Assembly (NCBI RefSeq): GCF_000018405.1
Contig: NC_009943.1
Coordinates: forward strand, 1-64,000
Direction: 5' to 3'
Length of the DNA stretch: 64,000 nt
Origin: Desulfosudis oleivorans Hxd3
GTDB lineage: Bacteria > Desulfobacterota > Desulfobacteria > Desulfobacterales > Desulfosudaceae
Below the pieces are notes generated by a model that ran no database searches, was not told the DNA's origin, and worked only from the letters and a program-made list of their open reading frames with translations. Shown here piece by piece: positions 1-64,000 of this stretch (its first letter is position 1; each line of letters begins with the position of its first letter). The position numbers and the translations under genes are program-made.

Positions 1-49
1 TAATGCTTTTATTTTACTATACCCCTTTATCTTTGTGCAGCGTGGTTAC

Positions 50-1432
50 ATGGACTCTGTCTGGAAAAAAGTAAAAGCTGACTTAAAAACGCATGTGCCG
101 TTAAACAACTACATGATGTGGATTGAGCCCCTGGAGTTCGAATCCGCACAGCCCGACACCCTTGTGCTGAACTGCCCCAACTCCTTTTCCAAAAAATGGG
201 TGGCCGGCAACTACGAAAAACTGATTGCCGAGAAGGTTTGCGGGCTCTGCGGAAAACAGGTCCACCTTCGCCTGGAGGTGGCCCCCCCGGGTACCGGCGC
301 AAAAAAGCAGTCGCCGGCACCGGATTCAACCGCCATTCCCTCCGGGACACACACCCGGTCCGACGCCCAGCTGACGCTGCCCTCTGTCCAGGTTAAACCC
401 GCCACGGGCCGGGTACTCAAAGCCGATTACACTTTTGACAACTTCGTGGTGGGCAACCATAACGATTTTGCCTATACCGCGGTCCTCTCCCTGGGAGCCC
501 GGCAACAGTCCGGGGGCCGGTCCCTGTTTCTCTCCTCCCGGCCGGGCATGGGCAAAAGCCATCTGGCCCAGGCACTGGGCCACCAGACCATAAAAGCCCA
601 GCCCGGATGCCGGGTCTATTACACCACGGTGGAGGATTTTTCCAACGAGATGGTGTACGCCTACACCACCAAGTCCAGCGGCGCCTTTAAAAAGAAGTAC
701 CGCACCGGGTTTGACATGCTGCTGATCGATGACATTCATGCCCTGGCCGGAAAAGACCGCACCCAGGAGGAGCTGGCCATGGTGGTGGACTACATGCTGG
801 AGGCCGACCGAAAGGTGCTGTTTGCCGGATGCTGCCTGCCCGGTGAAATTCCCAAAATGAACGACCAGCTCAAGAGCCGCCTCTCCTGCGGCCTGATCAC
901 CACCATGGAAACCCCGGACTTTACCACCCGGGTCCGCATTCTGGAGAAAAAGGCAAGATTTTACGGGTATGCCGTGCCCCGGGACATTCTCGAATACCTG
1001 GCCGATGTGCTGACCGAAGATGTGCGCCAGCTGGAAAGCGGGCTGGCCAACCTGGCAACCAAGTCCTGCCTGCTGGGCGTGCCCATGGACAGGGAGCTGG
1101 CCGAAAGCATCATCAAAAACATGGCGGTGCGAAACGGCGCGATCACCCTGGATGCCATCAAAAAGGTGGTGTGCAAGGCCTACGGACTTGCCGCCAAAGA
1201 GATCGACTCCCGGTCCCGCAAGCACCGGGTCGCCTGGCCCCGGCAGGTGGCCATCTACCTCTCCCGGCGCTATACCGACCACTCCCTCAAAGCCATCGGC
1301 CGCAGCTACAACCGGTACCACGCCACAGTGCTGCACTCCATCAACACCGTTGAGCAGGCAATGAAGGCAAACCGCTCGGTTTTTCAGGAAGTGGACTATA
1401 TTATTCAGAAAATAGAATCCGGCAAGATTTAA
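50..1432 (+). CDS. dnaA: DnaA-type replication initiator, divergent DNA-binding domain
   Basis: 460 aa, the usual DnaA length, with all four domains. Domain I is at the N-terminus (Trp5, then YMMWIEPLE at 21-29), followed by a low-complexity linker to about 120. The AAA+ domain III has Walker A GMGKS (166-170), Walker B MLLIDD (223-228) and the box VII Arg in KSRLSCGL. Domain IV has the WPRQ helix (396-399) and a DnaA signature that reads RYHATVLH (422-429) where RDHTTVLH is usual. A GTG at 35 is also open, but the ATG at 50 gives the family N-terminus; neither has a good ribosome site. DnaA opens the origin and loads DnaB, which is encoded at 5.8-7.2 kb. dnaN does not follow; a FAD oxidase does. 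Identity as a DnaA protein is secure; whether it is the main initiator or a paralogue is not. Confidence 0.93.
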   Translation: MDSVWKKVKADLKTHVPLNNYMMWIEPLEFESAQPDTLVLNCPNSFSKKWVAGNYEKLIAEKVCGLCGKQVHLRLEVAPPGTGAKKQSPAPDSTAIPSGTHTRSDAQLTLPSVQVKPATGRVLKADYTFDNFVVGNHNDFAYTAVLSLGARQQSGGRSLFLSSRPGMGKSHLAQALGHQTIKAQPGCRVYYTTVEDFSNEMVYAYTTKSSGAFKKKYRTGFDMLLIDDIHALAGKDRTQEELAMVVDYMLEADRKVLFAGCCLPGEIPKMNDQLKSRLSCGLITTMETPDFTTRVRILEKKARFYGYAVPRDILEYLADVLTEDVRQLESGLANLATKSCLLGVPMDRELAESIIKNMAVRNGAITLDAIKKVVCKAYGLAAKEIDSRSRKHRVAWPRQVAIYLSRRYTDHSLKAIGRSYNRYHATVLHSINTVEQAMKANRSVFQEVDYIIQKIESGKI

Positions 1433-1623
1433 AAAACCTGAAAATTAAGGGCCTCTCTAAAAATTGGTTTTCTTCCCGCCCCAAAACGCCATTTTTTGTT
1501 TTTTGCGGTTTGCTTTTTTAATTTAATTTTTCGAGGTTCCCTTGAATCGGGGTTTCAGTCGGGAAAAATCTCTTTCAGGACCAAAACCGCGTCATTTAAC
1601 AGACACCACCAAGACAGGCAGCC
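1433..1623. other. AT-rich gap after dnaA, no origin boxes seen
   Basis: A 191-bp non-coding gap with A/T runs (about 1490-1530). I looked for TTATCCACA-like DnaA boxes on both strands and saw none, so it does not look like a classical oriC. It probably carries the promoter of the FAD oxidase gene; no clear -35/-10 pair stands out. Confidence 0.5.
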
Positions 1624-3012
1624 ATGGCCCCCCTGACGAAAAAGACAATCGAAGAGATTCAGGGCATCGTGGGAAGCGACCACTGCACCACGGCCCCTGA
1701 AGACCGGGTCTGCTACGCCTACGACGCATCCGCCGCCGACTGCCTGCCCGATGCCGTGGTGTTTCCCGCGGACCGGGACCAGGTGGCCCGGGTGCTGGCC
1801 CTGGCGCACAGGGATGGGTTTTGTGTCACTCCCCGGGGATCGGGATCAGGCATGACCGGCGGGTCGGTACCGGTGGCCGGGGGCGTGGTCATGGTGTTAA
1901 ACCGGCTCAACCGGATTCTGGAGATCGACACGGACAACCTGGTGGCTCGCGTTGAGCCGGGGGTGATCACCGGCGACTTTCACAAGGCCGTGGAGGCACT
2001 GGGCCTTTTTTATCCGCCCGATCCCTCCAGCGCCGCCTTTTCCACCCTGGGCGGCAACGTGGCCGAGTGCGCGGGCGGCCCCCGGGCCGTCAAATATGGA
2101 GTGACACGGGATTATGTTCTGGGGTTGTCAGCAGTGCTGCCCAACGGCGATATTATTACCACCGGCGTTCGCACGGCCAAGGGGGTGGCCGGCTACGACC
2201 TGACCCGGCTGATTGCCGGTTCCGAAGGCACCCTGGCCGTGATTACTGAAATGACCCTGCGGCTGTTGCCCCTGCCCGAGGCAGTGGGCACCATGACGGC
2301 CCTGTTTGACGACATCCGGCAGGCGGCGCGCACCGTGTCTGAAATTATTCGGCAACGGATCGTGCCGCGCACCCTGGAGTTTATAGACAACGCCTCCCTT
2401 GGCTGCGTGGAAAAAAGCCTGAATCTGGGGTTGCCGATAACGGCGGCGGCCATGCTGCTGATCGAGGTGGACGGCGCGCCTTTGGCCAATACCGCGGCCC
2501 TTGAAAAAATTGCCGCCATCTGCACCAGTCAGGGCGCCACCCAGGTGACGGTGGCCGACACGAAACAGGCCGCCGAAGACCTGTGGCGGGCCCGCAAGGC
2601 CATCTCCCCCGCCCTTTTCAACCTGGCCCCGGACAAGATCAATGAAGATATCGTGGTGCCCCGCAGCCGGATTCCCGACATGGTGGCGGCCCTGGAGGCC
2701 CTGAGCCGGCAAACCGGCCTGACCATCGCCTGCTTCGGCCATGCCGGCGACGGCAACATTCACGTGAATATCATGGCCGACAAAAAAGATCCGGTGCAGG
2801 CGGAGAGGGCAAAAGAGGCGACAGACCGGCTTTTTGAAGAGACATTGCGCCTGGGCGGCACGATTTCCGGCGAGCACGGCATCGGCATCACCAAGGCCCC
2901 CTACCTGGGAAAAGAGGTGGGCGGAGCGGAGCTGATGCTGATGCGGCGAATAAAAAAGGTGTTTGACCCCAACGGAATTTTAAATCCCGGAAAAATCTTT
3001 CACCTGATTTGA
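1624..3012 (+). CDS. FAD-binding oxidase, GlcD / D-lactate dehydrogenase type
   Basis: 462 aa member of the GlcD/Dld family (FAD_binding_4 plus FAD-oxidase C domain). The PP-loop contacting FAD is PRGSGSGMTGG (70-80). The C-terminal half has HAGDGNIHVN, GGTISGEHGIGI and FDPNGILNPGKIF, all family hallmarks. Such enzymes oxidise D-lactate or glycolate to the 2-oxoacid and pass electrons to a partner Fe-S protein or quinone; in sulfate reducers lactate oxidation is the usual role. No GlcE/GlcF-like or LutA-like partner is adjacent, so the electron acceptor is unknown. It ends 6 bp from the convergent small gene on the other strand. The substrate (lactate, glycolate or 2-hydroxyglutarate) cannot be told from sequence. 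Confidence 0.9.
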   Translation: MAPLTKKTIEEIQGIVGSDHCTTAPEDRVCYAYDASAADCLPDAVVFPADRDQVARVLALAHRDGFCVTPRGSGSGMTGGSVPVAGGVVMVLNRLNRILEIDTDNLVARVEPGVITGDFHKAVEALGLFYPPDPSSAAFSTLGGNVAECAGGPRAVKYGVTRDYVLGLSAVLPNGDIITTGVRTAKGVAGYDLTRLIAGSEGTLAVITEMTLRLLPLPEAVGTMTALFDDIRQAARTVSEIIRQRIVPRTLEFIDNASLGCVEKSLNLGLPITAAAMLLIEVDGAPLANTAALEKIAAICTSQGATQVTVADTKQAAEDLWRARKAISPALFNLAPDKINEDIVVPRSRIPDMVAALEALSRQTGLTIACFGHAGDGNIHVNIMADKKDPVQAERAKEATDRLFEETLRLGGTISGEHGIGITKAPYLGKEVGGAELMLMRRIKKVFDPNGILNPGKIFHLI

Positions 3013-3018
3013 ACGGTT

Positions 3019-3234
3019 TCACTGAATGGGCGCGGTGTCGCTGTCCTGAAAGCCGAACAGGTCATCGACCTCCATGGTTTCAATCCTGTGGTTGTACACT
3101 ATGATGCATCGAACGGCCAGGGCGCACTTGCGTGTGCACAGGCGGCTGTTCGGATTGAAATCACCCAGGCATCCCATCTCGTCCTGCCTGAACAGCCGGT
3201 CCCATATATCATCCATGCCGATAAAGTCCCTCAT
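3019..3234 (-). CDS. small Cys-containing protein, translationally coupled to suhB
   Basis: 71 aa, not recognised with a named function. Its ATG overlaps the suhB stop codon (ATGA at 3231-3234), a typical coupled arrangement that supports it as a real gene. The sequence begins MRDFIGMDDIWDRLFRQDE and has a central Cys cluster, C-x9-C-x3-C-x5-C (residues 22, 32, 36 and 42), in a stretch rich in Asn, Arg and Leu; this could bind a metal or be redox active. No signal peptide or membrane segment. The C-terminus is acidic. It is the last gene of a long minus-strand run and converges with the FAD oxidase gene 6 bp away. Confidence 0.6.
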   Translation of the reverse strand: MRDFIGMDDIWDRLFRQDEMGCLGDFNPNSRLCTRKCALAVRCIIVYNHRIETMEVDDLFGFQDSDTAPIQ

Positions 3235-4013
3235 TCTCGCATTTCCTTGAGTATCTCATTATGAATCAAACCATTGGTGGCCAGAATCGTCTTTTGTTCC
3301 GGCACAAAGGCCTTTCCGGAAAAATCAGTGACCGTGGCGCCGGCCCGGCGGGCAATCAGCATGCCGGCGGCCGTATCCCAGGGGTAAAGCCCCTCTTCCC
3401 AGAACCCGTCAAACCGGCCGCAGGCAACATAGCACAGGTCCAGGGCCGCGGACCCCAGGCGCCGAATGCCCCGGGAGGCGGCCATGCACCGGGAAAGGCG
3501 GGCCATCACCGGGTCAAGCCGCTTGTCCACGTCATAGGGAAACCCGGTGGCCAGCAGGCTGTCGGAAAGGGTCGATGTTCCGGACACGGCGATAGGCGCG
3601 CCGTTCAGCTCGGCCCCATGGTCAACGGTGGCGGTAAACAGCTCCCCGGTTTCCGGGTTTAACACCACGCCGGCTGTCACCTCGCCGTTTTCGGCAAAGG
3701 CAATGGAAACGCAAAACAGCCCCAGGCCGTGAGCAAAGTTGGTGGTGCCGTCCAGGGGGTCCACGATCCATCGGTATTCGGACCGGGTTCCGGTAGCTCC
3801 CGACTCTTCAGCCAGGACGGCGTGGTCGGGAAACCGGTAGTGAATTTCATCGACAATGGCCTTTTCAGACGCCCGGTCCGCCTCGGTCACCAGGTCCCGG
3901 ACCCCTTTTTTGTCCACGGAAAAACGGCCACGAAAAAAGGCGCGCAACGCCCGGGCGCCTTTAAACGCCGCACCGATGCCCACCTGTCTCACATACGCAA
4001 TATCAACGCTCAT
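3231..4013 (-). CDS. suhB: inositol monophosphatase family phosphatase (SuhB-like)
   Basis: 260 aa from the ATG at 4013, which has a GAGAGGA ribosome site just upstream; an upstream ATG at 4070 would overlap the hflX stop and add an unsupported 19 residues. Family metal-binding motifs are present: EESG in the first third, WIVDPLDGTTNF (metal-binding DPxDGT loop) and WDTAAGMLIARRAG near the C-terminus. Mg-dependent phosphatases of this family act on myo-inositol 1-phosphate and related sugars; SuhB also takes part in rRNA antitermination in enterobacteria. It sits downstream of hflX, with the small coupled ORF after it. The real substrate is not determinable here. Confidence 0.9.
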   Translation of the reverse strand: MSVDIAYVRQVGIGAAFKGARALRAFFRGRFSVDKKGVRDLVTEADRASEKAIVDEIHYRFPDHAVLAEESGATGTRSEYRWIVDPLDGTTNFAHGLGLFCVSIAFAENGEVTAGVVLNPETGELFTATVDHGAELNGAPIAVSGTSTLSDSLLATGFPYDVDKRLDPVMARLSRCMAASRGIRRLGSAALDLCYVACGRFDGFWEEGLYPWDTAAGMLIARRAGATVTDFSGKAFVPEQKTILATNGLIHNEILKEMRE

Positions 4014-4066
4014 ATCCTCTCTTTTGTACCGCCAAAGCCGCAACGTGTCAACCGATAAAAAAAGAA

Positions 4067-5764
4067 TCAATAATCTGAAATTACTGGATTTTCCGATAAC
4101 CGCCGGTTATGCTTGACAATTTGCCCCACCCGGTCGGCCAGCCGGTCGATCAGGGGCCCCAGGGTGGCGGCATTGTTGGCTGACACCGGCACGCCGCCGG
4201 TGGCCCTGACCAGGGCCTCGACCTGCTCAGGCGTGGCCCGGTCCGCCTTGTTGACGGCATAAACCATAGGCGTAAGCGAGAGACCCAGTTCCGTCACGAT
4301 CCGCTCCACGGACCGGATCTGGGCTTCGGCCGCCGGGTTGGCGGCATCCACCACGTGGATGAACAGGTCGGCCCGCTCCAGCTCTTCTAAGGTGGCGCGA
4401 AAGGCCACCATCAGCTCTTTGGGCAGGTTCTGAATAAATCCCACGGTATCGGTGAGAATCACGTCCATCTCCCGGGGAAACCGAATGCGCCGGCTGGCCG
4501 GATCCAGGGTCATGAACAGCCGGTCCGCAGTGGCCACGCCACTTTTTGACAGGGTGTTGAGCAGGGTGGACTTGCCGGCATTGGTATAGCCGAGAATGGA
4601 GATCACCGGCAGGGCTCGCTTGTCCCGACGGGCCTTCTGCTGGCGCCGCTGCTTTTTGATCGACTCCAGCTGCTTTTCCAGCCGGGCCAGCTGGTCCCTC
4701 ACCCGTCGCCGGTTGATCTCCAGCTTGGTTTCGCCGGGTCCCCGGCCCCCGATGCCGCCGGTGAGCCGGGACATGGCCGTGTTCTTGGTCACCAGCCGGG
4801 GCAGAAGGTACTTGAGCTGAGCATGGGCCACCTGGAGCTTACCCTCCATGGACTGGGCCCGCTGGGCAAAAATGTCTAAGATCAGCTGGGTGCGGTCGAT
4901 CACCTTGATGTCCACCTGGTCGGTGATGGACCGGATCTGGGAGGGGTTGAGCTCCTGGTCGAACACCAGCAGGTTGGCCCCGGTCTGCAGGGCCAGCACG
5001 GCCAGCTCCCCCAGCTTGCCACGGCCCAGGAGAAACCGGGCGTCGGTCTTTTTTCGAAACTGGAGAACCGTGTCTACTACCGCGATATCGGCCGAAGCCG
5101 CCAGGGCGGAAAGCTCGGTAAGGGAGGCCCCGGCCGCGGCCCGGGGGGCGCCGGTCACGGAAACCAGAATGGCCCGGTCGCTCTTTTGCCCGGCCTCCCG
5201 CAGGGCACCGGCCTGGGCCAGTTCATCCTCCAGGGAGGCGATCAGGCCGTCACAGCCGATGTCCAGGTCCGCGTGACCCAGGGGGTCGAGCACCTTGCAC
5301 GACGGCCCGGACGGACCGCCTTCGCCGTTGCCGGGCAGCAGGTGGGCACCGTACACGCGGTACCGGGGGTTTTCTTCCGGCCCGCCGGTATCGGCCACGG
5401 CGGCCATGATGTCCAGCCGCAGCAGGGAGAGGTCGGTGATGTCGTCAGCGGTCAGGGGGTCAGGGCCCAGGTGGGTGTGAACGCACTTGAGCCCCCTCAG
5501 CCGGCCGGCGGCGGTGCGGTATTCGCTGATGTCGGGAATCACGATGGCGCTGTCCGTGCCAACGATCACGTGGGCCACCACTCCCTGGCGGTCGATCAGC
5601 AGGCCGATCTGCCGGCGAATCTCCCGGGAGAGCAGGCACAGCTCACGGGCCAGCTCCGGTGTCACGAGAAACGAGGAGGGAACCCGGCGCCGGTACAGGT
5701 TGTCCAGTCGCCGCAGGTGGTCGGCCTTGAGGCCGCCGGTGTTGCCGTGGGGTCTTTTTTTCAT
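4067..5764 (-). CDS. hflX: GTPase HflX with N-terminal extension
   Basis: 565 aa, longer than the usual roughly 430 aa. Residues about 1-195 are an extra N-terminal domain; the HflX nucleotide-binding-like domain starts near 197 and the conserved GGIGGRGPGETKLE glycine-rich linker is at 336-349. The GTPase domain has G1 GYTNAGKS (392-399), G3 DTVGF, and G4 NKAD. HflX binds the 50S E-site region and splits stalled or hibernating ribosomes under stress. A coiled-coil-like Arg/Lys/Gln-rich segment lies at 355-385. It lies 50 bp downstream of dnaB in a run headed by ribosomal protein genes. Confidence 0.95.
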   Translation of the reverse strand: MKKRPHGNTGGLKADHLRRLDNLYRRRVPSSFLVTPELARELCLLSREIRRQIGLLIDRQGVVAHVIVGTDSAIVIPDISEYRTAAGRLRGLKCVHTHLGPDPLTADDITDLSLLRLDIMAAVADTGGPEENPRYRVYGAHLLPGNGEGGPSGPSCKVLDPLGHADLDIGCDGLIASLEDELAQAGALREAGQKSDRAILVSVTGAPRAAAGASLTELSALAASADIAVVDTVLQFRKKTDARFLLGRGKLGELAVLALQTGANLLVFDQELNPSQIRSITDQVDIKVIDRTQLILDIFAQRAQSMEGKLQVAHAQLKYLLPRLVTKNTAMSRLTGGIGGRGPGETKLEINRRRVRDQLARLEKQLESIKKQRRQQKARRDKRALPVISILGYTNAGKSTLLNTLSKSGVATADRLFMTLDPASRRIRFPREMDVILTDTVGFIQNLPKELMVAFRATLEELERADLFIHVVDAANPAAEAQIRSVERIVTELGLSLTPMVYAVNKADRATPEQVEALVRATGGVPVSANNAATLGPLIDRLADRVGQIVKHNRRLSENPVISDY

Positions 5765-5814
5765 TCAGGCGAAACCACCGCCTTGTCCGAAACGCGCTTT
5801 TGAAAACATTCGAC

Positions 5815-7230
5815 TTATGCTTCCATGTCGGCATGCACGGTTTCAAGGTCATGAAACCGGGTGATGTCGGCGCTAAACTGAAGCTTGATCTTGCCCACCG
5901 GGCCGTTGCGCTGCTTGCCGATGATGATCTCCGCGGATCCCCGGTTGGGGTTTTCCGGTTCCTTGTTGTACATCTCATCCCGGTAGATGAACAGCACCAC
6001 GTCGGCGTCCTGCTCCAGGGAGCCGGACTCCCGCAGGTGGGACAGCATGGGCCGCTTGTCCTGGCTCTGTTCCGGAGAACGGTTGAGCTGGGACAGGACG
6101 AGGATGGGCAGGTCCAACTCCTTGGCAAGCCCCTTTAAGGAGCGGGACATCTCCGACACTTCCAGGTCCCGGCGTTCTCCCTGGTGGGATGCCCGCATGA
6201 GCTGAAGATAGTCCACCACGATCATCCCGATGCCCTTTTCCCGCTTCAGGCGCCGGGCCTTGGCCCGAATCTCCATGGCGGTGAGCCCCGGCGAATCGTC
6301 AATGAACAGCGGGGCCTGCTCCAGCACCGAGGCCGCGTCCGTGATTTGACCCATATCCTGCCGGCTGGTATAGCCGCTCCGCAGGCGCTGAAACCCGATA
6401 CGGGCCTCGGCGGTGAGCAGCCGCATGGAGAGCTGCTCCTTGGACATTTCAAGGGAGAACACCGCCACCGGCACATTGGCGTCCACAGCCACGTTGCGGG
6501 CGATATTAAGGGCAAAGGCGGTTTTTCCCATGCTGGGGCGGGCCGCCAGAATGATCAGGTCCGACTTCTGAAAGCCGGCGGTCAGGTTGTCCAGCCGGTC
6601 AAACCCGCTGGGAATGCCGGTGATCCCCTTGCCCTGGTTTGCCTCGATGGTCTCTATGTTGGCAACCAGGAGCTGGCTGAGTTTGTAAAAAGAGCGGCCC
6701 GCCTTCTGCTCGGCCACTTCCAGGATCGCGCGCTCGGCAAAGTCGATGACCCCTTCCACGTCGGAGGGATTGTCAAAGCAGCGCCGGGAAATCTCGTTGG
6801 CGTTTTCGATCATTCGGCGCAACGAGGCCTTGTTCTTTATGATGTCGGCGTAGTGACGGGCATTGGCGGCATAGGGGGCCGAATCCACCAGGCCGGCCAG
6901 GTAGGCGGCGCCGCCGATGGGCTCCAGTTCGTCGCTCTCGGCCAGCGTGTTTTTCACCGTCACCAGGTCCACCGGCTCGTTTTTCTCCACCAGCCGGACA
7001 ATGGCGGCAAAAATCTTCTGGTGGGCCGATTTGTAGAAATCCTCGGGGGCCAGCACCTCCAGCACATCAAACAGCGTGGACGGGTCCGGGTCGATCAGAA
7101 TGGTGCTTAAAATGGACTCCTCGGCCTCGATGTTCTGGGGCGGCAGCCTGTGCAGCAGGGGGTCTGACGGTACGGCACCCGCGGCCCCGGCCTTGGGGCG
7201 ACCTTTTTTTTTGGGGGCTGCCTTTTCCAT
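5815..7230 (-). CDS. dnaB: replicative DNA helicase DnaB
   Basis: 471 aa, normal DnaB size. The N-terminal primase-interacting domain starts at PLLHRLPPQNIEAEESIL; the RecA-like domain has Walker A ARPSMGKTA, Walker B region MIVVDYLQLM and the C-terminal motif SGSLEQDADVVLFIYRDE followed by RNGPVGKIKLQF. The ATG at 7230 has a GAAGG ribosome site and encodes a short Lys/Ala-rich leader (MEKAAPKKKGRPKAG) before the core. It is the ring helicase that unwinds DNA at the replication fork. It lies just after rplI, the common rplI-dnaB arrangement. Confidence 0.97.
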   Translation of the reverse strand: MEKAAPKKKGRPKAGAAGAVPSDPLLHRLPPQNIEAEESILSTILIDPDPSTLFDVLEVLAPEDFYKSAHQKIFAAIVRLVEKNEPVDLVTVKNTLAESDELEPIGGAAYLAGLVDSAPYAANARHYADIIKNKASLRRMIENANEISRRCFDNPSDVEGVIDFAERAILEVAEQKAGRSFYKLSQLLVANIETIEANQGKGITGIPSGFDRLDNLTAGFQKSDLIILAARPSMGKTAFALNIARNVAVDANVPVAVFSLEMSKEQLSMRLLTAEARIGFQRLRSGYTSRQDMGQITDAASVLEQAPLFIDDSPGLTAMEIRAKARRLKREKGIGMIVVDYLQLMRASHQGERRDLEVSEMSRSLKGLAKELDLPILVLSQLNRSPEQSQDKRPMLSHLRESGSLEQDADVVLFIYRDEMYNKEPENPNRGSAEIIIGKQRNGPVGKIKLQFSADITRFHDLETVHADMEA

Positions 7231-7278
7231 ATGCCTTCTTTCCGGTAGGCCGGACTCAACAGAAAAACAAAAACCCGG

Positions 7279-7734
7279 CTATTCGGCTTTTTCGTCGGCC
7301 ACGATCTCAACCGAGATCTCCGGCACCACGTCCTTGTACAGGTAAATACCCACCGGATAGGTGCCCACTTCCTTGATGTTCTCCCGCAGCAGCACCATTT
7401 TCTTGGACACGGTAATGTCCCGGGCCGCCAGGGCCTCCACGATGTCGCCCACGGTCACCGAACCGTACAGCCGGCCCTCGTTGCTGACCTTGGCGGATAT
7501 CCGGCACACCACGCCTTCCAGCTTTTTGGCCGCCTCCTGGGCCGCCCCCCGCTCCTTGGCGATCTGAAGTTCAATCTTGGCCCGCATCTGTTCCATGCGC
7601 CGGCGGTTGGCCGGAGTGGCCGCCATGGCCTTTTGCCTGGGGAAAAGAAAATTGCGCGCATAGCCGGGGGCCACCTTCACCTCGGTGCCGGCAAGGCCCA
7701 GGGCCTCTACGGTTTCCATCAATATTACCTGCAT
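7279..7734 (-). CDS. rplI: 50S ribosomal protein L9
   Basis: 151 aa. N-terminal 23S rRNA-binding domain MQVILMETVEALGLAGTEVKVAPGYARNFLFPRQKA, a long connecting helix rich in Lys/Glu/Gln, and a C-terminal domain ending near EISVEIVADE. Strong ribosome site AGGAGGT 5 bp before the ATG. L9 sits at the base of the L1 stalk and helps frame maintenance. A 124-bp palindromic repeat (7754-7877) is inserted directly upstream of its ribosome site, between it and the DUF2232 gene. Confidence 0.98.
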   Translation of the reverse strand: MQVILMETVEALGLAGTEVKVAPGYARNFLFPRQKAMAATPANRRRMEQMRAKIELQIAKERGAAQEAAKKLEGVVCRISAKVSNEGRLYGSVTVGDIVEALAARDITVSKKMVLLRENIKEVGTYPVGIYLYKDVVPEISVEIVADEKAE

Positions 7735-7753
7735 GTTCTACCTCCTGAAAATT

Positions 7754-7877
7754 GGCGGCTTCGTAAAAACCCCAATTTCTGTGTTGCGCTGCAACCCTCG
7801 TCGCTGCGGCGTACAACACGTACGCCTCACTCCTCGGGTTTTGCGCGCCTTGAACCTGGGCTTTTTACGAAGCCGCC
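7754..7877. repeat. palindromic dispersed repeat A, copy 1
   Basis: 124-bp element bounded by a perfect 16-bp terminal inverted repeat (GGCGGCTTCGTAAAAA at 7754 and its complement ending at 7877). The interior carries a second hairpin, GGCGTAC-AACAC-GTACGCC (about 7808-7826). A second copy lies at 17674-17798. The outermost bases differ between copies but stay complementary within each copy. It encodes nothing plausible and sits just upstream of the rplI ribosome site, so it will be transcribed into the rplI leader. Confidence 0.85.
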
Positions 7878-7956
7878 TTGCTGTTGATTGTTTAAAACTC
7901 TATCACAAAAACCCTCTGAAAATGACTTTTTTCATGGGAACAGGCCGCTGAAAGCC

Positions 7957-8940
7957 TTATCCCACGGGTTCATCATCGTCCGGGTCGGTTTCGCCCGCCC
8001 GCCGAAGCCTGCGGAAATCGGCCCAGGTGTCAACAAACCCCAGACACGCCACCAGCAGGGCCGTCATCTGCCAGACGGCCATCATGCCGTAAACCAGCAC
8101 ACGCAGGGCCGCGGGCGCGTTTCTGGTTTCAAAATAAAACGACACAATGGCGATGCCCTGAAAAAAATAGACCACCACCAGCACGATCAGACCGTTTATT
8201 CCCGTCACCTTTGCCACCGTAACGGGCAGCAGCAGCAGCCCGCCGCTGACAATGGCGGCCCATACCAGAAAATCCGGCGCGGCCCACCGGTTCAACCGCC
8301 CAAAATCGGGAAACGCATGGCCCCTTCGTTTCATCACGACCCTTGCCGTCAGTATCGTGGCCCAGGCCGCCAGCAGCACCATGGCCGCTGCCAGGGCCGG
8401 CAGGATGCGGACCAGCAGGGTTTTTAACGCGTCCATGGATTCAGCAAGGGCCGCCACGCCCGGGTCGTCGGTCATGCCCGCGTCTTCATACAGCCGCAGG
8501 GTCAGCTCCAGATTTTTCCCCACATAGTCGGACACCATGGCGCCCAGGCCAACGCCGGACAGGTTGCTGTAGAGGGCCAGGACCACCAGACCGCCGGCCA
8601 GAACAGCACCGCAGGCAAACAGGATGGTCGGCTCAATGGAAAGCCCCTTTTCGGCAAACTCGGCCAGAAAAAATCCCAGGGCCAGCAGGGTCAGGCCGAC
8701 CCCCACATCCGGTGTCATGCCGCCCCACCGCACCAGGGCCACGGCTCCGGCCACGGACAGTACCGTCATGCCGGCCTGCCGGCCCAGCAGGGACCGGTAG
8801 TAGAACATGACCGGCGGCAGCATGAAAAACGCCGCCACCCCCAGCACCGGCGACAGGCCCGCCGCAAGAAAGATCAGGCTGGTAATGCCCGCGCCGGCCA
8901 GCATGTTTTTCGGCCCGGTTTTTTCTGCCTGGTGCAGCAC
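7957..8940 (-). CDS. DUF2232 multi-pass membrane protein
   Basis: 327 aa from a GTG start at 8940, 21 bp after rpsR. Hydrophobic throughout with about eight predicted membrane segments (for example ITSLIFLAAGLSPVLGVAAFFML, and a C-terminal LIVLVVVYFFQGIAIVSFYF), ending in an Arg/Asp-rich cytoplasmic tail. The family (DUF2232, YybS-like) is commonly located between rpsR and rplI in Desulfobacterota and some Firmicutes, which is the case here. Function unknown; distant resemblance to ECF-type or rhomboid-like integral proteins has been suggested for the fold, which I cannot test. Confidence 0.85.
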   Translation of the reverse strand: MLHQAEKTGPKNMLAGAGITSLIFLAAGLSPVLGVAAFFMLPPVMFYYRSLLGRQAGMTVLSVAGAVALVRWGGMTPDVGVGLTLLALGFFLAEFAEKGLSIEPTILFACGAVLAGGLVVLALYSNLSGVGLGAMVSDYVGKNLELTLRLYEDAGMTDDPGVAALAESMDALKTLLVRILPALAAAMVLLAAWATILTARVVMKRRGHAFPDFGRLNRWAAPDFLVWAAIVSGGLLLLPVTVAKVTGINGLIVLVVVYFFQGIAIVSFYFETRNAPAALRVLVYGMMAVWQMTALLVACLGFVDTWADFRRLRRAGETDPDDDEPVG

Positions 8941-8961
8941 CTGTCCACCCTTGTTCCGGGG

Positions 8962-9213
8962 CTAGTTGTCCGGCTTACCCACATACGGCAGCAGGGCAAT
9001 GGTCCGTGCCCGCTTGATTTCACGGGTGATGGCCCGCTGATGCTTGGCGCACGTGCCGGATATCCGGCGCGGAATGATTTTGCCGCGTTCCGTTATAAAA
9101 CTCTTCAACGACTTGGGGTTCTTGTAATCTATGGGAAGGCTGCTGTCTGCGCAGAACCGGCAGTACTTGCGCCTGTGAAACACACGTTTTTTTCCTCTTG
9201 GACTTGGATTCAT
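8962..9213 (-). CDS. rpsR: 30S ribosomal protein S18
   Basis: 83 aa. Core motif [48 protein letters not shown] is family-typical. It is the zinc-binding (C+) form: CRFC in the N-terminal part plus CAKH later give a C-x2-C...C-x2-H set. Ribosome site AAGGTGAT upstream of the ATG. S18 pairs with S6 on the 30S platform; its gene follows rpsF by 53 bp, the usual order. Confidence 0.97.
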
Positions 9214-9266
9214 CGGATCACCTTGTCTGTGAACACACCCGCTGTGTCACGAATTATCGTTTGCGC

Positions 9267-9773
9267 TTATGCGTTGTCGTCGCTCTTGTCAGCCGCCGCG
9301 GCTTCGGTTTCATCAGAACCGGCTTCCGTCTCCGGCTGCTTCGGGGCGTCGTCGTCACTGGCCGGGGCCGGCTGCTTCGGGGCCTCGTCGTCACCATCGG
9401 CCGGGGCCGCGTCCGCGGCGGCCTGGCCTTCGGCCTTCTTTTCCTTTTCCTCGGCAATGGCCTGGCGAAGGGCCTCGGGGTCGGCGTTTTCGGAAAGAAA
9501 AACCGTCATGAACTTGAGGACCCGCTCGTCGATGCGGAACGCGTTTTCAAGCCCCTGGACCGTTGCGCCGTCGCCGCAGAAGTCCAACCGCACATAGTGG
9601 CCCCGGGGTTTCTTGCGAATCTCGTAGGCCAGCCGGCGGGTACCCCACTCGTCAAATTCCACCAGCACGCCGCTGTTGGCGTCGATCAGGGTGGTGGCTT
9701 TTTCAAAAAGCTGGGCCTGGTTTTCGGGGGACAGATCGGGATCTGCGATAAAAATGGTCTCGTACCGTCTCAT
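9267..9773 (-). CDS. rpsF: 30S ribosomal protein S6 with long acidic tail
   Basis: 168 aa; S6 domain is the first about 100 residues (MRRYETIFIADPDL..., GTRRLAYEIRKKPRGHYVRLDFCGD). The rest is a low-complexity Ala/Asp/Glu/Pro tail with two imperfect repeats (DDEAPKQP and DDDAPKQP), longer than in most S6 proteins. In E. coli the S6 tail is glutamylated by RimK; here the tail is intrinsically acidic. Strong ribosome site AAGGAGGTG before the ATG. First gene of the minus-strand run to 3.0 kb; a promoter and leader hairpin precede it. Confidence 0.96.
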   Translation of the reverse strand: MRRYETIFIADPDLSPENQAQLFEKATTLIDANSGVLVEFDEWGTRRLAYEIRKKPRGHYVRLDFCGDGATVQGLENAFRIDERVLKFMTVFLSENADPEALRQAIAEEKEKKAEGQAAADAAPADGDDEAPKQPAPASDDDAPKQPETEAGSDETEAAAADKSDDNA

Positions 9774-9796
9774 AACACCTCCTTTTGGATAATAAA

Positions 9797-9818
9797 GCCC
9801 CGGGGCTTTCCCCGGAGC
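9797..9818 (-). promoter_or_regulatory. hairpin in the rpsF leader
   Basis: A 9-bp stem (one G.T pair) with an AAAG loop, GC-rich, lies 24 bases upstream of the rpsF start, between the predicted promoter and ribosome site. Ribosomal protein S6:S18 leaders are known in many bacteria and autoregulate rpsF operons; this hairpin is in the right place but I cannot confirm the S6:S18 motif. It could equally be a weak attenuator. Confidence 0.4.
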
Positions 9819-9838
9819 AAGGATAAAAACATCCGCCT

Positions 9839-9867
9839 TACATATCCAAACCCGGCAATAAAGTCAA
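9839..9867 (-). promoter_or_regulatory. candidate promoter of the rpsF operon
   Basis: On the minus strand, TTGACT (9867-9862) and TATGTA (9844-9839) are separated by 17 bp. The start of transcription would be about 60 bases before the rpsF ATG, leaving a leader that contains the hairpin at 9797-9818. Confidence 0.45.
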
Positions 9868-9880
9868 CAGGTTTTTACCC

Positions 9881-10225
9881 AAATCGAAATCGCTATCGAA
9901 ATCGGGATCGGGATCGATCATGCCGACAGATCAACAACGCCTGTTTCTTCGTGCGCTTCGTTTCTTCGTGTCCTTCGTGTGAAAACACCCGGGCTCTCCG
10001 GCACGGTCGGCCGCTTTTTAACACGAAGAGCACGAAGATTGGGAAGAACACGAAGCGGGGGGTGCCGATTCGGCAGGGCTCCCGCCGCATCGAAATCGGG
10101 ATCGGGCTCAATCACTCCAACGGGGCAAAAACATCTGTTCCTTCGTGCGCTTCGTTTCTTCGTGTCCTTCGTGTGAAAACACCCGGGCTCTCACGGCATG
10201 ACCGGCCGCTTTTTAACACGGAGGG
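9881..10225. repeat. tandemly duplicated non-coding repeat, about 193-bp unit
   Basis: Part of the 593-bp gene-free gap between rpsF and the porin gene. A block consisting of hexamer-like repeats (AAATCG/GGATCG, at 9881-9920 and again 10088-10112), followed by a conserved segment rich in TTCGTG/CTTCGT (9942-10026 and 10136-10221), appears twice at a spacing of about 193 bp. The second blocks match over about 85 bp with few changes. Short ORFs in it are made of the repeat and are not credible genes. Copies of the hexamer part recur at 25046 and 56297. Confidence 0.75.
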
Positions 10226-10270
10226 TGGACAACGCAGAAATTGAGCTTTCTACGCAGCCGTCACAACAAC

Positions 10271-10309
10271 AAAAAAAAGCCTCCGGGATTGTTCCCGGAG
10301 GCTTTTTTT
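10271..10309 (-). terminator. bidirectional rho-independent terminator after porin gene
   Basis: Perfect 10-bp stem GCCTCCGGGA / TCCCGGAGGC (10279-10288, 10293-10302), TTGT loop, flanked by an A-run on one side and a T-run on the other, so it works in either direction. It lies about 58 bp after the porin stop codon on the minus strand; no plus-strand gene ends here. Confidence 0.9.
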
Positions 10310-10366
10310 AATTTACCGCTAAAAGAGCGAAAAACACTTTAGCTCTTTTTTAAATGATCAGCCGTA

Positions 10367-11674
10367 CTAGAAGCTGGCTTTGATCTGATGCATGATACCG
10401 AAGTTGTCATCCGCATTGTTCGGCCCCACACTCTTGGTGAAGGCCAACAGATCCTCGGTCATCAGGTAAGCCAGGGTACACTGGTACTCCAGGTTGTCCA
10501 TAATCTGGTAGGTGACAGTGACGTCGACTTCCGTGCCGTACACATCATCTATGCCCGTGCCAGTCAACAGATCATCCTCATTGGCCATGGCATAACCGAT
10601 GATACCGGCCACGTTCAGCTTGTCGTTGACCGCCACGTCAGCACCGGCATAGAGCAGGTTCACGCCGCACAGGGCAACCACATCGGCTGAAGACAGCGTC
10701 GCCCCAGGCATGCCAGCATCAACTGCCATAATGTTTCCAAGGCTGGCTTTGCTGTTCAGCATCTTGGCGCCCAGATCGTTGGTGAGCAGTGCAAGCGGAT
10801 TGAAATCGTCGCCAAGACCGCCGTATGTCATGTTGCCCATGGTCATGTCATCTCCGTCTTCCTGACCGGAAACGCTGACCCAGCCCAGGTAGAGTCTGGC
10901 CATATCCAAGCTGAAAGAGCCTTCCAGAGCGTAGGAGAGCGTATCAATGTCCACGTCCGGTGTTGCGCCGTCAAAGTCCATCTCGCCAAACTCGTAGATG
11001 ATTTCACCCCGGACGCTCAGAGGGCCGGCGGTGAACTTTCCGTAAGGCAGCAGCGCCTGTTTGGTCGCAGTCATAGAAGAAGATGTTGTATCCCTTGCAT
11101 AGGCAGCCAGCAGGCCGGCCTCAAGGCCTTCCTGCTTCAGGGAGCCGAACAGGTAGTAAACATCGGTGTCGGCATCCGACTCACCATCATTAAGCCACGC
11201 TACGTTCGAATCTGTTTCACGGGTCTTCTGAATGATGGCGCCAAAGTAGAAATCACCGGTCTTGCCAACGTACTTGATCCGGTCGTCATTGTAGTCATCA
11301 TCAAAGAAGTCCAGGCCCCACACGCCGGCCTGCTGATGGCCGATCATGAACATACCCACATCGCTCATGATGGTCATGTAGACCCGGTCCCAGTCGATGT
11401 CGTTCTCGTTCTGGGCGCCCCAGACGTTATCGTCCAGCGCGTCAATGCGAGTGGTGACGGAAACCGCGTCGGTGGCCTTGAAAACGGTCTGAAGCCGGAA
11501 CCGGTTGTCATAGTAGGCTTCCGACTGTTCGTCCTGGTCGTTAAGGGTGATGTTGGAGTTCATAAATCCGCGGACCCGGTAGTAGCCGGAAAAGTCCACG
11601 TCCACAGCCATGGCAGGTACGGCAACGGCAAACGCCATGCATGCGGCCAGTGCTAATACGGTAATCTTTTTCAT
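10367..11674 (-). CDS. outer-membrane beta-barrel porin-like protein
   Basis: 435 aa with a clear signal peptide (MKKITVLALAACMAFAVAVPAMA, cleavage after AMA). The mature protein is acidic, rich in Asp, Gly, Tyr and alternating hydrophobic residues, and ends in Phe (HQIKASF), the usual C-terminal signature for BAM-dependent barrel insertion. The N-terminal mature segment VDFSGYYRVRGFMNSNI is typical of porin first strands. Ribosome site GGGAGGAAA is strong and there is a good terminator, suggesting high expression, so it could be the major porin. No close family name is assigned; solute unknown. Confidence 0.8.
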   Translation of the reverse strand: MKKITVLALAACMAFAVAVPAMAVDVDFSGYYRVRGFMNSNITLNDQDEQSEAYYDNRFRLQTVFKATDAVSVTTRIDALDDNVWGAQNENDIDWDRVYMTIMSDVGMFMIGHQQAGVWGLDFFDDDYNDDRIKYVGKTGDFYFGAIIQKTRETDSNVAWLNDGESDADTDVYYLFGSLKQEGLEAGLLAAYARDTTSSSMTATKQALLPYGKFTAGPLSVRGEIIYEFGEMDFDGATPDVDIDTLSYALEGSFSLDMARLYLGWVSVSGQEDGDDMTMGNMTYGGLGDDFNPLALLTNDLGAKMLNSKASLGNIMAVDAGMPGATLSSADVVALCGVNLLYAGADVAVNDKLNVAGIIGYAMANEDDLLTGTGIDDVYGTEVDVTVTYQIMDNLEYQCTLAYLMTEDLLAFTKSVGPNNADDNFGIMHQIKASF

Positions 11675-11896
11675 TGAATTTCCTCCCTAAGAAAATATTG
11701 CTATAAAAACGGTTCTGGTGTTCCTTGTGCTTGTGAAGATGATCGGGCTGTCGGACCCGTGCGCGTGACAGGCATCCCCCCCTTCATATGGATTAAACGC
11801 ATTTCCGATTTATGATATACGCCCAAACCCCTGCCCGCCGGGCATTTATGGATTTGCTGGCGTGGTTTTCGTTAAAAATTAAATAAATTATCAATA

Positions 11897-11925
11897 GTGA
11901 TAACCGCAAATCCATCTGTTGTCAA
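11897..11925 (-). promoter_or_regulatory. candidate promoter for the porin gene
   Basis: In the 318-bp gap upstream of the porin gene, the minus strand has a consensus TTGACA (11925-11920) and, 17 bp later, TATCAC (11902-11897). This would give a 5' leader of about 220 bases, long enough for post-transcriptional control. The rest of the gap is AT-rich with no ORF. Confidence 0.4.
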
Positions 11926-11992
11926 GGATTTTATCGAATTTTACCGCTCAAAATCTTCTGGGGCAAGGCTTTGGCACTTTTGTGGATGGAAG

Positions 11993-13690
11993 CTATTGTG
12001 CCCCTTCCAGGTCATAGCTGATCACCGATGATCTGGGTTTGGTCACCACCGCGCCCCGGGATGAGACAATGGCAGACACCAGCTCCGGCTTGCCGTCGTT
12101 ATCAAAATCGGCCAAAGAAAAATCGCTGGCATAACCGGAGACCTGGCGGGTGTGCCACTTTTCAGCCAGGCCCAGGCCGTCCCATCCCAGGCAGACAAAC
12201 TGAGCCCCGCTGTAGTGACGGAACCGGTCAAACAATCGGCCGGACACGGCATTGTTGGCCACGGTGATCACCTCGGTGCGGCCGTCGCCGTCGATGTCCC
12301 CCACCCAGATCCGCTGGGCCAAGTAGAACCGCTGGCCGATCTCGTTATCGCTGTCCTCTTTGGTGGTAATATAGGTTTCGCTGCCGCCAAAGGGGTTTTC
12401 ACTTTTCCAGACCATTTGCCCCTCTTTGTCATAGATCCGCAGGTGATCGTTGTCGTCATAGGCGATCACCTGGGGCGTGCCGGCGTTTGTCAGGTCGCCC
12501 ATGGCCAGGTTGAACAGAGAAAACCGTTCCCCTGCGGGCGTCTCCAGCGGGGCCTGGGCCGTGTATTGGCCGCCCTGCCGGGCCAGGCGAAAAATGCCGG
12601 GCAGAAAAATATCGGCCATGCCAAGTCCTTTTTTCTGACCGTAAATGGCGCCATCCCCCATGGAGCGGAAATACCAGGCCTGTTTTTGGGCCACCGTTGT
12701 CAGGGTCCGGTCGGAAAGTTCCAGCACAAAGGAGGCCAGTGCCCCGGTGGTCTTGTTGATGCAGGTGACAAAGATCTCGGCCTGGCCGTTGTTGTCCGTA
12801 TCCACGGCATCCACGGCCAGGGGGTTTTCGTAGCCGGCCAGGCGGTGCTCGGCCAGCTTGTAAAACCGGCCCTGCTCCAGGCGCCGCACCGTGAGCAGCC
12901 TGTCGGTAAGCAGCACGGTTTCAGTCTTGCCGTCACCGGAGACATCGGCCAGGGCCAGGCCGCGAATCTCGGCCTCAAAATCCTGGCTCTTCCAGAAGTC
13001 CTGTTCCTGGCCGGGCTGGCCTGACACCACAAAGGCGGATGACCCGGCATCCGTTGTTCTCTCTCCGGCAGGCGCCGGTGCCCGAGCGGCCATCACGGCC
13101 CCGGCCGGGGCGCCTGCCGGCACGGCCACCGGGACCGGGGCCGGTGGCCCGGTTTCCGTGGGTGCGGCCGCGGACGGGGTCGTCACGGTGCTGTCACCCA
13201 AAGGCGCGGCGGCAAACACGGTTGTGCGAATCTCCCCGGCCAGGGCCCCCACCGCCGGAATCACGCCGGCAATGGAATCGGCCTGCTTGTAAAAGGCGGC
13301 CGGCGGACCACTGCCCTCGGCCACGGGAATCACGTTCACATCCATGCTCACAGGCCCGCCCAGCACGGTAATGCTGCCGAACAGCACGTAGTCGGCATTC
13401 AGCTGTCGTCCCAGGGCCACGGCGCCGGCGCGGGTCAGGGGCTGCGGGGCACGTGCCGCGGCATCGGCCACCAGGGCCATGTCCATCACCGACACGTCGG
13501 ACTGGGCCGCGATGCGCGAGGCCAGCATCTCGGCCGCGCCCCTGGAAAGGTAGGAAAGATCAGTTTCGGCGTTGATGGCAAAGGGGGTGATGGCAAGGCT
13601 CGCCACCCGGGCATGGGCCGCGCCGCCAGACAGGCCCGGCAGCAGGAACACGGCCAAAAAAAGAATTCTGCAAACGAAAATACGCATCAT
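11993..13690 (-). CDS. secreted FG-GAP/VCBS-repeat protein with CsgG/TolB-like N-terminal domain
   Basis: 565 aa from the first of two ATGs after an AGGAG site (a TTG lies one codon earlier). Signal peptide to about residue 28. Residues about 30-150 resemble the CsgG/FlgO-like fold that senses or assembles at the outer membrane (LAITPFAIN, LSRGAAEMLASRIAAQ, LNADYVLFGSI). A Pro/Ala linker (about 165-210) leads to a propeller with calcium-loop-like repeats DVSGDGKTE, DTDNNGQAE, GDIDGDGRTE, DFDNDGKPE. Probably periplasmic or outer-membrane associated. Function unknown. The 3' end overlaps a sequence similar to the right end of repeat B. Confidence 0.7.
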   Translation of the reverse strand: MMRIFVCRILFLAVFLLPGLSGGAAHARVASLAITPFAINAETDLSYLSRGAAEMLASRIAAQSDVSVMDMALVADAAARAPQPLTRAGAVALGRQLNADYVLFGSITVLGGPVSMDVNVIPVAEGSGPPAAFYKQADSIAGVIPAVGALAGEIRTTVFAAAPLGDSTVTTPSAAAPTETGPPAPVPVAVPAGAPAGAVMAARAPAPAGERTTDAGSSAFVVSGQPGQEQDFWKSQDFEAEIRGLALADVSGDGKTETVLLTDRLLTVRRLEQGRFYKLAEHRLAGYENPLAVDAVDTDNNGQAEIFVTCINKTTGALASFVLELSDRTLTTVAQKQAWYFRSMGDGAIYGQKKGLGMADIFLPGIFRLARQGGQYTAQAPLETPAGERFSLFNLAMGDLTNAGTPQVIAYDDNDHLRIYDKEGQMVWKSENPFGGSETYITTKEDSDNEIGQRFYLAQRIWVGDIDGDGRTEVITVANNAVSGRLFDRFRHYSGAQFVCLGWDGLGLAEKWHTRQVSGYASDFSLADFDNDGKPELVSAIVSSRGAVVTKPRSSVISYDLEGAQ

Positions 13691-13759
13691 CAATAACTCC
13701 TGTTTTAGAAAATCTCTAAAAATTAAAATTCAGTGCAAAAACAAAAGACGCCGTCAAAA

Positions 13760-15190
13760 TCACCTGAGTTTTTCGGCCAACAGATCGTTTACCGCCTGGG
13801 GGTTGGCCTTTCCTTTTGTTTTTTTCATGACCTGGCCCACCAGAAACCCCATTACCTTGGTTTTGCCGCTTTTATATTTTTCCACCTCGTCGGGGCACTC
13901 GGCAATCACCTGGTCAATGGCCGCGCCGATGGCGCCGGTGTCGGTGACCTGGACCAGGTTCCGGGCCTCGACAATGGCCTTTGGATCCTGGCCGGTACGG
14001 GCCATCTCTTCAAAAACGGTCTTGGCAATCTTGCCGGAAATCACGTTGTCGTTGATCAGGCCCACCAGCCGGCCCAGGTGGACCGGCGAAACCGGTGATG
14101 CCTCAATGGGCGTGGCCGTGGCGTTAAGCAGGCCCAGCAGGTCCCCCATGATCCAGTTGGCGCAGGGCTTGGGGGTTTTGGCTTCGGCCGCGCACGCCTC
14201 AAAATAGTCGGCCAGTGCCCTGGAACCGGTAAGCACGCCGGCATCCTCTTCGGACAGGCCGTAGTCGGCGACAAACCGCTTTTTTCGAAAAGCCGGCAGC
14301 TCGGGCAGCGTGGCCTGAATTCTGTCTTTCCAGGCATCGTCGACCACCAGGGGCAAAAGATCGGGGTCGGGAAAATAGCGGTAGTCGTGAGCGTCCTCCT
14401 TTCCCCGCATGGAGACGGTCACCATCTTTTCCGGGTTCCAGAGCCGGGTCTCCTGCTCCACGGCTCCGCCTTCGGAGACCCGGTCGGCATGGCGCCGGAT
14501 TTCGTAAGCAAGGGCCTGCTCCACATGGCGAAAGGAGTTTAAGTTCTTGATTTCGGTGCGGGTGCCCAGCGCGGTGCTGCCACTGGGCCGGATCGACACG
14601 TTGGCGTCGCACCGGAAGGAGCCCTCCTCCATGTTGCCGTCGGAGATGTCCAGCCAGCGAAGAAGGGACCGCAGCTCCCGCAGGTAGGCCCCGGCCTCCC
14701 GGGGGGAACGCATGTCCGGCTCGCTGACGATCTCGATCAGGGGCACGCCGGTACGGTTGTAGTCCACGTAGGAGACCGGCCGGGAGGCATCGTGAATCAG
14801 CTTGCCCGCGTCCTCTTCCATGTGAATCCGGGTGATGCCGACGCGCTTTTGCTCCCCGTTGCCGGTATCAATAACAACCTCGCCGTGTTCGGCAATGGGC
14901 AATTCGTACTGGGATATCTGGTAGCCCTTGGGCAGGTCCGGATAAAAATAGTTTTTCCGGGCAAACCGGCTCACGGACCGAATGCGGCAGTTGACCGCCA
15001 GCGCCATTTTCAACGCGTAATCCACCACGGTTCGGTTGAGCACCGGCAGCGTACCGGGCATGCCGGTACACACCGGACAGGTGTGCGTATTGGGCGGGGC
15101 TCCGAAACCCGTGGAGCAGCCGCAGAATATCTTGGTTCCGGTTTTCAGCTGGGCATGGACTTCCAGGCCGATGACAGATTCAAACGCCAT
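13760..15190 (-). CDS. gatB: Asp-tRNA(Asn)/Glu-tRNA(Gln) amidotransferase subunit B
   Basis: 476 aa, full length. N-terminal signature [12 protein letters not shown], zinc-site Cys set CGCSTGFG...[11 protein letters not shown], and [17 protein letters not shown]; the C-terminal YqeY-like tail domain ends at [16 protein letters not shown]. GatB binds the misacylated tRNA and phosphorylates it in the GatCAB complex, converting Glu-tRNA(Gln) and/or Asp-tRNA(Asn). gatA and gatC are not in the window. Ribosome site is weak. Confidence 0.97.
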
Positions 15191-15397
15191 TTTTTGCCGA
15201 TCCGCCCGTTATGGGCTTTTGGGTTACACATTCCTGTGCATGCTGTAATAGGAAGCAAAAATAGTCAAGAACATTTTGGATATGCGCCGGACCGGGGCCC
15301 CGCTGTTTTCCATTGACTTTCAGGCCGGATAAACAGTAGGTTGCAGACATTCGGCCGGGGAAAAACCCGTCACCCATCACAGCCAGGAAAAACCGCC

Positions 15398-16750
15398 ATG
15401 AATGAATCCAAAAAAAAGCGGCTGGCCGCCAGGACATCCGGGGCGCTTGATTTCCTCCGCACCGGCATCTGGCGCGTCCGGTTACGGGAACTGGAGACGC
15501 GAGAACGCGTGCTTGTTCGATACGCCCGCATTTTCATGATCGCGGGCCGGGAATTTATCACCGACGGCGGCCCGTTGCGGGCCTCAGCCCTGACCTTTTA
15601 TACCGTTCTTTCCCTTGTGCCGGTCATGGCCCTGGCCTTTGCCGTGGCCAAGGGATTCGGCCTTCAGCAGACCCTGGAAAAAGAGGTGCTGGCCCAGTTT
15701 CCCGGCCAGGAGGCGGTGATTCTCCAGATGATCGAATACGCCCGGGCCCTGCTGGACCAGACAAAGGGCGGCCTGCTGGCGGGCGTGGGCGTGGCGGTCC
15801 TGATCTGGACCGTTATCAAGGTGCTCAACAACATCGAAAAGTCGTTTAACGCCATCTGGGCCAACACCACGCCCCGCTCCATGGGAAAAAAGTTCAGCGA
15901 CTACCTCTCCATCATGCTGGTGGGGCCCTTGCTCCTGATCCTGTCGGGCAGCGCAACGGTGCTGGTGGCCACCCAGGTGACCGCCATCACAAACAAAATA
16001 TTTTTCCTGGGTTGGTTTGCGCCGATCATCATGACCGGGCTTCAGCTGTTGCCCTACCTGTTTGTCTGGTTGCTGTTTTCCTTTATTTACGGGTTTATGC
16101 CCAACACCCGGGTACCGGTCCGTTCCTGTATTTTCGGCGGGGTTCTCGCGGGTACGGCCTTCAAGCTGCTGCAGTGGGCCTATCTTATCTTTCAGGTGGG
16201 GGTTTCCCGGTACAACGCCATCTACGGCAGCTTTGCGGCCCTGCCCCTGTTCCTGATCTGGATGCAGCTGAGCTGGCTGGTGACCCTGTTCGGCGCCGAG
16301 CTTGCCTATGCTCACCAGAGCGTGGGCCACTATGAACTGGAGCCGGACAGCCGAAACATCAGTGACTTTCTCAAGCGAATTTACGGCCTGTACGTGGCCC
16401 ACCTGCTGGTCAAAACCTTCAAAAACGGGGAGCCCCCCCTGACCGCCGACCAGATATCGGCCCGGCTGGACCTGCCCATCCGCATGGTCAACCGCCTGCT
16501 GGAAACGCTTTCCGCCGCCGGACTGGCGACACAGACGCTGAGCGGCACAGGCGGGGACCCGGCCTGGCAGCCGGGCCGCGATATTACCGACATCACCATT
16601 GCCTCGGCAACCGAGGCCATGGATAAAAACGGCACCACCGAAATGCCCGTCGTTTCCACCCCGGAGCTTTCCCGCCTTTCAGACGCGGTCAGCGCCTTTT
16701 ACGGGGACATCGGCAAATCCAGGGCCAACGTGGCGTTAAAGGATATATAG
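15398..16750 (+). CDS. YihY/BrkB-family membrane protein (UPF0761)
   Basis: 450 aa from the ATG at 15398, which has AGGA about 10 bp upstream; an ATG at 15341 is open but unsupported. Family motif GGPLRASALTFYTVLSLVPVMALAFAVAKGFG in the first third, then six membrane segments, including a conserved block FIYGFMPNTRVPVRSCIFGGVLAG and YGSFAALPLFLIWMQLSWLVTLFGAELAYA. The C-terminal about 130 residues form a soluble winged-helix-like region (LTADQISARLDLPIRMVNRLLETLSAAGLA). Cell-envelope protein of unknown function; once misnamed ribonuclease BN. Confidence 0.9.
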   Translation: MNESKKKRLAARTSGALDFLRTGIWRVRLRELETRERVLVRYARIFMIAGREFITDGGPLRASALTFYTVLSLVPVMALAFAVAKGFGLQQTLEKEVLAQFPGQEAVILQMIEYARALLDQTKGGLLAGVGVAVLIWTVIKVLNNIEKSFNAIWANTTPRSMGKKFSDYLSIMLVGPLLLILSGSATVLVATQVTAITNKIFFLGWFAPIIMTGLQLLPYLFVWLLFSFIYGFMPNTRVPVRSCIFGGVLAGTAFKLLQWAYLIFQVGVSRYNAIYGSFAALPLFLIWMQLSWLVTLFGAELAYAHQSVGHYELEPDSRNISDFLKRIYGLYVAHLLVKTFKNGEPPLTADQISARLDLPIRMVNRLLETLSAAGLATQTLSGTGGDPAWQPGRDITDITIASATEAMDKNGTTEMPVVSTPELSRLSDAVSAFYGDIGKSRANVALKDI

Positions 16751-16859
16751 CCAACCGCCTTCGGCAAGGCTTCATCCAAACCATTTTTTCCGACAGGTCA
16801 TTGCGCGAATGCGACGAAGCAATCTTTACCATTAACACCCATTTCCCCCTTCCACTTAT

Positions 16860-17120
16860 CCGTGTACTTTTCTTGGCGGCAAGAAAAGTACCAAAAGAAT
16901 CACGCCGCAGGCGTGACTGCCCTCGCGCAAACGGGTTTTCCGGCGCGGGCAGGAACTCACCCCGCTTTCGCGGGGTTCAGACAGCCTGCCCGCTTTTTCC
17001 GGAAAACCCGCCCGCGCTCGGCTGCGCCGCAATGGGCGAGGGCTGTCATTGATGTTCGGCCCGTCATTAAAAAATCGGTCTTTGATGGGTGCCACGGGCC
17101 AAGCGAAAGCTTGCCCGTGC
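16860..17120 (+). repeat. structured dispersed repeat C, copy 1
   Basis: Occupies most of the 385-bp gap between the YihY and CMD-family genes. It begins with a perfect 12-bp hairpin (16864-16875 with 16880-16891, GCGG loop). A long hairpin follows at 16932-17010: outer stem CGGGTTTTCCGG/CCGGAAAACCCG, inner stem GCGGGCAGG/CCTGCCCGC, apical CCCCGC-TTTC-GCGGGG. GCCCTCGC (16919-16926) pairs with GCGAGGGC (17036-17043) around it. The tail is GGGTGCCACGGGCCA then CTTGCCCGTG. Copy 2, reversed, is at about 24436-24763 with different but still complementary stems. The short ORFs (FLAARKVPKE-type peptides) are artefacts of the repeat. Confidence 0.8.
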
Positions 17121-17135
17121 TGTGGACTACCGGGG

Positions 17136-17657
17136 TTACAGTACTTTCTCTGTTTCCAGGTCCACGCGCATGGACAAAAGACACCGGCCCAGCATGTTGA
17201 AATAGGCGCAGCAGAGAATCAGAGCACCGGCACCGGCGTTGCCGTAGCGGGCCTTGATCTGTTCAAGGGTGTCGTCGGAAAGGCACGCCGACAGTGTGAT
17301 TTCGTCGGCGGCCCGGCAGAGCAGGTTGCCTTCATCATCAAGAGAAGAAACCGGGTCCTCGGTTTTGATGGCCCCGATTTCGGTATCGGTCAGGCCGGTG
17401 GCCTTTCCCACGGTCACATGGTGGGTCCATGCATAGTCACACTTCAGCTGCCGCACCACCCGCAGCACGGCAATCTCCCGCAATTTAGCGTCAAAGGTCT
17501 CCCCGGACAGCACCGATCCGGCCAGATCGAGAAAGGGCCGGAAACTTACCGGCACAACCGCCATCATGCGAAAGGCGTTGAGCGGCGGCAGGAGGGCCAG
17601 CAGGTCTCCGATTTCCGAAGGCAGGTCCTCTTTTTCAGGCAGGTCGATGTGGGGCAT
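17136..17657 (-). CDS. carboxymuconolactone decarboxylase family protein
   Basis: 173 aa from the ATG at 17657, which has an AAGGAGA ribosome site; an upstream in-frame ATG lies inside the adjacent repeat and is rejected. The CMD/AhpD-like fold is suggested by REIAVLRVVRQLKCDYAWTHHVTVGKATGLTDTEI, where the single Cys followed by WTHH matches the CMD rather than the AhpD CxxC pattern, so peroxidase activity like AhpD is less likely. The C-terminal helix has ALILCCAYFNMLGRCL. Possibly a ring-opening decarboxylase or a general redox protein; substrate unknown. It stands alone between repeats. Confidence 0.75.
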   Translation of the reverse strand: MPHIDLPEKEDLPSEIGDLLALLPPLNAFRMMAVVPVSFRPFLDLAGSVLSGETFDAKLREIAVLRVVRQLKCDYAWTHHVTVGKATGLTDTEIGAIKTEDPVSSLDDEGNLLCRAADEITLSACLSDDTLEQIKARYGNAGAGALILCCAYFNMLGRCLLSMRVDLETEKVL

Positions 17658-17673
17658 GAGAAGTCTCCTTTTT

Positions 17674-17798
17674 GACGGCTTCGTAAAAAGCCCAATTTCT
17701 GCGTTGCGCTGCATTCACTCGTCACTGCGGCGTACACTGAGTACGCCTCATTCCTCGGAACTTGCGCGCCTTGAACTTGAACTTTTTACAAAGCCGTC
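17674..17798. repeat. palindromic dispersed repeat A, copy 2
   Basis: 125-bp element with a 17-bp terminal inverted repeat (GACGGCTTCGTAAAAAG at 17674, complement at 17782-17798 with one mismatch) and inner hairpin GGCGTAC-ACTGA-GTACGCC. Related to copy 1 at 7754-7877; as there, it lies just upstream of the ribosome site of a minus-strand gene (the CMD-family gene). Confidence 0.85.
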
Positions 17799-17892
17799 TG
17801 GCTGCGGAAACTATTTAGTGTCCATTCCTCTATTGTAAGGACACGGAAAAGGTTTCCAGTCCAGTTCCGCCATGGTGGGATTTCGCAAGATC

Positions 17893-17995
17893 AAGGAAAC
17901 CAAGGGCTGACTGAAGGCGTACTGTTGTACGCCGCACAAGGAAGCCCGCGGTTTGACGCAGAGATTGCGGAAAAAGGCCATTTATGGATGGAAAC
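17893..17995. repeat. dispersed repeat B, copy 1
   Basis: 103-bp sequence almost identical to 54129-54230 (one short indel and two or three substitutions). Contains the hairpin GGCGTAC-TGTT-GTACGCC, the same 7-bp arms as in repeat A. Its right end coincides with the TAG stop of the lipoprotein gene at 17995. No coding capacity of its own. With repeat A copy 2 it fills most of the 337-bp gap at 17658-17994. Confidence 0.8.
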
Positions 17996-18588
17996 TACTT
18001 AAAGGAAACGGTATTAAGCATCTCCAGCAGGGCGGCCCTTTCATCCGGATTGGTGTAGGATATGGCCAGCACCAGGATGTAGTCCCCCATGGCTGCCGCG
18101 TAAAGGTCCTGCTTGACCGACACCTGGGCCAGGGGAATGGCCGCCTGCATCAGGTCAAAGGTCTTGCCGCCCAGGGTCTGGGTGGTGATGTCCTGGGAAA
18201 GCGAAACCGGAATCGGCGTGGACTCGAGCAGCTTCTTTGTGTACAGGTGATAATCCCGCCCGGTTTTCACGCCCATGGGTTTGTCGATGCGGTCGGCCAT
18301 GGCCATGAGGTTGGCGTTGAACAGCACCTCGCTGTCATCCGGATACAGATAGGCGGTAAACAGGGTAAGGGTCTGCAGTTCGGACGGTTTTGCCGCCTGT
18401 GCCGCCGCGGCCTTCTGACGGGTGTCTATCCTGACATCATCGGCCAGGGTAAGGGCCATGTCAAAATAGTCGTTTTTATACACATTGCCGGAAAAGGATC
18501 CGAAATCAATCTCCGACCGGCCGCAGCCCCAGAACCCGGTCATCAGCACAGCAAGCCCCAGACAGACGATCAGACGAACGGTTTTCAT
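17995..18588 (-). CDS. hypothetical lipoprotein
   Basis: 197 aa. Lipoprotein signal: MKTVRLIVCLGLAVLMTGFWGC, with Cys at 22 as the likely lipidated residue. Mature domain of alpha/beta character (YKNDYFDMALTLADDVRI, LFTAYLYPDDSEVLFNANLMAMAD, AAAMGDYILVLAISYTNPDERAALLEMLNTVSF) with a hydrophobic-core pattern like domains of periplasmic proteins that handle stress or lipids, but no named family is recognised. Strong AGGAGGAAG ribosome site. The stop codon lies at the border of a dispersed repeat. Confidence 0.65.
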   Translation of the reverse strand: MKTVRLIVCLGLAVLMTGFWGCGRSEIDFGSFSGNVYKNDYFDMALTLADDVRIDTRQKAAAAQAAKPSELQTLTLFTAYLYPDDSEVLFNANLMAMADRIDKPMGVKTGRDYHLYTKKLLESTPIPVSLSQDITTQTLGGKTFDLMQAAIPLAQVSVKQDLYAAAMGDYILVLAISYTNPDERAALLEMLNTVSFK

Positions 18589-18678
18589 AGCCTTCCTCCT
18601 GGTTTTATTTTTTTTGTGTGCCGCGCGGATTCCGCCAGAATGACGGCGCGCGGGGTTATGTTATCAGGACCTTCTCCG

Positions 18679-18707
18679 ATTTAATGAGTACACAGAGCCC
18701 CTTTCAA
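18679..18707 (-). promoter_or_regulatory. candidate promoter for the lipoprotein gene
   Basis: Minus strand TTGAAA (18707-18702) and TTAAAT (18684-18679) with a 17-bp spacer, about 90 bp before the lipoprotein start. Each hexamer matches 4-5 of 6 consensus bases. Confidence 0.3.
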
Positions 18708-18771
18708 CACCATCGACTGCACCGAAAATTAGGTAAGTCGTTTACTAACATTAATCGGGAAACAAACCATG

Positions 18772-19362
18772 TTACAAAACGTCCGGTTCCCAACGGTCTT
18801 CAGGGGTCTTTCTTAACGCCACCGGCGGGCCCAAAATCTCGGACCAGACCACGGCCCGGCGCAGCTCGGCCGCGGACCCCGTGACGATGGACGGCTTCGA
18901 CACCGGAAGGGCGGCCGGTGCTGGAGCGGCCCCGGCCTGTTGCAGGGCGGTTTCAAAGGCGGTGGTGCCTCTTTTCATCGTCTTTGCCGGGGACGGGGCC
19001 GGCGGCGCCTGTTTCCGCAAGACGGGCTGGACAACCGCTTCCGCCCGTCGCCCCTCATGGACCTGTCGCATTCCCTGGGCCGGGGCCGCCGGTTTTTCCG
19101 CTTGCGGTGGTGCATCTTCCGGCATCAGAAGGTCCCACTGGGAAGGGGCCTCCCTTTTGGCTTCCACCTCCCTGGCGGCCCGCTCCATCTCCTGCTGAAT
19201 GCGGGAAAACACCCGGCCCAGCACCCCCCCCGGTCCGGCCCCGGTATCGGCGGCTTCACCGTCGGGCGCTGGTTTTCGCGCCCGCTTGATCATCGCGCCG
19301 ATCACCTGAAACCCCACGATGGCCAGAAAAACCAGAACCGGTATCAGGTCGTTTAAGTCCAT
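18772..19362 (-). CDS. membrane-anchored Pro/Ala-rich hypothetical protein in the floA operon
   Basis: 196 aa, starting 3 bp after the floA stop. A single N-terminal membrane segment (LIPVLVFLAIVGFQVIGAMI) is followed by a charged, mostly disordered Pro/Ala/Arg-rich cytoplasmic region with a helical stretch (RVFSRIQQEMERAAREVEAKREAP) and a conserved-looking C-terminus (LRRAVVWSEILGPPVALR). No family is recognised. The gene position suggests an accessory to the flotillin/NfeD membrane-domain system. Proline-rich composition argues for a scaffold rather than an enzyme. Confidence 0.55.
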   Translation of the reverse strand: MDLNDLIPVLVFLAIVGFQVIGAMIKRARKPAPDGEAADTGAGPGGVLGRVFSRIQQEMERAAREVEAKREAPSQWDLLMPEDAPPQAEKPAAPAQGMRQVHEGRRAEAVVQPVLRKQAPPAPSPAKTMKRGTTAFETALQQAGAAPAPAALPVSKPSIVTGSAAELRRAVVWSEILGPPVALRKTPEDRWEPDVL

Positions 19363-19365
19363 TGA

Positions 19366-20346
19366 CTATTTCTCCCTGGGTGTTTCCCTGTCCGGTGACC
19401 CGATTGTGTCTCTCATCTGGGTATCGGCCATGATATTTTTCATGCGGTAGTAGTCCATGATGCCCAGGTTTCCCTTTTCAAAGGCATTGGCCATGGCAAG
19501 GGGAATCTTTGCCTCGGCCTCCACCACCTTGGCCCGCATCTCCTCCACCTGAGCCTTCATCTCCTGCTCCCGGGCATAGGCCATGGCCCGCCGCTCCTCG
19601 GCCTTGGCCTGGGCGATCTTCTTGTCCGCCTCGGCCCGGTCAGTCTCCAGCTCGGCGCCGATGTTCTTGCCCACGTCCACGTCGGCGATGTCGATGGAGA
19701 GAATCTCAAAGGCCGTGCCCGAGTCCAGCCCCTTTTCCAGGACCCGCTTGGAGATCAGGTCCGGATTTTCCAGCACGTGCTTGTGGGAGTCGGCCGAACC
19801 AATGGTGGTGACAATGCCCTCGCCCACCCGGGCCAGAATGGTCTCTTCCCCGGCACCGCCCACCAGCCGGTCGATGTTGGCCCGCACCGTGACCCTTGAG
19901 ATGGCCTTGAGCTGAATGCCGTCTTTTGCCATGGCCGCGATCATGGGGGTTTCGATCACCTTGGGGTTGACGCTCATCTGGACCGCCTCCAGCACGTCCC
20001 GACCGGCCAGGTCAATGGCCGCCGACCGGTTGAAGGAGAGTTCGATCTTGGCCTTGTCCGCCGCGATCAGGGCCTGGACCACCCGGCTCACATTGCCCCC
20101 GGCCAGGTAGTGGGACTCCAGCTCGTCCGAACTGATGTCCAGGCCCGCCTTGGTGGCCATGATCTTGGACTCCACAATAAGCTTGGGCGGCACTTTGCGA
20201 AACCGCATGAACACGATGTTGAGCAGGCCCACCCGGGCGCCGGACACCAGGGCCTGAATCCAGAGGGATACGGAGGAGCCGACAAAGTAAAACAGCACGA
20301 TGACGGCCACCACGAGAAAAAACAGTATAATGTAGTTCGGGTTCAT
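19366..20346 (-). CDS. floA: flotillin-like protein FloA
   Basis: 326 aa, typical FloA length. N-terminal hydrophobic hairpin [39 protein letters not shown] inserts in the membrane; SPFH/Band-7 region follows with [39 protein letters not shown], and a C-terminal coiled coil rich in Ala/Glu/Lys ([39 protein letters not shown]). Scaffold of functional membrane microdomains. The two NfeD-family genes upstream are the normal partners: NfeD proteases or anchors plus FloA. Confidence 0.93.
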
Positions 20347-20372
20347 GGGGGTCTCCTTTGGGGGTGTTATGT

Positions 20373-20849
20373 TTATTCCGGTGTTGTGACGATGACCTGG
20401 TTGCCGGTCACCGCGCGCACAACCACCTCGGAATTTCTATCAATATACGCACCGCGACTGACCACGTCAACCCGTTTCCCCTCTATCATGGCCACGCCCG
20501 AGGGCCGCAGGTCGGAAAGGGCGGTTCCCTTTTTCCCCATCAGGCCCTCCATGTCGGGCCGCTGGGAAGTGACGCCGGCACCGGTGGACAGCTCGGCCCG
20601 AAGCGTGGCCGGTGACCGGGCCAGCAGCTTCAGGCCCAGCAGAATCACAAGAGGCAGCACCACCACGTCGATGCCGATCAGCAGGTACCCGGCATCAACG
20701 GATATCTGGCCGAACACGGTGTACAGGGAATAGCCGATCAGGCCGGCGGCCAGCAGGCTCAACAGGCCCCCCGACGGTATGATCACCTCGGCGATGATGA
20801 TCACCACGGCCACCAACTGCAGAATGACGACAAGCATCACCGGGTTCAT
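20373..20849 (-). CDS. NfeD-like membrane protein (short form)
   Basis: 158 aa. Two or three N-terminal membrane segments ([57 protein letters not shown]) then an OB-fold C-terminal domain ([51 protein letters not shown]), diagnostic of NfeD. The ATG overlaps the stop of the long NfeD gene (20846-20849), so they are co-translated. Probably acts with FloA in the membrane. Confidence 0.88.
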
Positions 20850-22312
20850 TGCGTTGTCTCCCTTGACACCACCAGCACGTTGCCGCGAACCGCAATAATT
20901 ACCACCGGGGTGCCTTTGTCCAGGAATTCGCCCTCTGTGACCACGTCATACATTTCCGGGCCGATTTTCATCTTTCCCGCCGGCCGCAGCGAGGTGGCGG
21001 CTGTGCCCCGGTCGCCAACGCCGGCGCCGGTGTTGGCCGTGGCATCGGCCCGGGCCTCGCTCAGGGTGGCACTTAGGTACGGCCCGCTGACCACCGCCGA
21101 CAACCGGGGCAGCACAAACCGAAGCAAAAACAGGGCCGCCAGAAAGGCGGTCACCACGGCGCCCAGCACCTGGATCACGTTGTTTACCATCAGGTCCGTC
21201 TGCCAGGGCATGTCCGGGTCGGGCAGCACAAACCCCTGCATGGCCAGGACAAAAGAGACGATGATGCAGACGGCGCCGGCAATGCCGGCAATGCCGAACC
21301 CGGGCAGCACAAAGGTTTCAATCCCGATCAGCACCAGGCCCAGCAGAAAGATCAGCAGTTCGGTGTAGTCGGCCAGGCCCACGGCGTACTGGTTCATGAA
21401 AAACAGGGCCAGACAGATGATGCCCACGATGCCGGGAACACCGAAACCCGGCGACTTGATTTCCGTGTACAGGGCTCCCAGGCCGATCAGCATCAGCAGG
21501 GGCGCAAGCGTGCCCAGCCAGCGCATCAGGCCCTCGGACCACTGCTGTTCCATGACAACGATATCGGTATCGTCAATACCCATGGCGGCCAGCATCTCCT
21601 TTACGCTGGAGACGGTCATTTGTGAAAATCCCAGGTCCCGGGCCTCAATGTCGTCCATGGTGAGCAGCTCGCCTTTGGCCACCACGGTTTTTTTAGACAC
21701 CACGGCCGATTTTTGGGCTTCATCCATCTCCTCGTACTCCAGGGCGTCCATGTAGAATGTGCCGCCGTCTTTGGTCACCACCCGGAACACCTCCATGTCG
21801 GCGGTGACCATGGACTCGGCCAGGGCCTCGGGATACCCGTTTTTTTTGGCCAGGGCCCGGAACTTGGCCCGCAGCGGGGACTGGAATTTTTCCCCCAGCA
21901 TTTCCGGCCCCTGGCTTCCCACCATGATGGGCGCGCAGTCGCCGATGGTGGTGCCGGGCTTCATGACCAGCTCGTTGCAGGCCAGGGCGATCAGCGCCCC
22001 GGCCGAGATGGCCTTCCTGGAGACAAAGGCGATGGTTTTCCCCTTGCTATCTGCCGCCGTGATCAGGTCCACGATCATCAGGGCCGAATCGACCCGGCCC
22101 CCAAAGGTATCCAGGTCCAGGACAATGGTCTGGTGTGGCGCTTCCGGAATATCATCAAGCGCCCGTTTCAGGTAGGCGGCCATACCCGGAGCCACGTCGC
22201 CGGCCACCTTGACCACATAAACCGTGTGGGCATCACCGGCGGATACCGGACCGGGGGCCACCAAAAAAAATCCGGAAACCAGCAGGCAGAAAATAAGAAA
22301 AAGACGCTTCAC
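20846..22312 (-). CDS. NfeD long form: ClpP-class membrane serine protease
   Basis: 488 aa. Signal peptide, ClpP/crotonase-like domain (VLDLDTFGGRVDSALMIVDLI; AFVSRKAISAGALIALACNELVMKPGTTIGDCAPI where Ser of ISAGALIAL is the presumptive nucleophile and the Lys-containing segment follows), then four membrane segments (GTLAPLLMLIGLGALYTEI onwards) and a C-terminal OB domain like the short NfeD. In archaea homologues (1510-N) cleave stomatin; here the partner would be FloA in the same operon. First gene of the four-gene minus-strand operon ending at 18772. Confidence 0.9.
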   Translation of the reverse strand: MKRLFLIFCLLVSGFFLVAPGPVSAGDAHTVYVVKVAGDVAPGMAAYLKRALDDIPEAPHQTIVLDLDTFGGRVDSALMIVDLITAADSKGKTIAFVSRKAISAGALIALACNELVMKPGTTIGDCAPIMVGSQGPEMLGEKFQSPLRAKFRALAKKNGYPEALAESMVTADMEVFRVVTKDGGTFYMDALEYEEMDEAQKSAVVSKKTVVAKGELLTMDDIEARDLGFSQMTVSSVKEMLAAMGIDDTDIVVMEQQWSEGLMRWLGTLAPLLMLIGLGALYTEIKSPGFGVPGIVGIICLALFFMNQYAVGLADYTELLIFLLGLVLIGIETFVLPGFGIAGIAGAVCIIVSFVLAMQGFVLPDPDMPWQTDLMVNNVIQVLGAVVTAFLAALFLLRFVLPRLSAVVSGPYLSATLSEARADATANTGAGVGDRGTAATSLRPAGKMKIGPEMYDVVTEGEFLDKGTPVVIIAVRGNVLVVSRETTQ

Positions 22313-22360
22313 AGGCGCTCCGGCGATTCATTATGGTTAAAACGCGTTATATTGAAAAAC

Positions 22361-23017
22361 CTATTCCCCGGTCCGGCCTGCCAGGGAAAACCGGTCCAGG
22401 ATGGTCCCCACGGCCCGCATGTCAGGGGCGTGAAAATCGGCTTTCAGTGCCGGGTTGTTGTAGGCGATAAACGGCACCTGGGCCGAGGTTGCGGCCCGTT
22501 CATCCAGTTCCGAGTCACCGATGTAAATCATTTCTGAGGGGGCCGCGCCAAAGCGGTCGAGAATTTTTAACAGCTGCTCCGGGGCCGGCTTTGGCCGCAT
22601 CACGTCCAAGGCCGTGACCACCATCTCGAACCTGTCGGCAAGGCCATGCTCGGCCAGGACCCGGTTCATGGTGTTGGAGCGGTTGGTGGCAATGGCGGTA
22701 TGGACCCTGTTGTAAAGCCGGTCCAGCAGGTCTTCCAGGCCGGGGGCTTTTTTCATGTGCCGGATAAACGGACCATACCCCAATCCTTTTCGAAGTGCTT
22801 GTGCCCGGTCCAGGCCATCTGCTCCACAGAGAAAAGCCAGAGAGTCGTTGACCGTGTGCATCTGCACATAACTAAACTGGGCGTCGGTCATCTCCGGCAG
22901 CCCCATGTTGACCAAAATGCGGTTGTAGTAGGCCCGGTTGGCGTCATCCGTGTCAAACAGGACTCCGTCGCAGTCAAAGGCGATGATTTTAACGGTCTGC
23001 CGTGTCGTGTCGCTCAA
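22361..23017 (-). CDS. HAD-family phosphatase, phosphoglycolate phosphatase-like
   Basis: 218 aa. Motif I FDCDGVLFDT with the nucleophile Asp, motif II ATNRSNTM, motif IV YIGDSELDERAA. A cap domain lies between (TRANSYNR-like helical part around MGLPEMTDAQFSY). Could be Gph or pyrophosphatase-like; substrate unknown. Start codon overlaps the stop of the upstream DUF1573 gene (ATGA at 23014-23017), so the two are coupled. Confidence 0.85.
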   Translation of the reverse strand: MSDTTRQTVKIIAFDCDGVLFDTDDANRAYYNRILVNMGLPEMTDAQFSYVQMHTVNDSLAFLCGADGLDRAQALRKGLGYGPFIRHMKKAPGLEDLLDRLYNRVHTAIATNRSNTMNRVLAEHGLADRFEMVVTALDVMRPKPAPEQLLKILDRFGAAPSEMIYIGDSELDERAATSAQVPFIAYNNPALKADFHAPDMRAVGTILDRFSLAGRTGE

Positions 23018-23751
23018 AGCACCGGCTCCTGGTTTGGCAAAACCGGAGAGACCAGGGTACCCTGGACCCGGACTTTCAGGTTCGGCACCAACTGGCTGTC
23101 GGTTTTCAGGTAGATAAAATCAATATAGGTGCCGGGCTCCTTGCGGGTGTTGGTCACTGTCAGCTGGTAGGCGGGCCGTCCATCATGGGTGATCTCTTTC
23201 AGATCAAAAGCGATCTCCTTTCCCTGGTTGGCCCGAACTTCGGTGATGGCAAACGGGTATTTTTCACCGGGAACAATGCGCACCACCTGCTTAAGCTCCA
23301 TGCCCACCGTGCCGCTGAGCCGTACCTGGTTAGGCATGACCGAGACCACGCGCTCCACCTGGCCGGTGATGGTCAGGGGAATAATTTTGTTGGACGGGTC
23401 ATTGGTGTAGACCGACGCGGTTTTGGTGATGCGCTGGTCCCCGTAGTGTTTGGTATAAACCTTTATGCTGATGGTACCCTCGCCGCCGGCGGGGATTGAC
23501 CTCGTAAACGAGGCCACCGCACACCCTCAGCCGGTTTTGACCTGCTCCACGCGAAGCTCGGCGGTTCCCGTGTTTTTTACGGTAAAGTCGTGCACCACCT
23601 CGGTGCCTTCAGGTACCGGGTCAAAGGTGAAGGTGCGCGCTTCGATCACTGCCACCGGTGACGCCTTGTCCGGCACGTCCGCGGCAAAGACGACGGCCCC
23701 GGCCGACAGTAGAAACAGAACCATCCCGCTCAGCATGATCAGGCGTTTCAT
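23014..23751 (-). CDS. DUF1573 exported protein, probable selenoprotein (in-frame TGA)
   Basis: Read as one 245-aa gene with Sec at residue 75. Signal peptide (MKRLIMLSGMVLFLLSAGAVVFA), then a DUF1573 Ig-like domain (TFTFDPVPEGTEVVHDFTVKNTGTAELRVEQVKTG). The frame meets TGA at 23527-23529 and continues without shift: GCAVASFTRSIPAGGEGTIS. Family proteins have CGC here (as in SCGCT), so the TGA falls on the first Cys and the second Cys is kept, giving U-G-C. After the TGA an 8-bp stem (23516-23509 with 23504-23497, one G.T pair, TTTA loop) begins 10 bases downstream; loop distance is 18, inside the bacterial SECIS range. Good ribosome site GGGAGAA. The gene lies between the phosphodiesterase and HAD genes. 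Alternative: a disabled gene or sequencing error. Confidence 0.75.
23497..23516 (-). promoter_or_regulatory. bacterial SECIS-like hairpin after in-frame TGA
   Basis: Stem TGGCCTCG (23516-23509) and CGAGGTCA (23504-23497), with loop TTTA; if the top G-C pair is open, the loop starts with G, as SelB-binding loops usually do. It lies 10 bases downstream of the TGA at 23529-23527, inside the coding sequence, as bacterial SECIS elements do. Confidence 0.6.
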
Positions 23752-23769
23752 AGGCTTCTCCCGAATTTC

Positions 23770-24261
23770 TTATATGAGTACTCTTTCCGCCAAAAGCGCG
23801 GCCGTGTCCACCACGCAAAACCCCGGGGTATCGTCTTTTCCCAGCAGTTCGCCAGGGTTGACCACCAGGGTGTGGTTGACTTTTTTCTGCATCCAGACAT
23901 GAAAATGGCCGAAACAGACAATGTCGTACCGGCCCCCGCCGGCCAGGTCGTCGGCAATGGTGCCGTCATGAATAAAGGCCACCTGTCGACCGTCAGCCGC
24001 CAGGCGGCCAAAATCGCCGTGAAGCGTAATGTTTTTATGAACGGTCAACGCGTTTTTCGTCAACAGGTACCGGTCCCCGTCGTTGTTGCCGAACACGCCG
24101 TGAACCGGAATGCCGGCCATATCCAGTTCCGCCAGCATAAAGGGGGCCACAAAATCGCCGCAGTGAAGAATCATTTCACATCCGGCTTCCCGGACCTTTG
24201 CCACGGCCTTTCGCATGTTGGCGATGTTGTCGTGGGAATCGCTCATCACGGCCATCAGCAT
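23770..24261 (-). CDS. YfcE/MJ0936-type metallophosphoesterase
   Basis: 163 aa. Metal-binding motifs: SDSHDN (D-x-H), HCGDF, FGNNDGD, and near the C-terminus FGHFHVW. Size and motifs match the YfcE/MJ0936 phosphodiesterase family. Start ATG at 24261 has AAGGAGC about 8 bp upstream. Physiological substrate unknown; these enzymes hydrolyse model phosphodiesters. Head gene of the operon with the DUF1573 selenoprotein candidate (18 bp downstream) and the HAD phosphatase. Confidence 0.9.
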   Translation of the reverse strand: MLMAVMSDSHDNIANMRKAVAKVREAGCEMILHCGDFVAPFMLAELDMAGIPVHGVFGNNDGDRYLLTKNALTVHKNITLHGDFGRLAADGRQVAFIHDGTIADDLAGGGRYDIVCFGHFHVWMQKKVNHTLVVNPGELLGKDDTPGFCVVDTAALLAERVLI

Positions 24262-24384
24262 GGGAACGCTCCTTTGTTTACCGCCTGGTAACTTTATCCG
24301 TATCGGGCAAAAAAGTCAAAGGCCGGGGTCGGCCGGCGCCGTTACCTTTGATTTAAAGCGGGATCGGGATTCAAATCGAATCAA

Positions 24385-24422
24385 CGGGTGCCAAGGGCCA
24401 GGGCCGAACGGCCTTGCCCGTG
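24385..24422 (+). repeat. tail motif of repeat C, free copy
   Basis: GGGTGCC-A-A-GGGCCAGGG... with CTTGCCCGTG complement, same pattern as the tail of repeat C (17088-17120). Other copies in the same gap are at about 24450-24476 and 24804-24836, in opposite orientation. Confidence 0.6.
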
Positions 24423-24435
24423 AGCGGCAGTGCGG

Positions 24436-24763
24436 GAACACGGCACAGGCAAGTTTCGCCTGGCCCGTGGCACCCATCAAAGGACTGGTGTTTGATACCG
24501 TCCTGCTGAATGCCCTTACGGGCACACTACAAACCTTGATGTTTTAAGCCCGGCCGGTCTCCACAATGACGGCCCTCCGCCCATTGCGGCGCAGCCGAGC
24601 AAGAAGAATTTTTCGGCAAAAAGCGAAAATGCTGTCTGAGCCGCGCTGGAAGCGGGGCGAGTTCATTTTCGCGCCGAAAAATTCTTCGAGCGAGGGCGGC
24701 CGAAGGCCAAGCCGCAGGGCGCGGTTCTTTTGGTACTTTTCTTGCCGCCAAGAAAAGGACACG
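24436..24763 (-). repeat. structured dispersed repeat C, copy 2 (reverse orientation)
   Basis: Dominates the 844-bp gene-free stretch between the phosphodiesterase and priA. Same architecture as the 16860 copy: the opening hairpin (about 24735-24762), a long hairpin at 24603-24687 with outer stem GAAGAATTTTTCGGC/GCCGAAAAATTCTTC and inner stem GCGAAAATG/CATTTTCGC, conserved AACTC and TCAGACAG single strands flanking an apical CG-rich hairpin, and a conserved five-T spacer. The CTCGGCTGCGCCGCAATGGG block and tail are conserved. Arms differ in sequence from copy 1 but remain complementary. Apparent ORFs in it are spurious. Confidence 0.8.
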
Positions 24764-24991
24764 GAAAAACAGAATAGGAAAAATGATTATTGAATAAATC
24801 ACGGGCAAGCTGTCGCTTGGCCCGGGGCACCCGCCAAAAAACGGGGCAACGGTCAGCCGGTGTCAATTTCGATTATAAAGGAATGAGGGTCAATTTTACA
24901 CTGGATTACCCGGTCAAGCCGGGTAGTGACGGGTGTGGGGTGATCGTGCGGAACATGGAAGTTTGGTGAAACGTGGCCTGCCGTTTGATTT

Positions 24992-25015
24992 GCCGCACTG
25001 GGGTGCGGCGCTCCC
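24992..25015. repeat. 24-bp hairpin repeat, matched at 59203-59226
   Basis: GCCGCACTGGGGTGCGGC followed by GCTCCC matches, as exact reverse complement, the segment at 59203-59226. The first 18 bases form a 7-bp stem (GCCGCAC/GTGCGGC). Both lie in non-coding DNA. Confidence 0.7.
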
Positions 25016-25045
25016 GGGCTGGTTCGTGGAAACAGGCGACGGTAT

Positions 25046-25085
25046 GATCGATGCCGATACCGATAGCGATACCGATTTCGATTAG
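25046..25085. repeat. hexamer-like simple repeat (CGATAC/CGATTT)
   Basis: CCGATACCGATAGCGATACC type six-base repeat just after priA. Same sequence class at 9881-9920, 10088-10112 and 56297-56325, always in non-coding DNA. Confidence 0.6.
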
Positions 25086-25112
25086 ATGTAAGGGCAAGAC
25101 GCCCCTTACATC
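25085..25112. repeat. inverted repeat straddling the priA stop codon
   Basis: 10-bp stem GATGTAAGGG / CCCTTACATC with an 8-base loop; the priA TAA (25106-25108) lies in one arm. No T-run follows, so it may be a processing or mRNA-end structure rather than a terminator. Confidence 0.5.
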
Positions 25113-27145
25113 ATGAAAAAGGGATCCACATCCACCACCAGCCGGACGCCTCCCTTTCTGAGCCGTTGGCCGTCTTGGGCCAGAAGCCGGGCGGCAAAGG
25201 ACTTGACCGCTGCCGCGGACCGGCTTTTTAAAAGGATCTGCCACCGGTAGCGGCTGGCCAGCTTGTGAATGGGGGCCTCCACCGGGCCCAGCACCTCCAC
25301 AGCGCCAAAGACCGCGGGGGCGCTGTTTTTCAGGGCCGTGCAGCAATCCCCGGCCTCCCGTGCCCGTGCCTTTGCCTTTGCCGGGTCCGTGGCTGAGATG
25401 TGAAGGTGAACCATCCGGGAAAAGGGCGGGTAGCCCAGCTGCCGGCGAAAGGCGATCTCCTGGTCGTAAAAGGCCGACCCGTCCTGGCGCGTGGCGGCGG
25501 CGATACACAAGTGATCCGGGTTGTAGGTCTGCAGAATCACCCGGCCGGGATCCACGCCCCGGCCGGCCCGGCCCGCAACCTGGGCCAGAAGCTGAAAGGT
25601 CCGCTCGCCGGCCCGGAAATCGGGAAAATTCAGGGAGAGGTCGGCACAGATGACCCCGATCAGGGTGATGCCGGGAAAGTCGTGGCCCTTGGCGATCATC
25701 TGGGTGCCCACCAGAATGTCGATCTTCCGATTTTTCAGGTCTTTGAGAATACGGAGCATGGCCCCTTTCCGGGTGGTGGTGTCCCGGTCCAGCCGGGCCA
25801 CCGATGCCTCGGGAAAAAGCTGTTTTACCGCTTCTTCCACCTTTTCCGTGCCCAAGCCCAGCAGCTTGATGGAGGAAGATCCGCAGATGTCGCAGCCCCT
25901 GGCCGCGGCCCGGGAATAGCCGCAGAAATGGCACCGGAAGGCATTGGCCCCCTTGTGCAGGGTGAGGGAGATGTCACAGTGTTTGCATTTAATGGTGTTG
26001 CCGCAGGCCGCGCACACCGGCAGGCTGGCAAACCCCCGGCGGTTTAAAAACAGCAGCACCTGGTTGCCCTGCGCCAGGGTTTCCGCCATGGCACGGTGCA
26101 GCTCGTCGCTGATATAGGCCCGGGGGCCCCGGCGGGCCTGCTGTTCCCGAAGGTCCACCACGGTGATGGCCGGCAGGGGCTGGCGGTTGATGCGCCGATC
26201 CATCCGGTAGGTTTTGGAAAACTTGCCGGTTGTCGCGTTGTGAAGCGACTGGACCGAGGGTGTGGCCGACCCCAGCACCACCACGGCGTCCGAAAGCTTG
26301 GCCCGGACCACGGCCAGGTCGCAGGCATTGTAGCGCAGGCCGCTCTCCTGCTTGTAGGAGGTGTCGTGCTCCTCATCCACGATGATGATCCCCGGCCGGT
26401 CCAGGGGCGCAAACACCGCCGACCGGGTGCCGATGGCAATGGCCGCTTCACCCCGGGCAATCTTTGACCACTGGTGCCAGCGCTCGGTCCGGGAGAGGCC
26501 GCTGTGCAGCACGGCCACGGTATGGCCGAACCGGGCGCAGAACCGGTGCTCGGCCTGGGCGATCAGGGCGATCTCCGGCACCAGCACCAGGGCGGTTTTG
26601 CCCATGGCCAGGGCTGCGGCCACCACCCGCATGTATACTTCGGTTTTGCCGCTGCCGGTGATGCCGGCCAGCAGGCAGGAGCAGAACCCCGCATCCAGAC
26701 GGGAAACCAGGTCCGCCACCACGGCCTCCTGATCGGTGGTCAGGTCCGGCGGCGTGTCCGGCAGAATGGGGTCTCCCACGGCGTCTTTCGGAATTTTTCC
26801 GACCGGCGGCGCGCTTTTTTTCGGCAGGTCTCCTGCCGGCAGGGCGTTGGCAATGGTTTCACCCAGGGGATACAGGTAGTAGTCGGCGACCCACCGGAAA
26901 AAGGGAATCATGGTGGCGGGAAACAGGGGCCCGTCGTCCAGCACGGCCGCCACGGGTTTTATTTCAGCATTGTCACAGGCGGTCGCCTCGCCAAGCACCG
27001 TGCCGGCAACCATCTGCCGGCCAAAGGGCACTTGCACCCGCCGGCCGCAAACCGCCTGCAGAAGAAGCGGTTCGGGAACGCTGTAGGTGTAGGTCTGAAA
27101 AACCGGCAGGTGGATTGCCACCTCTATGTATCGACTGTCGGACAT
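25106..27145 (-). CDS. priA: primosomal replication restart helicase PriA
   Basis: 679 aa, near normal length. N-terminal DNA-binding domain (VAIHLPVFQTYTYSVPE), DEAD-like helicase core with Walker A GITGSGKTE and Walker B DEEHD, the eight-Cys zinc module (CAACGNTIKCKHC...CHFCGYSRAAARGCDICGS) and the motif ATQMIAKGHDFP-type VGTQMIAKGHD. PriA recognises stalled forks and reloads DnaB, encoded at 5.8-7.2 kb. The stop codon falls in an inverted repeat. Confidence 0.97.
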   Translation of the reverse strand: MSDSRYIEVAIHLPVFQTYTYSVPEPLLLQAVCGRRVQVPFGRQMVAGTVLGEATACDNAEIKPVAAVLDDGPLFPATMIPFFRWVADYYLYPLGETIANALPAGDLPKKSAPPVGKIPKDAVGDPILPDTPPDLTTDQEAVVADLVSRLDAGFCSCLLAGITGSGKTEVYMRVVAAALAMGKTALVLVPEIALIAQAEHRFCARFGHTVAVLHSGLSRTERWHQWSKIARGEAAIAIGTRSAVFAPLDRPGIIIVDEEHDTSYKQESGLRYNACDLAVVRAKLSDAVVVLGSATPSVQSLHNATTGKFSKTYRMDRRINRQPLPAITVVDLREQQARRGPRAYISDELHRAMAETLAQGNQVLLFLNRRGFASLPVCAACGNTIKCKHCDISLTLHKGANAFRCHFCGYSRAAARGCDICGSSSIKLLGLGTEKVEEAVKQLFPEASVARLDRDTTTRKGAMLRILKDLKNRKIDILVGTQMIAKGHDFPGITLIGVICADLSLNFPDFRAGERTFQLLAQVAGRAGRGVDPGRVILQTYNPDHLCIAAATRQDGSAFYDQEIAFRRQLGYPPFSRMVHLHISATDPAKAKARAREAGDCCTALKNSAPAVFGAVEVLGPVEAPIHKLASRYRWQILLKSRSAAAVKSFAARLLAQDGQRLRKGGVRLVVDVDPFFMM

Positions 27146-27170
27146 GATGGTCCCAGTGGCAAAAACAGCA

Positions 27171-27198
27171 GCAGGGGCGACCTTAAAGTCGCCCCTGC
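27171..27198 (-). terminator. hairpin terminator between gltA and priA
   Basis: 11-bp stem GCAGGGGCGAC / GTCGCCCCTGC with a 6-base loop. On the minus strand it is followed shortly by a T5 run, so it can end gltA transcription. The arms (GGGGCGAC) are of a repeat type seen widely in such genomes. Confidence 0.55.
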
Positions 27199-27235
27199 GC
27201 TATCAGCATTGTGATTCAAGACCGCTTCGCCTGTT

Positions 27236-27259
27236 CCGGATATTTCATGAAATATCCGG
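27236..27259. repeat. 24-bp perfect palindrome after gltA
   Basis: CCGGATATTTCA and its exact complement, immediately downstream of the gltA stop (27261). It can form a long stem with no loop; possibly part of the transcript end or a repeat. Confidence 0.5.
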
Positions 27260-27260
27260 G

Positions 27261-28541
27261 CTACCGTTCGTCGATGGGAAGCACTTCCCGCATGGTTTCG
27301 CCCACGTAAATCTGGCGGGGCCGGAAAAGCTTCTTGAACGGATCGTCCATCAGCTCTTTCCACTGGGCGATCCATCCCGGCAGCCGGCCGATGGCAAACA
27401 TCACGGTAAACATCTCCACCGGAATGCCAAGGGTCCGCAGCACGATGCCGCTGTAAAAATCGATGTTGGGATAGAGGTTGTGGTCCGTAAAGTAACTGTC
27501 CTTTAAGGCCACCTCCTCCAGTTCCATGGCGATATCCAGCAGGGGGTCCTCTGTGTTGGCCACGGCCAGCACCTTGTCGCACATTTTTTTCATGATCTTG
27601 GCCCGTGGATCATAGGTCTTGTAGACGCTGTGGCCAAACCCCATCAGCCGGAACGGATCGTTCTTGTCCTTGGCCCGCTTGACCGCCTTTTTCACGTCCC
27701 CGCCGCTCTTGCGGATATCTTCGAACATCTCCACAACGGCCCGGTTGGCGCCGCCGTGCAGGGGGCCCCACAGGGCCGCGATACCGGCGGACAGGGCCGC
27801 GTAGATATTGGCCCGGGCGCTGCCCACGGCCCGCACCGTTGAGGTGGAGCAGTTCTGCTCATGGTCGGCATGCAACACCCAGAACATGTTCAACGCCTCC
27901 ACAAACTCCTTTTTGATCTCATAGGGCCGCACCGGGGAGTCGTGCATCATGTTCAGAAAATTGGCGCAGTAGGAGTAGTCGGGCCGGGGATAGACGATCT
28001 TGTGACCACGGGAGATCCGGTGGGACATGGCCGCCATGGTGCGCACCTTGGAGATCAGCCGCAGAAAGGTGGTCTCTATGGCCTCTTCCGTGGTCATCAG
28101 TTCGGGATAAAAGCTGCGCAGGGCGTTGACCATGGAGGAGAGAATGCCCATGGGGTTTGCCGACCGGGGAAAATTCTGGAAAAAGATCTGCATGTCCTCA
28201 TGGACCAGGGAGTGGTCGTTGAGCATGACGCTCATGCGCTGGTATTCGGCCCGGGAGGGCAGGTCTCCGTTTAACAGCAGGTAACACACCTCCACAAAAC
28301 AGCTTGTCTCGGCGAGTTGTTCAATAGGATACCCCCTGTAACGCAGGACCCCCTTGGCGCCGTCCATGTAGGTGATGGTGCTGGTGCAGCTGCCGCTGTT
28401 GCTGAAACCCGGGTCAAAGGTGATGTAGCCGGTTTTGGCCCGAAGCTCCCGAATGTCGATGGCCTTTTCGCCTTCTGTTCCGGTAATTACCGGGAATTCA
28501 TATGTTTTTCCATTAATTACAATAGTGGCGGTTTCTGTCAT
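27261..28541 (-). CDS. gltA: citrate synthase (type II)
   Basis: 426 aa. N-terminal TIR-like beta-strand domain (TYEFPVITGTEGEKAIDIRELR) is that of the hexameric type II enzymes. Catalytic region: LHADHEQNCSTSTVRAVGSA (His and the substrate-binding segment), MGFGHSVYKTYDPRA, IDFYSGIVLRTLGIPVEMFTVMFAIGR. Condenses acetyl-CoA and oxaloacetate. A good AAGGAG ribosome site precedes the ATG. Transcribed toward priA but separated by hairpins. Type II enzymes in such bacteria may be NADH-inhibited; not testable here. Confidence 0.96.
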   Translation of the reverse strand: MTETATIVINGKTYEFPVITGTEGEKAIDIRELRAKTGYITFDPGFSNSGSCTSTITYMDGAKGVLRYRGYPIEQLAETSCFVEVCYLLLNGDLPSRAEYQRMSVMLNDHSLVHEDMQIFFQNFPRSANPMGILSSMVNALRSFYPELMTTEEAIETTFLRLISKVRTMAAMSHRISRGHKIVYPRPDYSYCANFLNMMHDSPVRPYEIKKEFVEALNMFWVLHADHEQNCSTSTVRAVGSARANIYAALSAGIAALWGPLHGGANRAVVEMFEDIRKSGGDVKKAVKRAKDKNDPFRLMGFGHSVYKTYDPRAKIMKKMCDKVLAVANTEDPLLDIAMELEEVALKDSYFTDHNLYPNIDFYSGIVLRTLGIPVEMFTVMFAIGRLPGWIAQWKELMDDPFKKLFRPRQIYVGETMREVLPIDER

Positions 28542-28731
28542 GGCACACTCCTTCCTCTTCCTCTTTTTATAAAGTCTGGCGCTTCTCCTTCCGGGGAGAT
28601 TGAAAGACGCTGCACGGCGGGTGGGAGACGCCGCAGCGTGCGGCCGGCGTGTTTTTACGCCAGGGTCACAGAATAGGCTTTTTTTTTATCAAAAAAACAG
28701 ATACATTACAACGGGTATTTCACTGGTCGGG

Positions 28732-28762
28732 GAAAACCATTGAAAACCATTGAAAACCATTG
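28732..28762 (+). repeat. 10-bp tandem repeat (TGAAAACCAT) upstream of OMP gene
   Basis: About three copies of TGAAAACCAT in the leader of the 28802 gene, about 40 bp before the start. Ten-base periodicity equals one helical turn; slippage or protein binding on one DNA face are possibilities. Confidence 0.5.
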
Positions 28763-28801
28763 AAAAAACGCATTAATAACCAGTTAAAGGAGGAGCGGCT
28801 C

Positions 28802-29572
28802 ATGAAAAAATTATGGATCGGCCTGGCTCTGGCACTGCTGCTGGCCGTGCCCGCCACATCGTTTGCCATCGGCCTGGAAGCGGCCATCGGCGGCTGGGGT
28901 CAGGATATATCCGGCGACATGGCATACAAACCCCTCAACCCCATCACCGACGTCATCGACTTTGAAAGGGACCTGGGCTATGACAGTGAGACGCGGGTCA
29001 TGGGCCGGGTGCGCATCGACATGCCCCTTATCATTCCCAACATCTATGTGATGGCAACCCCCATGGAGTTCGAAGGCACCAGTCAGCAGGCCGTAGAGTT
29101 CAAATTTGGTAACGACACCTTCGAGGCAGACATTCCCTATACTTCCAAACTCTCCATGAACCATGTGGACGTGGCCCTGTTCTACAGCATTCCGTTGCTG
29201 GAAATGGCCACATTCAACAGGCTCAACATCGATCTGGGTATCAACCTGAAAGTGGCGGACCTGTCCGCGGAAATTACCCAGCCGGACACCGGCCTTTCTG
29301 AAAAAGAGGACTATGTGCTGCCCATTCCCATGGCGTTTGCCGCGGTCCAGCTCAAACCCATCGACCTTCTGGCCATCGAGGCCGAGGGCCGGGGCATCTC
29401 CTACAGCGGCAACCACCTGTTCAACGTCATCGGACGGGTAAAGGTCAAGCCCTTTGGCCCCTTTTTTATTGCCGGCGGCTACCGGTACGACAGCATCAAG
29501 CTGGATGAAAAAGACCTTCGGCTCGACGCACAGGTGGACGGGTTCTTTGCCGAAACCGGGTTTGAGTTTTAA
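28802..29572 (+). CDS. outer-membrane protein, TIGR04219-like beta-barrel
   Basis: 256 aa from ATG at 28802 with strong AAAGGAGGAG ribosome site. Signal peptide MKKLWIGLALALLLAVPATSFA, then a small barrel-like protein with GLEAAIGGWGQDISGDMAYKP, repeated aromatic/Gly-rich strands, GGYRYDSIKLDEKDL and C-terminal FFAETGFEF ending in Phe. Family TIGR04219 is frequent in Desulfobacterota and gammaproteobacteria. Function unknown. It is followed at 15 bp by an MBL hydrolase gene. Confidence 0.75.
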   Translation: MKKLWIGLALALLLAVPATSFAIGLEAAIGGWGQDISGDMAYKPLNPITDVIDFERDLGYDSETRVMGRVRIDMPLIIPNIYVMATPMEFEGTSQQAVEFKFGNDTFEADIPYTSKLSMNHVDVALFYSIPLLEMATFNRLNIDLGINLKVADLSAEITQPDTGLSEKEDYVLPIPMAFAAVQLKPIDLLAIEAEGRGISYSGNHLFNVIGRVKVKPFGPFFIAGGYRYDSIKLDEKDLRLDAQVDGFFAETGFEF

Positions 29573-29587
29573 CCTGTTTCTTCTTTG

Positions 29588-30250
29588 ATGCAACATTCAG
29601 ATAAAAACCCGATGGTGGTGCGGCAGATAAAACTGTCCCGAATGGAGACCTTCTGCTACCTGGTGGGGGACCCGGCCTCCAAAACCGGGCTGTTGATTGA
29701 CCCGGCCTTTGACACCGGCCGGATTCTGGCCGCGGCCGCAACCGCGGGGTTTACCATCACCGCCGTGGTTAACACCCACGGCCACGCGGACCACTGTTGC
29801 GGCAACGCAGCCGTCATGGGCGCTTCCGGTGCCCGGCTGCATATTCACAAAAAAGATGCCCGGCAACTGACCGGATTTTTTAACGGCGTTCTGTGCCGGC
29901 TCCTGGGGGGCCGGCCGTCGCCCCGTCCCGATGTCGTGTTACAGCACGGTGAAGCGGTGGTGCTGGGACAGACCACCCTCACCGTGCTGCACACGCCGGG
30001 CCACACACCAGGCAGCATCTGCCTCTATATGCCGGGCCACCTGTTTGCCGGCGACACCCTGTTTGTCGGCTCCGCCGGACGCACCGACCTTTCCGGCGGG
30101 TCGATAAAAGACCTTCACGCCTCCATCCGCACCCGTCTTTTTCCCCTGCCTGACGACACCCGGGTCTGGCCCGGCCACGACTATGGAGACCGGCCCGTTT
30201 CCACCATCGGCCATGAAAAAAAGACCAATCCGTTTATGCAGGCCGATTAA
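29588..30250 (+). CDS. MBL-fold metallo-hydrolase (glyoxalase II-like)
   Basis: 220 aa. Metal motifs THGHADHCCGN, HTPGHTPGS, FAGDTLF, FAG...GRTDLSGGS and PGHDYG at the end. ATG at 29588 chosen; an ATG at 29612 (MVVRQIKL) is equally plausible since neither has a clear ribosome site. Zn/Fe hydrolase acting on thioesters or a similar substrate, role unknown. Confidence 0.85.
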   Translation: MQHSDKNPMVVRQIKLSRMETFCYLVGDPASKTGLLIDPAFDTGRILAAAATAGFTITAVVNTHGHADHCCGNAAVMGASGARLHIHKKDARQLTGFFNGVLCRLLGGRPSPRPDVVLQHGEAVVLGQTTLTVLHTPGHTPGSICLYMPGHLFAGDTLFVGSAGRTDLSGGSIKDLHASIRTRLFPLPDDTRVWPGHDYGDRPVSTIGHEKKTNPFMQAD

Positions 30251-30273
30251 GCAGGGTCCAGGGATTCGAGGAT

Positions 30274-30918
30274 TCAAGGGGGGGTTATCCCCTCCCGGAC
30301 GGCGAACTTGGTCAGTTCCGCCACGGAAAACAGGCCGAGCTTCTGCATGATGCTGCTTCTGTAGGTTTCCACTGTCTTGACGCTGATGTGAAGGGACTCG
30401 GCAATATCTTTTGTCTTTATGCCCTCGGCGATCATCTGCAACACCTGCCGTTCCCGCTCGGTCAGTTCCTCCACCCGGGTCAGCGGGTCCTGATCGATCC
30501 GGGTCACCAGAACCTTTCGCACCGTGTCCGCTATGGCCGGGCTCAGGTAGGTTTCGCCGCGATGCACCACGACAACGGCCCGGGCCAGTTCCTCAAAAGC
30601 GCAGTCCTTGATCAGGTAGCCGGCCACCCCGGCCTTGAGCATGCCCAGCACATACCGCTTGTCCGCGTACATGGAAAGCGCGATCACCGCGGCCTGGGGC
30701 GCTTCGGCCCGTATCTGCCGGGTCGCCTCAATGCCGTTGAGCTCCGGCATGCTGATATCCATGATCACCACGTCCGGCGACAGCTTTCTGGCCAGGGCAA
30801 GGGCCTCCCGTCCGTTGCTCGCCGCACCCACCACCTTCAGGTCGGGCTCGGCATCCAGCATGTTGCACAGGCCCTCCCGAATTATCTTGTGATCATCAGC
30901 CACCAGAACCTTGATCAT
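30274..30918 (-). CDS. NarL/FixJ-family response regulator
   Basis: 214 aa. Receiver domain with DD at 9-10 (VADDHK), phospho-Asp in VVIMDISMPELNG, Lys in the LIKDCAFEE loop; LuxR-type helix-turn-helix with LTERERQVLQMIAEGIKTKDIAESLHISVKTVETYRSSIMQKL. The start codon lies inside the 3' end of the sensor gene (23-bp overlap), so kinase and regulator are co-translated. Confidence 0.94.
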   Translation of the reverse strand: MIKVLVADDHKIIREGLCNMLDAEPDLKVVGAASNGREALALARKLSPDVVIMDISMPELNGIEATRQIRAEAPQAAVIALSMYADKRYVLGMLKAGVAGYLIKDCAFEELARAVVVVHRGETYLSPAIADTVRKVLVTRIDQDPLTRVEELTERERQVLQMIAEGIKTKDIAESLHISVKTVETYRSSIMQKLGLFSVAELTKFAVREGITPP

Positions 30919-33900
30919 TCACCTCTCCCTGGTTTTGATTTTCGCCTGTCAGGGGAACCGTAATATCAATCGTGGTGCCCCGGTTTTTTCCGGTATCAAT
31001 GTTCATCTCTCCGCCCACCAGGCGCAACCGCTCGTGAATGCTGAACAACCCGAACCCGCTACCGGCCGATTGCCGGGACCCGTCAAAGCCGACGCCGTCA
31101 TCCTGAATGGTCAGGCCCATCCGTGCGCCGTTACGGTACAGGCGCACTTCCACATGACCGGCCTGGGAGTGTTTTACCGCGTTAAACAGCAGTTCCCGCA
31201 CTATCTGAAAACAGAGGATTTCCGTTTTCTGATCAAGGCCCCCCTCCTGCCCGGTATCGGCAAAGGAGACGGTCAGGCCATGTTTTTTCTGGGTCTCTTC
31301 GCATAGCCAGTCCAGGGCCGGGCCCAGGCCGAGGTGGTAGAGAATCGGCGGGCTCAGCTCAAAGGTCAGGGTGCGGGTATCGGCAATGGACTGGTCCAGA
31401 ACCGCCAGAACATCCCGAAGCCGGGCTTCGTGCTCTTTTGCCGAACCTTTACAAAGGGTTTCAAGTCCGATTTTCGCGCCGGCCAGAGCATGTCCGATGC
31501 GGTCATGAAGCTCGGTGGCGATGCGGCGGCGTTCCCGTTCCTCGGTCAGCAGCAGTTCCGAATAGAGGCTTCGCAACTTTTCAGACAACCGCTTGAGGTC
31601 CTGCTCGTTTTTCATGACATGCTCGTAAAGGGTGGCATTTTCAAAAGAGACGGCCGCCTGGGAGGCAATCATCGTGAGCAGGCCGATCCGGTCTTCGGTG
31701 AACACGCCCCCGGTCAGAGCGTTTTCCAGGTACAGAATGCCCACCAGCCTTTTATTCCGGGCCATGGGCATGCAGACCAGTGCCCGGGGGGTGCCGGCGT
31801 CATCACTGTTTTTCTGAAACAGCGACGACTCTTTTTTTACATCGTTCATCACCACCAGTTCCCGGGTCCGCTTGACATAATAGACCACCGCCGCCATCAG
31901 TGAGGTGGGCTGCTCCAGCAGGGGCTCGCTCTTCAGCAGGGTCTGGTCCGTTTCGTTTCCCCACCGCTCCACCTCAACAAAGAGCCGGCCCTGCCGGTTG
32001 GAAATGAAAGCGGCCCGGCTGGCGCCGGTGGCCGCCATGGTGATTTCCATCAGCCGGGTCAGCAACCGGCGCACCACGATCTCCTGTGAAACCGCCTGCA
32101 GGGCCGCCACCACGGCCCCATGGTCCGCGCGCTCCAGGGGGGAGATGGACACCGCCGTGTGGCCGGGAATGGCGGCAAAAAGGCCGGCATGCTGTTTTTC
32201 CAGGTCCGCGGCCTTTGCTGTGGCCCCCCAGTCTAGATACGCCTTTCTGGCTTCGGCCAAATATGCCCGGGCCGCCACGGTGTCGCCCTGGGCCGCGAAA
32301 AAATTTCCGGCCGATTCACACCCCAGTGCCGCCAGATGCGTAAACCCGCCGTCCCGGGCCGCGGCCACGGCCTGTCGATAGCGCTCCTGGGCCTGTACCG
32401 GCCGTCCCTGGACACGGGCCTTTTCCGCCTCCATCAGGCGCAGCATGGGTTCGAAGTTGTCCGGCTGCAGCCGGTACCACTGCCGCATCCGTCGAATAAA
32501 ACGGGCCGCCCTACGGCTGTATCGCCGGGCCTGTTGCGGCGGCGTGCCGGCAACAATCAGATTCGTAATGCTCAGAAAGGCGAAAAAACAGTACTCGGTC
32601 ACCACCAGTGTCCCCACGGGCAGGTAGTTCATCGCCTGAATGCGTTCCACCAGGGACGCGCCATTCTCCCACTGGCGGTGAAAAACATAGAGCTTGAGCT
32701 GAGACAACAGAAAAAAGAATCGCAGCAGCAGGTTGCCCGTGTCTACGACCGCCGCGAACTCAGCTGCCGTGTCATAATCTTTTGTGTCCAGGCCGGCTGG
32801 GGAAAGGGCCTGCCCTTTAAGGCTTCGATAAAGCTGCCGAAGGAGTTTATAATGGGCCACGGCAAAGGGAGAGCGGGCCTTCTGAATAAACGCCTCGTGC
32901 CGCTGGTGATAGGCGTAAACCGCGTCCAGGTTGTCCCCCAGAAAAAAACGGACCATAAACATGGAGTTGATGCTGTGGCCGGCATAACTGATGTCCCCGG
33001 TTTTCAGGGCATGACGATAGGCCCGCTTGAAGGAGTCGATGCTTTTTCTCGCCGGCTGATACCAGTGCCGGTTGAAAAAAGCGGACACAAAATAGGCGAT
33101 GGCCTGGTACTGCCCCGGCGCCTGGCGCTCCAGGAGCCGCATACCGGTCTTGGCGTAGTGGCGTCCCATGCCGATAAACCCGAAGATGGACCCCAGAAAA
33201 GCGCCCAGAGTGATCAGGCCAAAGGAAGCGTGCTGAAGGGGAAACCCCTCTTTGGGGTTCCGAATGCCCAGCAGGATGCCGGTGGCGTTGATCCAGAGGC
33301 AGAGCAGGGGGTTGACATAAAAAGTGGGCAGCCCGATGTTGGTCAGCAGGGTCAGGGTGATGTCCAGTGTTTCATCCCGGTTTTCCGCTGCGTCCAGAAT
33401 GGCGGAAACCCTGCGAACCCCCCATATCAGGCGCAGACGAACCAGCAGCAGCAGCACCCGGGCCCGGCCCGGCCGGCGGGGCAGGTGAATGCCGAGGGTC
33501 TCCAGTGCCCGGCGGCCCAGCATCAAAGCCTTGTCAATGTTGCCGGCGGCGGTGTGAAGTTCCACCATGGCGTTGTATGCCCGGGCCCGGGTCACCAGGG
33601 AGGGGGCCTTTTGCAGCAGCAGGCCGAACAATCGCTCTGATTCGACAAAAGCGCCGAGGGCAAACTCGCACCTGGCCAGGGCGCCGTAAATTCCGGCCGC
33701 CAGGTCATAATGCGTCTCCCACGCGGTATCCGGCAGCAGGTTACAGGCGTGGCGCAGGTAGTCGGCCGCCCCTTCAAAAGAGATGGTCTCCATGGCCACG
33801 CGCCCGGCCTCCAGGTTAAGGCGGGCCAGTTCGGTTGCTTCGGGAGAGGAAAGGGAAAGCGGCATGCCGAGCCGAAGCTGGTGAACAATATCAAAAATTC

Positions 33901-36115
33901 TTTCTCCCGGAGCCCCTTCCGATGCCTTCTCCAGCAGCGCCTTTCCTACAGTCCAGTGAATCTCCCGTGCCTGTGTTTCAGGAAGGGTCTGGTAAACCGC
34001 CTGAAGAATGTGGTCATGGGCGAACTCCCACGTTAAACCGGTGCTGGTGTCAACGGCCGGGGCCGTTGCGGAAGGGTCGGTAACGGGGTGGACCAGTCCG
34101 GCCTCCAGGGCCGTTTGAACATGGGCGCAAATGTCGGCCCGGTCCCGGCCGATGACCAGGACAAGCAGTTCCGGGTCGATCCGGTTCCCGGCACAGGCCG
34201 CGGCCTGAAGCACCGACAGGGTCGGGGCCGGCAGCTTGTCGATGGTCGTGGAGAGCAGCCGGGCCACGTTGTCGGTGATGTCGGCGGCGGCAATGCGTTC
34301 CACGTTCCATGCCCAGCAGCCCCGGCCCGTGTCATAGTGGATCAGGCCGTTGGCATGCAGAGACCCCAGGAACTGCCGGATGAAAAAGGGGTTGCCCCCG
34401 GTCTTTTCAAAAACGATGCGGGCCAGCGGGAGAACGGCCGTCCTGGCCTGGGAAAGCGTATCCGCCATCATGGCCGTGGTCTGGTCGATATCCAGGGGCC
34501 GCAGCGACAGCTTTTCAACCGGGACACTGGTGCGTTCCAGCTTTTCCAGGAACCGGGAGAGCGGGTGGGTGTCGTCCACCTCGCTGTCCCGGCAGGTACC
34601 CAGCACCATGCAGTAGTGCCGCTGCCGGATCAGCATGAAGGCGACACCGTGTTCCAGGGTTCCCCGGTCGGCCCACTGCAGGTCGTCGAGAAAAAAAACC
34701 ACCGGGTGTTCCCTGGCCAGAAACAGGGTCCCGAACTTCTCCATGACCAGGGCCATCCGCATATTGGCCTCCATGGGCGGAAGCTCTCCCAGGGGCGGCT
34801 GCTTGCCGATGATCAGTTCCATTTCCGGAATCATGTCCACCAGGACCTGGCCGCTGGGCCAGACCGCCGACAGTATTTTTTCCCGCCATGCCCGAATCTG
34901 GTCCGGGGGCCGGCTTAACAGCCACCGGGCAATGCTGGCAATAGCGGTTTTGGACGCGCTTAAGGGAACGTTCTGCTGGTTCGGATCAAACTTGCCGGTG
35001 AGAAAAATACCGCCGGACTCCCGGACATAACGGCTCAGGTGGCGAATCACCTCGGTTTTCCCCACGCCGGTGCCCCCGGTCACCATCACCACGCCGGTGT
35101 CGCCGGCCCGGACCCGGTCAAACCGCTTTTTCAAAAACGAAAGCGCCTCCTCGCGACCGTAGAGCCGGTCGGGAAGGGCAAATACCGGGGAAACATCCTT
35201 TCGGCCCGGCATGAACTCCCCAACGGAAAGGGCGGCGTCAAACCGGCCGGTCAGGTCGGCCAGGTCAAACAGCAGGCCGGCGGCGCTCTGGTAGCGATCA
35301 TCGGGATGCTTGGCCAGCAGCTTGAGCACCATGCGGGAAAGGGCCGTGTCCATGGCGGGATTGAGGTCCGACGGCAGGGCCGGGGTCCGGGCCGTGTGCC
35401 CGTACAACACGCCGGCGGCATCCCCGGCGGGGAACGGGTGTTTTCCCGTCATCATTTCATAAAACAGCACCCCCAGGGAGTAGAGGTTGGCGCGAAAGTC
35501 CACGACATGGTCCATGCGGCCGGCCTGCTCCGGCGCAAGACAGGAGAGCGCCGATGCGGCGACGCCGGCCGAAAAACCGCCCTGTTCGGGCAGCCACGCG
35601 TCATCCCAGGCAAGGCCGTCGAGCTTGAACCGGCGGGTGGCGGGATTAAACAGAAAACTGTGGGGCGTGATACCCCGGTAAAGCAGGCCGGCCGCGTGAA
35701 GGTCGCGAAGCGCCGTCGCCATCTGGGCCGCCAGGACACAAAAGGCATGGCCGGGCCGGGCATCTTCGGAAAGCATCCGGTGAAATGACGGCAGCAGGTC
35801 GCCCAGGGGCATGCCGGTAAACGCCTCATGAATGACCAGTATGCCGGAAGGGCTGTCCGCGGGCACCTCCCGGTATTCATATATCTCAAGCAGGTAGTCA
35901 GAGGAAAGGGAGGCCAGCCGCGCCACATGGTCGAGAAGCGTTCCGGCGGCGGGAAAACGGGTCTCGACACCCAGCAGCCGGGCCACCACCGCCCTGCCGG
36001 TGTCCCGGTCTACGGCCGAAAGCGTGGTCGACGTGCCGGTGGCGTCCATCTCAACCAGCCGATCATAACGGTGGGCAAGCGCCTGTCGTGCGATGTCGCC
36101 GAGCGGATGGGCCAT
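30896..36115 (-). CDS. giant hybrid sensor: pseudokinase + AAA ATPase + TPR-like + GAF + histidine kinase
   Basis: 1739 aa from ATG 36115 (GGGAG site; an upstream ATG at 36202 lacks one). Order: STKc-like domain about 10-290, whose HRD loop reads YRGIT and whose DFG region reads LDGLAWDD, so catalytic residues look lost; STAND-type ATPase about 320-620 with GGTGVGKT and VVFFLDDLQWAD; long helical repeat region (tetratricopeptide-like) about 650-1230; GAF near 1260-1450; HisKA_3 with LHDRIG (His1537) and HATPase with ELLFNAVKHS (N1645) and DDGVGFD. Same architecture as the known trifunctional Ser/Thr kinase-ATPase-sensor kinase proteins of delta-proteobacteria. Cytoplasmic; signal unknown. Phosphorylates the adjacent NarL-type regulator. 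Confidence 0.9.
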   Translation of the reverse strand: MAHPLGDIARQALAHRYDRLVEMDATGTSTTLSAVDRDTGRAVVARLLGVETRFPAAGTLLDHVARLASLSSDYLLEIYEYREVPADSPSGILVIHEAFTGMPLGDLLPSFHRMLSEDARPGHAFCVLAAQMATALRDLHAAGLLYRGITPHSFLFNPATRRFKLDGLAWDDAWLPEQGGFSAGVAASALSCLAPEQAGRMDHVVDFRANLYSLGVLFYEMMTGKHPFPAGDAAGVLYGHTARTPALPSDLNPAMDTALSRMVLKLLAKHPDDRYQSAAGLLFDLADLTGRFDAALSVGEFMPGRKDVSPVFALPDRLYGREEALSFLKKRFDRVRAGDTGVVMVTGGTGVGKTEVIRHLSRYVRESGGIFLTGKFDPNQQNVPLSASKTAIASIARWLLSRPPDQIRAWREKILSAVWPSGQVLVDMIPEMELIIGKQPPLGELPPMEANMRMALVMEKFGTLFLAREHPVVFFLDDLQWADRGTLEHGVAFMLIRQRHYCMVLGTCRDSEVDDTHPLSRFLEKLERTSVPVEKLSLRPLDIDQTTAMMADTLSQARTAVLPLARIVFEKTGGNPFFIRQFLGSLHANGLIHYDTGRGCWAWNVERIAAADITDNVARLLSTTIDKLPAPTLSVLQAAACAGNRIDPELLVLVIGRDRADICAHVQTALEAGLVHPVTDPSATAPAVDTSTGLTWEFAHDHILQAVYQTLPETQAREIHWTVGKALLEKASEGAPGERIFDIVHQLRLGMPLSLSSPEATELARLNLEAGRVAMETISFEGAADYLRHACNLLPDTAWETHYDLAAGIYGALARCEFALGAFVESERLFGLLLQKAPSLVTRARAYNAMVELHTAAGNIDKALMLGRRALETLGIHLPRRPGRARVLLLLVRLRLIWGVRRVSAILDAAENRDETLDITLTLLTNIGLPTFYVNPLLCLWINATGILLGIRNPKEGFPLQHASFGLITLGAFLGSIFGFIGMGRHYAKTGMRLLERQAPGQYQAIAYFVSAFFNRHWYQPARKSIDSFKRAYRHALKTGDISYAGHSINSMFMVRFFLGDNLDAVYAYHQRHEAFIQKARSPFAVAHYKLLRQLYRSLKGQALSPAGLDTKDYDTAAEFAAVVDTGNLLLRFFFLLSQLKLYVFHRQWENGASLVERIQAMNYLPVGTLVVTEYCFFAFLSITNLIVAGTPPQQARRYSRRAARFIRRMRQWYRLQPDNFEPMLRLMEAEKARVQGRPVQAQERYRQAVAAARDGGFTHLAALGCESAGNFFAAQGDTVAARAYLAEARKAYLDWGATAKAADLEKQHAGLFAAIPGHTAVSISPLERADHGAVVAALQAVSQEIVVRRLLTRLMEITMAATGASRAAFISNRQGRLFVEVERWGNETDQTLLKSEPLLEQPTSLMAAVVYYVKRTRELVVMNDVKKESSLFQKNSDDAGTPRALVCMPMARNKRLVGILYLENALTGGVFTEDRIGLLTMIASQAAVSFENATLYEHVMKNEQDLKRLSEKLRSLYSELLLTEERERRRIATELHDRIGHALAGAKIGLETLCKGSAKEHEARLRDVLAVLDQSIADTRTLTFELSPPILYHLGLGPALDWLCEETQKKHGLTVSFADTGQEGGLDQKTEILCFQIVRELLFNAVKHSQAGHVEVRLYRNGARMGLTIQDDGVGFDGSRQSAGSGFGLFSIHERLRLVGGEMNIDTGKNRGTTIDITVPLTGENQNQGEVNDQGSGG

Positions 36116-36229
36116 GGGAACTCCCGCCGTGTGCAGGGAAAGCGGCCGGCGGCTGTTCCCCCGTTGTTGCCGTGATATGTAAACTTGCCGCTGTGCCGGC
36201 AAGAAAGCGTCCCGCTACACGGACCCGGT

Positions 36230-37147
36230 TTACTGCCGGGGTCCGGCGTCGATGTTTTCCCCTTCCGGCGAGGGCGGCAGGTTGCCCTTTATCAGAAAGT
36301 TCTCTTTCAACGACTGGATGATACGGTCCGTGCTTTCAACGGCGCCACGGATTTCATCAATACCCAGGCTGGTGGAGTGAGTAATGGCGGGAATATCGTA
36401 GCTGGCCTCCTCCACGTTGGCCAGCGCCGTCTTGACCCGTTGCATGCTGGCCGCCACATCGGCCAGCATGTTCCGCAGGTCGGTCAGGTTGAAGTAAAGT
36501 TCGTTGCCGATTTTGTTGATGGTCACCAGGTTGGTGTTGACATGGTCCATGGCCATGGGGGTTTTGGCCGTGGCCTCGGCCAGGTTCGACAGGATCGCCT
36601 CCAGCTCTTCAAAGACGGTAAACAGAGGCCCCTCGGGGTCCCTCAGCGCCTCGGTGATGTCCGAAATGTTCTTCACGGCGGTCGAGAGCTTTTTGGCGGT
36701 CTGTTCCACCTGAAACTCCACCAGCAGGTCCTCGATCGATTTTTTGGGAATCGACTGAATCTCCTCCCCCTCGTCCATGGCCGGGGCCCTGGAGTTTCCC
36801 GGAATCACCGCCACGTACTCGTCGCCGATAAAGGTGGGGCTTTTGACTGTTACCGTCGTATCTCGGGTGATGCGGCTCTGGTAATCCTCCAGGATCTTCA
36901 GTGTCACCCGGACCTTGTCCTCGGTAAGATCGATCCGGGAGACCTTGCCGATGGAGGCTTTCTGAAACTTGACGTCCGCGTTTTCCTGAAGGTTGTAGCT
37001 CTCTTCAAACACCGTGTAATAAGTCACATAGGACTTGAACCAGTTCTTGCCGCGCCCGATGAGCACCACGGTTGAAAAGAGCAGCACGATGATGCTGATC
37101 ACAAACAGGCCGACGATCTTTTCTCTTCTGCTGTATATAAGTTCCAT
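36230..37147 (-). CDS. MlaD-like MCE-domain lipid-binding protein
   Basis: 305 aa. One N-terminal membrane anchor (IVGLFVISIIVLLFSTVVLIGRG), an MCE domain (YTVFEESYNLQENADVKFQKASIGKVSRIDLTEDKVRVTLKI, with the GVPVRYRGI-like loop region LGKV..), and a long C-terminal helical segment (TAKKLSTAVKNISDITEALRDPEGPLFTVFEELEAIL), longer than E. coli MlaD. It would form a periplasmic hexameric lipid tunnel with the MlaE permease at 37857. Ends the three-gene set; the ATPase stop is 4 bp before its start. Confidence 0.85.
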   Translation of the reverse strand: MELIYSRREKIVGLFVISIIVLLFSTVVLIGRGKNWFKSYVTYYTVFEESYNLQENADVKFQKASIGKVSRIDLTEDKVRVTLKILEDYQSRITRDTTVTVKSPTFIGDEYVAVIPGNSRAPAMDEGEEIQSIPKKSIEDLLVEFQVEQTAKKLSTAVKNISDITEALRDPEGPLFTVFEELEAILSNLAEATAKTPMAMDHVNTNLVTINKIGNELYFNLTDLRNMLADVAASMQRVKTALANVEEASYDIPAITHSTSLGIDEIRGAVESTDRIIQSLKENFLIKGNLPPSPEGENIDAGPRQ

Positions 37148-37151
37148 GTGC

Positions 37152-37814
37152 TTACGAGACGGTTACCCTTTCTCCCTTTATGACGATCTTTCCGGACGCC
37201 GAAAAGTTTGCGCAGAAAGACCGGTCCCTTGAAAATATCACCAGAGGGGTGCCGGACACAAGGGCTTGTTGCAGCAGGTTGACAAACATCCACTGCCGGT
37301 CCGGCGGCACCACCTCCTCCGGCCACTCCACCAGCAGGACGGCGGGGTCCTTGGCCAGTTCCCGGACGGCCATGGCCAGCCGCAGGTCCCAGCGGTCCGC
37401 CTCGGTCACCTTCTGGCCCAGCCGGTTGCGAATGTGAAACAGCAGGCACATCTCATCGGTTTTCTTGTCCAGGGTCACCGACAGCGTGTTCTTGTCATAA
37501 AAATCTGAAAGCAGAAGGTTTTCCAGGATGGTCCGGTTGCTCAGCAACACGTTGGCCGGGGAAACGTAACCGATTTCTCTTTTACAGGACAGCAGTTGCC
37601 GGTAGGTGGAAAAATCCAGAAGCGCGTTCTTGAAGCGAAAAGTCCCTGTCTCCGGCTTGACAAGCGTGGCCAGGGCGGCAAAAAGCAGGCCCGCGCTTTC
37701 CCGGAGATCCGACGCCACCAGCCAGCACTGGCCGGGCGAGATTGCCAGCGAAATGTTTTTCAGGCGCAGCTCGTTTCGGGCCACCGTGTAGTTGGACAGT
37801 TCAATCAGTGACAT
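37152..37814 (-). CDS. degenerate ABC ATPase of the Mla-like transporter
   Basis: 220 aa if started at the ATG 37814 (MSLIELSNYTVARNELRLKNISL, matching ABC proteins); a start at 37847 adds 11 residues; neither has a strong ribosome site. Fold clearly ABC-like, but the Walker A region is VASDLRESAGLL (no GxGKS/T), the Q-loop lacks Gln, the LSGGQ signature reads EADRWDLRL, Walker B is VLLVEWPEE and the H-loop His is Arg. Catalysis is therefore unlikely. It lies between the MCE and permease genes, where MlaF should be. Confidence 0.75.
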   Translation of the reverse strand: MSLIELSNYTVARNELRLKNISLAISPGQCWLVASDLRESAGLLFAALATLVKPETGTFRFKNALLDFSTYRQLLSCKREIGYVSPANVLLSNRTILENLLLSDFYDKNTLSVTLDKKTDEMCLLFHIRNRLGQKVTEADRWDLRLAMAVRELAKDPAVLLVEWPEEVVPPDRQWMFVNLLQQALVSGTPLVIFSRDRSFCANFSASGKIVIKGERVTVS

Positions 37815-37856
37815 GCTTGCACTTTTCTGGCGCGGGCGCCATGCCATGGGCCGGCA

Positions 37857-38633
37857 TTAAAAATAGAACAGCCCGGAAATAAAAATGTTGGTGACAATAC
37901 AGTAAAAAAAGCACTCAATAGCCGCGGTGGAGGTGATCTTGGGAATCACGGTGATCCGTTTCTGGGCCTCAAACCCATGATACAGGGTCACCACGGAAAT
38001 CACGACGCCGAAGCACAGGGCCTTGACCAGGCCCACAATGATATCGGCACCGGTGATGGCGCTGCCGATATCCGACAAAAAGTTGCCCACGGGAATCGAG
38101 GTGGTCAACCGTACCACGCCGTAGCCGCCAAGAATGGCGACCAGGTCGAACACGATAAACAGGCAGACGATGGCCGATGTGATACCGACAAACCGTGGAA
38201 TGGCCAGCAGCCGCAGGGGGTCGATGCCGGTCATTTCCAGAGAATCGATCTCGTTGAACACATTCATGTAGCCGATCTCAATGGTAACGGCGGTGGCGGA
38301 GCGGAGCACCACCAGCATGGCGGTGACCACCGGGCCGATTTCCCGGATCACCAGGATGATCATCAGTTTGCCCAGGTCAACCTGGCCGGAAAATTTGGCA
38401 AACTGAATCAGCATCATGCTGCCGGTAAGCAATGAGAGGGGAATGATCAGAAAAAGGGCCTGCACCGCGGTGAAGTAGATCTGCTCCACCACGCCCCACC
38501 GGACCACGGCCCGGCCCTTGAGGGGGGAGGCAAGCAGGACGGCGCACAGGTCTATGGCAAACGCGGCCATGTTTTGCAGATGATCAACATAGGCCAGGGT
38601 TTTTCGGCCGATGTATCCTGTCGGGCTGTTCAT
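37857..38633 (-). CDS. MlaE-like ABC transporter permease
   Basis: 258 aa, five to six membrane segments, with the family core VIREIGPVVTAMLVVLRSATAVTIEIGYMNVFNEIDSLEMTGIDPLRLLAIPRF, in which the EIxxxxxGxDP coupling segment contacts the ATPase. First gene in the minus-strand set with the pseudo-ATPase and MCE protein. Inner-membrane permease for phospholipid or other hydrophobic compound transport. Confidence 0.9.
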   Translation of the reverse strand: MNSPTGYIGRKTLAYVDHLQNMAAFAIDLCAVLLASPLKGRAVVRWGVVEQIYFTAVQALFLIIPLSLLTGSMMLIQFAKFSGQVDLGKLMIILVIREIGPVVTAMLVVLRSATAVTIEIGYMNVFNEIDSLEMTGIDPLRLLAIPRFVGITSAIVCLFIVFDLVAILGGYGVVRLTTSIPVGNFLSDIGSAITGADIIVGLVKALCFGVVISVVTLYHGFEAQKRITVIPKITSTAAIECFFYCIVTNIFISGLFYF

Positions 38634-38837
38634 GACATGTCACCGTTTTAACGGGGGTGGAACGCACCGGTCGCCTGCCACCGTACCGGACGGCAAGCAC
38701 ATTGACTTGTTTGCTTTTTTACACTATAACCACTGCTTAAGCAACTCGAAACCGTCGGCCGCACGCAAAGCCGCGGGCAGCCGTGGGACGCGGCAGCGAC
38801 GGTGGAACCAGGCACCCCATACGGATAGAACATCACC

Positions 38838-41114
38838 ATGGACCTTTTGAAAAAAAGCGGTCGCGCAATAAAAACGGTCTTTTCACGCAAGCCCCTGCTG
38901 CTCTCTTTCTGTATCGTGGTGGCAGGCGCGCTTGTCTTCATGTCCGGCATCAGCTTCCTGGATATCATTGAGCTGAAAACCATTGACATGCGGTTCAAGC
39001 TCCGGGGGGATATCCCGCCCGGCGACAGGGTGGTGCTGGCGGCCATTGATGAAAAAAGCCTGAAACAGGAGGGCCGGTGGGTGTGGCCCCGCACCAAGAT
39101 AGCGGCCCTGGTGGACAAGCTTTCCGAAAAAGGGGCACGGGTCATCGCCTTTGATGTGGGGTTTTTCGAACCGGAAAGCTCCGAGGTTATCCAGACCATC
39201 GGGCGCATTCAGGCGGCGTCAAAGGACAACGCCCTGCGGAACAAGCGATTCGACGACTACCTGGCCACACTGAAAAACCGGTCGGACAACGACCGGATTC
39301 TGGTGGAAGCCATTCAGCGCTCCAGGGCAACGGTGGTGCTGGGGTTCTTTTTTCAGATGAACCCCGAAGACGCCCTGCATATCACCGAAGCGGAGATTGA
39401 AACACACACCCGGCAAATCGCTGGCGGCCGTTACACCATTGAACGGTTCAGTTCGGACCGGGCCAGGGAGGCGTGGCTCTATCGGGTGGCGGCCCCCCAG
39501 TCCAACATTCAGGCGATTTCAGAGGCCACCTCCTATGCCGGATATTTCAACAAGTTGGCCGATCCGGACGGCGTGGTGCGCCGCATGACCATGGTGATGC
39601 AGTTCAACAACACCCTTTACGCCCCTCTCTCCCTGAAGGCGGCCGGCGCCTACCTGGACGCCCCCCTCTCCATTACCGTGGAGGAGGACTATGGCGTGGC
39701 CTCCCTGATGCTGGGGGACCTGTCCATACCCGTGGATGAACGGGGTGATCTGCTGATCAACTACCGGGGACCGGAAAAGACCTTTCCCCATATTTCGGTC
39801 ACCGACATTCTCAACGACACGGTGGATGAAAGCCTGATCCGGGACAAGATCGTTCTGGTGGGAGCCACGGCCATCGGCATTCACGACGAATGCGTGACGC
39901 CGGTGGCCAAGGTGTTTCCCGGGCCCGAGGTCCACCTCAACGTCATCGACGCCATCCTGTCTGAAGATTTTCTGTTTCACCCGGCCTGGGCCGCGCTGTT
40001 TGACCTTCTGGTCATCATCGGCGGCGGTATGCTGCTGGCTTATGTGCTGCTGAAAACCAGCGCCCTGCCCGGCGGCCTCGCCATGGCCGCCATGTTCGGC
40101 GGGTACCTCTGGCTGTGCCAGTTTTTCTTCACCCACATGGGGTGGATTCTTAACATGGTCTATCCCCTGTGCGTGTTTCTGGCGATCTACCTGTTTGTGA
40201 CCTCTTACAAATACCTGTCTGAAGAGGGGCAGAAAAAATTTATCCGGGAGGCCTTTTCCAAGTACCTGGCACCGGAGGTGGTCAACCAGCTGATCTCCTC
40301 GCCCCAGAAGCTGGTACTGGGCGGCGAGCGCCGGGAGATAACCGCTTTTTTCTCCGATGTCCAGGGATTTACCAGCATTTCCGAAAAGCTCGCCCCTGAA
40401 GAGCTGGTGGAGCTGCTCAATGATTTTTTAACCGAGGTCACCGACATCATCCTTCATCACAAAGGGGCCGTGGACAAGTTCGAGGGAGACGCGGTCATCG
40501 CCTTTTTCGGCGCCCCCAACGAGCTTCCCAACCATCCCGAAGCGGCCTGCCTGGCCTGTATTGATATTCAGAAACGGATGGTCGAGCTTCGCGCCAAATG
40601 GCGGGAGCAGGGCAAACCCGAACTCAAGGTGCGCATCGGTCTTTATTCCGGACCGGCCGTCGTGGGTAACATGGGTTCCAGAAACCGCATGGACTACACC
40701 ATGATGGGCGACACCGTGAACACCGCCGCCCGGCTGGAAGGGGTCAACAAAATATACGGCACTTATACCATGGTCGGCCAGCCGACCTACGAGGCCGCGG
40801 CCGACGCCCTGTTCGCCCGGGAGCTGGATGCCGTCACCGTGGTGGGCAAAAAGACGCCGGTGGCCATTTACGAGGTCCTCGGCCGCCGGGGCGAGGTGGA
40901 CGAAACCGGGGTAAAAACCACCGAGGTCTATGCCAAGGGACTGGCGGCATACCGTCAGAGACAATGGGACCAGGCCGTCGCCTGGTTCAAGGAAGCCCTG
41001 GCCGTCACCCCGGATGACGGCCCCAGCCTGACCATGATCCGCCGGTGCGAGGCCTATGCCGAAAATCCGCCCCCCGATGACTGGAACGGGGCCTTTTCCA
41101 TGATGACCAAGTAA
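38838..41114 (+). CDS. CHASE2-domain adenylate/guanylate cyclase
   Basis: 758 aa. N-terminal membrane segment (LLLSFCIVVAGALVFMSGISFLDI), extracytoplasmic CHASE2 domain (IDMRFKLRGDIPPGDRVVLAAIDEKSLKQEGRWVWPRTKIAALVDKL), three further membrane segments about 375-450, then a class III cyclase catalytic domain (FFSDVQGFT, KFEGDAVIAFFGAP, MDYTMMGDTVNTAARLEG with the metal Asp, Asn and Arg residues) and a TPR-like tail. CHASE2 cyclases are usually paired with FecR-domain proteins, as here (45095). Signal unknown; the ATG has a weak ribosome site. Confidence 0.92.
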   Translation: MDLLKKSGRAIKTVFSRKPLLLSFCIVVAGALVFMSGISFLDIIELKTIDMRFKLRGDIPPGDRVVLAAIDEKSLKQEGRWVWPRTKIAALVDKLSEKGARVIAFDVGFFEPESSEVIQTIGRIQAASKDNALRNKRFDDYLATLKNRSDNDRILVEAIQRSRATVVLGFFFQMNPEDALHITEAEIETHTRQIAGGRYTIERFSSDRAREAWLYRVAAPQSNIQAISEATSYAGYFNKLADPDGVVRRMTMVMQFNNTLYAPLSLKAAGAYLDAPLSITVEEDYGVASLMLGDLSIPVDERGDLLINYRGPEKTFPHISVTDILNDTVDESLIRDKIVLVGATAIGIHDECVTPVAKVFPGPEVHLNVIDAILSEDFLFHPAWAALFDLLVIIGGGMLLAYVLLKTSALPGGLAMAAMFGGYLWLCQFFFTHMGWILNMVYPLCVFLAIYLFVTSYKYLSEEGQKKFIREAFSKYLAPEVVNQLISSPQKLVLGGERREITAFFSDVQGFTSISEKLAPEELVELLNDFLTEVTDIILHHKGAVDKFEGDAVIAFFGAPNELPNHPEAACLACIDIQKRMVELRAKWREQGKPELKVRIGLYSGPAVVGNMGSRNRMDYTMMGDTVNTAARLEGVNKIYGTYTMVGQPTYEAAADALFARELDAVTVVGKKTPVAIYEVLGRRGEVDETGVKTTEVYAKGLAAYRQRQWDQAVAWFKEALAVTPDDGPSLTMIRRCEAYAENPPPDDWNGAFSMMTK

Positions 41115-41133
41115 GAATCACGGTTAAGCCTTC

Positions 41134-42708
41134 ATGCGCAATCGGTTGTCTTTCATTTCGTTTATCGTCGGCCTGCTGCTGATGTGGCCGGTTCTGCTCC
41201 ACGCGGCCAACGGCGGCCTTCCGGCGGAAAGCGACTTCCTGTTTGCCCAGGCCGAAACCCAGGTGGCGGCGGGCCGGTACCTGGAAGCCATCGGCCTTTA
41301 CCAGACCGTGGCCGACACCACCCCGGACGCCGGGGAAAAAGCCCGGGCCCTTCTGCTGGTGGGATATGCCCATGCCCAGTACCTGGATCAGCACGACAAG
41401 GCCCTGCTCTACTTCGACTACATTCTGACCAACTGGCCCGGCTCTGCGGCGGCCGAAGAAGCCCTCTACCGAAAGGGCATGGTGCTTTACGAAACAGAGC
41501 GGTATGCAAAGGCATACCAGGCGTTTACCGCTTATCAGGAACGCTATCCCCACACCGGCCGGCGATACACCGCCGGGGTCTGGGCTGAAAGCGCCGCAAA
41601 CCTTGCGGCCACCCAGGCGCTTCGCATGAACAGGGAGAGCCTTGCAGCGGTCCGGAAAGACACCACTGTCCGCGTGCTGGTTGCAGAATCGGCCGATACC
41701 GTGCACCTGGCATCAGGCACGCGGCTGACCCTCACGGACACGGCCTCCGGAAAAACATCGATGCTCCGGTCACAGGCGACCACCATTGGTGCCAAACAGG
41801 GCCGGCTGACAATCAATGGAAAATCCACTGCCACGACCCGGTGCCGCATAACATCCCCTCAGCCCATTGCCGTAAACGGCACCCGGTACCGGGGCGCCGT
41901 GGTGGTGTCGGCCGATGGCGGAACCGTTTCAGCGATCAACCACGTGGACATTGAGCCCTATCTTTACGGCGTGGTGCCCCGGGAGATGCCGGCCTCCTGG
42001 CCGGAACAGGCTCTCATGGCCCAGGCCGTGGCTTCCCGCACCTATGCCCTTTATGTAAAACAGAAAAGCGCGGACCGGTCCTTTGATGTCCGGGCCACCA
42101 CGGCCTCACAGGTCTACGGCGGATATGACGCGGAGATGCCGGCGGCCAATCGCGCCGTGGACGCCACTCAAGGCCAGGTCCTGACCTACAACGGCAACCT
42201 GATCGTGGCCTATTTTCATGCCAACAGCGGGGGGTACACTGAATGCCCGGAAAACGTCTGGGGCGCGGCCCTTCCCTATTTGGCGGACCGGCCGGACCGC
42301 TACAGCCGTGAGGTGCCCGGGAGCCAATGGGAATTTTTTCTGCCCTATGACGAGGCCCAGGCGCAGCTGGCCCGGTACGGGGTGCACGTGGGCGGCGTCA
42401 GGGGCTTTGTATTCAACGGCAAAAGCCGGTCCGGACGGATTCAGGATGTTTCGGTGGTGTCGGACGCAGGGGTATGGCATATGCCGGGCAACATGTTCCG
42501 GCTGGCCATCGGCAGCACCCGGCTCAAGAGCATGTGCTTTGAAGCGGCCAGAAGCGACCAGGGGGTCCTGTTTCGCGGCGCCGGATACGGACACGGCGTG
42601 GGCATGAGCCAGTGGGGGGCCAGAACCATGGCCTTGGAGGGACATGACTATAAAACCATACTGAAGCACTATTACCGGAACATCACCATCGCCTCCCTTG
42701 ATCGTTAA
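41134..42708 (+). CDS. SpoIID/LytB-domain protein with N-terminal tetratricopeptide region
   Basis: 524 aa. Signal peptide MRNRLSFISFIVGLLLMWPVLLHAA; helical repeat region about 35-160 (LYQTVADTTPDAGEKARALLLVGYAHAQYLDQHDKALLYFDYILT) and SpoIID domain about 180-510 with PYLYGVVPREMPASWPEQALMAQAVASRTYAL, TASQVYGG, QGQVLTYNGNLIVAYFHANSGGYTE and a C-terminal GAGYGHGVGMSQWGA. SpoIID-like proteins are lytic transglycosylase-type or amidase-activating factors acting on denuded peptidoglycan. Gap of 19 bp from the cyclase stop suggests one transcript. Confidence 0.9.
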   Translation: MRNRLSFISFIVGLLLMWPVLLHAANGGLPAESDFLFAQAETQVAAGRYLEAIGLYQTVADTTPDAGEKARALLLVGYAHAQYLDQHDKALLYFDYILTNWPGSAAAEEALYRKGMVLYETERYAKAYQAFTAYQERYPHTGRRYTAGVWAESAANLAATQALRMNRESLAAVRKDTTVRVLVAESADTVHLASGTRLTLTDTASGKTSMLRSQATTIGAKQGRLTINGKSTATTRCRITSPQPIAVNGTRYRGAVVVSADGGTVSAINHVDIEPYLYGVVPREMPASWPEQALMAQAVASRTYALYVKQKSADRSFDVRATTASQVYGGYDAEMPAANRAVDATQGQVLTYNGNLIVAYFHANSGGYTECPENVWGAALPYLADRPDRYSREVPGSQWEFFLPYDEAQAQLARYGVHVGGVRGFVFNGKSRSGRIQDVSVVSDAGVWHMPGNMFRLAIGSTRLKSMCFEAARSDQGVLFRGAGYGHGVGMSQWGARTMALEGHDYKTILKHYYRNITIASLDR

Positions 42709-42844
42709 CGTTTTGTTTTAACTGTAACTTCATCCGGTTTTACCCGTGACCGGCCCGGCGGGGAAAAACAAATGACAGAAAGCAAAAAAAATAGTATAGT
42801 AAGCGGCGATAAACACATGTCGAACCGGCGCCCTCAAGCAAAGG

Positions 42845-42864
42845 CGACGGCTTTGCCGCCGTCG
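42845..42864 (+). promoter_or_regulatory. hairpin in the leader of the LPP20 gene
   Basis: CGACGGC / GCCGTCG 7-bp stem, TTTGCC loop, about 100 bp before the start at 42966. The gap is otherwise AT-rich with no ORF; whether it terminates the SpoIID transcript or regulates is unclear (no T-run). Confidence 0.3.
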
Positions 42865-42965
42865 ATGGTCAGACAACCTGAATCTTTATAACCACAGGGG
42901 CTTTTATTCTTAATAACAATCAACCAACACAAAACCCATCGTTGTTTCTAAAACAGGAGGCTGTA

Positions 42966-43844
42966 ATGAAAAAAAGAGCGTATCTTATCGGTATGGTGGC
43001 CGCGATGTTTCTGCTGGCGCCCGTCTGGGGTTTCTGTCAGTGGGGTGATGCACTGGTCGAGTCCATGCCCAACGGATCGGTGAACTGGTCTACCGGCATT
43101 ATTCAGGCCAAAGGCATCGGCGCTCCGCCGGAAAGTTTTTACGGCAAGCCCCAGGCCCGGCCCATGGCCATGCGGGCGGCCCAGCTGGACGCCTACCGCA
43201 ACCTGCTGGAAATCACCCAGGGCGTGCGGGTCAACAGCACCACGCTGGTAAAAAACTATGTCACGGAAAACGATATCATCATGACCAAGGTGGATGGCCT
43301 GGTCAAGGGCGCCCAGGTGACAAACACCGAATACATGTCAGACGGCACCGTTGAGGTGACCCTGCAGATGAGTTTAAACGGCGACCTGGCCCGGGTTGTT
43401 CTGCCGCCGGAAGTGGGCAGCCAGGAGCCCATGCCGCCGGCCGCGCCGGAGATGATGCCCCCCCAGGAGGCCCCCGCCCCCGCGCCGGAAACCCCTGCTC
43501 CGGCTGTTTACACCGGCCTGGTGGTGGACGCCAAGGGCTTGGGCGCAAAACCGGCCATGGCACCCAAAATCCTGGATTCAGAGGGCCGGGAAGTCTATGG
43601 CTCGGCCTATGTCAGCCGGGAGTATGCCGTGTCCCAGGGCATGAGCGGATATGCCAAGCAGCTTGAATCGGCCACGGCCAACCAGCGGGTGACCGACAAT
43701 CCCCTGGTGGTCAAGGGTGTAAAAACGGAGGGACCGGGACAGTGCGACATCGTGATCAGCAGCGCCGATGCCGAGATGCTGAAAAGCGCGGCGGAAAACC
43801 TGTCGTTTCTTGAAAAGTGCCGGGTCATGATTGTTGTGGATTAA
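42966..43844 (+). CDS. LPP20-like exported protein
   Basis: 292 aa from ATG 42966 with AGGAGG ribosome site. Signal peptide (MKKRAYLIGMVAAMFLLAPVWGF). LPP20-family region QARPMAMRAAQLDAYRNLLEITQGVRVNSTTLVKNYVTENDIIMTKVDGLVKGAQVTNTEYMSDGTVEVTLQM, a Pro/Glu/Ala-rich linker (about 160-185), then a second domain ending in SFLEKCRVMIVVD. Predicted outer-membrane or periplasmic. Function unknown. It starts a co-directional trio with the TPR lipoprotein and FecR protein. Confidence 0.75.
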   Translation: MKKRAYLIGMVAAMFLLAPVWGFCQWGDALVESMPNGSVNWSTGIIQAKGIGAPPESFYGKPQARPMAMRAAQLDAYRNLLEITQGVRVNSTTLVKNYVTENDIIMTKVDGLVKGAQVTNTEYMSDGTVEVTLQMSLNGDLARVVLPPEVGSQEPMPPAAPEMMPPQEAPAPAPETPAPAVYTGLVVDAKGLGAKPAMAPKILDSEGREVYGSAYVSREYAVSQGMSGYAKQLESATANQRVTDNPLVVKGVKTEGPGQCDIVISSADAEMLKSAAENLSFLEKCRVMIVVD

Positions 43845-43904
43845 GACCACCCGCGCTGTATGGCGCATTACCCGGACGTTTAATAAAAACTGGAGGAAAA
43901 CCCC

Positions 43905-45068
43905 ATGCGGTCAAAAACCTTTCTTTACTTTATGGCGCTTTTCGGCCTGGTATTTTTGTTTGCCTGCGGCCCCAAGGCAGTTGCGCCGGAAGCCCAGATG
44001 GACACACCGGAACACCATGTGACCAACGGCAACAAGTTTCTGAAGGCCGACAAGCTGGATGAAGCCTTTACCGCCTTTACCCGGGCGACCCAGCTGGACC
44101 CCAAATACGCGCCGGCCTATGTGGGCCTGGGGCTGGTCCACGGCAAACAGGGAATCTTTGACAAGGCATTTGACGCCATGAAACAGGCGGCCCGCTTTGC
44201 CAAAACCGACGCCCAGCACGCCGAAACCAGTGTGGGTTACATCCGCCTGTACACCATGGGCGGCCCGGCAGTGGAAGAGAACTGGCTCAACAAGGCCGGC
44301 AACCATTTTGAGCGGGCCCACAAGCTGGCGCCCCGGGACCCGGCCCCCTATTTTTACATGGGCATGGCCTATCGCAACGCCTATCGTTTTTCAGATGCCG
44401 CCGGCATGTTCAAGGCGGTGCTGGACCTGGACAAAGACTTTGTGGAAGCCGCGGACCGGGAGTATGCGGTGATGCAGCGCATCGAACGGGCCATGCCCGG
44501 CACCTCGGTGGGCAAGAAGATCGCCCTGCTGGAGGCCATCACCCGGGCCGACGTGGCCGCGCTTTTTATCGAAGAGCTGAAGGTGGACGAGCTGTTTGAA
44601 AAAAATACACCCAAAACCTTTGACACCGCCTTCAAGGCCCCGGGCGCCGCTTTTAAAACCGGCGAGTATGTCAAGGCGCCGGCTGTCACCGACATTGACA
44701 ACCATGTGCTGCGCCAGGATATTGAAGCGGTGGTACGCCTTCAGATCAAGGGCCTGCAGCCGGGTCCGGATCACACGTTTGAACCGGACAAGTATATCAC
44801 CCGGGCCGAGTTCGCCATGATGATCGAAGATATCCTGATCAAGATCACCGGAGACAACTCGCTGGCCACCCGGTTTATCGGCACCGAGTCCCCTTTTCCC
44901 GACCTGCGCAGCGATCTTGCCTTTTTCAACGCGGCCATGGTGTGCGTCACCCGGAATATCATGGAGACCGTTGACACCGCCACCGGCGAATTCCGTCCCC
45001 AGGGGATGGTCTCGGGCGCGGACGCCCTGCTGAGCATTCGGCAGATGAAGGTGCAGCTTAACAAATAG
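43905..45068 (+). CDS. TPR lipoprotein with SLH-like C-terminus
   Basis: 387 aa. Lipoprotein signal MRSKTFLYFMALFGLVFLFAC, Cys at 21. Two or three tetratricopeptide repeats (VTNGNKFLKADKLDEAFTAFTRATQLDPKYAPAYVGLGLVHGKQG and APYFYMGMAYRNAYRFSDAAGMFKAVLDLDKDFVEAAD). C-terminal KYITRAEFAMMIEDILIK...FPDLRSDLAFFNAAMVCVTRNIMET resembles one or two S-layer homology motifs. Ribosome site GGAGGA. Probably an outer-membrane or cell-surface scaffold. The FecR protein gene follows at 27 bp. Confidence 0.75.
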   Translation: MRSKTFLYFMALFGLVFLFACGPKAVAPEAQMDTPEHHVTNGNKFLKADKLDEAFTAFTRATQLDPKYAPAYVGLGLVHGKQGIFDKAFDAMKQAARFAKTDAQHAETSVGYIRLYTMGGPAVEENWLNKAGNHFERAHKLAPRDPAPYFYMGMAYRNAYRFSDAAGMFKAVLDLDKDFVEAADREYAVMQRIERAMPGTSVGKKIALLEAITRADVAALFIEELKVDELFEKNTPKTFDTAFKAPGAAFKTGEYVKAPAVTDIDNHVLRQDIEAVVRLQIKGLQPGPDHTFEPDKYITRAEFAMMIEDILIKITGDNSLATRFIGTESPFPDLRSDLAFFNAAMVCVTRNIMETVDTATGEFRPQGMVSGADALLSIRQMKVQLNK

Positions 45069-45094
45069 GACCCTTTCGGGTCAGGAAGCATGCA

Positions 45095-45967
45095 ATGAAA
45101 CGAATGAAAATTCTTTACGGTATGGTGCTGGCCGCCTTTGTGGCCGGCCTGCTTGTCCTGCCGGTCCAGGCCGGACCCGTGGGCGTGGGCATCAGCGACG
45201 GCCCGGCTGTCATCTCCGTCCTTGACGGCAGCGCGGCCCTGGTGGACGGCCAGCAGAAGACGCTGCGCTCCCTTTCCCAGGGAGAGGCGCTGAACCAGGG
45301 AGACCGGATTCGAGTCGGCGATCAATCCAGGATTGAACTCCGGCTGCCGGACGGCAGTTTCGTGCGGTTTGACAGCAACAGCGTGTTTGAACTCAAGGCC
45401 ATGGCCGTGGACTCCCGGGACAACCGGCGGGACATCAACGTAAACGTTGTGTTCGGCAAAATCTGGGCCTCGGTTTCCAAGTGGGTCTCCGGCAGCAGCC
45501 GGTTTGATGTCTCCATGAAAACCACCACCGCTGGTGTGCGGGGCACGGCCTACCGCGTCAACGTGAACAGCGACGACTCGGCCGTTGTCAAGGTGTATGA
45601 CGGCACCGTGGAGGTCAAGGGGGCCACCGGCGAAGAGGCTTCGGCCCCGCAGGCGGCGGGCGCGCCCGCCGCGCTTTCCGCGCCCCGGCCCGTGGCCGGC
45701 CCCACCCCGGTGGCAGGCCCCCATCCGGTTTCCATGGAACAGTGGGTTTACACCCTGAAAGCCATGCAGCAGATCGTCATTCGGCCCGACGGCACCGCCA
45801 CCCCGCCCTTCCGCTTTTCCTACGAGGCGGACCGAAACGACTGGGTGGAGTGGAACCGTCAGCGGGACACGGCTGTCGGCATGCCGGTGCCTGAACCGCC
45901 CGCCGCGGATGCCGCCCCGGTTGAGTACACACCCTCTCCGGCCGTGCCTGAATCCAATCAGCCTTAG
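45095..45967 (+). CDS. FecR-domain exported protein
   Basis: 290 aa. Signal peptide (MKRMKILYGMVLAAFVAGLLVLPVQA), FecR domain (LNQGDRIRVGDQSRIELRLPDGSFVRFDSNSVFELKAM...RFDVSMKTTTAGVRGTAYRV...VVKVYDGTVEVKG), then a Pro/Ala-rich tail. FecR proteins detect extracytoplasmic cues and work with CHASE2 enzymes; the CHASE2 cyclase is upstream in the same cluster. Ribosome site AGGAAG. Confidence 0.85.
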   Translation: MKRMKILYGMVLAAFVAGLLVLPVQAGPVGVGISDGPAVISVLDGSAALVDGQQKTLRSLSQGEALNQGDRIRVGDQSRIELRLPDGSFVRFDSNSVFELKAMAVDSRDNRRDINVNVVFGKIWASVSKWVSGSSRFDVSMKTTTAGVRGTAYRVNVNSDDSAVVKVYDGTVEVKGATGEEASAPQAAGAPAALSAPRPVAGPTPVAGPHPVSMEQWVYTLKAMQQIVIRPDGTATPPFRFSYEADRNDWVEWNRQRDTAVGMPVPEPPAADAAPVEYTPSPAVPESNQP

Positions 45968-46087
45968 CATACAGGGGGCATGAGGCCTTTTGCTTCATGT
46001 CCCCTGCCCCTGATTCCAGGCTTTTCCGGGTTTCATGGTCAGCTTCTCCAACCATCCCCGGCGTAAAACCAGGCCGAGCATCCTCAT

Positions 46088-46114
46088 AATAAGGAGGGAG
46101 CAGCCCTCCTTATT
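46088..46114 (+). terminator. terminator-like hairpin after the FecR gene
   Basis: Perfect 11-bp stem AATAAGGAGGG / CCCTCCTTATT with AGCAG loop, followed by CTGTTT. Ends 24 bp before the next gene. It may stop the FecR cluster transcript, or act as a leader for the nitroreductase operon since its arms contain a ribosome-site-like AAGGAGG. Confidence 0.55.
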
Positions 46115-46137
46115 CTGTTTATTAAGGAACCGTCACC

Positions 46138-46875
46138 ATGTCTGAAAAGAAAACGCCGGACAGGCCGGACCTGAGCCGGTGGACCCCGGTGGAGGAGGTA
46201 ATTTTCAAACGGCGCAGCATTCGGGCCTTTAAAAAAGAGCCCCTGCCGGACTTCATGATCCGCCGCATCCTGGAGGCCGGCCGCTTTGCCCCGTCCGCCG
46301 GCAACGCCCAGCCATGGAAATTCATCGTTGTCAAAAACGCCGACATCCTCGCTGCAATGGAAAAGGACGCCGTCCGAATCACGAAACTGCTGATGTGGTT
46401 TCTCGACTACAACCGCACACCGTTGCGGCACCTGCTTTTAAAACCCTGGGTCAAACTGATCATTCGCGCCAACCATAACGAGCTGCACCCGGTGCCCATG
46501 GGCCTGATGCGTTCCATTGCCAACGGCGAATGCCCGGTATTTCACCATGCCCCCACCCTGATCCTGCTGCTGGAGGACCGGCGGGGGGTCTCCTGCCCGC
46601 CCACGGATATCGGCATCTGCGGCCAGAACATGGTGCTGGCGGCCCACAGCATGGGTGCCGGCACCTGCTGGATCGGTCTGATCAAGCTGCTGATGTATCT
46701 TCCCAAATGGAAAAAATTCTTCGGCGTGACGTACCCCTACCGGCTTAACGACTGCATTGCCGTGGGGTGGCCCAAAGTCCAGGCCGACGGCCATGTTCCC
46801 AGGGAAAAGCAGGTGGTGCGGTGGTTTGTCGACGGCATGAATATGCCGCCCAGAATTGAAGAACAGGGGGAGTGA
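46138..46875 (+). CDS. nitroreductase-family flavoprotein
   Basis: 245 aa. FMN-binding motifs FKRRSIRAFKKEPLPDFMIRRILEAGRFAPSAGNAQPWKFIVV and the later TDIGICGQNMVLAAHSMGAGTCWIG. Ribosome site AAGGAA. First gene of the operon with the ferredoxin-acyl-CoA ligase (1 bp apart) and acyl-CoA dehydrogenase; a role in NAD(P)H/ferredoxin redox of an acyl-CoA pathway is possible, but family members vary widely. Confidence 0.88.
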   Translation: MSEKKTPDRPDLSRWTPVEEVIFKRRSIRAFKKEPLPDFMIRRILEAGRFAPSAGNAQPWKFIVVKNADILAAMEKDAVRITKLLMWFLDYNRTPLRHLLLKPWVKLIIRANHNELHPVPMGLMRSIANGECPVFHHAPTLILLLEDRRGVSCPPTDIGICGQNMVLAAHSMGAGTCWIGLIKLLMYLPKWKKFFGVTYPYRLNDCIAVGWPKVQADGHVPREKQVVRWFVDGMNMPPRIEEQGE

Positions 46876-46876
46876 C

Positions 46877-49003
46877 ATGACGACACAACCCGGCGTAAAA
46901 CCCTGGACAAAAATTCCCGACTATTTTGATGCCGCGGAAATGACCACCGGCATTCTTGCCTTTAATGAAGAAACCTGCAGGCGGTGCGGCATCTGCTCTT
47001 TTATCTGCCCGGCCCGGTCCATCAAAAGCGACCGGGGGCCCATGAAATGGAAGGAAGGCATGCCGTGGCTGGCCACGGTGGCGCCCGATGTTACCAACTG
47101 CATTGCCTGCGGCTGCTGCCTGGCCGCCTGTCCGGAGGGGGCCATCACCATCGAACGGTGGTTTAATCCCGGATACTTTTATCAGCGACTCTCCCAGACC
47201 AGCGACCTGGTCTATCCCAAGTGCTACCTTTCGACAGACCCCGCGCCGGCGGACACGTGGCCCGCGCCGGACCCGGACATGCTTTCTCCCCGGTACGGTT
47301 CCCGGGAAAAGTGGGGCATGCGGGCCAACCGTCTCCGTATGACCGGCAACGTGATTTTGGGCGGTTCCCGGTTTTTTTTAAACGAGGCCCTTCGCGGCCG
47401 GCTGTTTTCGACGGTAAACGGCTTTTTATCCAAAACCCCGTCTGACATCTCCTGGACTGACCTGCTGGAGGAAAACGCCCGCCGGGTGCCGGACAAACCC
47501 TTTCTGGTGTATCAAAACGAGTCGTACACCTACCGCCAGGTCGATGAACAGGCCAACCGGATGGCCCGGTTTCTTCTTGCTTTGGGCGGTGGCCAGGGGT
47601 CCGGCGTGGGCATTCTGATGCGCAATTCCCCCCGGTTTCTGGATATTTTTTTCGGCGCCCAGAAGATCGGCATGTACGTGGTGCCCATCAACCCGGAGCT
47701 CAAGGGTGACGGCCTTGCCTACATCATCAACCACAGTGACATCGACCTGCTGGTGGCCGACGCCGAACTGGCAGACGCGGTCCGGTCGGTTGCGGACCGT
47801 TTTGAACAGCGCAAAAAAATCATTGTCAACGACATCGAAGCCGAGGCCCGGGGAATGGCCGTTCCCGAAACCATGGACCGGCTGAGCCGGGCCTATGCCG
47901 ATTTTTCGCCCCAACACCCGGGCACCGGTTATCGGCCGGAAGACATCTGCATGATCATGTACACCTCCGGCACCACCGGTCCGCCCAAGGGGGTTGTGTA
48001 TCGCTACAACAAAACCTCGGTCCGGCTGATGTGCCTGGCGGCTCACCTGATGCTCAGGCCGAGCGACACCTACTATACGCCCTATGCCCTTTGCCACGGC
48101 AACGCGCTGCTGGCCACCACCACCATGACCATGGGGGTTCGGGCCACCATGGCCCTGGCAAGAAAATTTTCCGCCAGCCGCTTCTGGGAGGATGTGCGCC
48201 GGCACCGGGCCACGGTATTCAACACCATCGGCTCGATCATTCCCATTCTCATGAAACAGCCGGAAAAGCCCGATGATGCCGACAATCATGTCCGGTTTGT
48301 CACCTCCTCCGGGTGTCCGCCGGAGATGTGGGGGCCGTTTGAAAAACGGTTCGGGGTCAAGCTTTACGAGGCCTACGGCGCCATTGACGGCGGCGGCAAA
48401 GGCATCTTCAACTTCGGCACGGCACCGGCCGGCTCCCTGGGCCGGATTCCCCGGGTGGTAAACTACCGGCTGGTGGACGACAGGGGCCGGGACGTGCCTG
48501 TCGGTGTGCCGGGTGAACTGCTCTTTGAGGCAAAAAAGACATCCGGCCGGGTGGAGTATTACAAAAACCCGGCAGCCAGCCGGAAAAAATCCGGTGACGG
48601 GTGGCTGCATACCGGGGACCTGGTAAAACAGGACATCAACGGGTTTCTTTATTTTGTGGGCCGCAACACCGAATCCATGCGAAAGGGAGGGGAAAACGTC
48701 TCCGCCTATGAAGTGGAGCAGGTGATCATGGACCATCCGGCCGTTGAGGAAGCGGCGGTCTATGCCGTGCCCTCGGACCTGGCCGAAGACGACATTCTGG
48801 CCGCTGTCCGCCTGGTGGCAACCAAAACCCTGACCCCTGAAGACCTGATCGCCTTTCTTTCCGACAGGCTGGCCCGGTTTGCCGTTCCCCGGTATATCCG
48901 GTTTATGGATGAATTTCCCAAGACCAGCTCCCACCGGATCATCAAGGGCGTGCTGGAAAAAGAGGGCATCACGGACGACACGTTTGACGCGCAACAGGCA
49001 TAG
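46877..49003 (+). CDS. acyl-CoA ligase with fused N-terminal 2x[4Fe-4S] ferredoxin domain
   Basis: 708 aa from ATG 46877. Residues about 35-100 carry two Cys motifs, CRRCGICSFICP and CIACGCCLAACP, for two [4Fe-4S] clusters. A ligase domain follows from about 190: MYTSGTTGPPKGVVYRY (ATP/AMP binding), YEAYGAIDGGGKG, GWLHTGDLVKQD and RKGGENVSAYEVEQVI, with C-terminal SSHRIIKGVLEKE providing the catalytic Lys. A ligase forming an acyl-CoA; the ferredoxin half suggests electron transfer is linked to activation, or links it to the acyl-CoA dehydrogenase. Operon: nitroreductase - this - acyl-CoA dehydrogenase. Confidence 0.9.
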   Translation: MTTQPGVKPWTKIPDYFDAAEMTTGILAFNEETCRRCGICSFICPARSIKSDRGPMKWKEGMPWLATVAPDVTNCIACGCCLAACPEGAITIERWFNPGYFYQRLSQTSDLVYPKCYLSTDPAPADTWPAPDPDMLSPRYGSREKWGMRANRLRMTGNVILGGSRFFLNEALRGRLFSTVNGFLSKTPSDISWTDLLEENARRVPDKPFLVYQNESYTYRQVDEQANRMARFLLALGGGQGSGVGILMRNSPRFLDIFFGAQKIGMYVVPINPELKGDGLAYIINHSDIDLLVADAELADAVRSVADRFEQRKKIIVNDIEAEARGMAVPETMDRLSRAYADFSPQHPGTGYRPEDICMIMYTSGTTGPPKGVVYRYNKTSVRLMCLAAHLMLRPSDTYYTPYALCHGNALLATTTMTMGVRATMALARKFSASRFWEDVRRHRATVFNTIGSIIPILMKQPEKPDDADNHVRFVTSSGCPPEMWGPFEKRFGVKLYEAYGAIDGGGKGIFNFGTAPAGSLGRIPRVVNYRLVDDRGRDVPVGVPGELLFEAKKTSGRVEYYKNPAASRKKSGDGWLHTGDLVKQDINGFLYFVGRNTESMRKGGENVSAYEVEQVIMDHPAVEEAAVYAVPSDLAEDDILAAVRLVATKTLTPEDLIAFLSDRLARFAVPRYIRFMDEFPKTSSHRIIKGVLEKEGITDDTFDAQQA

Positions 49004-49046
49004 CCGGCCTTTTTTGCGGCATGCCGTTCCTGCAACGGGAGGCTTC

Positions 49047-50552
49047 ATGATATCACGCGGGGAAAAAGTTTTTCGGCTCGGCCAGAGACCTGCCTTTGAC
49101 GACATGCTTATCGGCCTGAGCGCGGCGCCCAAAATTCCGGCCGGCCTGGTCCGGGAAACGCGGGAGGTGGTGGCCCTGGCCCGAAAGTTCAACGACGAAG
49201 TGGTCCGGCCCTATACCGCGGAGCTGGACCTGAAGATGCACGCCGACCCGAACTTTATTCCCTACGAATTTGTCTCTAAGGCCAATGAATGGGGATTTTA
49301 CACGATGTGGATTCCCCGCATCTTTGGCGGCAGGGGATACAACATGCCCAGCATGTCGGTCTTTGTGGAGGAGATCGGCTCGGCCTGCCTGGCCATGGCC
49401 AACCTCATCGGCGTGCACTACCTGGGGGTGGCCACGCTCTGCGCCGCCTGGAACGCGGCCATGATCAACCGGCTCTGCCGGGACGTGGCCGCCGGTGAAA
49501 AAAACGGGGTTCCCTGCCTGATCTCCCTGGCCATCACCGAGCCCGGGGCGGGCACCGACGTGGAGGAGGTGGACCTGGTGGACCGGGCCAACCTCTCCTG
49601 CCTGGCCCGGCGGGTGGAGGGCGGATACATGGTCAACGGCACCAAGATATTTATTTCCAACGGCCATATCTCCACCTGGCACATGCTCATCACCTACACC
49701 GACCTGGAAAAGCCGTCTGAAAACACGGTGATGCTGGCCGTCAAAACCGGAGACAAGGGGTTTTCCTTTGGCCGCATGGAACACAAGCTGGGGCAGAAAG
49801 GGTGCCCGGCCAGCGAACTGGTTTTCAAGGACTGCTTTATTCCCGATGACCGGGTCTGCTTCGGCTGGGACCTGGCCGGCCCACGGCCGAGGCGGGACCG
49901 AAGGGCCGCCACCATGCAAGTCATTGATTTCGTGGTGTCCGCCACCCGGGCCGGTGTGGGGGCCTTTGCCACGGGTGGCGCCCGGGGGGCCTTTGAAACG
50001 GCCCTGGCCTTTGCCGCTGAAACCGAGGTCAACGGTAGCCTGCTGATCAACCACGAGTGGGCCCAGTGCATGCTGGCCGAAATGTATAAAAACGTGGTGG
50101 TGTCCCGGCTGACCTACGTGGAGGCCAACCACGCCAACGGACGGTACGGCTTTTACCGGCTGATGCAGCAGAAAATCATGTTTTACTACTTAAAATACGT
50201 GCCGGCCTTTATTGTCGAAAAAATCATATCCCCGCTTCTGGAAACACCAGGGGCGACCTGGCTGCTGCGAAAGGTGATGGCCGACGGCCAGACCGACGAG
50301 GAGCTTGAGCGCTGCTCGGGCATGGCCTCGCTTTCCAAGTTTGCCGCCTCGGACGCAGGCATACGGAACTGCCACCTGGCCCTGGAGATGATGGGCCAGG
50401 CCGGGCTGCGGCACGACCGGCGGGCTGAAAAAATCCTGCGCGACGCCAAGCTCTTGCAGATTTACGAGGGCACCAACCAGCTCAACCGGCTCAACCTGTT
50501 TAAAAACCTCATCGGCCGGGATTATCCCCAGGCAACGGTGTTCGACGAGTAG
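49047..50552 (+). CDS. acyl-CoA dehydrogenase
   Basis: 501 aa from ATG 49047 (GGGAGG site); the ORF extends upstream but starts here. FAD-binding motifs LAITEPGAGTDV, VNGTKIFISNG, a family C-terminal YEGTNQLNRLNLFKNLIG. The central insertion and extra C-terminal length (about 100 residues beyond the usual 390) mark a longer ACAD subgroup. Likely oxidises an acyl-CoA made by the neighbouring ligase. Confidence 0.93.
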   Translation: MISRGEKVFRLGQRPAFDDMLIGLSAAPKIPAGLVRETREVVALARKFNDEVVRPYTAELDLKMHADPNFIPYEFVSKANEWGFYTMWIPRIFGGRGYNMPSMSVFVEEIGSACLAMANLIGVHYLGVATLCAAWNAAMINRLCRDVAAGEKNGVPCLISLAITEPGAGTDVEEVDLVDRANLSCLARRVEGGYMVNGTKIFISNGHISTWHMLITYTDLEKPSENTVMLAVKTGDKGFSFGRMEHKLGQKGCPASELVFKDCFIPDDRVCFGWDLAGPRPRRDRRAATMQVIDFVVSATRAGVGAFATGGARGAFETALAFAAETEVNGSLLINHEWAQCMLAEMYKNVVVSRLTYVEANHANGRYGFYRLMQQKIMFYYLKYVPAFIVEKIISPLLETPGATWLLRKVMADGQTDEELERCSGMASLSKFAASDAGIRNCHLALEMMGQAGLRHDRRAEKILRDAKLLQIYEGTNQLNRLNLFKNLIGRDYPQATVFDE

Positions 50553-50586
50553 GGCCTTTGTCTCTCTTCCTGGCGGCCCGTTCCGG

Positions 50587-51435
50587 TCAGGGCCGGACCA
50601 GCATCATGTTATCAATCAGCCGGCAGGTGCCCACGCGCACGGCCAGGGCCATGAGGGCCGGCCGGTCGAGACTGTCCATGTCGTCCAGGGTGTCCGGATC
50701 ACAGATGGCCACATAATCAATGGCGGTGTCGGAAAAACCTGCTATCAGGTTCCGGGCCGCTTCGATGATGGCGGCCGCCCCTGTTTCACCGGCGGCAACC
50801 ATCTGCCGGGCCAGAACCAGGGACTTATAAAGGGAAAGGGCCGCCGGCCGCTGTTCCGGTTTAAGATAGGTGTTGCGGGAACTCATGGCAAGGCCGTCGG
50901 GTTCCCGCACAATAGGAGCGCCCATAATCTTTATGTCAAAGTTCATGTCCCGGGCCATGCGCCGGATCACGGCCAGCTGCTGAAAATCCTTTTCCCCGAA
51001 GATGGCCACATGGGGTTTGACGATATTAAACAGCTTGGCCACGACCGTGGCCACCCCCCGAAAATGGGCGGGCCGGAATATACCGCACAGGTGGTTGGGA
51101 AGGGACTCCAGCGACACATAGGTCTCATACCCCGGCTCGTAAAGACCGGTTGCTTCCGGCGCGAAAAGAACGTCCACGCCCTGGTTTTCCGCGGCCTGGG
51201 CGTCTTTCTCAAAGCTTTTTGGATAGGACGCAAAATCCTCGCCCGCGGCAAACTGGGTGGGGTTGACAAAAATGCTGAGCACCAGATGGTCCCCGTGGGC
51301 CTTGCCGGTTTCAAGCAGGGACAGATGTCCCTCATGAAGAAAGCCCATGGTGGGAACAAAGGCGATGGTTTTGCCCTGCCTGCGCATGCGGTCTGAATGG
51401 GCCTGCATGTCGGCGGCTGTTCGAAGAATGTCGAT
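50587..51435 (-). CDS. panC: pantoate-beta-alanine ligase, likely ATC start
   Basis: 282 aa if started at ATC 51435 (standard size). Motifs VPTMGFLHEGHLSL (ATP/His), FVNPTQF, FRGVATVVAKLF, GEKDFQQLAVIRRM, and MSSRNTYL. The first ATG in frame (51408) lies ten residues inside the family alignment: DILRTAADMQAHS matches the normal panC N-terminus, and the residue that aligns with Met1 is encoded by ATC, with a GAGGAGG ribosome site 5 bp before it. No ATG, GTG or TTG occurs in frame upstream before a stop at 51478-51480. See findings. Catalyses pantothenate formation. Confidence 0.92.
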   Translation of the reverse strand: MDILRTAADMQAHSDRMRRQGKTIAFVPTMGFLHEGHLSLLETGKAHGDHLVLSIFVNPTQFAAGEDFASYPKSFEKDAQAAENQGVDVLFAPEATGLYEPGYETYVSLESLPNHLCGIFRPAHFRGVATVVAKLFNIVKPHVAIFGEKDFQQLAVIRRMARDMNFDIKIMGAPIVREPDGLAMSSRNTYLKPEQRPAALSLYKSLVLARQMVAAGETGAAAIIEAARNLIAGFSDTAIDYVAICDPDTLDDMDSLDRPALMALAVRVGTCRLIDNMMLVRP

Positions 51436-51531
51436 GGCGGCCTCCTCGGATAATAAATGGTTCGTGTTGCGACGCCATTATAAAGCCATGGCCTGCGGCT
51501 GTCAAAGCAAGTGGTGTACCGGGTTTTGTGT

Positions 51532-51560
51532 TTGACTTTTGACGGGAAAAAGAATAGAAA
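51532..51560 (+). promoter_or_regulatory. candidate promoter for the LVIVD-repeat gene
   Basis: TTGACT and TAGAAA with 17 bp between, in the 265-bp gap after panC, about 140 bp before the start. Matches 5 and 4 of 6 consensus bases. Confidence 0.35.
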
Positions 51561-51700
51561 AACAGTGTTACGGTCCGCACAGGCAGCGGTCGGCCAGCCG
51601 CTGAACCGGACACAACACCGGCGGGCTTTTCGAAAACCCTCTGTTTGTATCATATCCTCAAGCCGTTTATGAAAAACCACACATCAATGGAGCCAATATC

Positions 51701-54091
51701 ATGAAACAGCGTCTGTCCCGATGGATGATCACTATTTTCTGCTGCCTCTGGGCAACCGGTGTCCATGCCCTTGTGGGCGATATTCAGCTGCTCAACCGCT
51801 GGCCCATGGCCGGCCCCAATTCGATTGCCATTGCCGATATCGACGGCACCGACTATGTCTTTGTCGGGGACGGAGAGGTGGTTTCCGTGTATGACACCAC
51901 TCCGGCCCTGCTTTCCCGGTTTGACGTCGCCCTTTCCGGAGCGGCGGACCTGGATAAACCCGGCGAGGTGGCAGGCACCGAAGGTATTTACGGAATTTTT
52001 TACGCGGAGAACCACCTGTATGTAGCCTGCGGCAACGAGGGGTTGCAAATCTTTGACGTGACGGACCCGCTGAATGTTGGAACACCCACGGGTGTGTATA
52101 TTCCCCGGGAAACTCTGGGCCGGGCAAAGGTTTCGGATGTGACGGTACTGGACGGATACGCCTACCTGACCTATTTTCTGCTGACCTCCGAAGGGTACGA
52201 CAGTGGCATTCAGGTGATTGATGTAACAAATCCCGCGAATCCTGTGCTGAAAGGTGAAAGCGAGCTGCCCGACACCTTTGCCGATCTGAAACGGGCTCAA
52301 GGCCTTCATGTAACAGACATTGACGGAACCCTTTATGCGTTTGTGGCTGACCTTTATAACGGTCTGGCGATTTTTGATGTAAACGTGCCTGCCGATCCAC
52401 ACGCAGAGGCCTCTTGCTATTTTACCTATGCCTATGACGTGACCGTTGCCGAAATTCCGGCCGACAGCGGCAATTATTATGCGTATGTGGCCGATGATTT
52501 TGCCGGATTGCGTATCATCTCCTTTGATCCGGACGAGTTTACCAATGAAGTGGACATCCTGTACGGTGCGGAAGGAAATGTCATTCCCACCTGCCAGTAT
52601 GCCGGCGGCTCTTCCAAGGCCCTGTCCGTGACGGTTGATCCGGCAAATGAGCTGGTATTTGTCGGAGACCAGTATTATGGACTGCTGGCGATTGATGTGT
52701 CGGACGTTGCTAAGATCAACACCCTTCCGGGAGATGTGGACCTGACAGGCTATGTAACCAACTATGCCACGGATATGACCAGTGCCTACAGCGTGTGCGC
52801 GGAGACCGGTGGTCCCACGGTTGTTTATGTGGCAGACGCCATCAAGGGATTTCAGCGGGCTTCTCTGGTGGATCCCATGGACGAAACAACCTGGGAGATA
52901 ACAGGCGTGGAAAACACCAATACCCCCGCAGATGCCGACGCCCTGTTTATTGACGAGAACACCAATTATATTTATGTCGTGGACGATGATGCCACCAATG
53001 CGGGACACGATGAGGGGCTTAGAATATTTTATGCTATTGTTTCAGAAGAATATTTAACCTTTTTGCTTAAAGGAAAGCTGCCCACCGATGGTGAGGCAAA
53101 GGATGTCTATGTACACGACGGGTACGTTTATGTGGCCGACGGCTCCAAGGGGCTGAAGATCATTGATCCGGGGCTGCCGGAAGATGGAGACGACGCGGAT
53201 GAGGATGGCGACAACCAGTTTGTGGCCCAGCCGGAACTTACGGGAAGCTGCGTGGTGGCCGGCGGTACCGGGGATGCCATGGATGTTGTGGTGTCCGGCA
53301 CTTTTGCCTATGTGGCGGCCGGGGCCGGCGGGCTGAGTATCATCAACGTGGTCAACAAAACCGCGCCTCAAGAAAAAGGGGTACTGGGCGGCGCCCATAT
53401 TTCAGACGCCCGGGCCGTATGGGTCAAGGATGTGGATGGCAATGGTACCGATGACTATGCCTATGTGGCCGACGGGGGTAACGGTTTAAAAATAGTCGAC
53501 ATTTCCGACAAAACCAACCCCGCGCTTGTCAAAACCGTTGCGCTTGAGGGAACGGCCCAGAGCGTTTTTGAACTCAGAGGCCGGGCGTATGTGGCGGGCG
53601 GGGATGCGGGGTTTCACGTAGTTTTTGTGTCAGATCTGGAAAACGCCCGGCTGGTCAGCGGGTATAACGCCGCCCCCTTTGAGGATGTAAAAGATGTGTT
53701 TGCCGCCATTTCCAATGAAAGCCCGGCCGTGGACCTGCTCTGGGTGGCCACCGGAAAAACCGGTATGGGCTTTTTTACCTATCCGCCCGACGTGCCCCCT
53801 CAACTGGTGGTTCATTTCGATACCTTTGGTGACGCAAAGGCAGTCTCTGTGTTTGGTGACTTTGCTTTCCTTGCCGACGGTGCGGGCGGGCTTCTGGCCA
53901 CAACCGTGTCCACGGCCAGCGGAGGAGCCACAGATGAAGGGTGGGACTGGCTGGCCGGGATCGTTCCCGTCGATATTCATTCAACCACCTATGGGGGATC
54001 TTCGGGATGTGCTGTGGACACAGTGCGGCCCGCCGCCACAGGGCTGTGGCAGTCTTTAAAAAAGCTTTTTCATAAAGGGTCGGCCTTTTGA
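51701..54091 (+). CDS. exported LVIVD-repeat beta-propeller protein
   Basis: 796 aa. Signal peptide MKQRLSRWMITIFCCLWATGVHA. About ten or more repeats of the LVIVD type, such as LYVACGNEGLQIFDVTDPLN, YAYVADDFAGLRIISFDPD, FVGDQYYGLLAIDVSDVAK, YVADGSKGLKIIDPGLPE, YVAAGAGGLSIINVVNKTAP, YVADGGNGLKIVDISDKTNP. Typical extracellular or periplasmic propeller. The C-terminus has YGGSSGC then a Lys-containing end (LWQSLKKLFHKGSAF), which may be a sorting tail. Substrate or partner unknown. Stop is 38 bp before dispersed repeat B. Confidence 0.8.
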   Translation: MKQRLSRWMITIFCCLWATGVHALVGDIQLLNRWPMAGPNSIAIADIDGTDYVFVGDGEVVSVYDTTPALLSRFDVALSGAADLDKPGEVAGTEGIYGIFYAENHLYVACGNEGLQIFDVTDPLNVGTPTGVYIPRETLGRAKVSDVTVLDGYAYLTYFLLTSEGYDSGIQVIDVTNPANPVLKGESELPDTFADLKRAQGLHVTDIDGTLYAFVADLYNGLAIFDVNVPADPHAEASCYFTYAYDVTVAEIPADSGNYYAYVADDFAGLRIISFDPDEFTNEVDILYGAEGNVIPTCQYAGGSSKALSVTVDPANELVFVGDQYYGLLAIDVSDVAKINTLPGDVDLTGYVTNYATDMTSAYSVCAETGGPTVVYVADAIKGFQRASLVDPMDETTWEITGVENTNTPADADALFIDENTNYIYVVDDDATNAGHDEGLRIFYAIVSEEYLTFLLKGKLPTDGEAKDVYVHDGYVYVADGSKGLKIIDPGLPEDGDDADEDGDNQFVAQPELTGSCVVAGGTGDAMDVVVSGTFAYVAAGAGGLSIINVVNKTAPQEKGVLGGAHISDARAVWVKDVDGNGTDDYAYVADGGNGLKIVDISDKTNPALVKTVALEGTAQSVFELRGRAYVAGGDAGFHVVFVSDLENARLVSGYNAAPFEDVKDVFAAISNESPAVDLLWVATGKTGMGFFTYPPDVPPQLVVHFDTFGDAKAVSVFGDFAFLADGAGGLLATTVSTASGGATDEGWDWLAGIVPVDIHSTTYGGSSGCAVDTVRPAATGLWQSLKKLFHKGSAF

Positions 54092-54128
54092 CAGGCCGGG
54101 CCTTTTTCTGATAGAAGTGAATCTGTTT

Positions 54129-54230
54129 AAGGAAAACAGGGCTGACTGAAGGCGTACTGTTGTACGCCGCACAAGGAAGCCCGCAGCTTGACGCAGAGAT
54201 TGCGGAAAAAGGCCATTTATGGATGGAAAC
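54129..54230. repeat. dispersed repeat B, copy 2
   Basis: 102-bp sequence, about 96% identical to 17893-17995 (one indel). Contains GGCGTAC-TGTT-GTACGCC. It ends 29 bp before the ssb start. The peptide [14 protein letters not shown], readable in both copies, is a repeat artefact. Confidence 0.8.
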
Positions 54231-54259
54231 CCGTTAACATCATAACTCATGGGGCGAAT

Positions 54260-54673
54260 ATGGCAGGCGTAAACAAGGCGATTATCGTTGGAAGACTGGG
54301 AAGAGACCCGGAATTGCGCTACACACAGGACGGACGGGCCGTGGCCAGTTTCAGCGTGGCCACATCCGAAGAGTGGAAAGACAAGGATTCCGGCGACAAA
54401 AAAGAACGCACCGAGTGGCACCGGGTCGTGGCCTTCGGCCGGCTCGGTGAGATCTGCGGCGAATACCTGGCCAAGGGCCGGCTGGTCTATGTGGATGGAC
54501 GGCTTCAGACCCGGTCCTGGGAAAAGGACGGGGTCACGCGCTATACCACGGAGATCGTGGCTGCCAACATGCAGATTCTCGAACCCAAGGGCAGCGGCGG
54601 CTCCGGTGGCGGCGGCTCCATGGGCGAGCCGGTTGCCGATGATGCGGGCATTCCCGACGACATCCCCTTCTAA
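54260..54673 (+). CDS. ssb: single-stranded DNA-binding protein
   Basis: 137 aa. OB-fold ([103 protein letters not shown]), Gly/Ser linker, and the acidic DDIPF tip that binds partners. ATG at 54260 used; a start at 54188 would read through the repeat. Confidence 0.97.
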
Positions 54674-54716
54674 CAACAGATGCCGGGTCAGCAAGGCGGT
54701 CGGTGAAGATAAAAAT

Positions 54717-54753
54717 CGCCGGAGCGTATCGGGCCTGATGATACGCTCCGGCG
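54717..54753 (-). terminator. terminator for tatA (minus strand)
   Basis: Perfect 14-bp stem CGCCGGAGCGTATC / GATACGCTCCGGCG with 9-base loop. On the minus strand it is followed by ATTTTTATC, a T-run, so it ends tatA transcription; on the plus strand it lacks a T-run but could still block ssb read-through. Confidence 0.85.
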
Positions 54754-54838
54754 AGACGCGGTGGTGGAGGGGGAAACGGAGCGCCGGGGCGACACACATG
54801 CCGCACCCGGTGCGGTGATACGAGCCGGTGCCCGCGAA

Positions 54839-55024
54839 TCAGGACTTCTTGTCTTCGATCTTTTCCTTGTCGCTGTCGTTCTCTTCGACCTCGGCCGTGG
54901 CTTTTTTAAAGTTTTTAATGCTCTTGCCGATGCCCGCGCCGATGTCGGGCAGCTTGCCTGCGCCGAAGATGATCAGCACGATCACAAGAATGATAATCAG
55001 TTCCGGCATGCCGATGCCAAACAT
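54839..55024 (-). CDS. tatA: Sec-independent protein translocase TatA
   Basis: 61 aa. One N-terminal membrane segment ([35 protein letters not shown]) with FGAGKLP hinge, an amphipathic helix, then a charged Glu/Asp/Lys tail. GGGAGG ribosome site. Forms the Tat pore; tatB and tatC are not in the window. Terminator at 54717-54753. Confidence 0.95.
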
Positions 55025-55181
55025 GGTGGACCTCCCTTTTTCGCCTGCGCGATGAATTAAACAACCGGTGCCAGCGTGGTTTTAAATATCACGGCACCCG
55101 GATGAAAGTCAAACATTCGTTGCGCACAGGGCCTTGACAGGGCCGGAACTCGCAGCCCCATATATGTAAGGACAGCCGTTT

Positions 55182-56252
55182 ATGAAAGCATCGTTTTATC
55201 CGGACCGGCGGGCCGCCCTGATCGGCAGCCTGCCCATGACCGACCATGCAGCAGCCACGCAACTGGTGTTCGAACACGCGCCCGATATTCCGCTGTGGGT
55301 GCAGTTGCCGGCCTACCCGGCCGAGGGCATGCTGGCCCAGTTTCTGCCCGGGTTTCCCGGTGTGAGCGAACAGAACGGCAAGCTGTTTATCAACACCCAG
55401 GACCCTGCCTTTCATGACGACGTGCTGGGCTTTTATGAGGCTTACCTGGCAGCGGAGCAGGACCCGTCCGTGCTTGATGGTTCCGTTTTCGCCTTAGACA
55501 CCACGGTGGCCGCCGGGTTTTTCGAGTTTTTAAACCAGGCCGGGCCTGTTGCCGACCGGCTGTTTGCCGTCAAGGGCCAGATCACCGGACCCTTTACCTT
55601 TGCCACGGGCGTGACAGACGACCAGGGCCGTGCCCTGTTTTACGACGACCAGCTTCGGGACGTGGCGGTCAAGCTGATCGCGGCCAAGGCCCGGTGGCAG
55701 GCCCGCCGCCTGGCCGCCCTGGGCCGGCCGGTGATCATTTTTTTTGACGAGCCGGCCCTGACCGCATTCGGCTCTTCGGCGTATATCAGTATCTCCCGGG
55801 CCGATGTAACGGCCTGCTTTGAGGAGGTGTTTGCCGCGGTGCATGCCGAAGGTGCCTTGGCCGGGGTCCATGTGTGCGCCAATGCCGAGTGGGACCTGAT
55901 TTTGGATTCTTCGGCCGATATCGTCAGCTTTGACAGTTATTCCTTTTTTGACAAGTTTGTGCTCTACGCGGACCACATCCGGCGGTTTATCGACCGGGAA
56001 GGACTTCTGGCCTGGGGCATTGTGCCCACCGGCGACAAAGAGGCGATTGGCAAAGAGACCGTGGCGTCCCTGGTCGCACTCTGGCATGAACAGGTCGCCC
56101 GGGTTGAAAAGCTGGGCATCGACAGGACAACCATTGAGCGGCTCTCGCTGATCACGCCGAGCTGCGGCACCGGGTCTCTTGACATGGACTCGGCCCTGCG
56201 TGTGCTGGAATTGAATGCCGGGGTGTCGAAAGCGCTGCGGGCCGGGCAATGA
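55182..56252 (+). CDS. UROD/MetE-like (cobalamin-independent methyltransferase fold) protein
   Basis: 356 aa, the size of the MetE C-terminal catalytic domain alone. Motifs IGSLPMTDHAAATQLVFE, DEPALTAFGSS, GVHVCANAEWDLIL (HxC metal ligands), LITPSCGTGSLD (Cys ligand). Such stand-alone MetE-like proteins may transfer methyl groups from methylated corrinoids or handle other methyl donors; activity unknown. Ribosome site AAGGA. Confidence 0.7.
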   Translation: MKASFYPDRRAALIGSLPMTDHAAATQLVFEHAPDIPLWVQLPAYPAEGMLAQFLPGFPGVSEQNGKLFINTQDPAFHDDVLGFYEAYLAAEQDPSVLDGSVFALDTTVAAGFFEFLNQAGPVADRLFAVKGQITGPFTFATGVTDDQGRALFYDDQLRDVAVKLIAAKARWQARRLAALGRPVIIFFDEPALTAFGSSAYISISRADVTACFEEVFAAVHAEGALAGVHVCANAEWDLILDSSADIVSFDSYSFFDKFVLYADHIRRFIDREGLLAWGIVPTGDKEAIGKETVASLVALWHEQVARVEKLGIDRTTIERLSLITPSCGTGSLDMDSALRVLELNAGVSKALRAGQ

Positions 56253-56296
56253 AAAATCGTTTATTTGCGGCATGAAGGCATATCGGCAGATTGTTT

Positions 56297-56325
56297 TCGA
56301 TACCGATACCGATACCGATTTGGAT
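56297..56325. repeat. hexamer-like simple repeat
   Basis: CGATACCGATACCGATACCG, same six-base repeat class as at 9881, 10088 and 25046, in the gap between the MetE-like and MoxR genes. Confidence 0.6.
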
Positions 56326-56336
56326 AAAAAATGTGT

Positions 56337-56363
56337 ACCGGCCTGAATGCGTTTCAAGCCGGT
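56337..56363 (+). terminator. terminator-like hairpin before moxR
   Basis: Stem ACCGGC / GCCGGT with inner TGAA / TTCA pairs and loop TGCGT, followed by TTTAATA. Would end the MetE-like gene transcript. Confidence 0.5.
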
Positions 56364-56391
56364 TTTAATACAATATTATACGAGGTGATAC

Positions 56392-57237
56392 ATGAGTGAA
56401 ACCGGACAGTTTACCGGCGCCAGCCGGTATGTGTTGGACAGCGAACTGGCCCAGATCGTCAATGTCTCCATGGCCCTGGAAATGCCCCTGCTGTTAAAGG
56501 GCGAGCCGGGCACGGGCAAAACCATGCTGGCTTACGCCATTGCCGAAAGCCTGGGCATGCCCCTGATCGTGCTCAACGTGAAGTCCAGCATGAAGCTGGT
56601 GGAGGCCCTGTACCAGTACGACACCCTCACCCGGCTCAACGACGCCCGGTTCGGGGACTCCAACCGGAACGTGAGCGACATCGAGGACTACATTAAAATG
56701 GGCAAGATCGGCCAGGCTTTTACCGCCGATACCCGCACCGTGCTGCTCATCGATGAGATCGACAAGGCAGACACCGATTTTCAGGACGACATGCTTGATG
56801 TGCTGGACCAGATGACCTTTGACATCGTGGAGATCGACAAAACCATTCGGGCCAAAACCCGGCCGGTGATCATCATCACCTCCAACGCGAAAAAAGACCT
56901 GTCCGACCCGTTCCTGGGCCGGTGCAACTTTCATCACATCGCCTTTCCCGATCCCAAGATGATGCGAAAGATCCTTCAGGTCCACTTTTCGGACATTGAT
57001 GACCTGCTGCTGGACAACACAGTGGATGTGTTTTACCGGCTGCGCCAGCTGGAGAGTATTGAAAAGAAACCGGCCACCCGGGAGCTGATCAACTGGATTC
57101 GGGCCTTGCGGGCCGACCGGGACTTTAACCCCAAGAAACTGGCCAAGGGCGAAATTCCCTTTCTGGGCGTGCTGTTTAAAAAAAGCCGCGACTATGAGCA
57201 GGCCTTTTCCGCGGTGGAGCGGCGGCGGCTCCTGTAG
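56392..57237 (+). CDS. MoxR-type AAA+ ATPase
   Basis: 281 aa. Walker A GEPGTGKTM, Walker B TVLLIDEIDKAD, sensor segment IIITSNAKKDLSDPFLGRC, C-terminal lid (LRQLESIEKKPATRELINWIRAL). Normally acts as chaperone for the VWA protein next to it, here inserting metals or assembling a complex. The CoxE-like gene begins 33 bp after its stop. Confidence 0.92.
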   Translation: MSETGQFTGASRYVLDSELAQIVNVSMALEMPLLLKGEPGTGKTMLAYAIAESLGMPLIVLNVKSSMKLVEALYQYDTLTRLNDARFGDSNRNVSDIEDYIKMGKIGQAFTADTRTVLLIDEIDKADTDFQDDMLDVLDQMTFDIVEIDKTIRAKTRPVIIITSNAKKDLSDPFLGRCNFHHIAFPDPKMMRKILQVHFSDIDDLLLDNTVDVFYRLRQLESIEKKPATRELINWIRALRADRDFNPKKLAKGEIPFLGVLFKKSRDYEQAFSAVERRRLL

Positions 57238-57270
57238 GCCGAACTCTTTATTTTCCCTGGGGCGAACACC

Positions 57271-58482
57271 ATGTTTATCGACTTTTTCTATAAGCTCAAG
57301 GATATCGGCGTGCCGGTGACCCCCACCGCCTTTCTCACCCTTCATCGTGCCCTTGCCCTGAACCTGGTAAACTCCGTTGATGATTTTTACACCACCAGCC
57401 GCACCATACTGGTCAAAAGCGAGCGCTATTTTGACCTGTTTGACCAGCTGTTTGCCCACTATTTTCAGGGCGCGGACATGCCCGACCCGGACGACTGGGA
57501 GATCGACGAGATCATGCGGGCCATGCTGGACGAGTGGTTAAAAGACCCCAAAGAGCTGGCCGACATGCTGGGCATCACGCCGGAGGCCCTGGCCCAGATG
57601 ACCCCGGACCAGGTGGTGGAATATTTTAAAGAGCGGCTAAAAGACCAGACCGAACGCCACGACGGCGGCAACCGCTGGATCGGCACCCGGGGCACCTCGC
57701 CGGTGGGCCACTCTGGCACCCACCCCGGCGGCATGCGGGTGGGCGGGGTCTCCCGCAACAAGTCCGCGGTCAAGGTGGCCATGGAAAGGCGCTACAAGGA
57801 CTATTCCCGCTCCGGCCCCCTTACCCAGGCCCAGGTAGGCGAAGCCTTAAAGCGGCTTCGCAACATGGTGCCCTCCGGCCCCAAAGACCAGGTCAACATC
57901 GACAAAAGCATCTACCACACCGTTAAAAACGGCGGCGAGATCGAAATCATTTTTGACCGGAGCTTAAAAGACCGGCTCAAGGTGATTCTGGCCATTGACA
58001 ACGGCGGCTGGTCCATGGACCCTTACGTGGAGGTGGTCCAGACCCTGTTTGACTATGCAAAGGCCCAGTTCAAGGAGGTCAAAACCTTCTTTTTTCACAA
58101 TACGGTCTATGACGCCCTGTGGAAAGACCCCACCCGGTACAAGGAGCCCCAGTGGGTTTCCGAGCTGGCCCGCCGGGACCCGGACACCCGGGTTATCCTT
58201 GTGGGCGACGCCAGCATGGCGCCCTACGAGCTGATGGCCGCCGACGGCGCCATCTACCTGGACCGGCGGGGCGCCTACGGTCTCAAAAAAGCCCGCCGCT
58301 CCAGCATCGACAACCTGCGTTTTATCGCCGACACCTTTTCCCATGCCATCTGGCTCAACCCGGTGCCCGAGCGCATGTGGGACTATACTCAGACCATCAG
58401 CATGATCCGGCAGGTGTTTCCCATGTTTGAACTCTCTTTAGACGGCCTGGAGCAGGCCGTGACCCACCTGATGGCCCAATAG
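57271..58482 (+). CDS. CoxE-like VWA-domain protein
   Basis: 403 aa. The N-terminal half is helical with an insertion of Gly-rich sequence (GTRGTSPVGHSGTHPGGMRVGGVS). The VWA half has DNGGWSMDPY where DxSxS is usual, a form also seen in CoxE-type proteins, and the second metal Asp region VILVGDASMAP. Partner of the MoxR ATPase upstream. No CO-dehydrogenase genes are nearby, so the client is not evident. Confidence 0.88.
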   Translation: MFIDFFYKLKDIGVPVTPTAFLTLHRALALNLVNSVDDFYTTSRTILVKSERYFDLFDQLFAHYFQGADMPDPDDWEIDEIMRAMLDEWLKDPKELADMLGITPEALAQMTPDQVVEYFKERLKDQTERHDGGNRWIGTRGTSPVGHSGTHPGGMRVGGVSRNKSAVKVAMERRYKDYSRSGPLTQAQVGEALKRLRNMVPSGPKDQVNIDKSIYHTVKNGGEIEIIFDRSLKDRLKVILAIDNGGWSMDPYVEVVQTLFDYAKAQFKEVKTFFFHNTVYDALWKDPTRYKEPQWVSELARRDPDTRVILVGDASMAPYELMAADGAIYLDRRGAYGLKKARRSSIDNLRFIADTFSHAIWLNPVPERMWDYTQTISMIRQVFPMFELSLDGLEQAVTHLMAQ

Positions 58483-58500
58483 ACACAAAGCGGTGAGCAC

Positions 58501-59181
58501 ATGGACAAAGTTCTTATCGTTGATGACAGCCAGCAGCTTCTGGACTTGCTGCGCCGAATTCAGAACAAATATAAAGATGAATTCGAAATGATCCTGGTCA
58601 ACAGCGGTACAAAGGCCATGGCGGTATTAAAAGAGATGCCGATTGACCTGGTTGTTACCGACCTGGTAATGCCCCAGGTCGACGGCCTGACGCTTCTTAC
58701 ACATATAAACGACCGGTATCCTGATGTGTTGTGTATCGCCATGACAGGCTATGCAACCGAAAACGTTGTCCGTATGCTGCCGGATAACCTGCTGCAGCTT
58801 TTAAAAAAACCTTTTGACATCCAAAACCTGATCACCGTAATCCGAAAGGGGCTGAAAACCGAGCCGGCCGCCGGAACCATGCGCGGAATCGCGGTTGCCA
58901 GCTTTCTTCAGCTGCTCGAATTGGATCAAAAATCATGCGCCCTGGAGGTTGCCCTGGCAAGCGGTCAACAGGGGACCTTTTTTTTCAAAGAAGGGGTCCT
59001 GTATGATGCAACGTTTGGCTCTCTGACGGGAAAAGAGGCGGCCATCGCCATGATCAGCAGCGGGGAAAAGCCACAGTTTACCCTTAAACCCGCGACCAAG
59101 CCGCATATCCCCAGACGGATTACCTGCCGGCTCATGGAGCTGCTGCTTCAGGCGGCCCAGAAAAAAGACCAGGCCGGTTGA
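58501..59181 (+). CDS. response regulator with DUF4388 output domain
   Basis: 226 aa. Receiver domain (VLIVDDSQQLLDLL, phospho-Asp in DLVVTDLVMPQVDG, Lys in LKKPFD). C-terminal DUF4388 domain (GIAVASFLQLLELDQKSCALEVALASGQQGTFFFKEGVLYDATFGSLTGKEAAIAMI), a module in regulators of motility or gliding in delta-proteobacteria. It follows the MoxR/CoxE pair by 18 bp. Confidence 0.88.
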   Translation: MDKVLIVDDSQQLLDLLRRIQNKYKDEFEMILVNSGTKAMAVLKEMPIDLVVTDLVMPQVDGLTLLTHINDRYPDVLCIAMTGYATENVVRMLPDNLLQLLKKPFDIQNLITVIRKGLKTEPAAGTMRGIAVASFLQLLELDQKSCALEVALASGQQGTFFFKEGVLYDATFGSLTGKEAAIAMISSGEKPQFTLKPATKPHIPRRITCRLMELLLQAAQKKDQAG

Positions 59182-59202
59182 CTGTCGCGGAACCCCTGCA
59201 CC

Positions 59203-59226
59203 GGGAGCGCCGCACCCCAGTGCGGC
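59203..59226. repeat. 24-bp hairpin repeat, matched at 24992-25015
   Basis: Exact reverse complement of the 24992 copy, within 45 bp downstream of the DUF4388 regulator. Confidence 0.7.
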
Positions 59227-59323
59227 TGAAGCCAAACGAGAATCACAATAATATTAATGTTGAAAAGCCTTAGTTCCTCTTTTCGCCCTCAGTATTTTCT
59301 TTCTTAGGCGATTCAAAAGCACC

Positions 59324-59352
59324 TTGACAAAATGTATCCCACAAGATACACT
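59324..59352 (+). promoter_or_regulatory. promoter with embedded palindromic operator of the toxin-antitoxin pair
   Basis: TTGACA (59324-59329) and TACACT (59347-59352) with a 17-bp spacer. A palindrome TGTATC-CCACAA-GATACA (59333-59350) fills the spacer and runs into the -10. The start point would be about 59359, the GTG start of the toxin gene, so the mRNA may be leaderless. Likely autoregulated by the toxin-antitoxin complex. Confidence 0.6.
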
Positions 59353-59358
59353 CGGTGC

Positions 59359-59658
59359 GTGAAATACAAACTCCGAAGTACAACACAATATGACAAGTGG
59401 TTTTCCAGCCTGAAGGAATCCACAGTAAAAATAAGGGTTTTAGCCAGACTCGCTCGGGTTGAAAACGGCAACTTCGGAGATTTTAAGCAAATCAGCCCTG
59501 GCCTGTTTGAGTTGCGCTTTTTCTTTGGCGCAGGTCTCAGAATTTACTATACCATCCAGGAGAGCAGGGTGGTCTTCCTGCTGGCGGGTGGTAACAAGTC
59601 CAGCCAGGAAAAAGACATTGAAAAGGTTACCGCACTTTTGAAGGAATTGGAGGATTGA
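59359..59658 (+). CDS. HigB/RelE-type toxin (HI1419 family)
   Basis: 99 aa from GTG 59359, where the protein begins KYKLRSTTQYDKWFSSLKESTVK, as in HI1419-type addiction killer proteins; an ATG at 59332 is inside the promoter palindrome. Later motif LARVENGNFGDFKQISPGLFELRFFFGAGLRIYYTIQE is family typical. RelE-fold toxins of this type usually cleave mRNA or act similarly. Its gene is immediately followed by the antitoxin gene (2 bp gap), toxin-first order as in higBA. Confidence 0.85.
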   Translation: MKYKLRSTTQYDKWFSSLKESTVKIRVLARLARVENGNFGDFKQISPGLFELRFFFGAGLRIYYTIQESRVVFLLAGGNKSSQEKDIEKVTALLKELED

Positions 59659-59660
59659 TC

Positions 59661-59939
59661 ATGAAACTTAAAACAAAGTCTTTTGACATTGCCGAACATT
59701 TGAATACCCCTGAAGAAATTCGCGGGTTTCTGCAAGAGGTTGCTGCCACTGGCGACGAATCCGACTTCATTCACGCCTTGAATACCGCTGCCAGAGCAAT
59801 AGGCATGACCGAAGTCGCTAAAAAGGCTGGTGTCACCCGCGCAAGCCTGTATAAATCTCTTGCTGAAGACGGCAATCCAAAATTTATCACAATCAGTAAA
59901 GTAACAAAGGCCCTTGGCTGTAAAATAGCTGTTGTGTAA
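59661..59939 (+). CDS. HI1420-type antitoxin
   Basis: 92 aa, with GGAGG ribosome site. Helix-turn-helix (MTEVAKKAGVTRASLYKSLAEDGNPKFITISKVTKALGCKI) in the C-terminal half; the N-terminal part (FDIAEHLNTPEEIRGFLQEVAAT) probably binds the toxin. Expected to repress through the palindrome at 59333-59350. Confidence 0.85.
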   Translation: MKLKTKSFDIAEHLNTPEEIRGFLQEVAATGDESDFIHALNTAARAIGMTEVAKKAGVTRASLYKSLAEDGNPKFITISKVTKALGCKIAVV

Positions 59940-60036
59940 AGGGTGTAAAAGTTAACATCTTCCTGAACACTTCCGGACAAAATGCTAAAGCGCCGCCGAC
60001 GGCGGTAACACAATCCAATCCAGTAAAAAGGGCGCC

Positions 60037-60615
60037 ATGAAAAAAAACCTTCCCATTATGCTTTCCCTGGTGGTGCTGGCTGCCGCCACGCTCTGGTTTG
60101 TTGTTCAGGCCAACTACGAATTTCTGCTGTATGCCGTCACCCTGCTGGTGTTAATCGGTATCGTCTTCTGGCTCAACCGGCGGTTTGGGCTGCCGGCGAT
60201 TGCCAAGTGGGGGTTTTTTTTCTGGATGGTCCTTCACATGGCCGGTGGCGGCGTCTACCTCCATGGTACGCGACTGTACGACGTCGTTCTTGTTCCCCTT
60301 GTGGGAAGCCCCTACGACATTCTCAAATATGACCAGTTTGTCCACTTCTTCTGCTACCTGGTCATGACCCTGCTGGTTTTTCCGGTGTTCAAGTCCATTG
60401 TTGCGCCCGGCGCCAGCCGCATGGTCTTTGCCGTGCTGCTGGTGCTGGCCGCTTCATCCATCGGCGCGGTCAACGAAATCATTGAGTTTGCCGCTGTGGT
60501 GCTGTTTCAGGCCGACGGCGTGGGCGGCTACCACAACACCTGCATCGACCTGGTGGCAAACCTTCTGGGCGCAATGGTCAGTACGGTTTATCTTGCTGCT
60601 GTAAGGGCTTTTTGA
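60037..60615 (+). CDS. DUF2238 (YjdF-like) membrane protein
   Basis: 192 aa, six membrane segments (MLSLVVLAAATLWFVVQ..., LLYAVTLLVLIGIVFWLNRRF, WGFFFWMVLHMAGG, DQFVHFFCYLVMTLLVFPVF, FAVLLVLAASSIGAVNEIIEF, LVANLLGAMVSTVYLAAV). The DQxxHF and NEIIEF motifs are DUF2238 hallmarks, and EYHNTCIDLVAN-like segment follows. Function unknown. Confidence 0.85.
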   Translation: MKKNLPIMLSLVVLAAATLWFVVQANYEFLLYAVTLLVLIGIVFWLNRRFGLPAIAKWGFFFWMVLHMAGGGVYLHGTRLYDVVLVPLVGSPYDILKYDQFVHFFCYLVMTLLVFPVFKSIVAPGASRMVFAVLLVLAASSIGAVNEIIEFAAVVLFQADGVGGYHNTCIDLVANLLGAMVSTVYLAAVRAF

Positions 60616-60974
60616 AAAAAAGGCCCGCGTCCGGCGACACACGCAAACAAGCGTTAAGTGCCGATTGGGACCCGTTACCGATGCCGGTTGAAAAACAGGC
60701 GGGCGAAAAGATTAATCAGGGCTGCTGGTTTTCTTTGTTCTTTTTCTTCTCTTGTTTTGCCTGCTTTTTTTCTTTTGCGCTTTTCTGCGGCTTTTTCTTT
60801 TCGTCTTTTTTTACATCACTTGATTTTGCCATTCTACTGTCTCCTGTTGCTGGTTCAGCGCCACAATACTCAAGTGTGCCGCCGGACAGAAACCGGCGCC
60901 AGGGGTGTTAAACCTCTGGCGCACAAAAGTATTTTCGCGTAGAGCCGTTTTTCCGGCCGGCCCGGGATAAACGG
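60616..60974. other. gene-poor gap between DUF2238 gene and rhlE
   Basis: 359 bp. Holds only the small Lys-rich gene (60716-60832, minus) and an inverted repeat at 60896-60922 with arms GCGCCAG(G)GG / CC(T)CTGGCGC that may end rhlE transcription, though no T-run follows. No other ORF is credible. Confidence 0.6.
60716..60832 (-). CDS. very small Lys-rich protein, 38 aa
   Basis: 38 aa: MAKSSDVKKDEKKKPQKSA then KEKKQAKQEKKKNKENQQP; about 40% Lys, no hydrophobic stretch. ATG preceded by an AGGAGA ribosome site at 7 bp, strong for such a short frame, which argues for a real gene. Similar tiny Lys-rich ORFs (MAKSSDVKK-type) occur in delta-proteobacteria. May bind nucleic acid or be ribosome associated; function unknown. 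Confidence 0.5.
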   Translation of the reverse strand: MAKSSDVKKDEKKKPQKSAKEKKQAKQEKKKNKENQQP

Positions 60975-62369
<1,395 letters not shown>

Positions 62370-62535
62370 TTGGTGTTTTTTGTTTCTCCTGTTTATTTAA
62401 TTTTTTTGAGTGTAACATAAAATGGTTGACGGAATCGCCCCTTATTTTTGGTTTGCCGGGCCTTCCGTTCTTTTCTGCTTCAGGCCCGGTTGGCGGCCTG
62501 AATGAAACCGTCCGGGTACAACACAAGGAGGTGTC

Positions 62536-63330
62536 GTGTTTCACTGGTTTTCCACACGTCGCCGCAAAAAACTCACGGCCGTTGCCTTTCCCCGGGCATG
62601 GGAGGCCATTGTTCAACGCAACGTGGCCCACTTCTGCATGCTCACGCCTGACGAGCAGGCCCGGCTGCGGTCCCTGATCCAGGTCTTTGTTGCCGAAAAG
62701 CAATGGGAAGGGGCCGGGGGCCTGGTGCTGACAGATGAAATCCGGATATCCATATCGGCCCAGGCCTGCCTGCTGCTGCTGGGCCTGCCCCACAACTACT
62801 ACCGGAACGTGGCCACCATCATCGTTTATCCCTCCACAGTGGTGGCGCCGCCCCGGCGGCCCGGTTTTTTTGAAGTCCCGATGGCGCCGGTGGAGCCGGG
62901 CCAGGCGATTCTGGGCCAGGCCTTTCACCAGGGGCCGGTCATCATCATCTGGGACGCGGCCCTGCAAGGGGGCCGCCAGCCGGAGCTGGGGTACAATGTC
63001 GTCTACCATGAGTTTGCCCACAAGCTGGACATGCTGGACGGTGCGGCCGACGGAACCCCGCCGCTGGCCGACCGGGCCGAGTATCGGGACTGGGTGGAGA
63101 CCTGTTCCGCGGAATATCTCCGGCTTCGGCGCGACGCCGCGCAGGGAAAACCGTCGTTTCTCAATGCCTATGGCGCGACCAACGAAGCCGAATTTTTTGC
63201 CGTGGCCACCGAGCAGTTCTTTGACCGGCCCCGGGAGATGGCCGCGCAGGCCCCCGACCTTTACCGGGTGCTCAAGGCCTATTACCGCCAGGACCCGGTG
63301 TCGCGGCTGGGCAAAAACACCTGCACATAG
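62536..63330 (+). CDS. mtfA: MtfA-like zinc metallopeptidase
   Basis: 264 aa with GTG start and AAGGAGGT ribosome site. Zinc motif YHEFAHKLDMLDG (HExxH form), later Glu in EFFAVATEQFF. Family M90: the E. coli protein MtfA affects Mlc and glucose uptake; here no pts genes are adjacent, so the partner is unknown. Confidence 0.9.
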   Translation: MFHWFSTRRRKKLTAVAFPRAWEAIVQRNVAHFCMLTPDEQARLRSLIQVFVAEKQWEGAGGLVLTDEIRISISAQACLLLLGLPHNYYRNVATIIVYPSTVVAPPRRPGFFEVPMAPVEPGQAILGQAFHQGPVIIIWDAALQGGRQPELGYNVVYHEFAHKLDMLDGAADGTPPLADRAEYRDWVETCSAEYLRLRRDAAQGKPSFLNAYGATNEAEFFAVATEQFFDRPREMAAQAPDLYRVLKAYYRQDPVSRLGKNTCT

Positions 63331-63375
63331 CCGCCACAAAAGCACATAAAAAAACAAAAGGCACTTCTTTTAATG

Positions 63376-63404
63376 TTGACACGTATTGAATGTGCTGATA
63401 CGCT
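63376..63404 (+). promoter_or_regulatory. candidate promoter before the RHH-like gene
   Basis: TTGACA (63376-63381) and TACGCT (63399-63404), 17 bp spacing, about 30 bp before the start at 63436. The -10 match is weak. Confidence 0.35.
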
Positions 63405-63435
63405 GTTGTCGAACAACCCAAAAAGGAGGTGCCAT

Positions 63436-63921
63436 ATGGCTCGAAAAGTTACCATCAGTGTGCCTGAGGATCTGTATGAAAAGATGTCCAAATGGCGGGA
63501 TTCGTTTAATTTTTCAAACGTTTTCCAGAAAGCCATCTCCACGCTGATCCAGAAAAAAGAGGATTTTCAGTCCCGGATTCAGCAGGAGCTGGACCAGTCG
63601 GCCGTCATTGAGCGGCTCCGCCAGGAAAAATCCCAGTCGGAAAACAACTATTATGATGTGGGCCGCAAGGATGGTCTGAAATGGGCCAAAAATGCCCATT
63701 ACGATGATCTTCAGTATGCCCTGCGCTGGGTGCCGGACGAAAAGCCGACCCAGGACCGGGTTCTGGGCGACTATTTTGCCGGTGTCATTGCCGGGGACGA
63801 CATCATGGACTATGCCGTGGGCAGCGACCCGGTGTGCGTCAACGAGTTTGTAAAGACCTATATCGACGGCTGGAAAGAAGGGATCAGCGATTTCTGGCAC
63901 GAAATTCGGGACAAACTGTAG
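63436..63921 (+). CDS. ribbon-helix-helix-like hypothetical protein
   Basis: 161 aa from ATG 63436 with AAAGGAGGT ribosome site (an ATG at 63373 overlaps the promoter). N-terminus MARKVTISVPEDLYEKMSKWRDSFNFSNVFQKAISTLIQKK matches CopG-type RHH DNA-binding proteins. The C-terminal part has a predicted coiled coil (SRIQQELDQSAVIERLRQEKSQSENN) then a domain of unknown type (DVGRKDGLKWAKNAHYDDLQYALRWV). Might be a regulator. The last 79 bp of the window after its stop hold nothing recognisable. Confidence 0.6.
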   Translation: MARKVTISVPEDLYEKMSKWRDSFNFSNVFQKAISTLIQKKEDFQSRIQQELDQSAVIERLRQEKSQSENNYYDVGRKDGLKWAKNAHYDDLQYALRWVPDEKPTQDRVLGDYFAGVIAGDDIMDYAVGSDPVCVNEFVKTYIDGWKEGISDFWHEIRDKL

Positions 63922-64000
63922 TTTTCGAACACTGCTTTTCTGGGTCTTCTCTGAGTTAGTACGAGTGCAGGGTTCCAGGATTCAAGGGGTCGAGGAGTCA

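Follow-up and report, generated by a model that had tools for sequence, protein, structure and literature searches.

The closest described relatives of the gene studied here are the selenoproteins of the OS_HP2 family. Two reviews (PMC9312934 and PMC13188914) tabulate a "DUF1573 domain-containing protein, UGC", citing Zhang & Gladyshev 2007 for it, and the list in PMC2398784 (2008) contains OS_HP2 with pfam07610 and the motif UxC. In their accessible sections, the selenoprotein papers only tabulate this family. Full-text searches for DUF1573 and OS_HP2, with the 2007 original outside their scope, returned neither a published pairing of OS_HP2 with a HAD gene nor a published arsenic or thiol context. 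A related group is formed by the Cys-type DUF1573 (PF07610) proteins, which share domain and motif but have Cys in place of Sec, lack the TGA and possess, in the 12 loci compared, a hairpin signal near chance. A further described system concerns the reading of UGA: the sections of PMC7609411 devoted to selC* report a tRNA-Cys with U73 and anticodon UCA in Desulfobacterales, accompanied by extra selB* and cysS* genes, and place selB* downstream of selC* in Syntrophobacterales and Desulfobacterales.

The gene analysed here is located on the minus strand of a 64-kb stretch of DNA, referred to as the window. Its parts and its immediate neighbours are as follows:

22361..23017, minus strand: HAD-type hydrolase (PF13419), a conserved neighbour with a 4-bp overlap with the selenoprotein gene
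23014..23751, minus strand: OS_HP2-type selenoprotein gene, encoding a DUF1573 protein of 245 residues if the TGA is Sec; matches to PF07610 and NF041425
23017..23352, minus strand: C-terminal Ig-like domain (AlphaFold2 strands from residue 136 on; fold matches across residues 30-237)
23353..23643, minus strand: N-terminal ASH/PapD-like Ig domain (DUF1573) with U-G-C, according to Pfam, AlphaFold2 and fold comparison
23497..23516, minus strand: bSECIS-type hairpin, 8-bp stem 23516-23509 / 23504-23497 with UUUA loop 23508-23505
23527..23529, minus strand: in-frame TGA, the proposed Sec codon; sole internal TGA, residue 75, forming U-G-C with Cys77
23683..23751, minus strand: predicted signal peptide, residues 1-23, ending in VFA before AD (sequence; AlphaFold2 helix 2-19 followed by a lower-confidence linker)
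23770..24261, minus strand: upstream Metallophos_2 phosphoesterase, with homologues close to OS_HP2 in 8 of the 99 loci compared, window included

The protein scored 136.8 bits against NCBIfam NF041425, "OS_HP2 family (seleno)protein" (curated cut-off 100), and 69.6 bits against the Pfam model PF07610 (DUF1573; cut-off 26.1). Having the same domain, the same motif (here U75-G76-C77) and a score above the curated cut-off, it shows no essential difference from OS_HP2. Within this family it is divergent: the highest identity among the 95 rows of our tree was 45%, and the best tblastn segment reached 49% (L068). Our main reading, to which we assign a probability of about 0.93, is that the gene encodes an exported OS_HP2 member with two Ig-like domains, whose UGA would be decoded as Sec by SelB and tRNA-Sec under the direction of the hairpin. 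This kind of protein has been known since 2007-2008, and the window gene is a well-supported divergent member of the OS_HP2 family; the pattern of neighbouring genes added here is useful but modest new context. The preliminary description of the locus had proposed, for an exported DUF1573 protein, a Sec codon followed by a bSECIS-type hairpin; this stands. Its additional remark that it knew of no DUF1573 selenoprotein described so far, and with it the claim of novelty, fails because the protein matches the curated family NF041425 and because DUF1573/UGC and OS_HP2/UxC are found in the tables cited above.

Read directly, the frame extends from the ATG at 23751 to the final TGA at 23016-23014, with 245 codons before this stop; the context of the internal TGA is V-K-T-G-U-G-C-A-V. 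Both the uninterrupted DUF1573 frame through 23529-23527 and the overlap of its final stop with the start codon of the HAD gene, which amounts to 4 bp, had been noted before and were found as described. Under the standard code, the same gene (23751-23014) breaks into two ORFs of 74 and 167 aa. A hexamer coding score was trained on 48 window ORFs and applied to in-frame TGAs flanked by 50 open codons in each direction. For the in-frame TGA (23529-23527), the two sides scored 1.01 and 0.88. Counting this one, five TGAs of the window scored positive (over 0.1) on both flanks; in the four others, the weaker flank did not exceed 0.28. This comparison of the coding signal on both sides of TGAs gave no convincing further selenoprotein in the window.

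Of 395 genomes of the phylum, 161 had a match to NF041425 (E ≤ 0.001), 45 of them above cut-off. Among the best 30 loci of this search, which include the window gene (L028), 27 have TGA and three have Cys; many of the 50 named loci come from Desulfobacterales and Desulfobacteraceae, for example from Desulfosarcina, Desulfobacula and Desulfobacter. One relative with a TGA allele is Desulfobacter latus AcRS2 (L104). The alignment of 111 homologous hits showed that 106 cover the column of the in-frame TGA, and every one of these has either TGA (91) or TGC/TGT (15) at this position. The check on homologues proposed earlier was thus answered by all readable hits, and the placement of U-G-C at the CxC site of the family, with the second Cys kept, agrees with the aligned column. 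The five hits that do not cover it are L111, in which the U-G pair is deleted, L114 and L109, which are cut short or out of frame, and L113 and L117, which are second-half pieces. After dropping second tandem copies and collapsing identical loci, 99 distinct loci remained with one site each, of which 87 have TGA and 12 TGC/TGT. A second hit in L058, which has a false motif in the signal peptide and is Cys by alignment, was left out of the neighbour count.

A tree was computed from 95 rows, 10 of them Cys; four rows with less than 150 aa were left out. It requires at least eight changes between Sec and Cys, three of which are forced by well-supported branches. For the part after the TGA, the median dN/dS was 0.18 and the maximum 0.54 (49 pairs of relatives, which are not independent, 46 of them with a defined ratio), and for the part before the TGA the median was 0.25 (41 pairs). 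The sequence behind the TGA is under purifying selection and is translated into protein. Two loci have tandem OS_HP2 copies: in L055 both contain TGA, and in L064 one contains TGA and the other TGC, which makes them a natural Sec/Cys pair. L111 (Desulfococcaceae bacterium HSG8, about 6000-6400) is an OS_HP2 gene without the U-G pair, with one Cys left and broken downstream; it looks like a decaying copy.

The stem of the window gene is exact: it consists of eight pairs, one of them G-U, and the loop begins 18 nt downstream of the TGA, precisely as the preliminary description had claimed. Protein-preserving shuffles of synonymous codons served as the null model for hairpins, and none of 2000 such shuffles of the window gene reached 8/8 pairs. 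Judged by energy, the 48-nt RNA of the window is unremarkable (z of -1.06 compared with dinucleotide shuffles, 26 of 200 of which fold equally well); the hairpin is convincing because its register is conserved, not because of energy alone. In the 87 TGA genes, the mean folding energy of nucleotides 10-40 was -9.15 kcal/mol versus -4.33 in synonymous shuffles, and the best of 300 summed shuffles, at -5.22, did not come near the observed mean. The z-value was below -1 in 84% of these genes and not below -1 in 16%. For the 12 Cys genes, the corresponding means were -4.68 and -3.84, with a mean z of -0.4 and 17% of genes below -1. For TGA genes, the hairpin by far exceeds the strength expected from synonymous codon choice; for Cys genes, it stays close to chance level. 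Pairing was highest in the register of the window (5.40 of 8) and dropped to 2.60-3.57 if the partner was slid by 1-3 nt. The inner stem pairs covary among the 87 TGA genes, with changes on both sides; for the pair 17-30, we counted C-G 40, U-A 30, U-G 6 and other combinations 11. Best kept is a core of five pairs, 16-31 to 20-27, which are unpaired in 11 to 26 of the 87 genes; the outer pairs are lost in 40 (14-33) and 37 (15-32) genes, and the loop-closing pair 21-26 is lost in 58. Eight of 26 distinct TGA alleles form at most five of the eight pairs in the window register. An Rfam search with 601 bases gave no match up to E 10, which is uninformative. As a comparative test, these results mark the TGA of OS_HP2 as a Sec codon maintained across many Desulfobacterota genomes and not as an isolated annotation.

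The same data bear on two readings in which there is no recoded TGA. If it were a true stop or a nonsense mutation, the halves would be separate or decayed ORFs, namely the 74-aa ORF and the 167-aa ORF starting from an internal GTG. Both pieces are indeed ORFs under the standard code, and decayed copies of the family exist elsewhere (L111, L114). However, the TGA recurs in the same column in the large majority of distinct loci, dN/dS behind it is low, and the 167-aa piece would be without the signal peptide and the first strands of its domain. We regard this reading as highly improbable, and for the window gene we rejected nonsense or decay in view of the conserved column together with dN/dS. 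A sequencing or assembly error would need just a single base change from TGC/TGT to TGA; set against this, TGA is present here in independent assemblies of many genera and is accompanied by a hairpin which Cys alleles do not maintain. An error is therefore very unlikely, and of all alternatives it is the one to which we give the least credence.

The machinery for Sec incorporation is complete in the 3.94-Mb single-contig genome. All four genes that the preliminary description had suggested looking for were present above cut-off: selA at 3667252 (597.3 bits), selB at 778801 (373.7 bits), selD at 3893407-3894333 on the plus strand (374.4 bits) and selC, a tRNA-Sec with anticodon UCA, at 2690342 (75.1 bits). 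Their positions also bear out the statement that none of them is contained in the 64-kb window. The selD gene itself carries one in-frame TGA, a feature known from some selenophosphate synthetases. SelA was found in 36 of 38 tested genomes with TGA alleles. It was not matched (E ≤ 0.001) in G272, an assembly of 180 contigs, and in G038, which consists of one contig and possibly has a divergent SelA; tRNA-Sec and SelB are present in both. In G232, no tRNA-Sec scored above the gathering score, and SelA and SelB are present. Because SelA was also found in 24 of 27 genomes chosen for having no stop inside among the matches listed, its presence is consistent with the main reading but does not discriminate. 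We rejected it as a means of telling TGA genomes from Cys genomes, as nearly all genomes have SelA.

The genome contains a second tRNA-Sec-like gene (3561047-3561140, minus strand; 6548-6640 in the extracted locus L157) with 54.7 bits, anticodon UCA, T73 and no encoded CCA. It adjoins two ORFs which we take, from their sequences, to be ftrB-like and glutaredoxin-like; the idea that the ftrB-like ORF is cut by a TGA was dropped, as its sequence is intact. With T73 and UCA in a tRNA-Sec-like body, including a Sec-like long variable arm, this gene has the U73 and UCA (or GCA) anticodon by which selC* is recognized in the relevant sections of PMC7609411. A further selC* feature is a modified 8/4 acceptor/T-stem with an A51a bulge; for the second tRNA, ARAGORN draws 7 and 5 bp. 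The downstream selB* is missing: the 13 kb surrounding this tRNA contain no ORF that resembles SelB, and genome-wide a single SelB scored above cut-off. The second tRNA also differs in sequence from the selC*-like copies of relatives. In six of these (L198, L199, L202, L203, L205, L206), a T73 UCA tRNA precedes an ORF (628-648 aa) whose start resembles SelB (named from sequence), an arrangement whose sequence features are consistent with selC*/selB* as presented in the corresponding part of PMC7609411. Besides a normal CysRS (565.8 bits), the genome encodes a 771-aa ORF (1391756-1394071, plus strand; L209 4757-7072) which resembles a CysK-CysRS fusion and scored 342.7 bits against TIGR00435 (cut-off 340); its synthase half is presumably a cysteine synthase.

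These observations allow for a reading in which the second tRNA inserts Cys at the UGA wholly or in part, resulting in an ordinary Cys-Gly-Cys DUF1573 protein. In its favour are the discriminator T and the UCA anticodon, with which this tRNA could compete at UGA, the selC* precedent in Desulfobacterales as far as PMC7609411 covers it, the six relatives with such a tRNA in front of a SelB-like start, and the fact that homologues accept Cys at this column. Against it speak the single SelB and the absence of a SelB-like ORF next to the second tRNA, as well as the hairpin, which is expected for SelB-dependent Sec insertion and is maintained in TGA alleles. Moreover, two genomes with a TGA-type OS_HP2 (G161 and G105) have one tRNA-Sec match each (E ≤ 1e-8, strict filters), for which reason the second tRNA seems unneeded for OS_HP2. 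We consider insertion of Cys very improbable. There is a slim chance that tRNA-Sec and a T73 tRNA of the Cys type compete at the UGA, so that the envelope would contain a mixture of Sec-Gly-Cys and Cys-Gly-Cys protein; if so, the proportion of Sec to Cys in OS_HP2 could be tuned by selenium supply.

For the Sec-containing protein, AlphaFold2 (alignment of 29 rows) gave a model with a pLDDT of 92.4, in which two Ig-like domains follow an N-terminal helix (residues 2-19). U75 is positioned in the turn that links strand 66-73 to strand 78-82. The N-terminal domain matched VesC (6bqm; Z 11.2, 98 residues, rmsd 2.4) and CEP192 (6fvi; Z 10.1, 103 residues, rmsd 2.5), both indicating likeness of fold only. 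The same holds for the ASH/PapD-like Ig domains of the HYDIN/CFA65/VesB type, for which the window protein scored 33.8 bits with PF22544. As many rows of the fold comparison are generic Ig-like matches, the fold alone was drawn from them, and a sequence search of the PDB returned nothing below E 0.14. According to the mechanism we propose, the UGA at residue 75 would be decoded as Sec by SelB and tRNA-Sec, with the hairpin just 3' of the UGA directing insertion. Export would then place the Sec-Gly-Cys pair in the cell envelope, in a turn of the ASH/PapD-like Ig domain, where it may act as a redox-active site of the selenenylsulfide/dithiol type.

Neighbouring genes were counted after the ORFs found within about 5.5-6 kb had been clustered by BLAST with single linkage, some neighbours being hidden by contig ends. 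Their Pfam/NCBIfam identity was determined for one or two members per named cluster. In 44 of the 99 loci, OS_HP2 has an ORF of the HAD cluster nearby; 43 of these ORFs share its strand and 42 begin at most 205 bp downstream, window included, whereas the one in L115 is distant and on the other strand. The 4-bp overlap was seen in 11 of the 99 loci, the window among them, and HAD hydrolase and OS_HP2 form an operon-type pairing. An upstream ORF that we take to be PriA-like occurs in 19 of the 99 loci, and in eight other loci a C-terminal processing peptidase lies ~3 kb upstream of OS_HP2. In 18 loci, OS_HP2 is accompanied by one or more genes of an arsenic/thiol set; none of these loci belongs to the HAD set. 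This set was identified by Pfam in L057 alone, where it consists of MauE, a rhodanese, a methyltransferase, an SBF-family (ACR3-like) transporter, DsbD_TM, two thioredoxin-domain proteins and ArsP_1. Twelve of the arsenic/thiol loci form, together with L101, a clade of 13 rows with support 98/99; L101, whose gene is at a contig end, has no arsenic/thiol neighbours in view. Both the conserved pairing with HAD and the clade with arsenic/thiol neighbours offer handles on the function of OS_HP2.

Extracytoplasmic thiol/selenol chemistry is favoured because this sister clade lies in arsenic and thiol-redox clusters. Judging from neighbours and fold, U-G-C probably serves thiol-disulfide or persulfide exchange outside the cytoplasm; that it holds a thiophilic metal or metalloid is a distinctly less likely possibility suggested by the same evidence, and the rest of the probability falls to a structural or other role.

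Downstream of the HAD gene and on the same strand, the window contains a membrane-associated set (19366-22312), which consists of a long ORF, presumably an NfeD-like serine protease, and FloA (NF010186, 550.8 bits).
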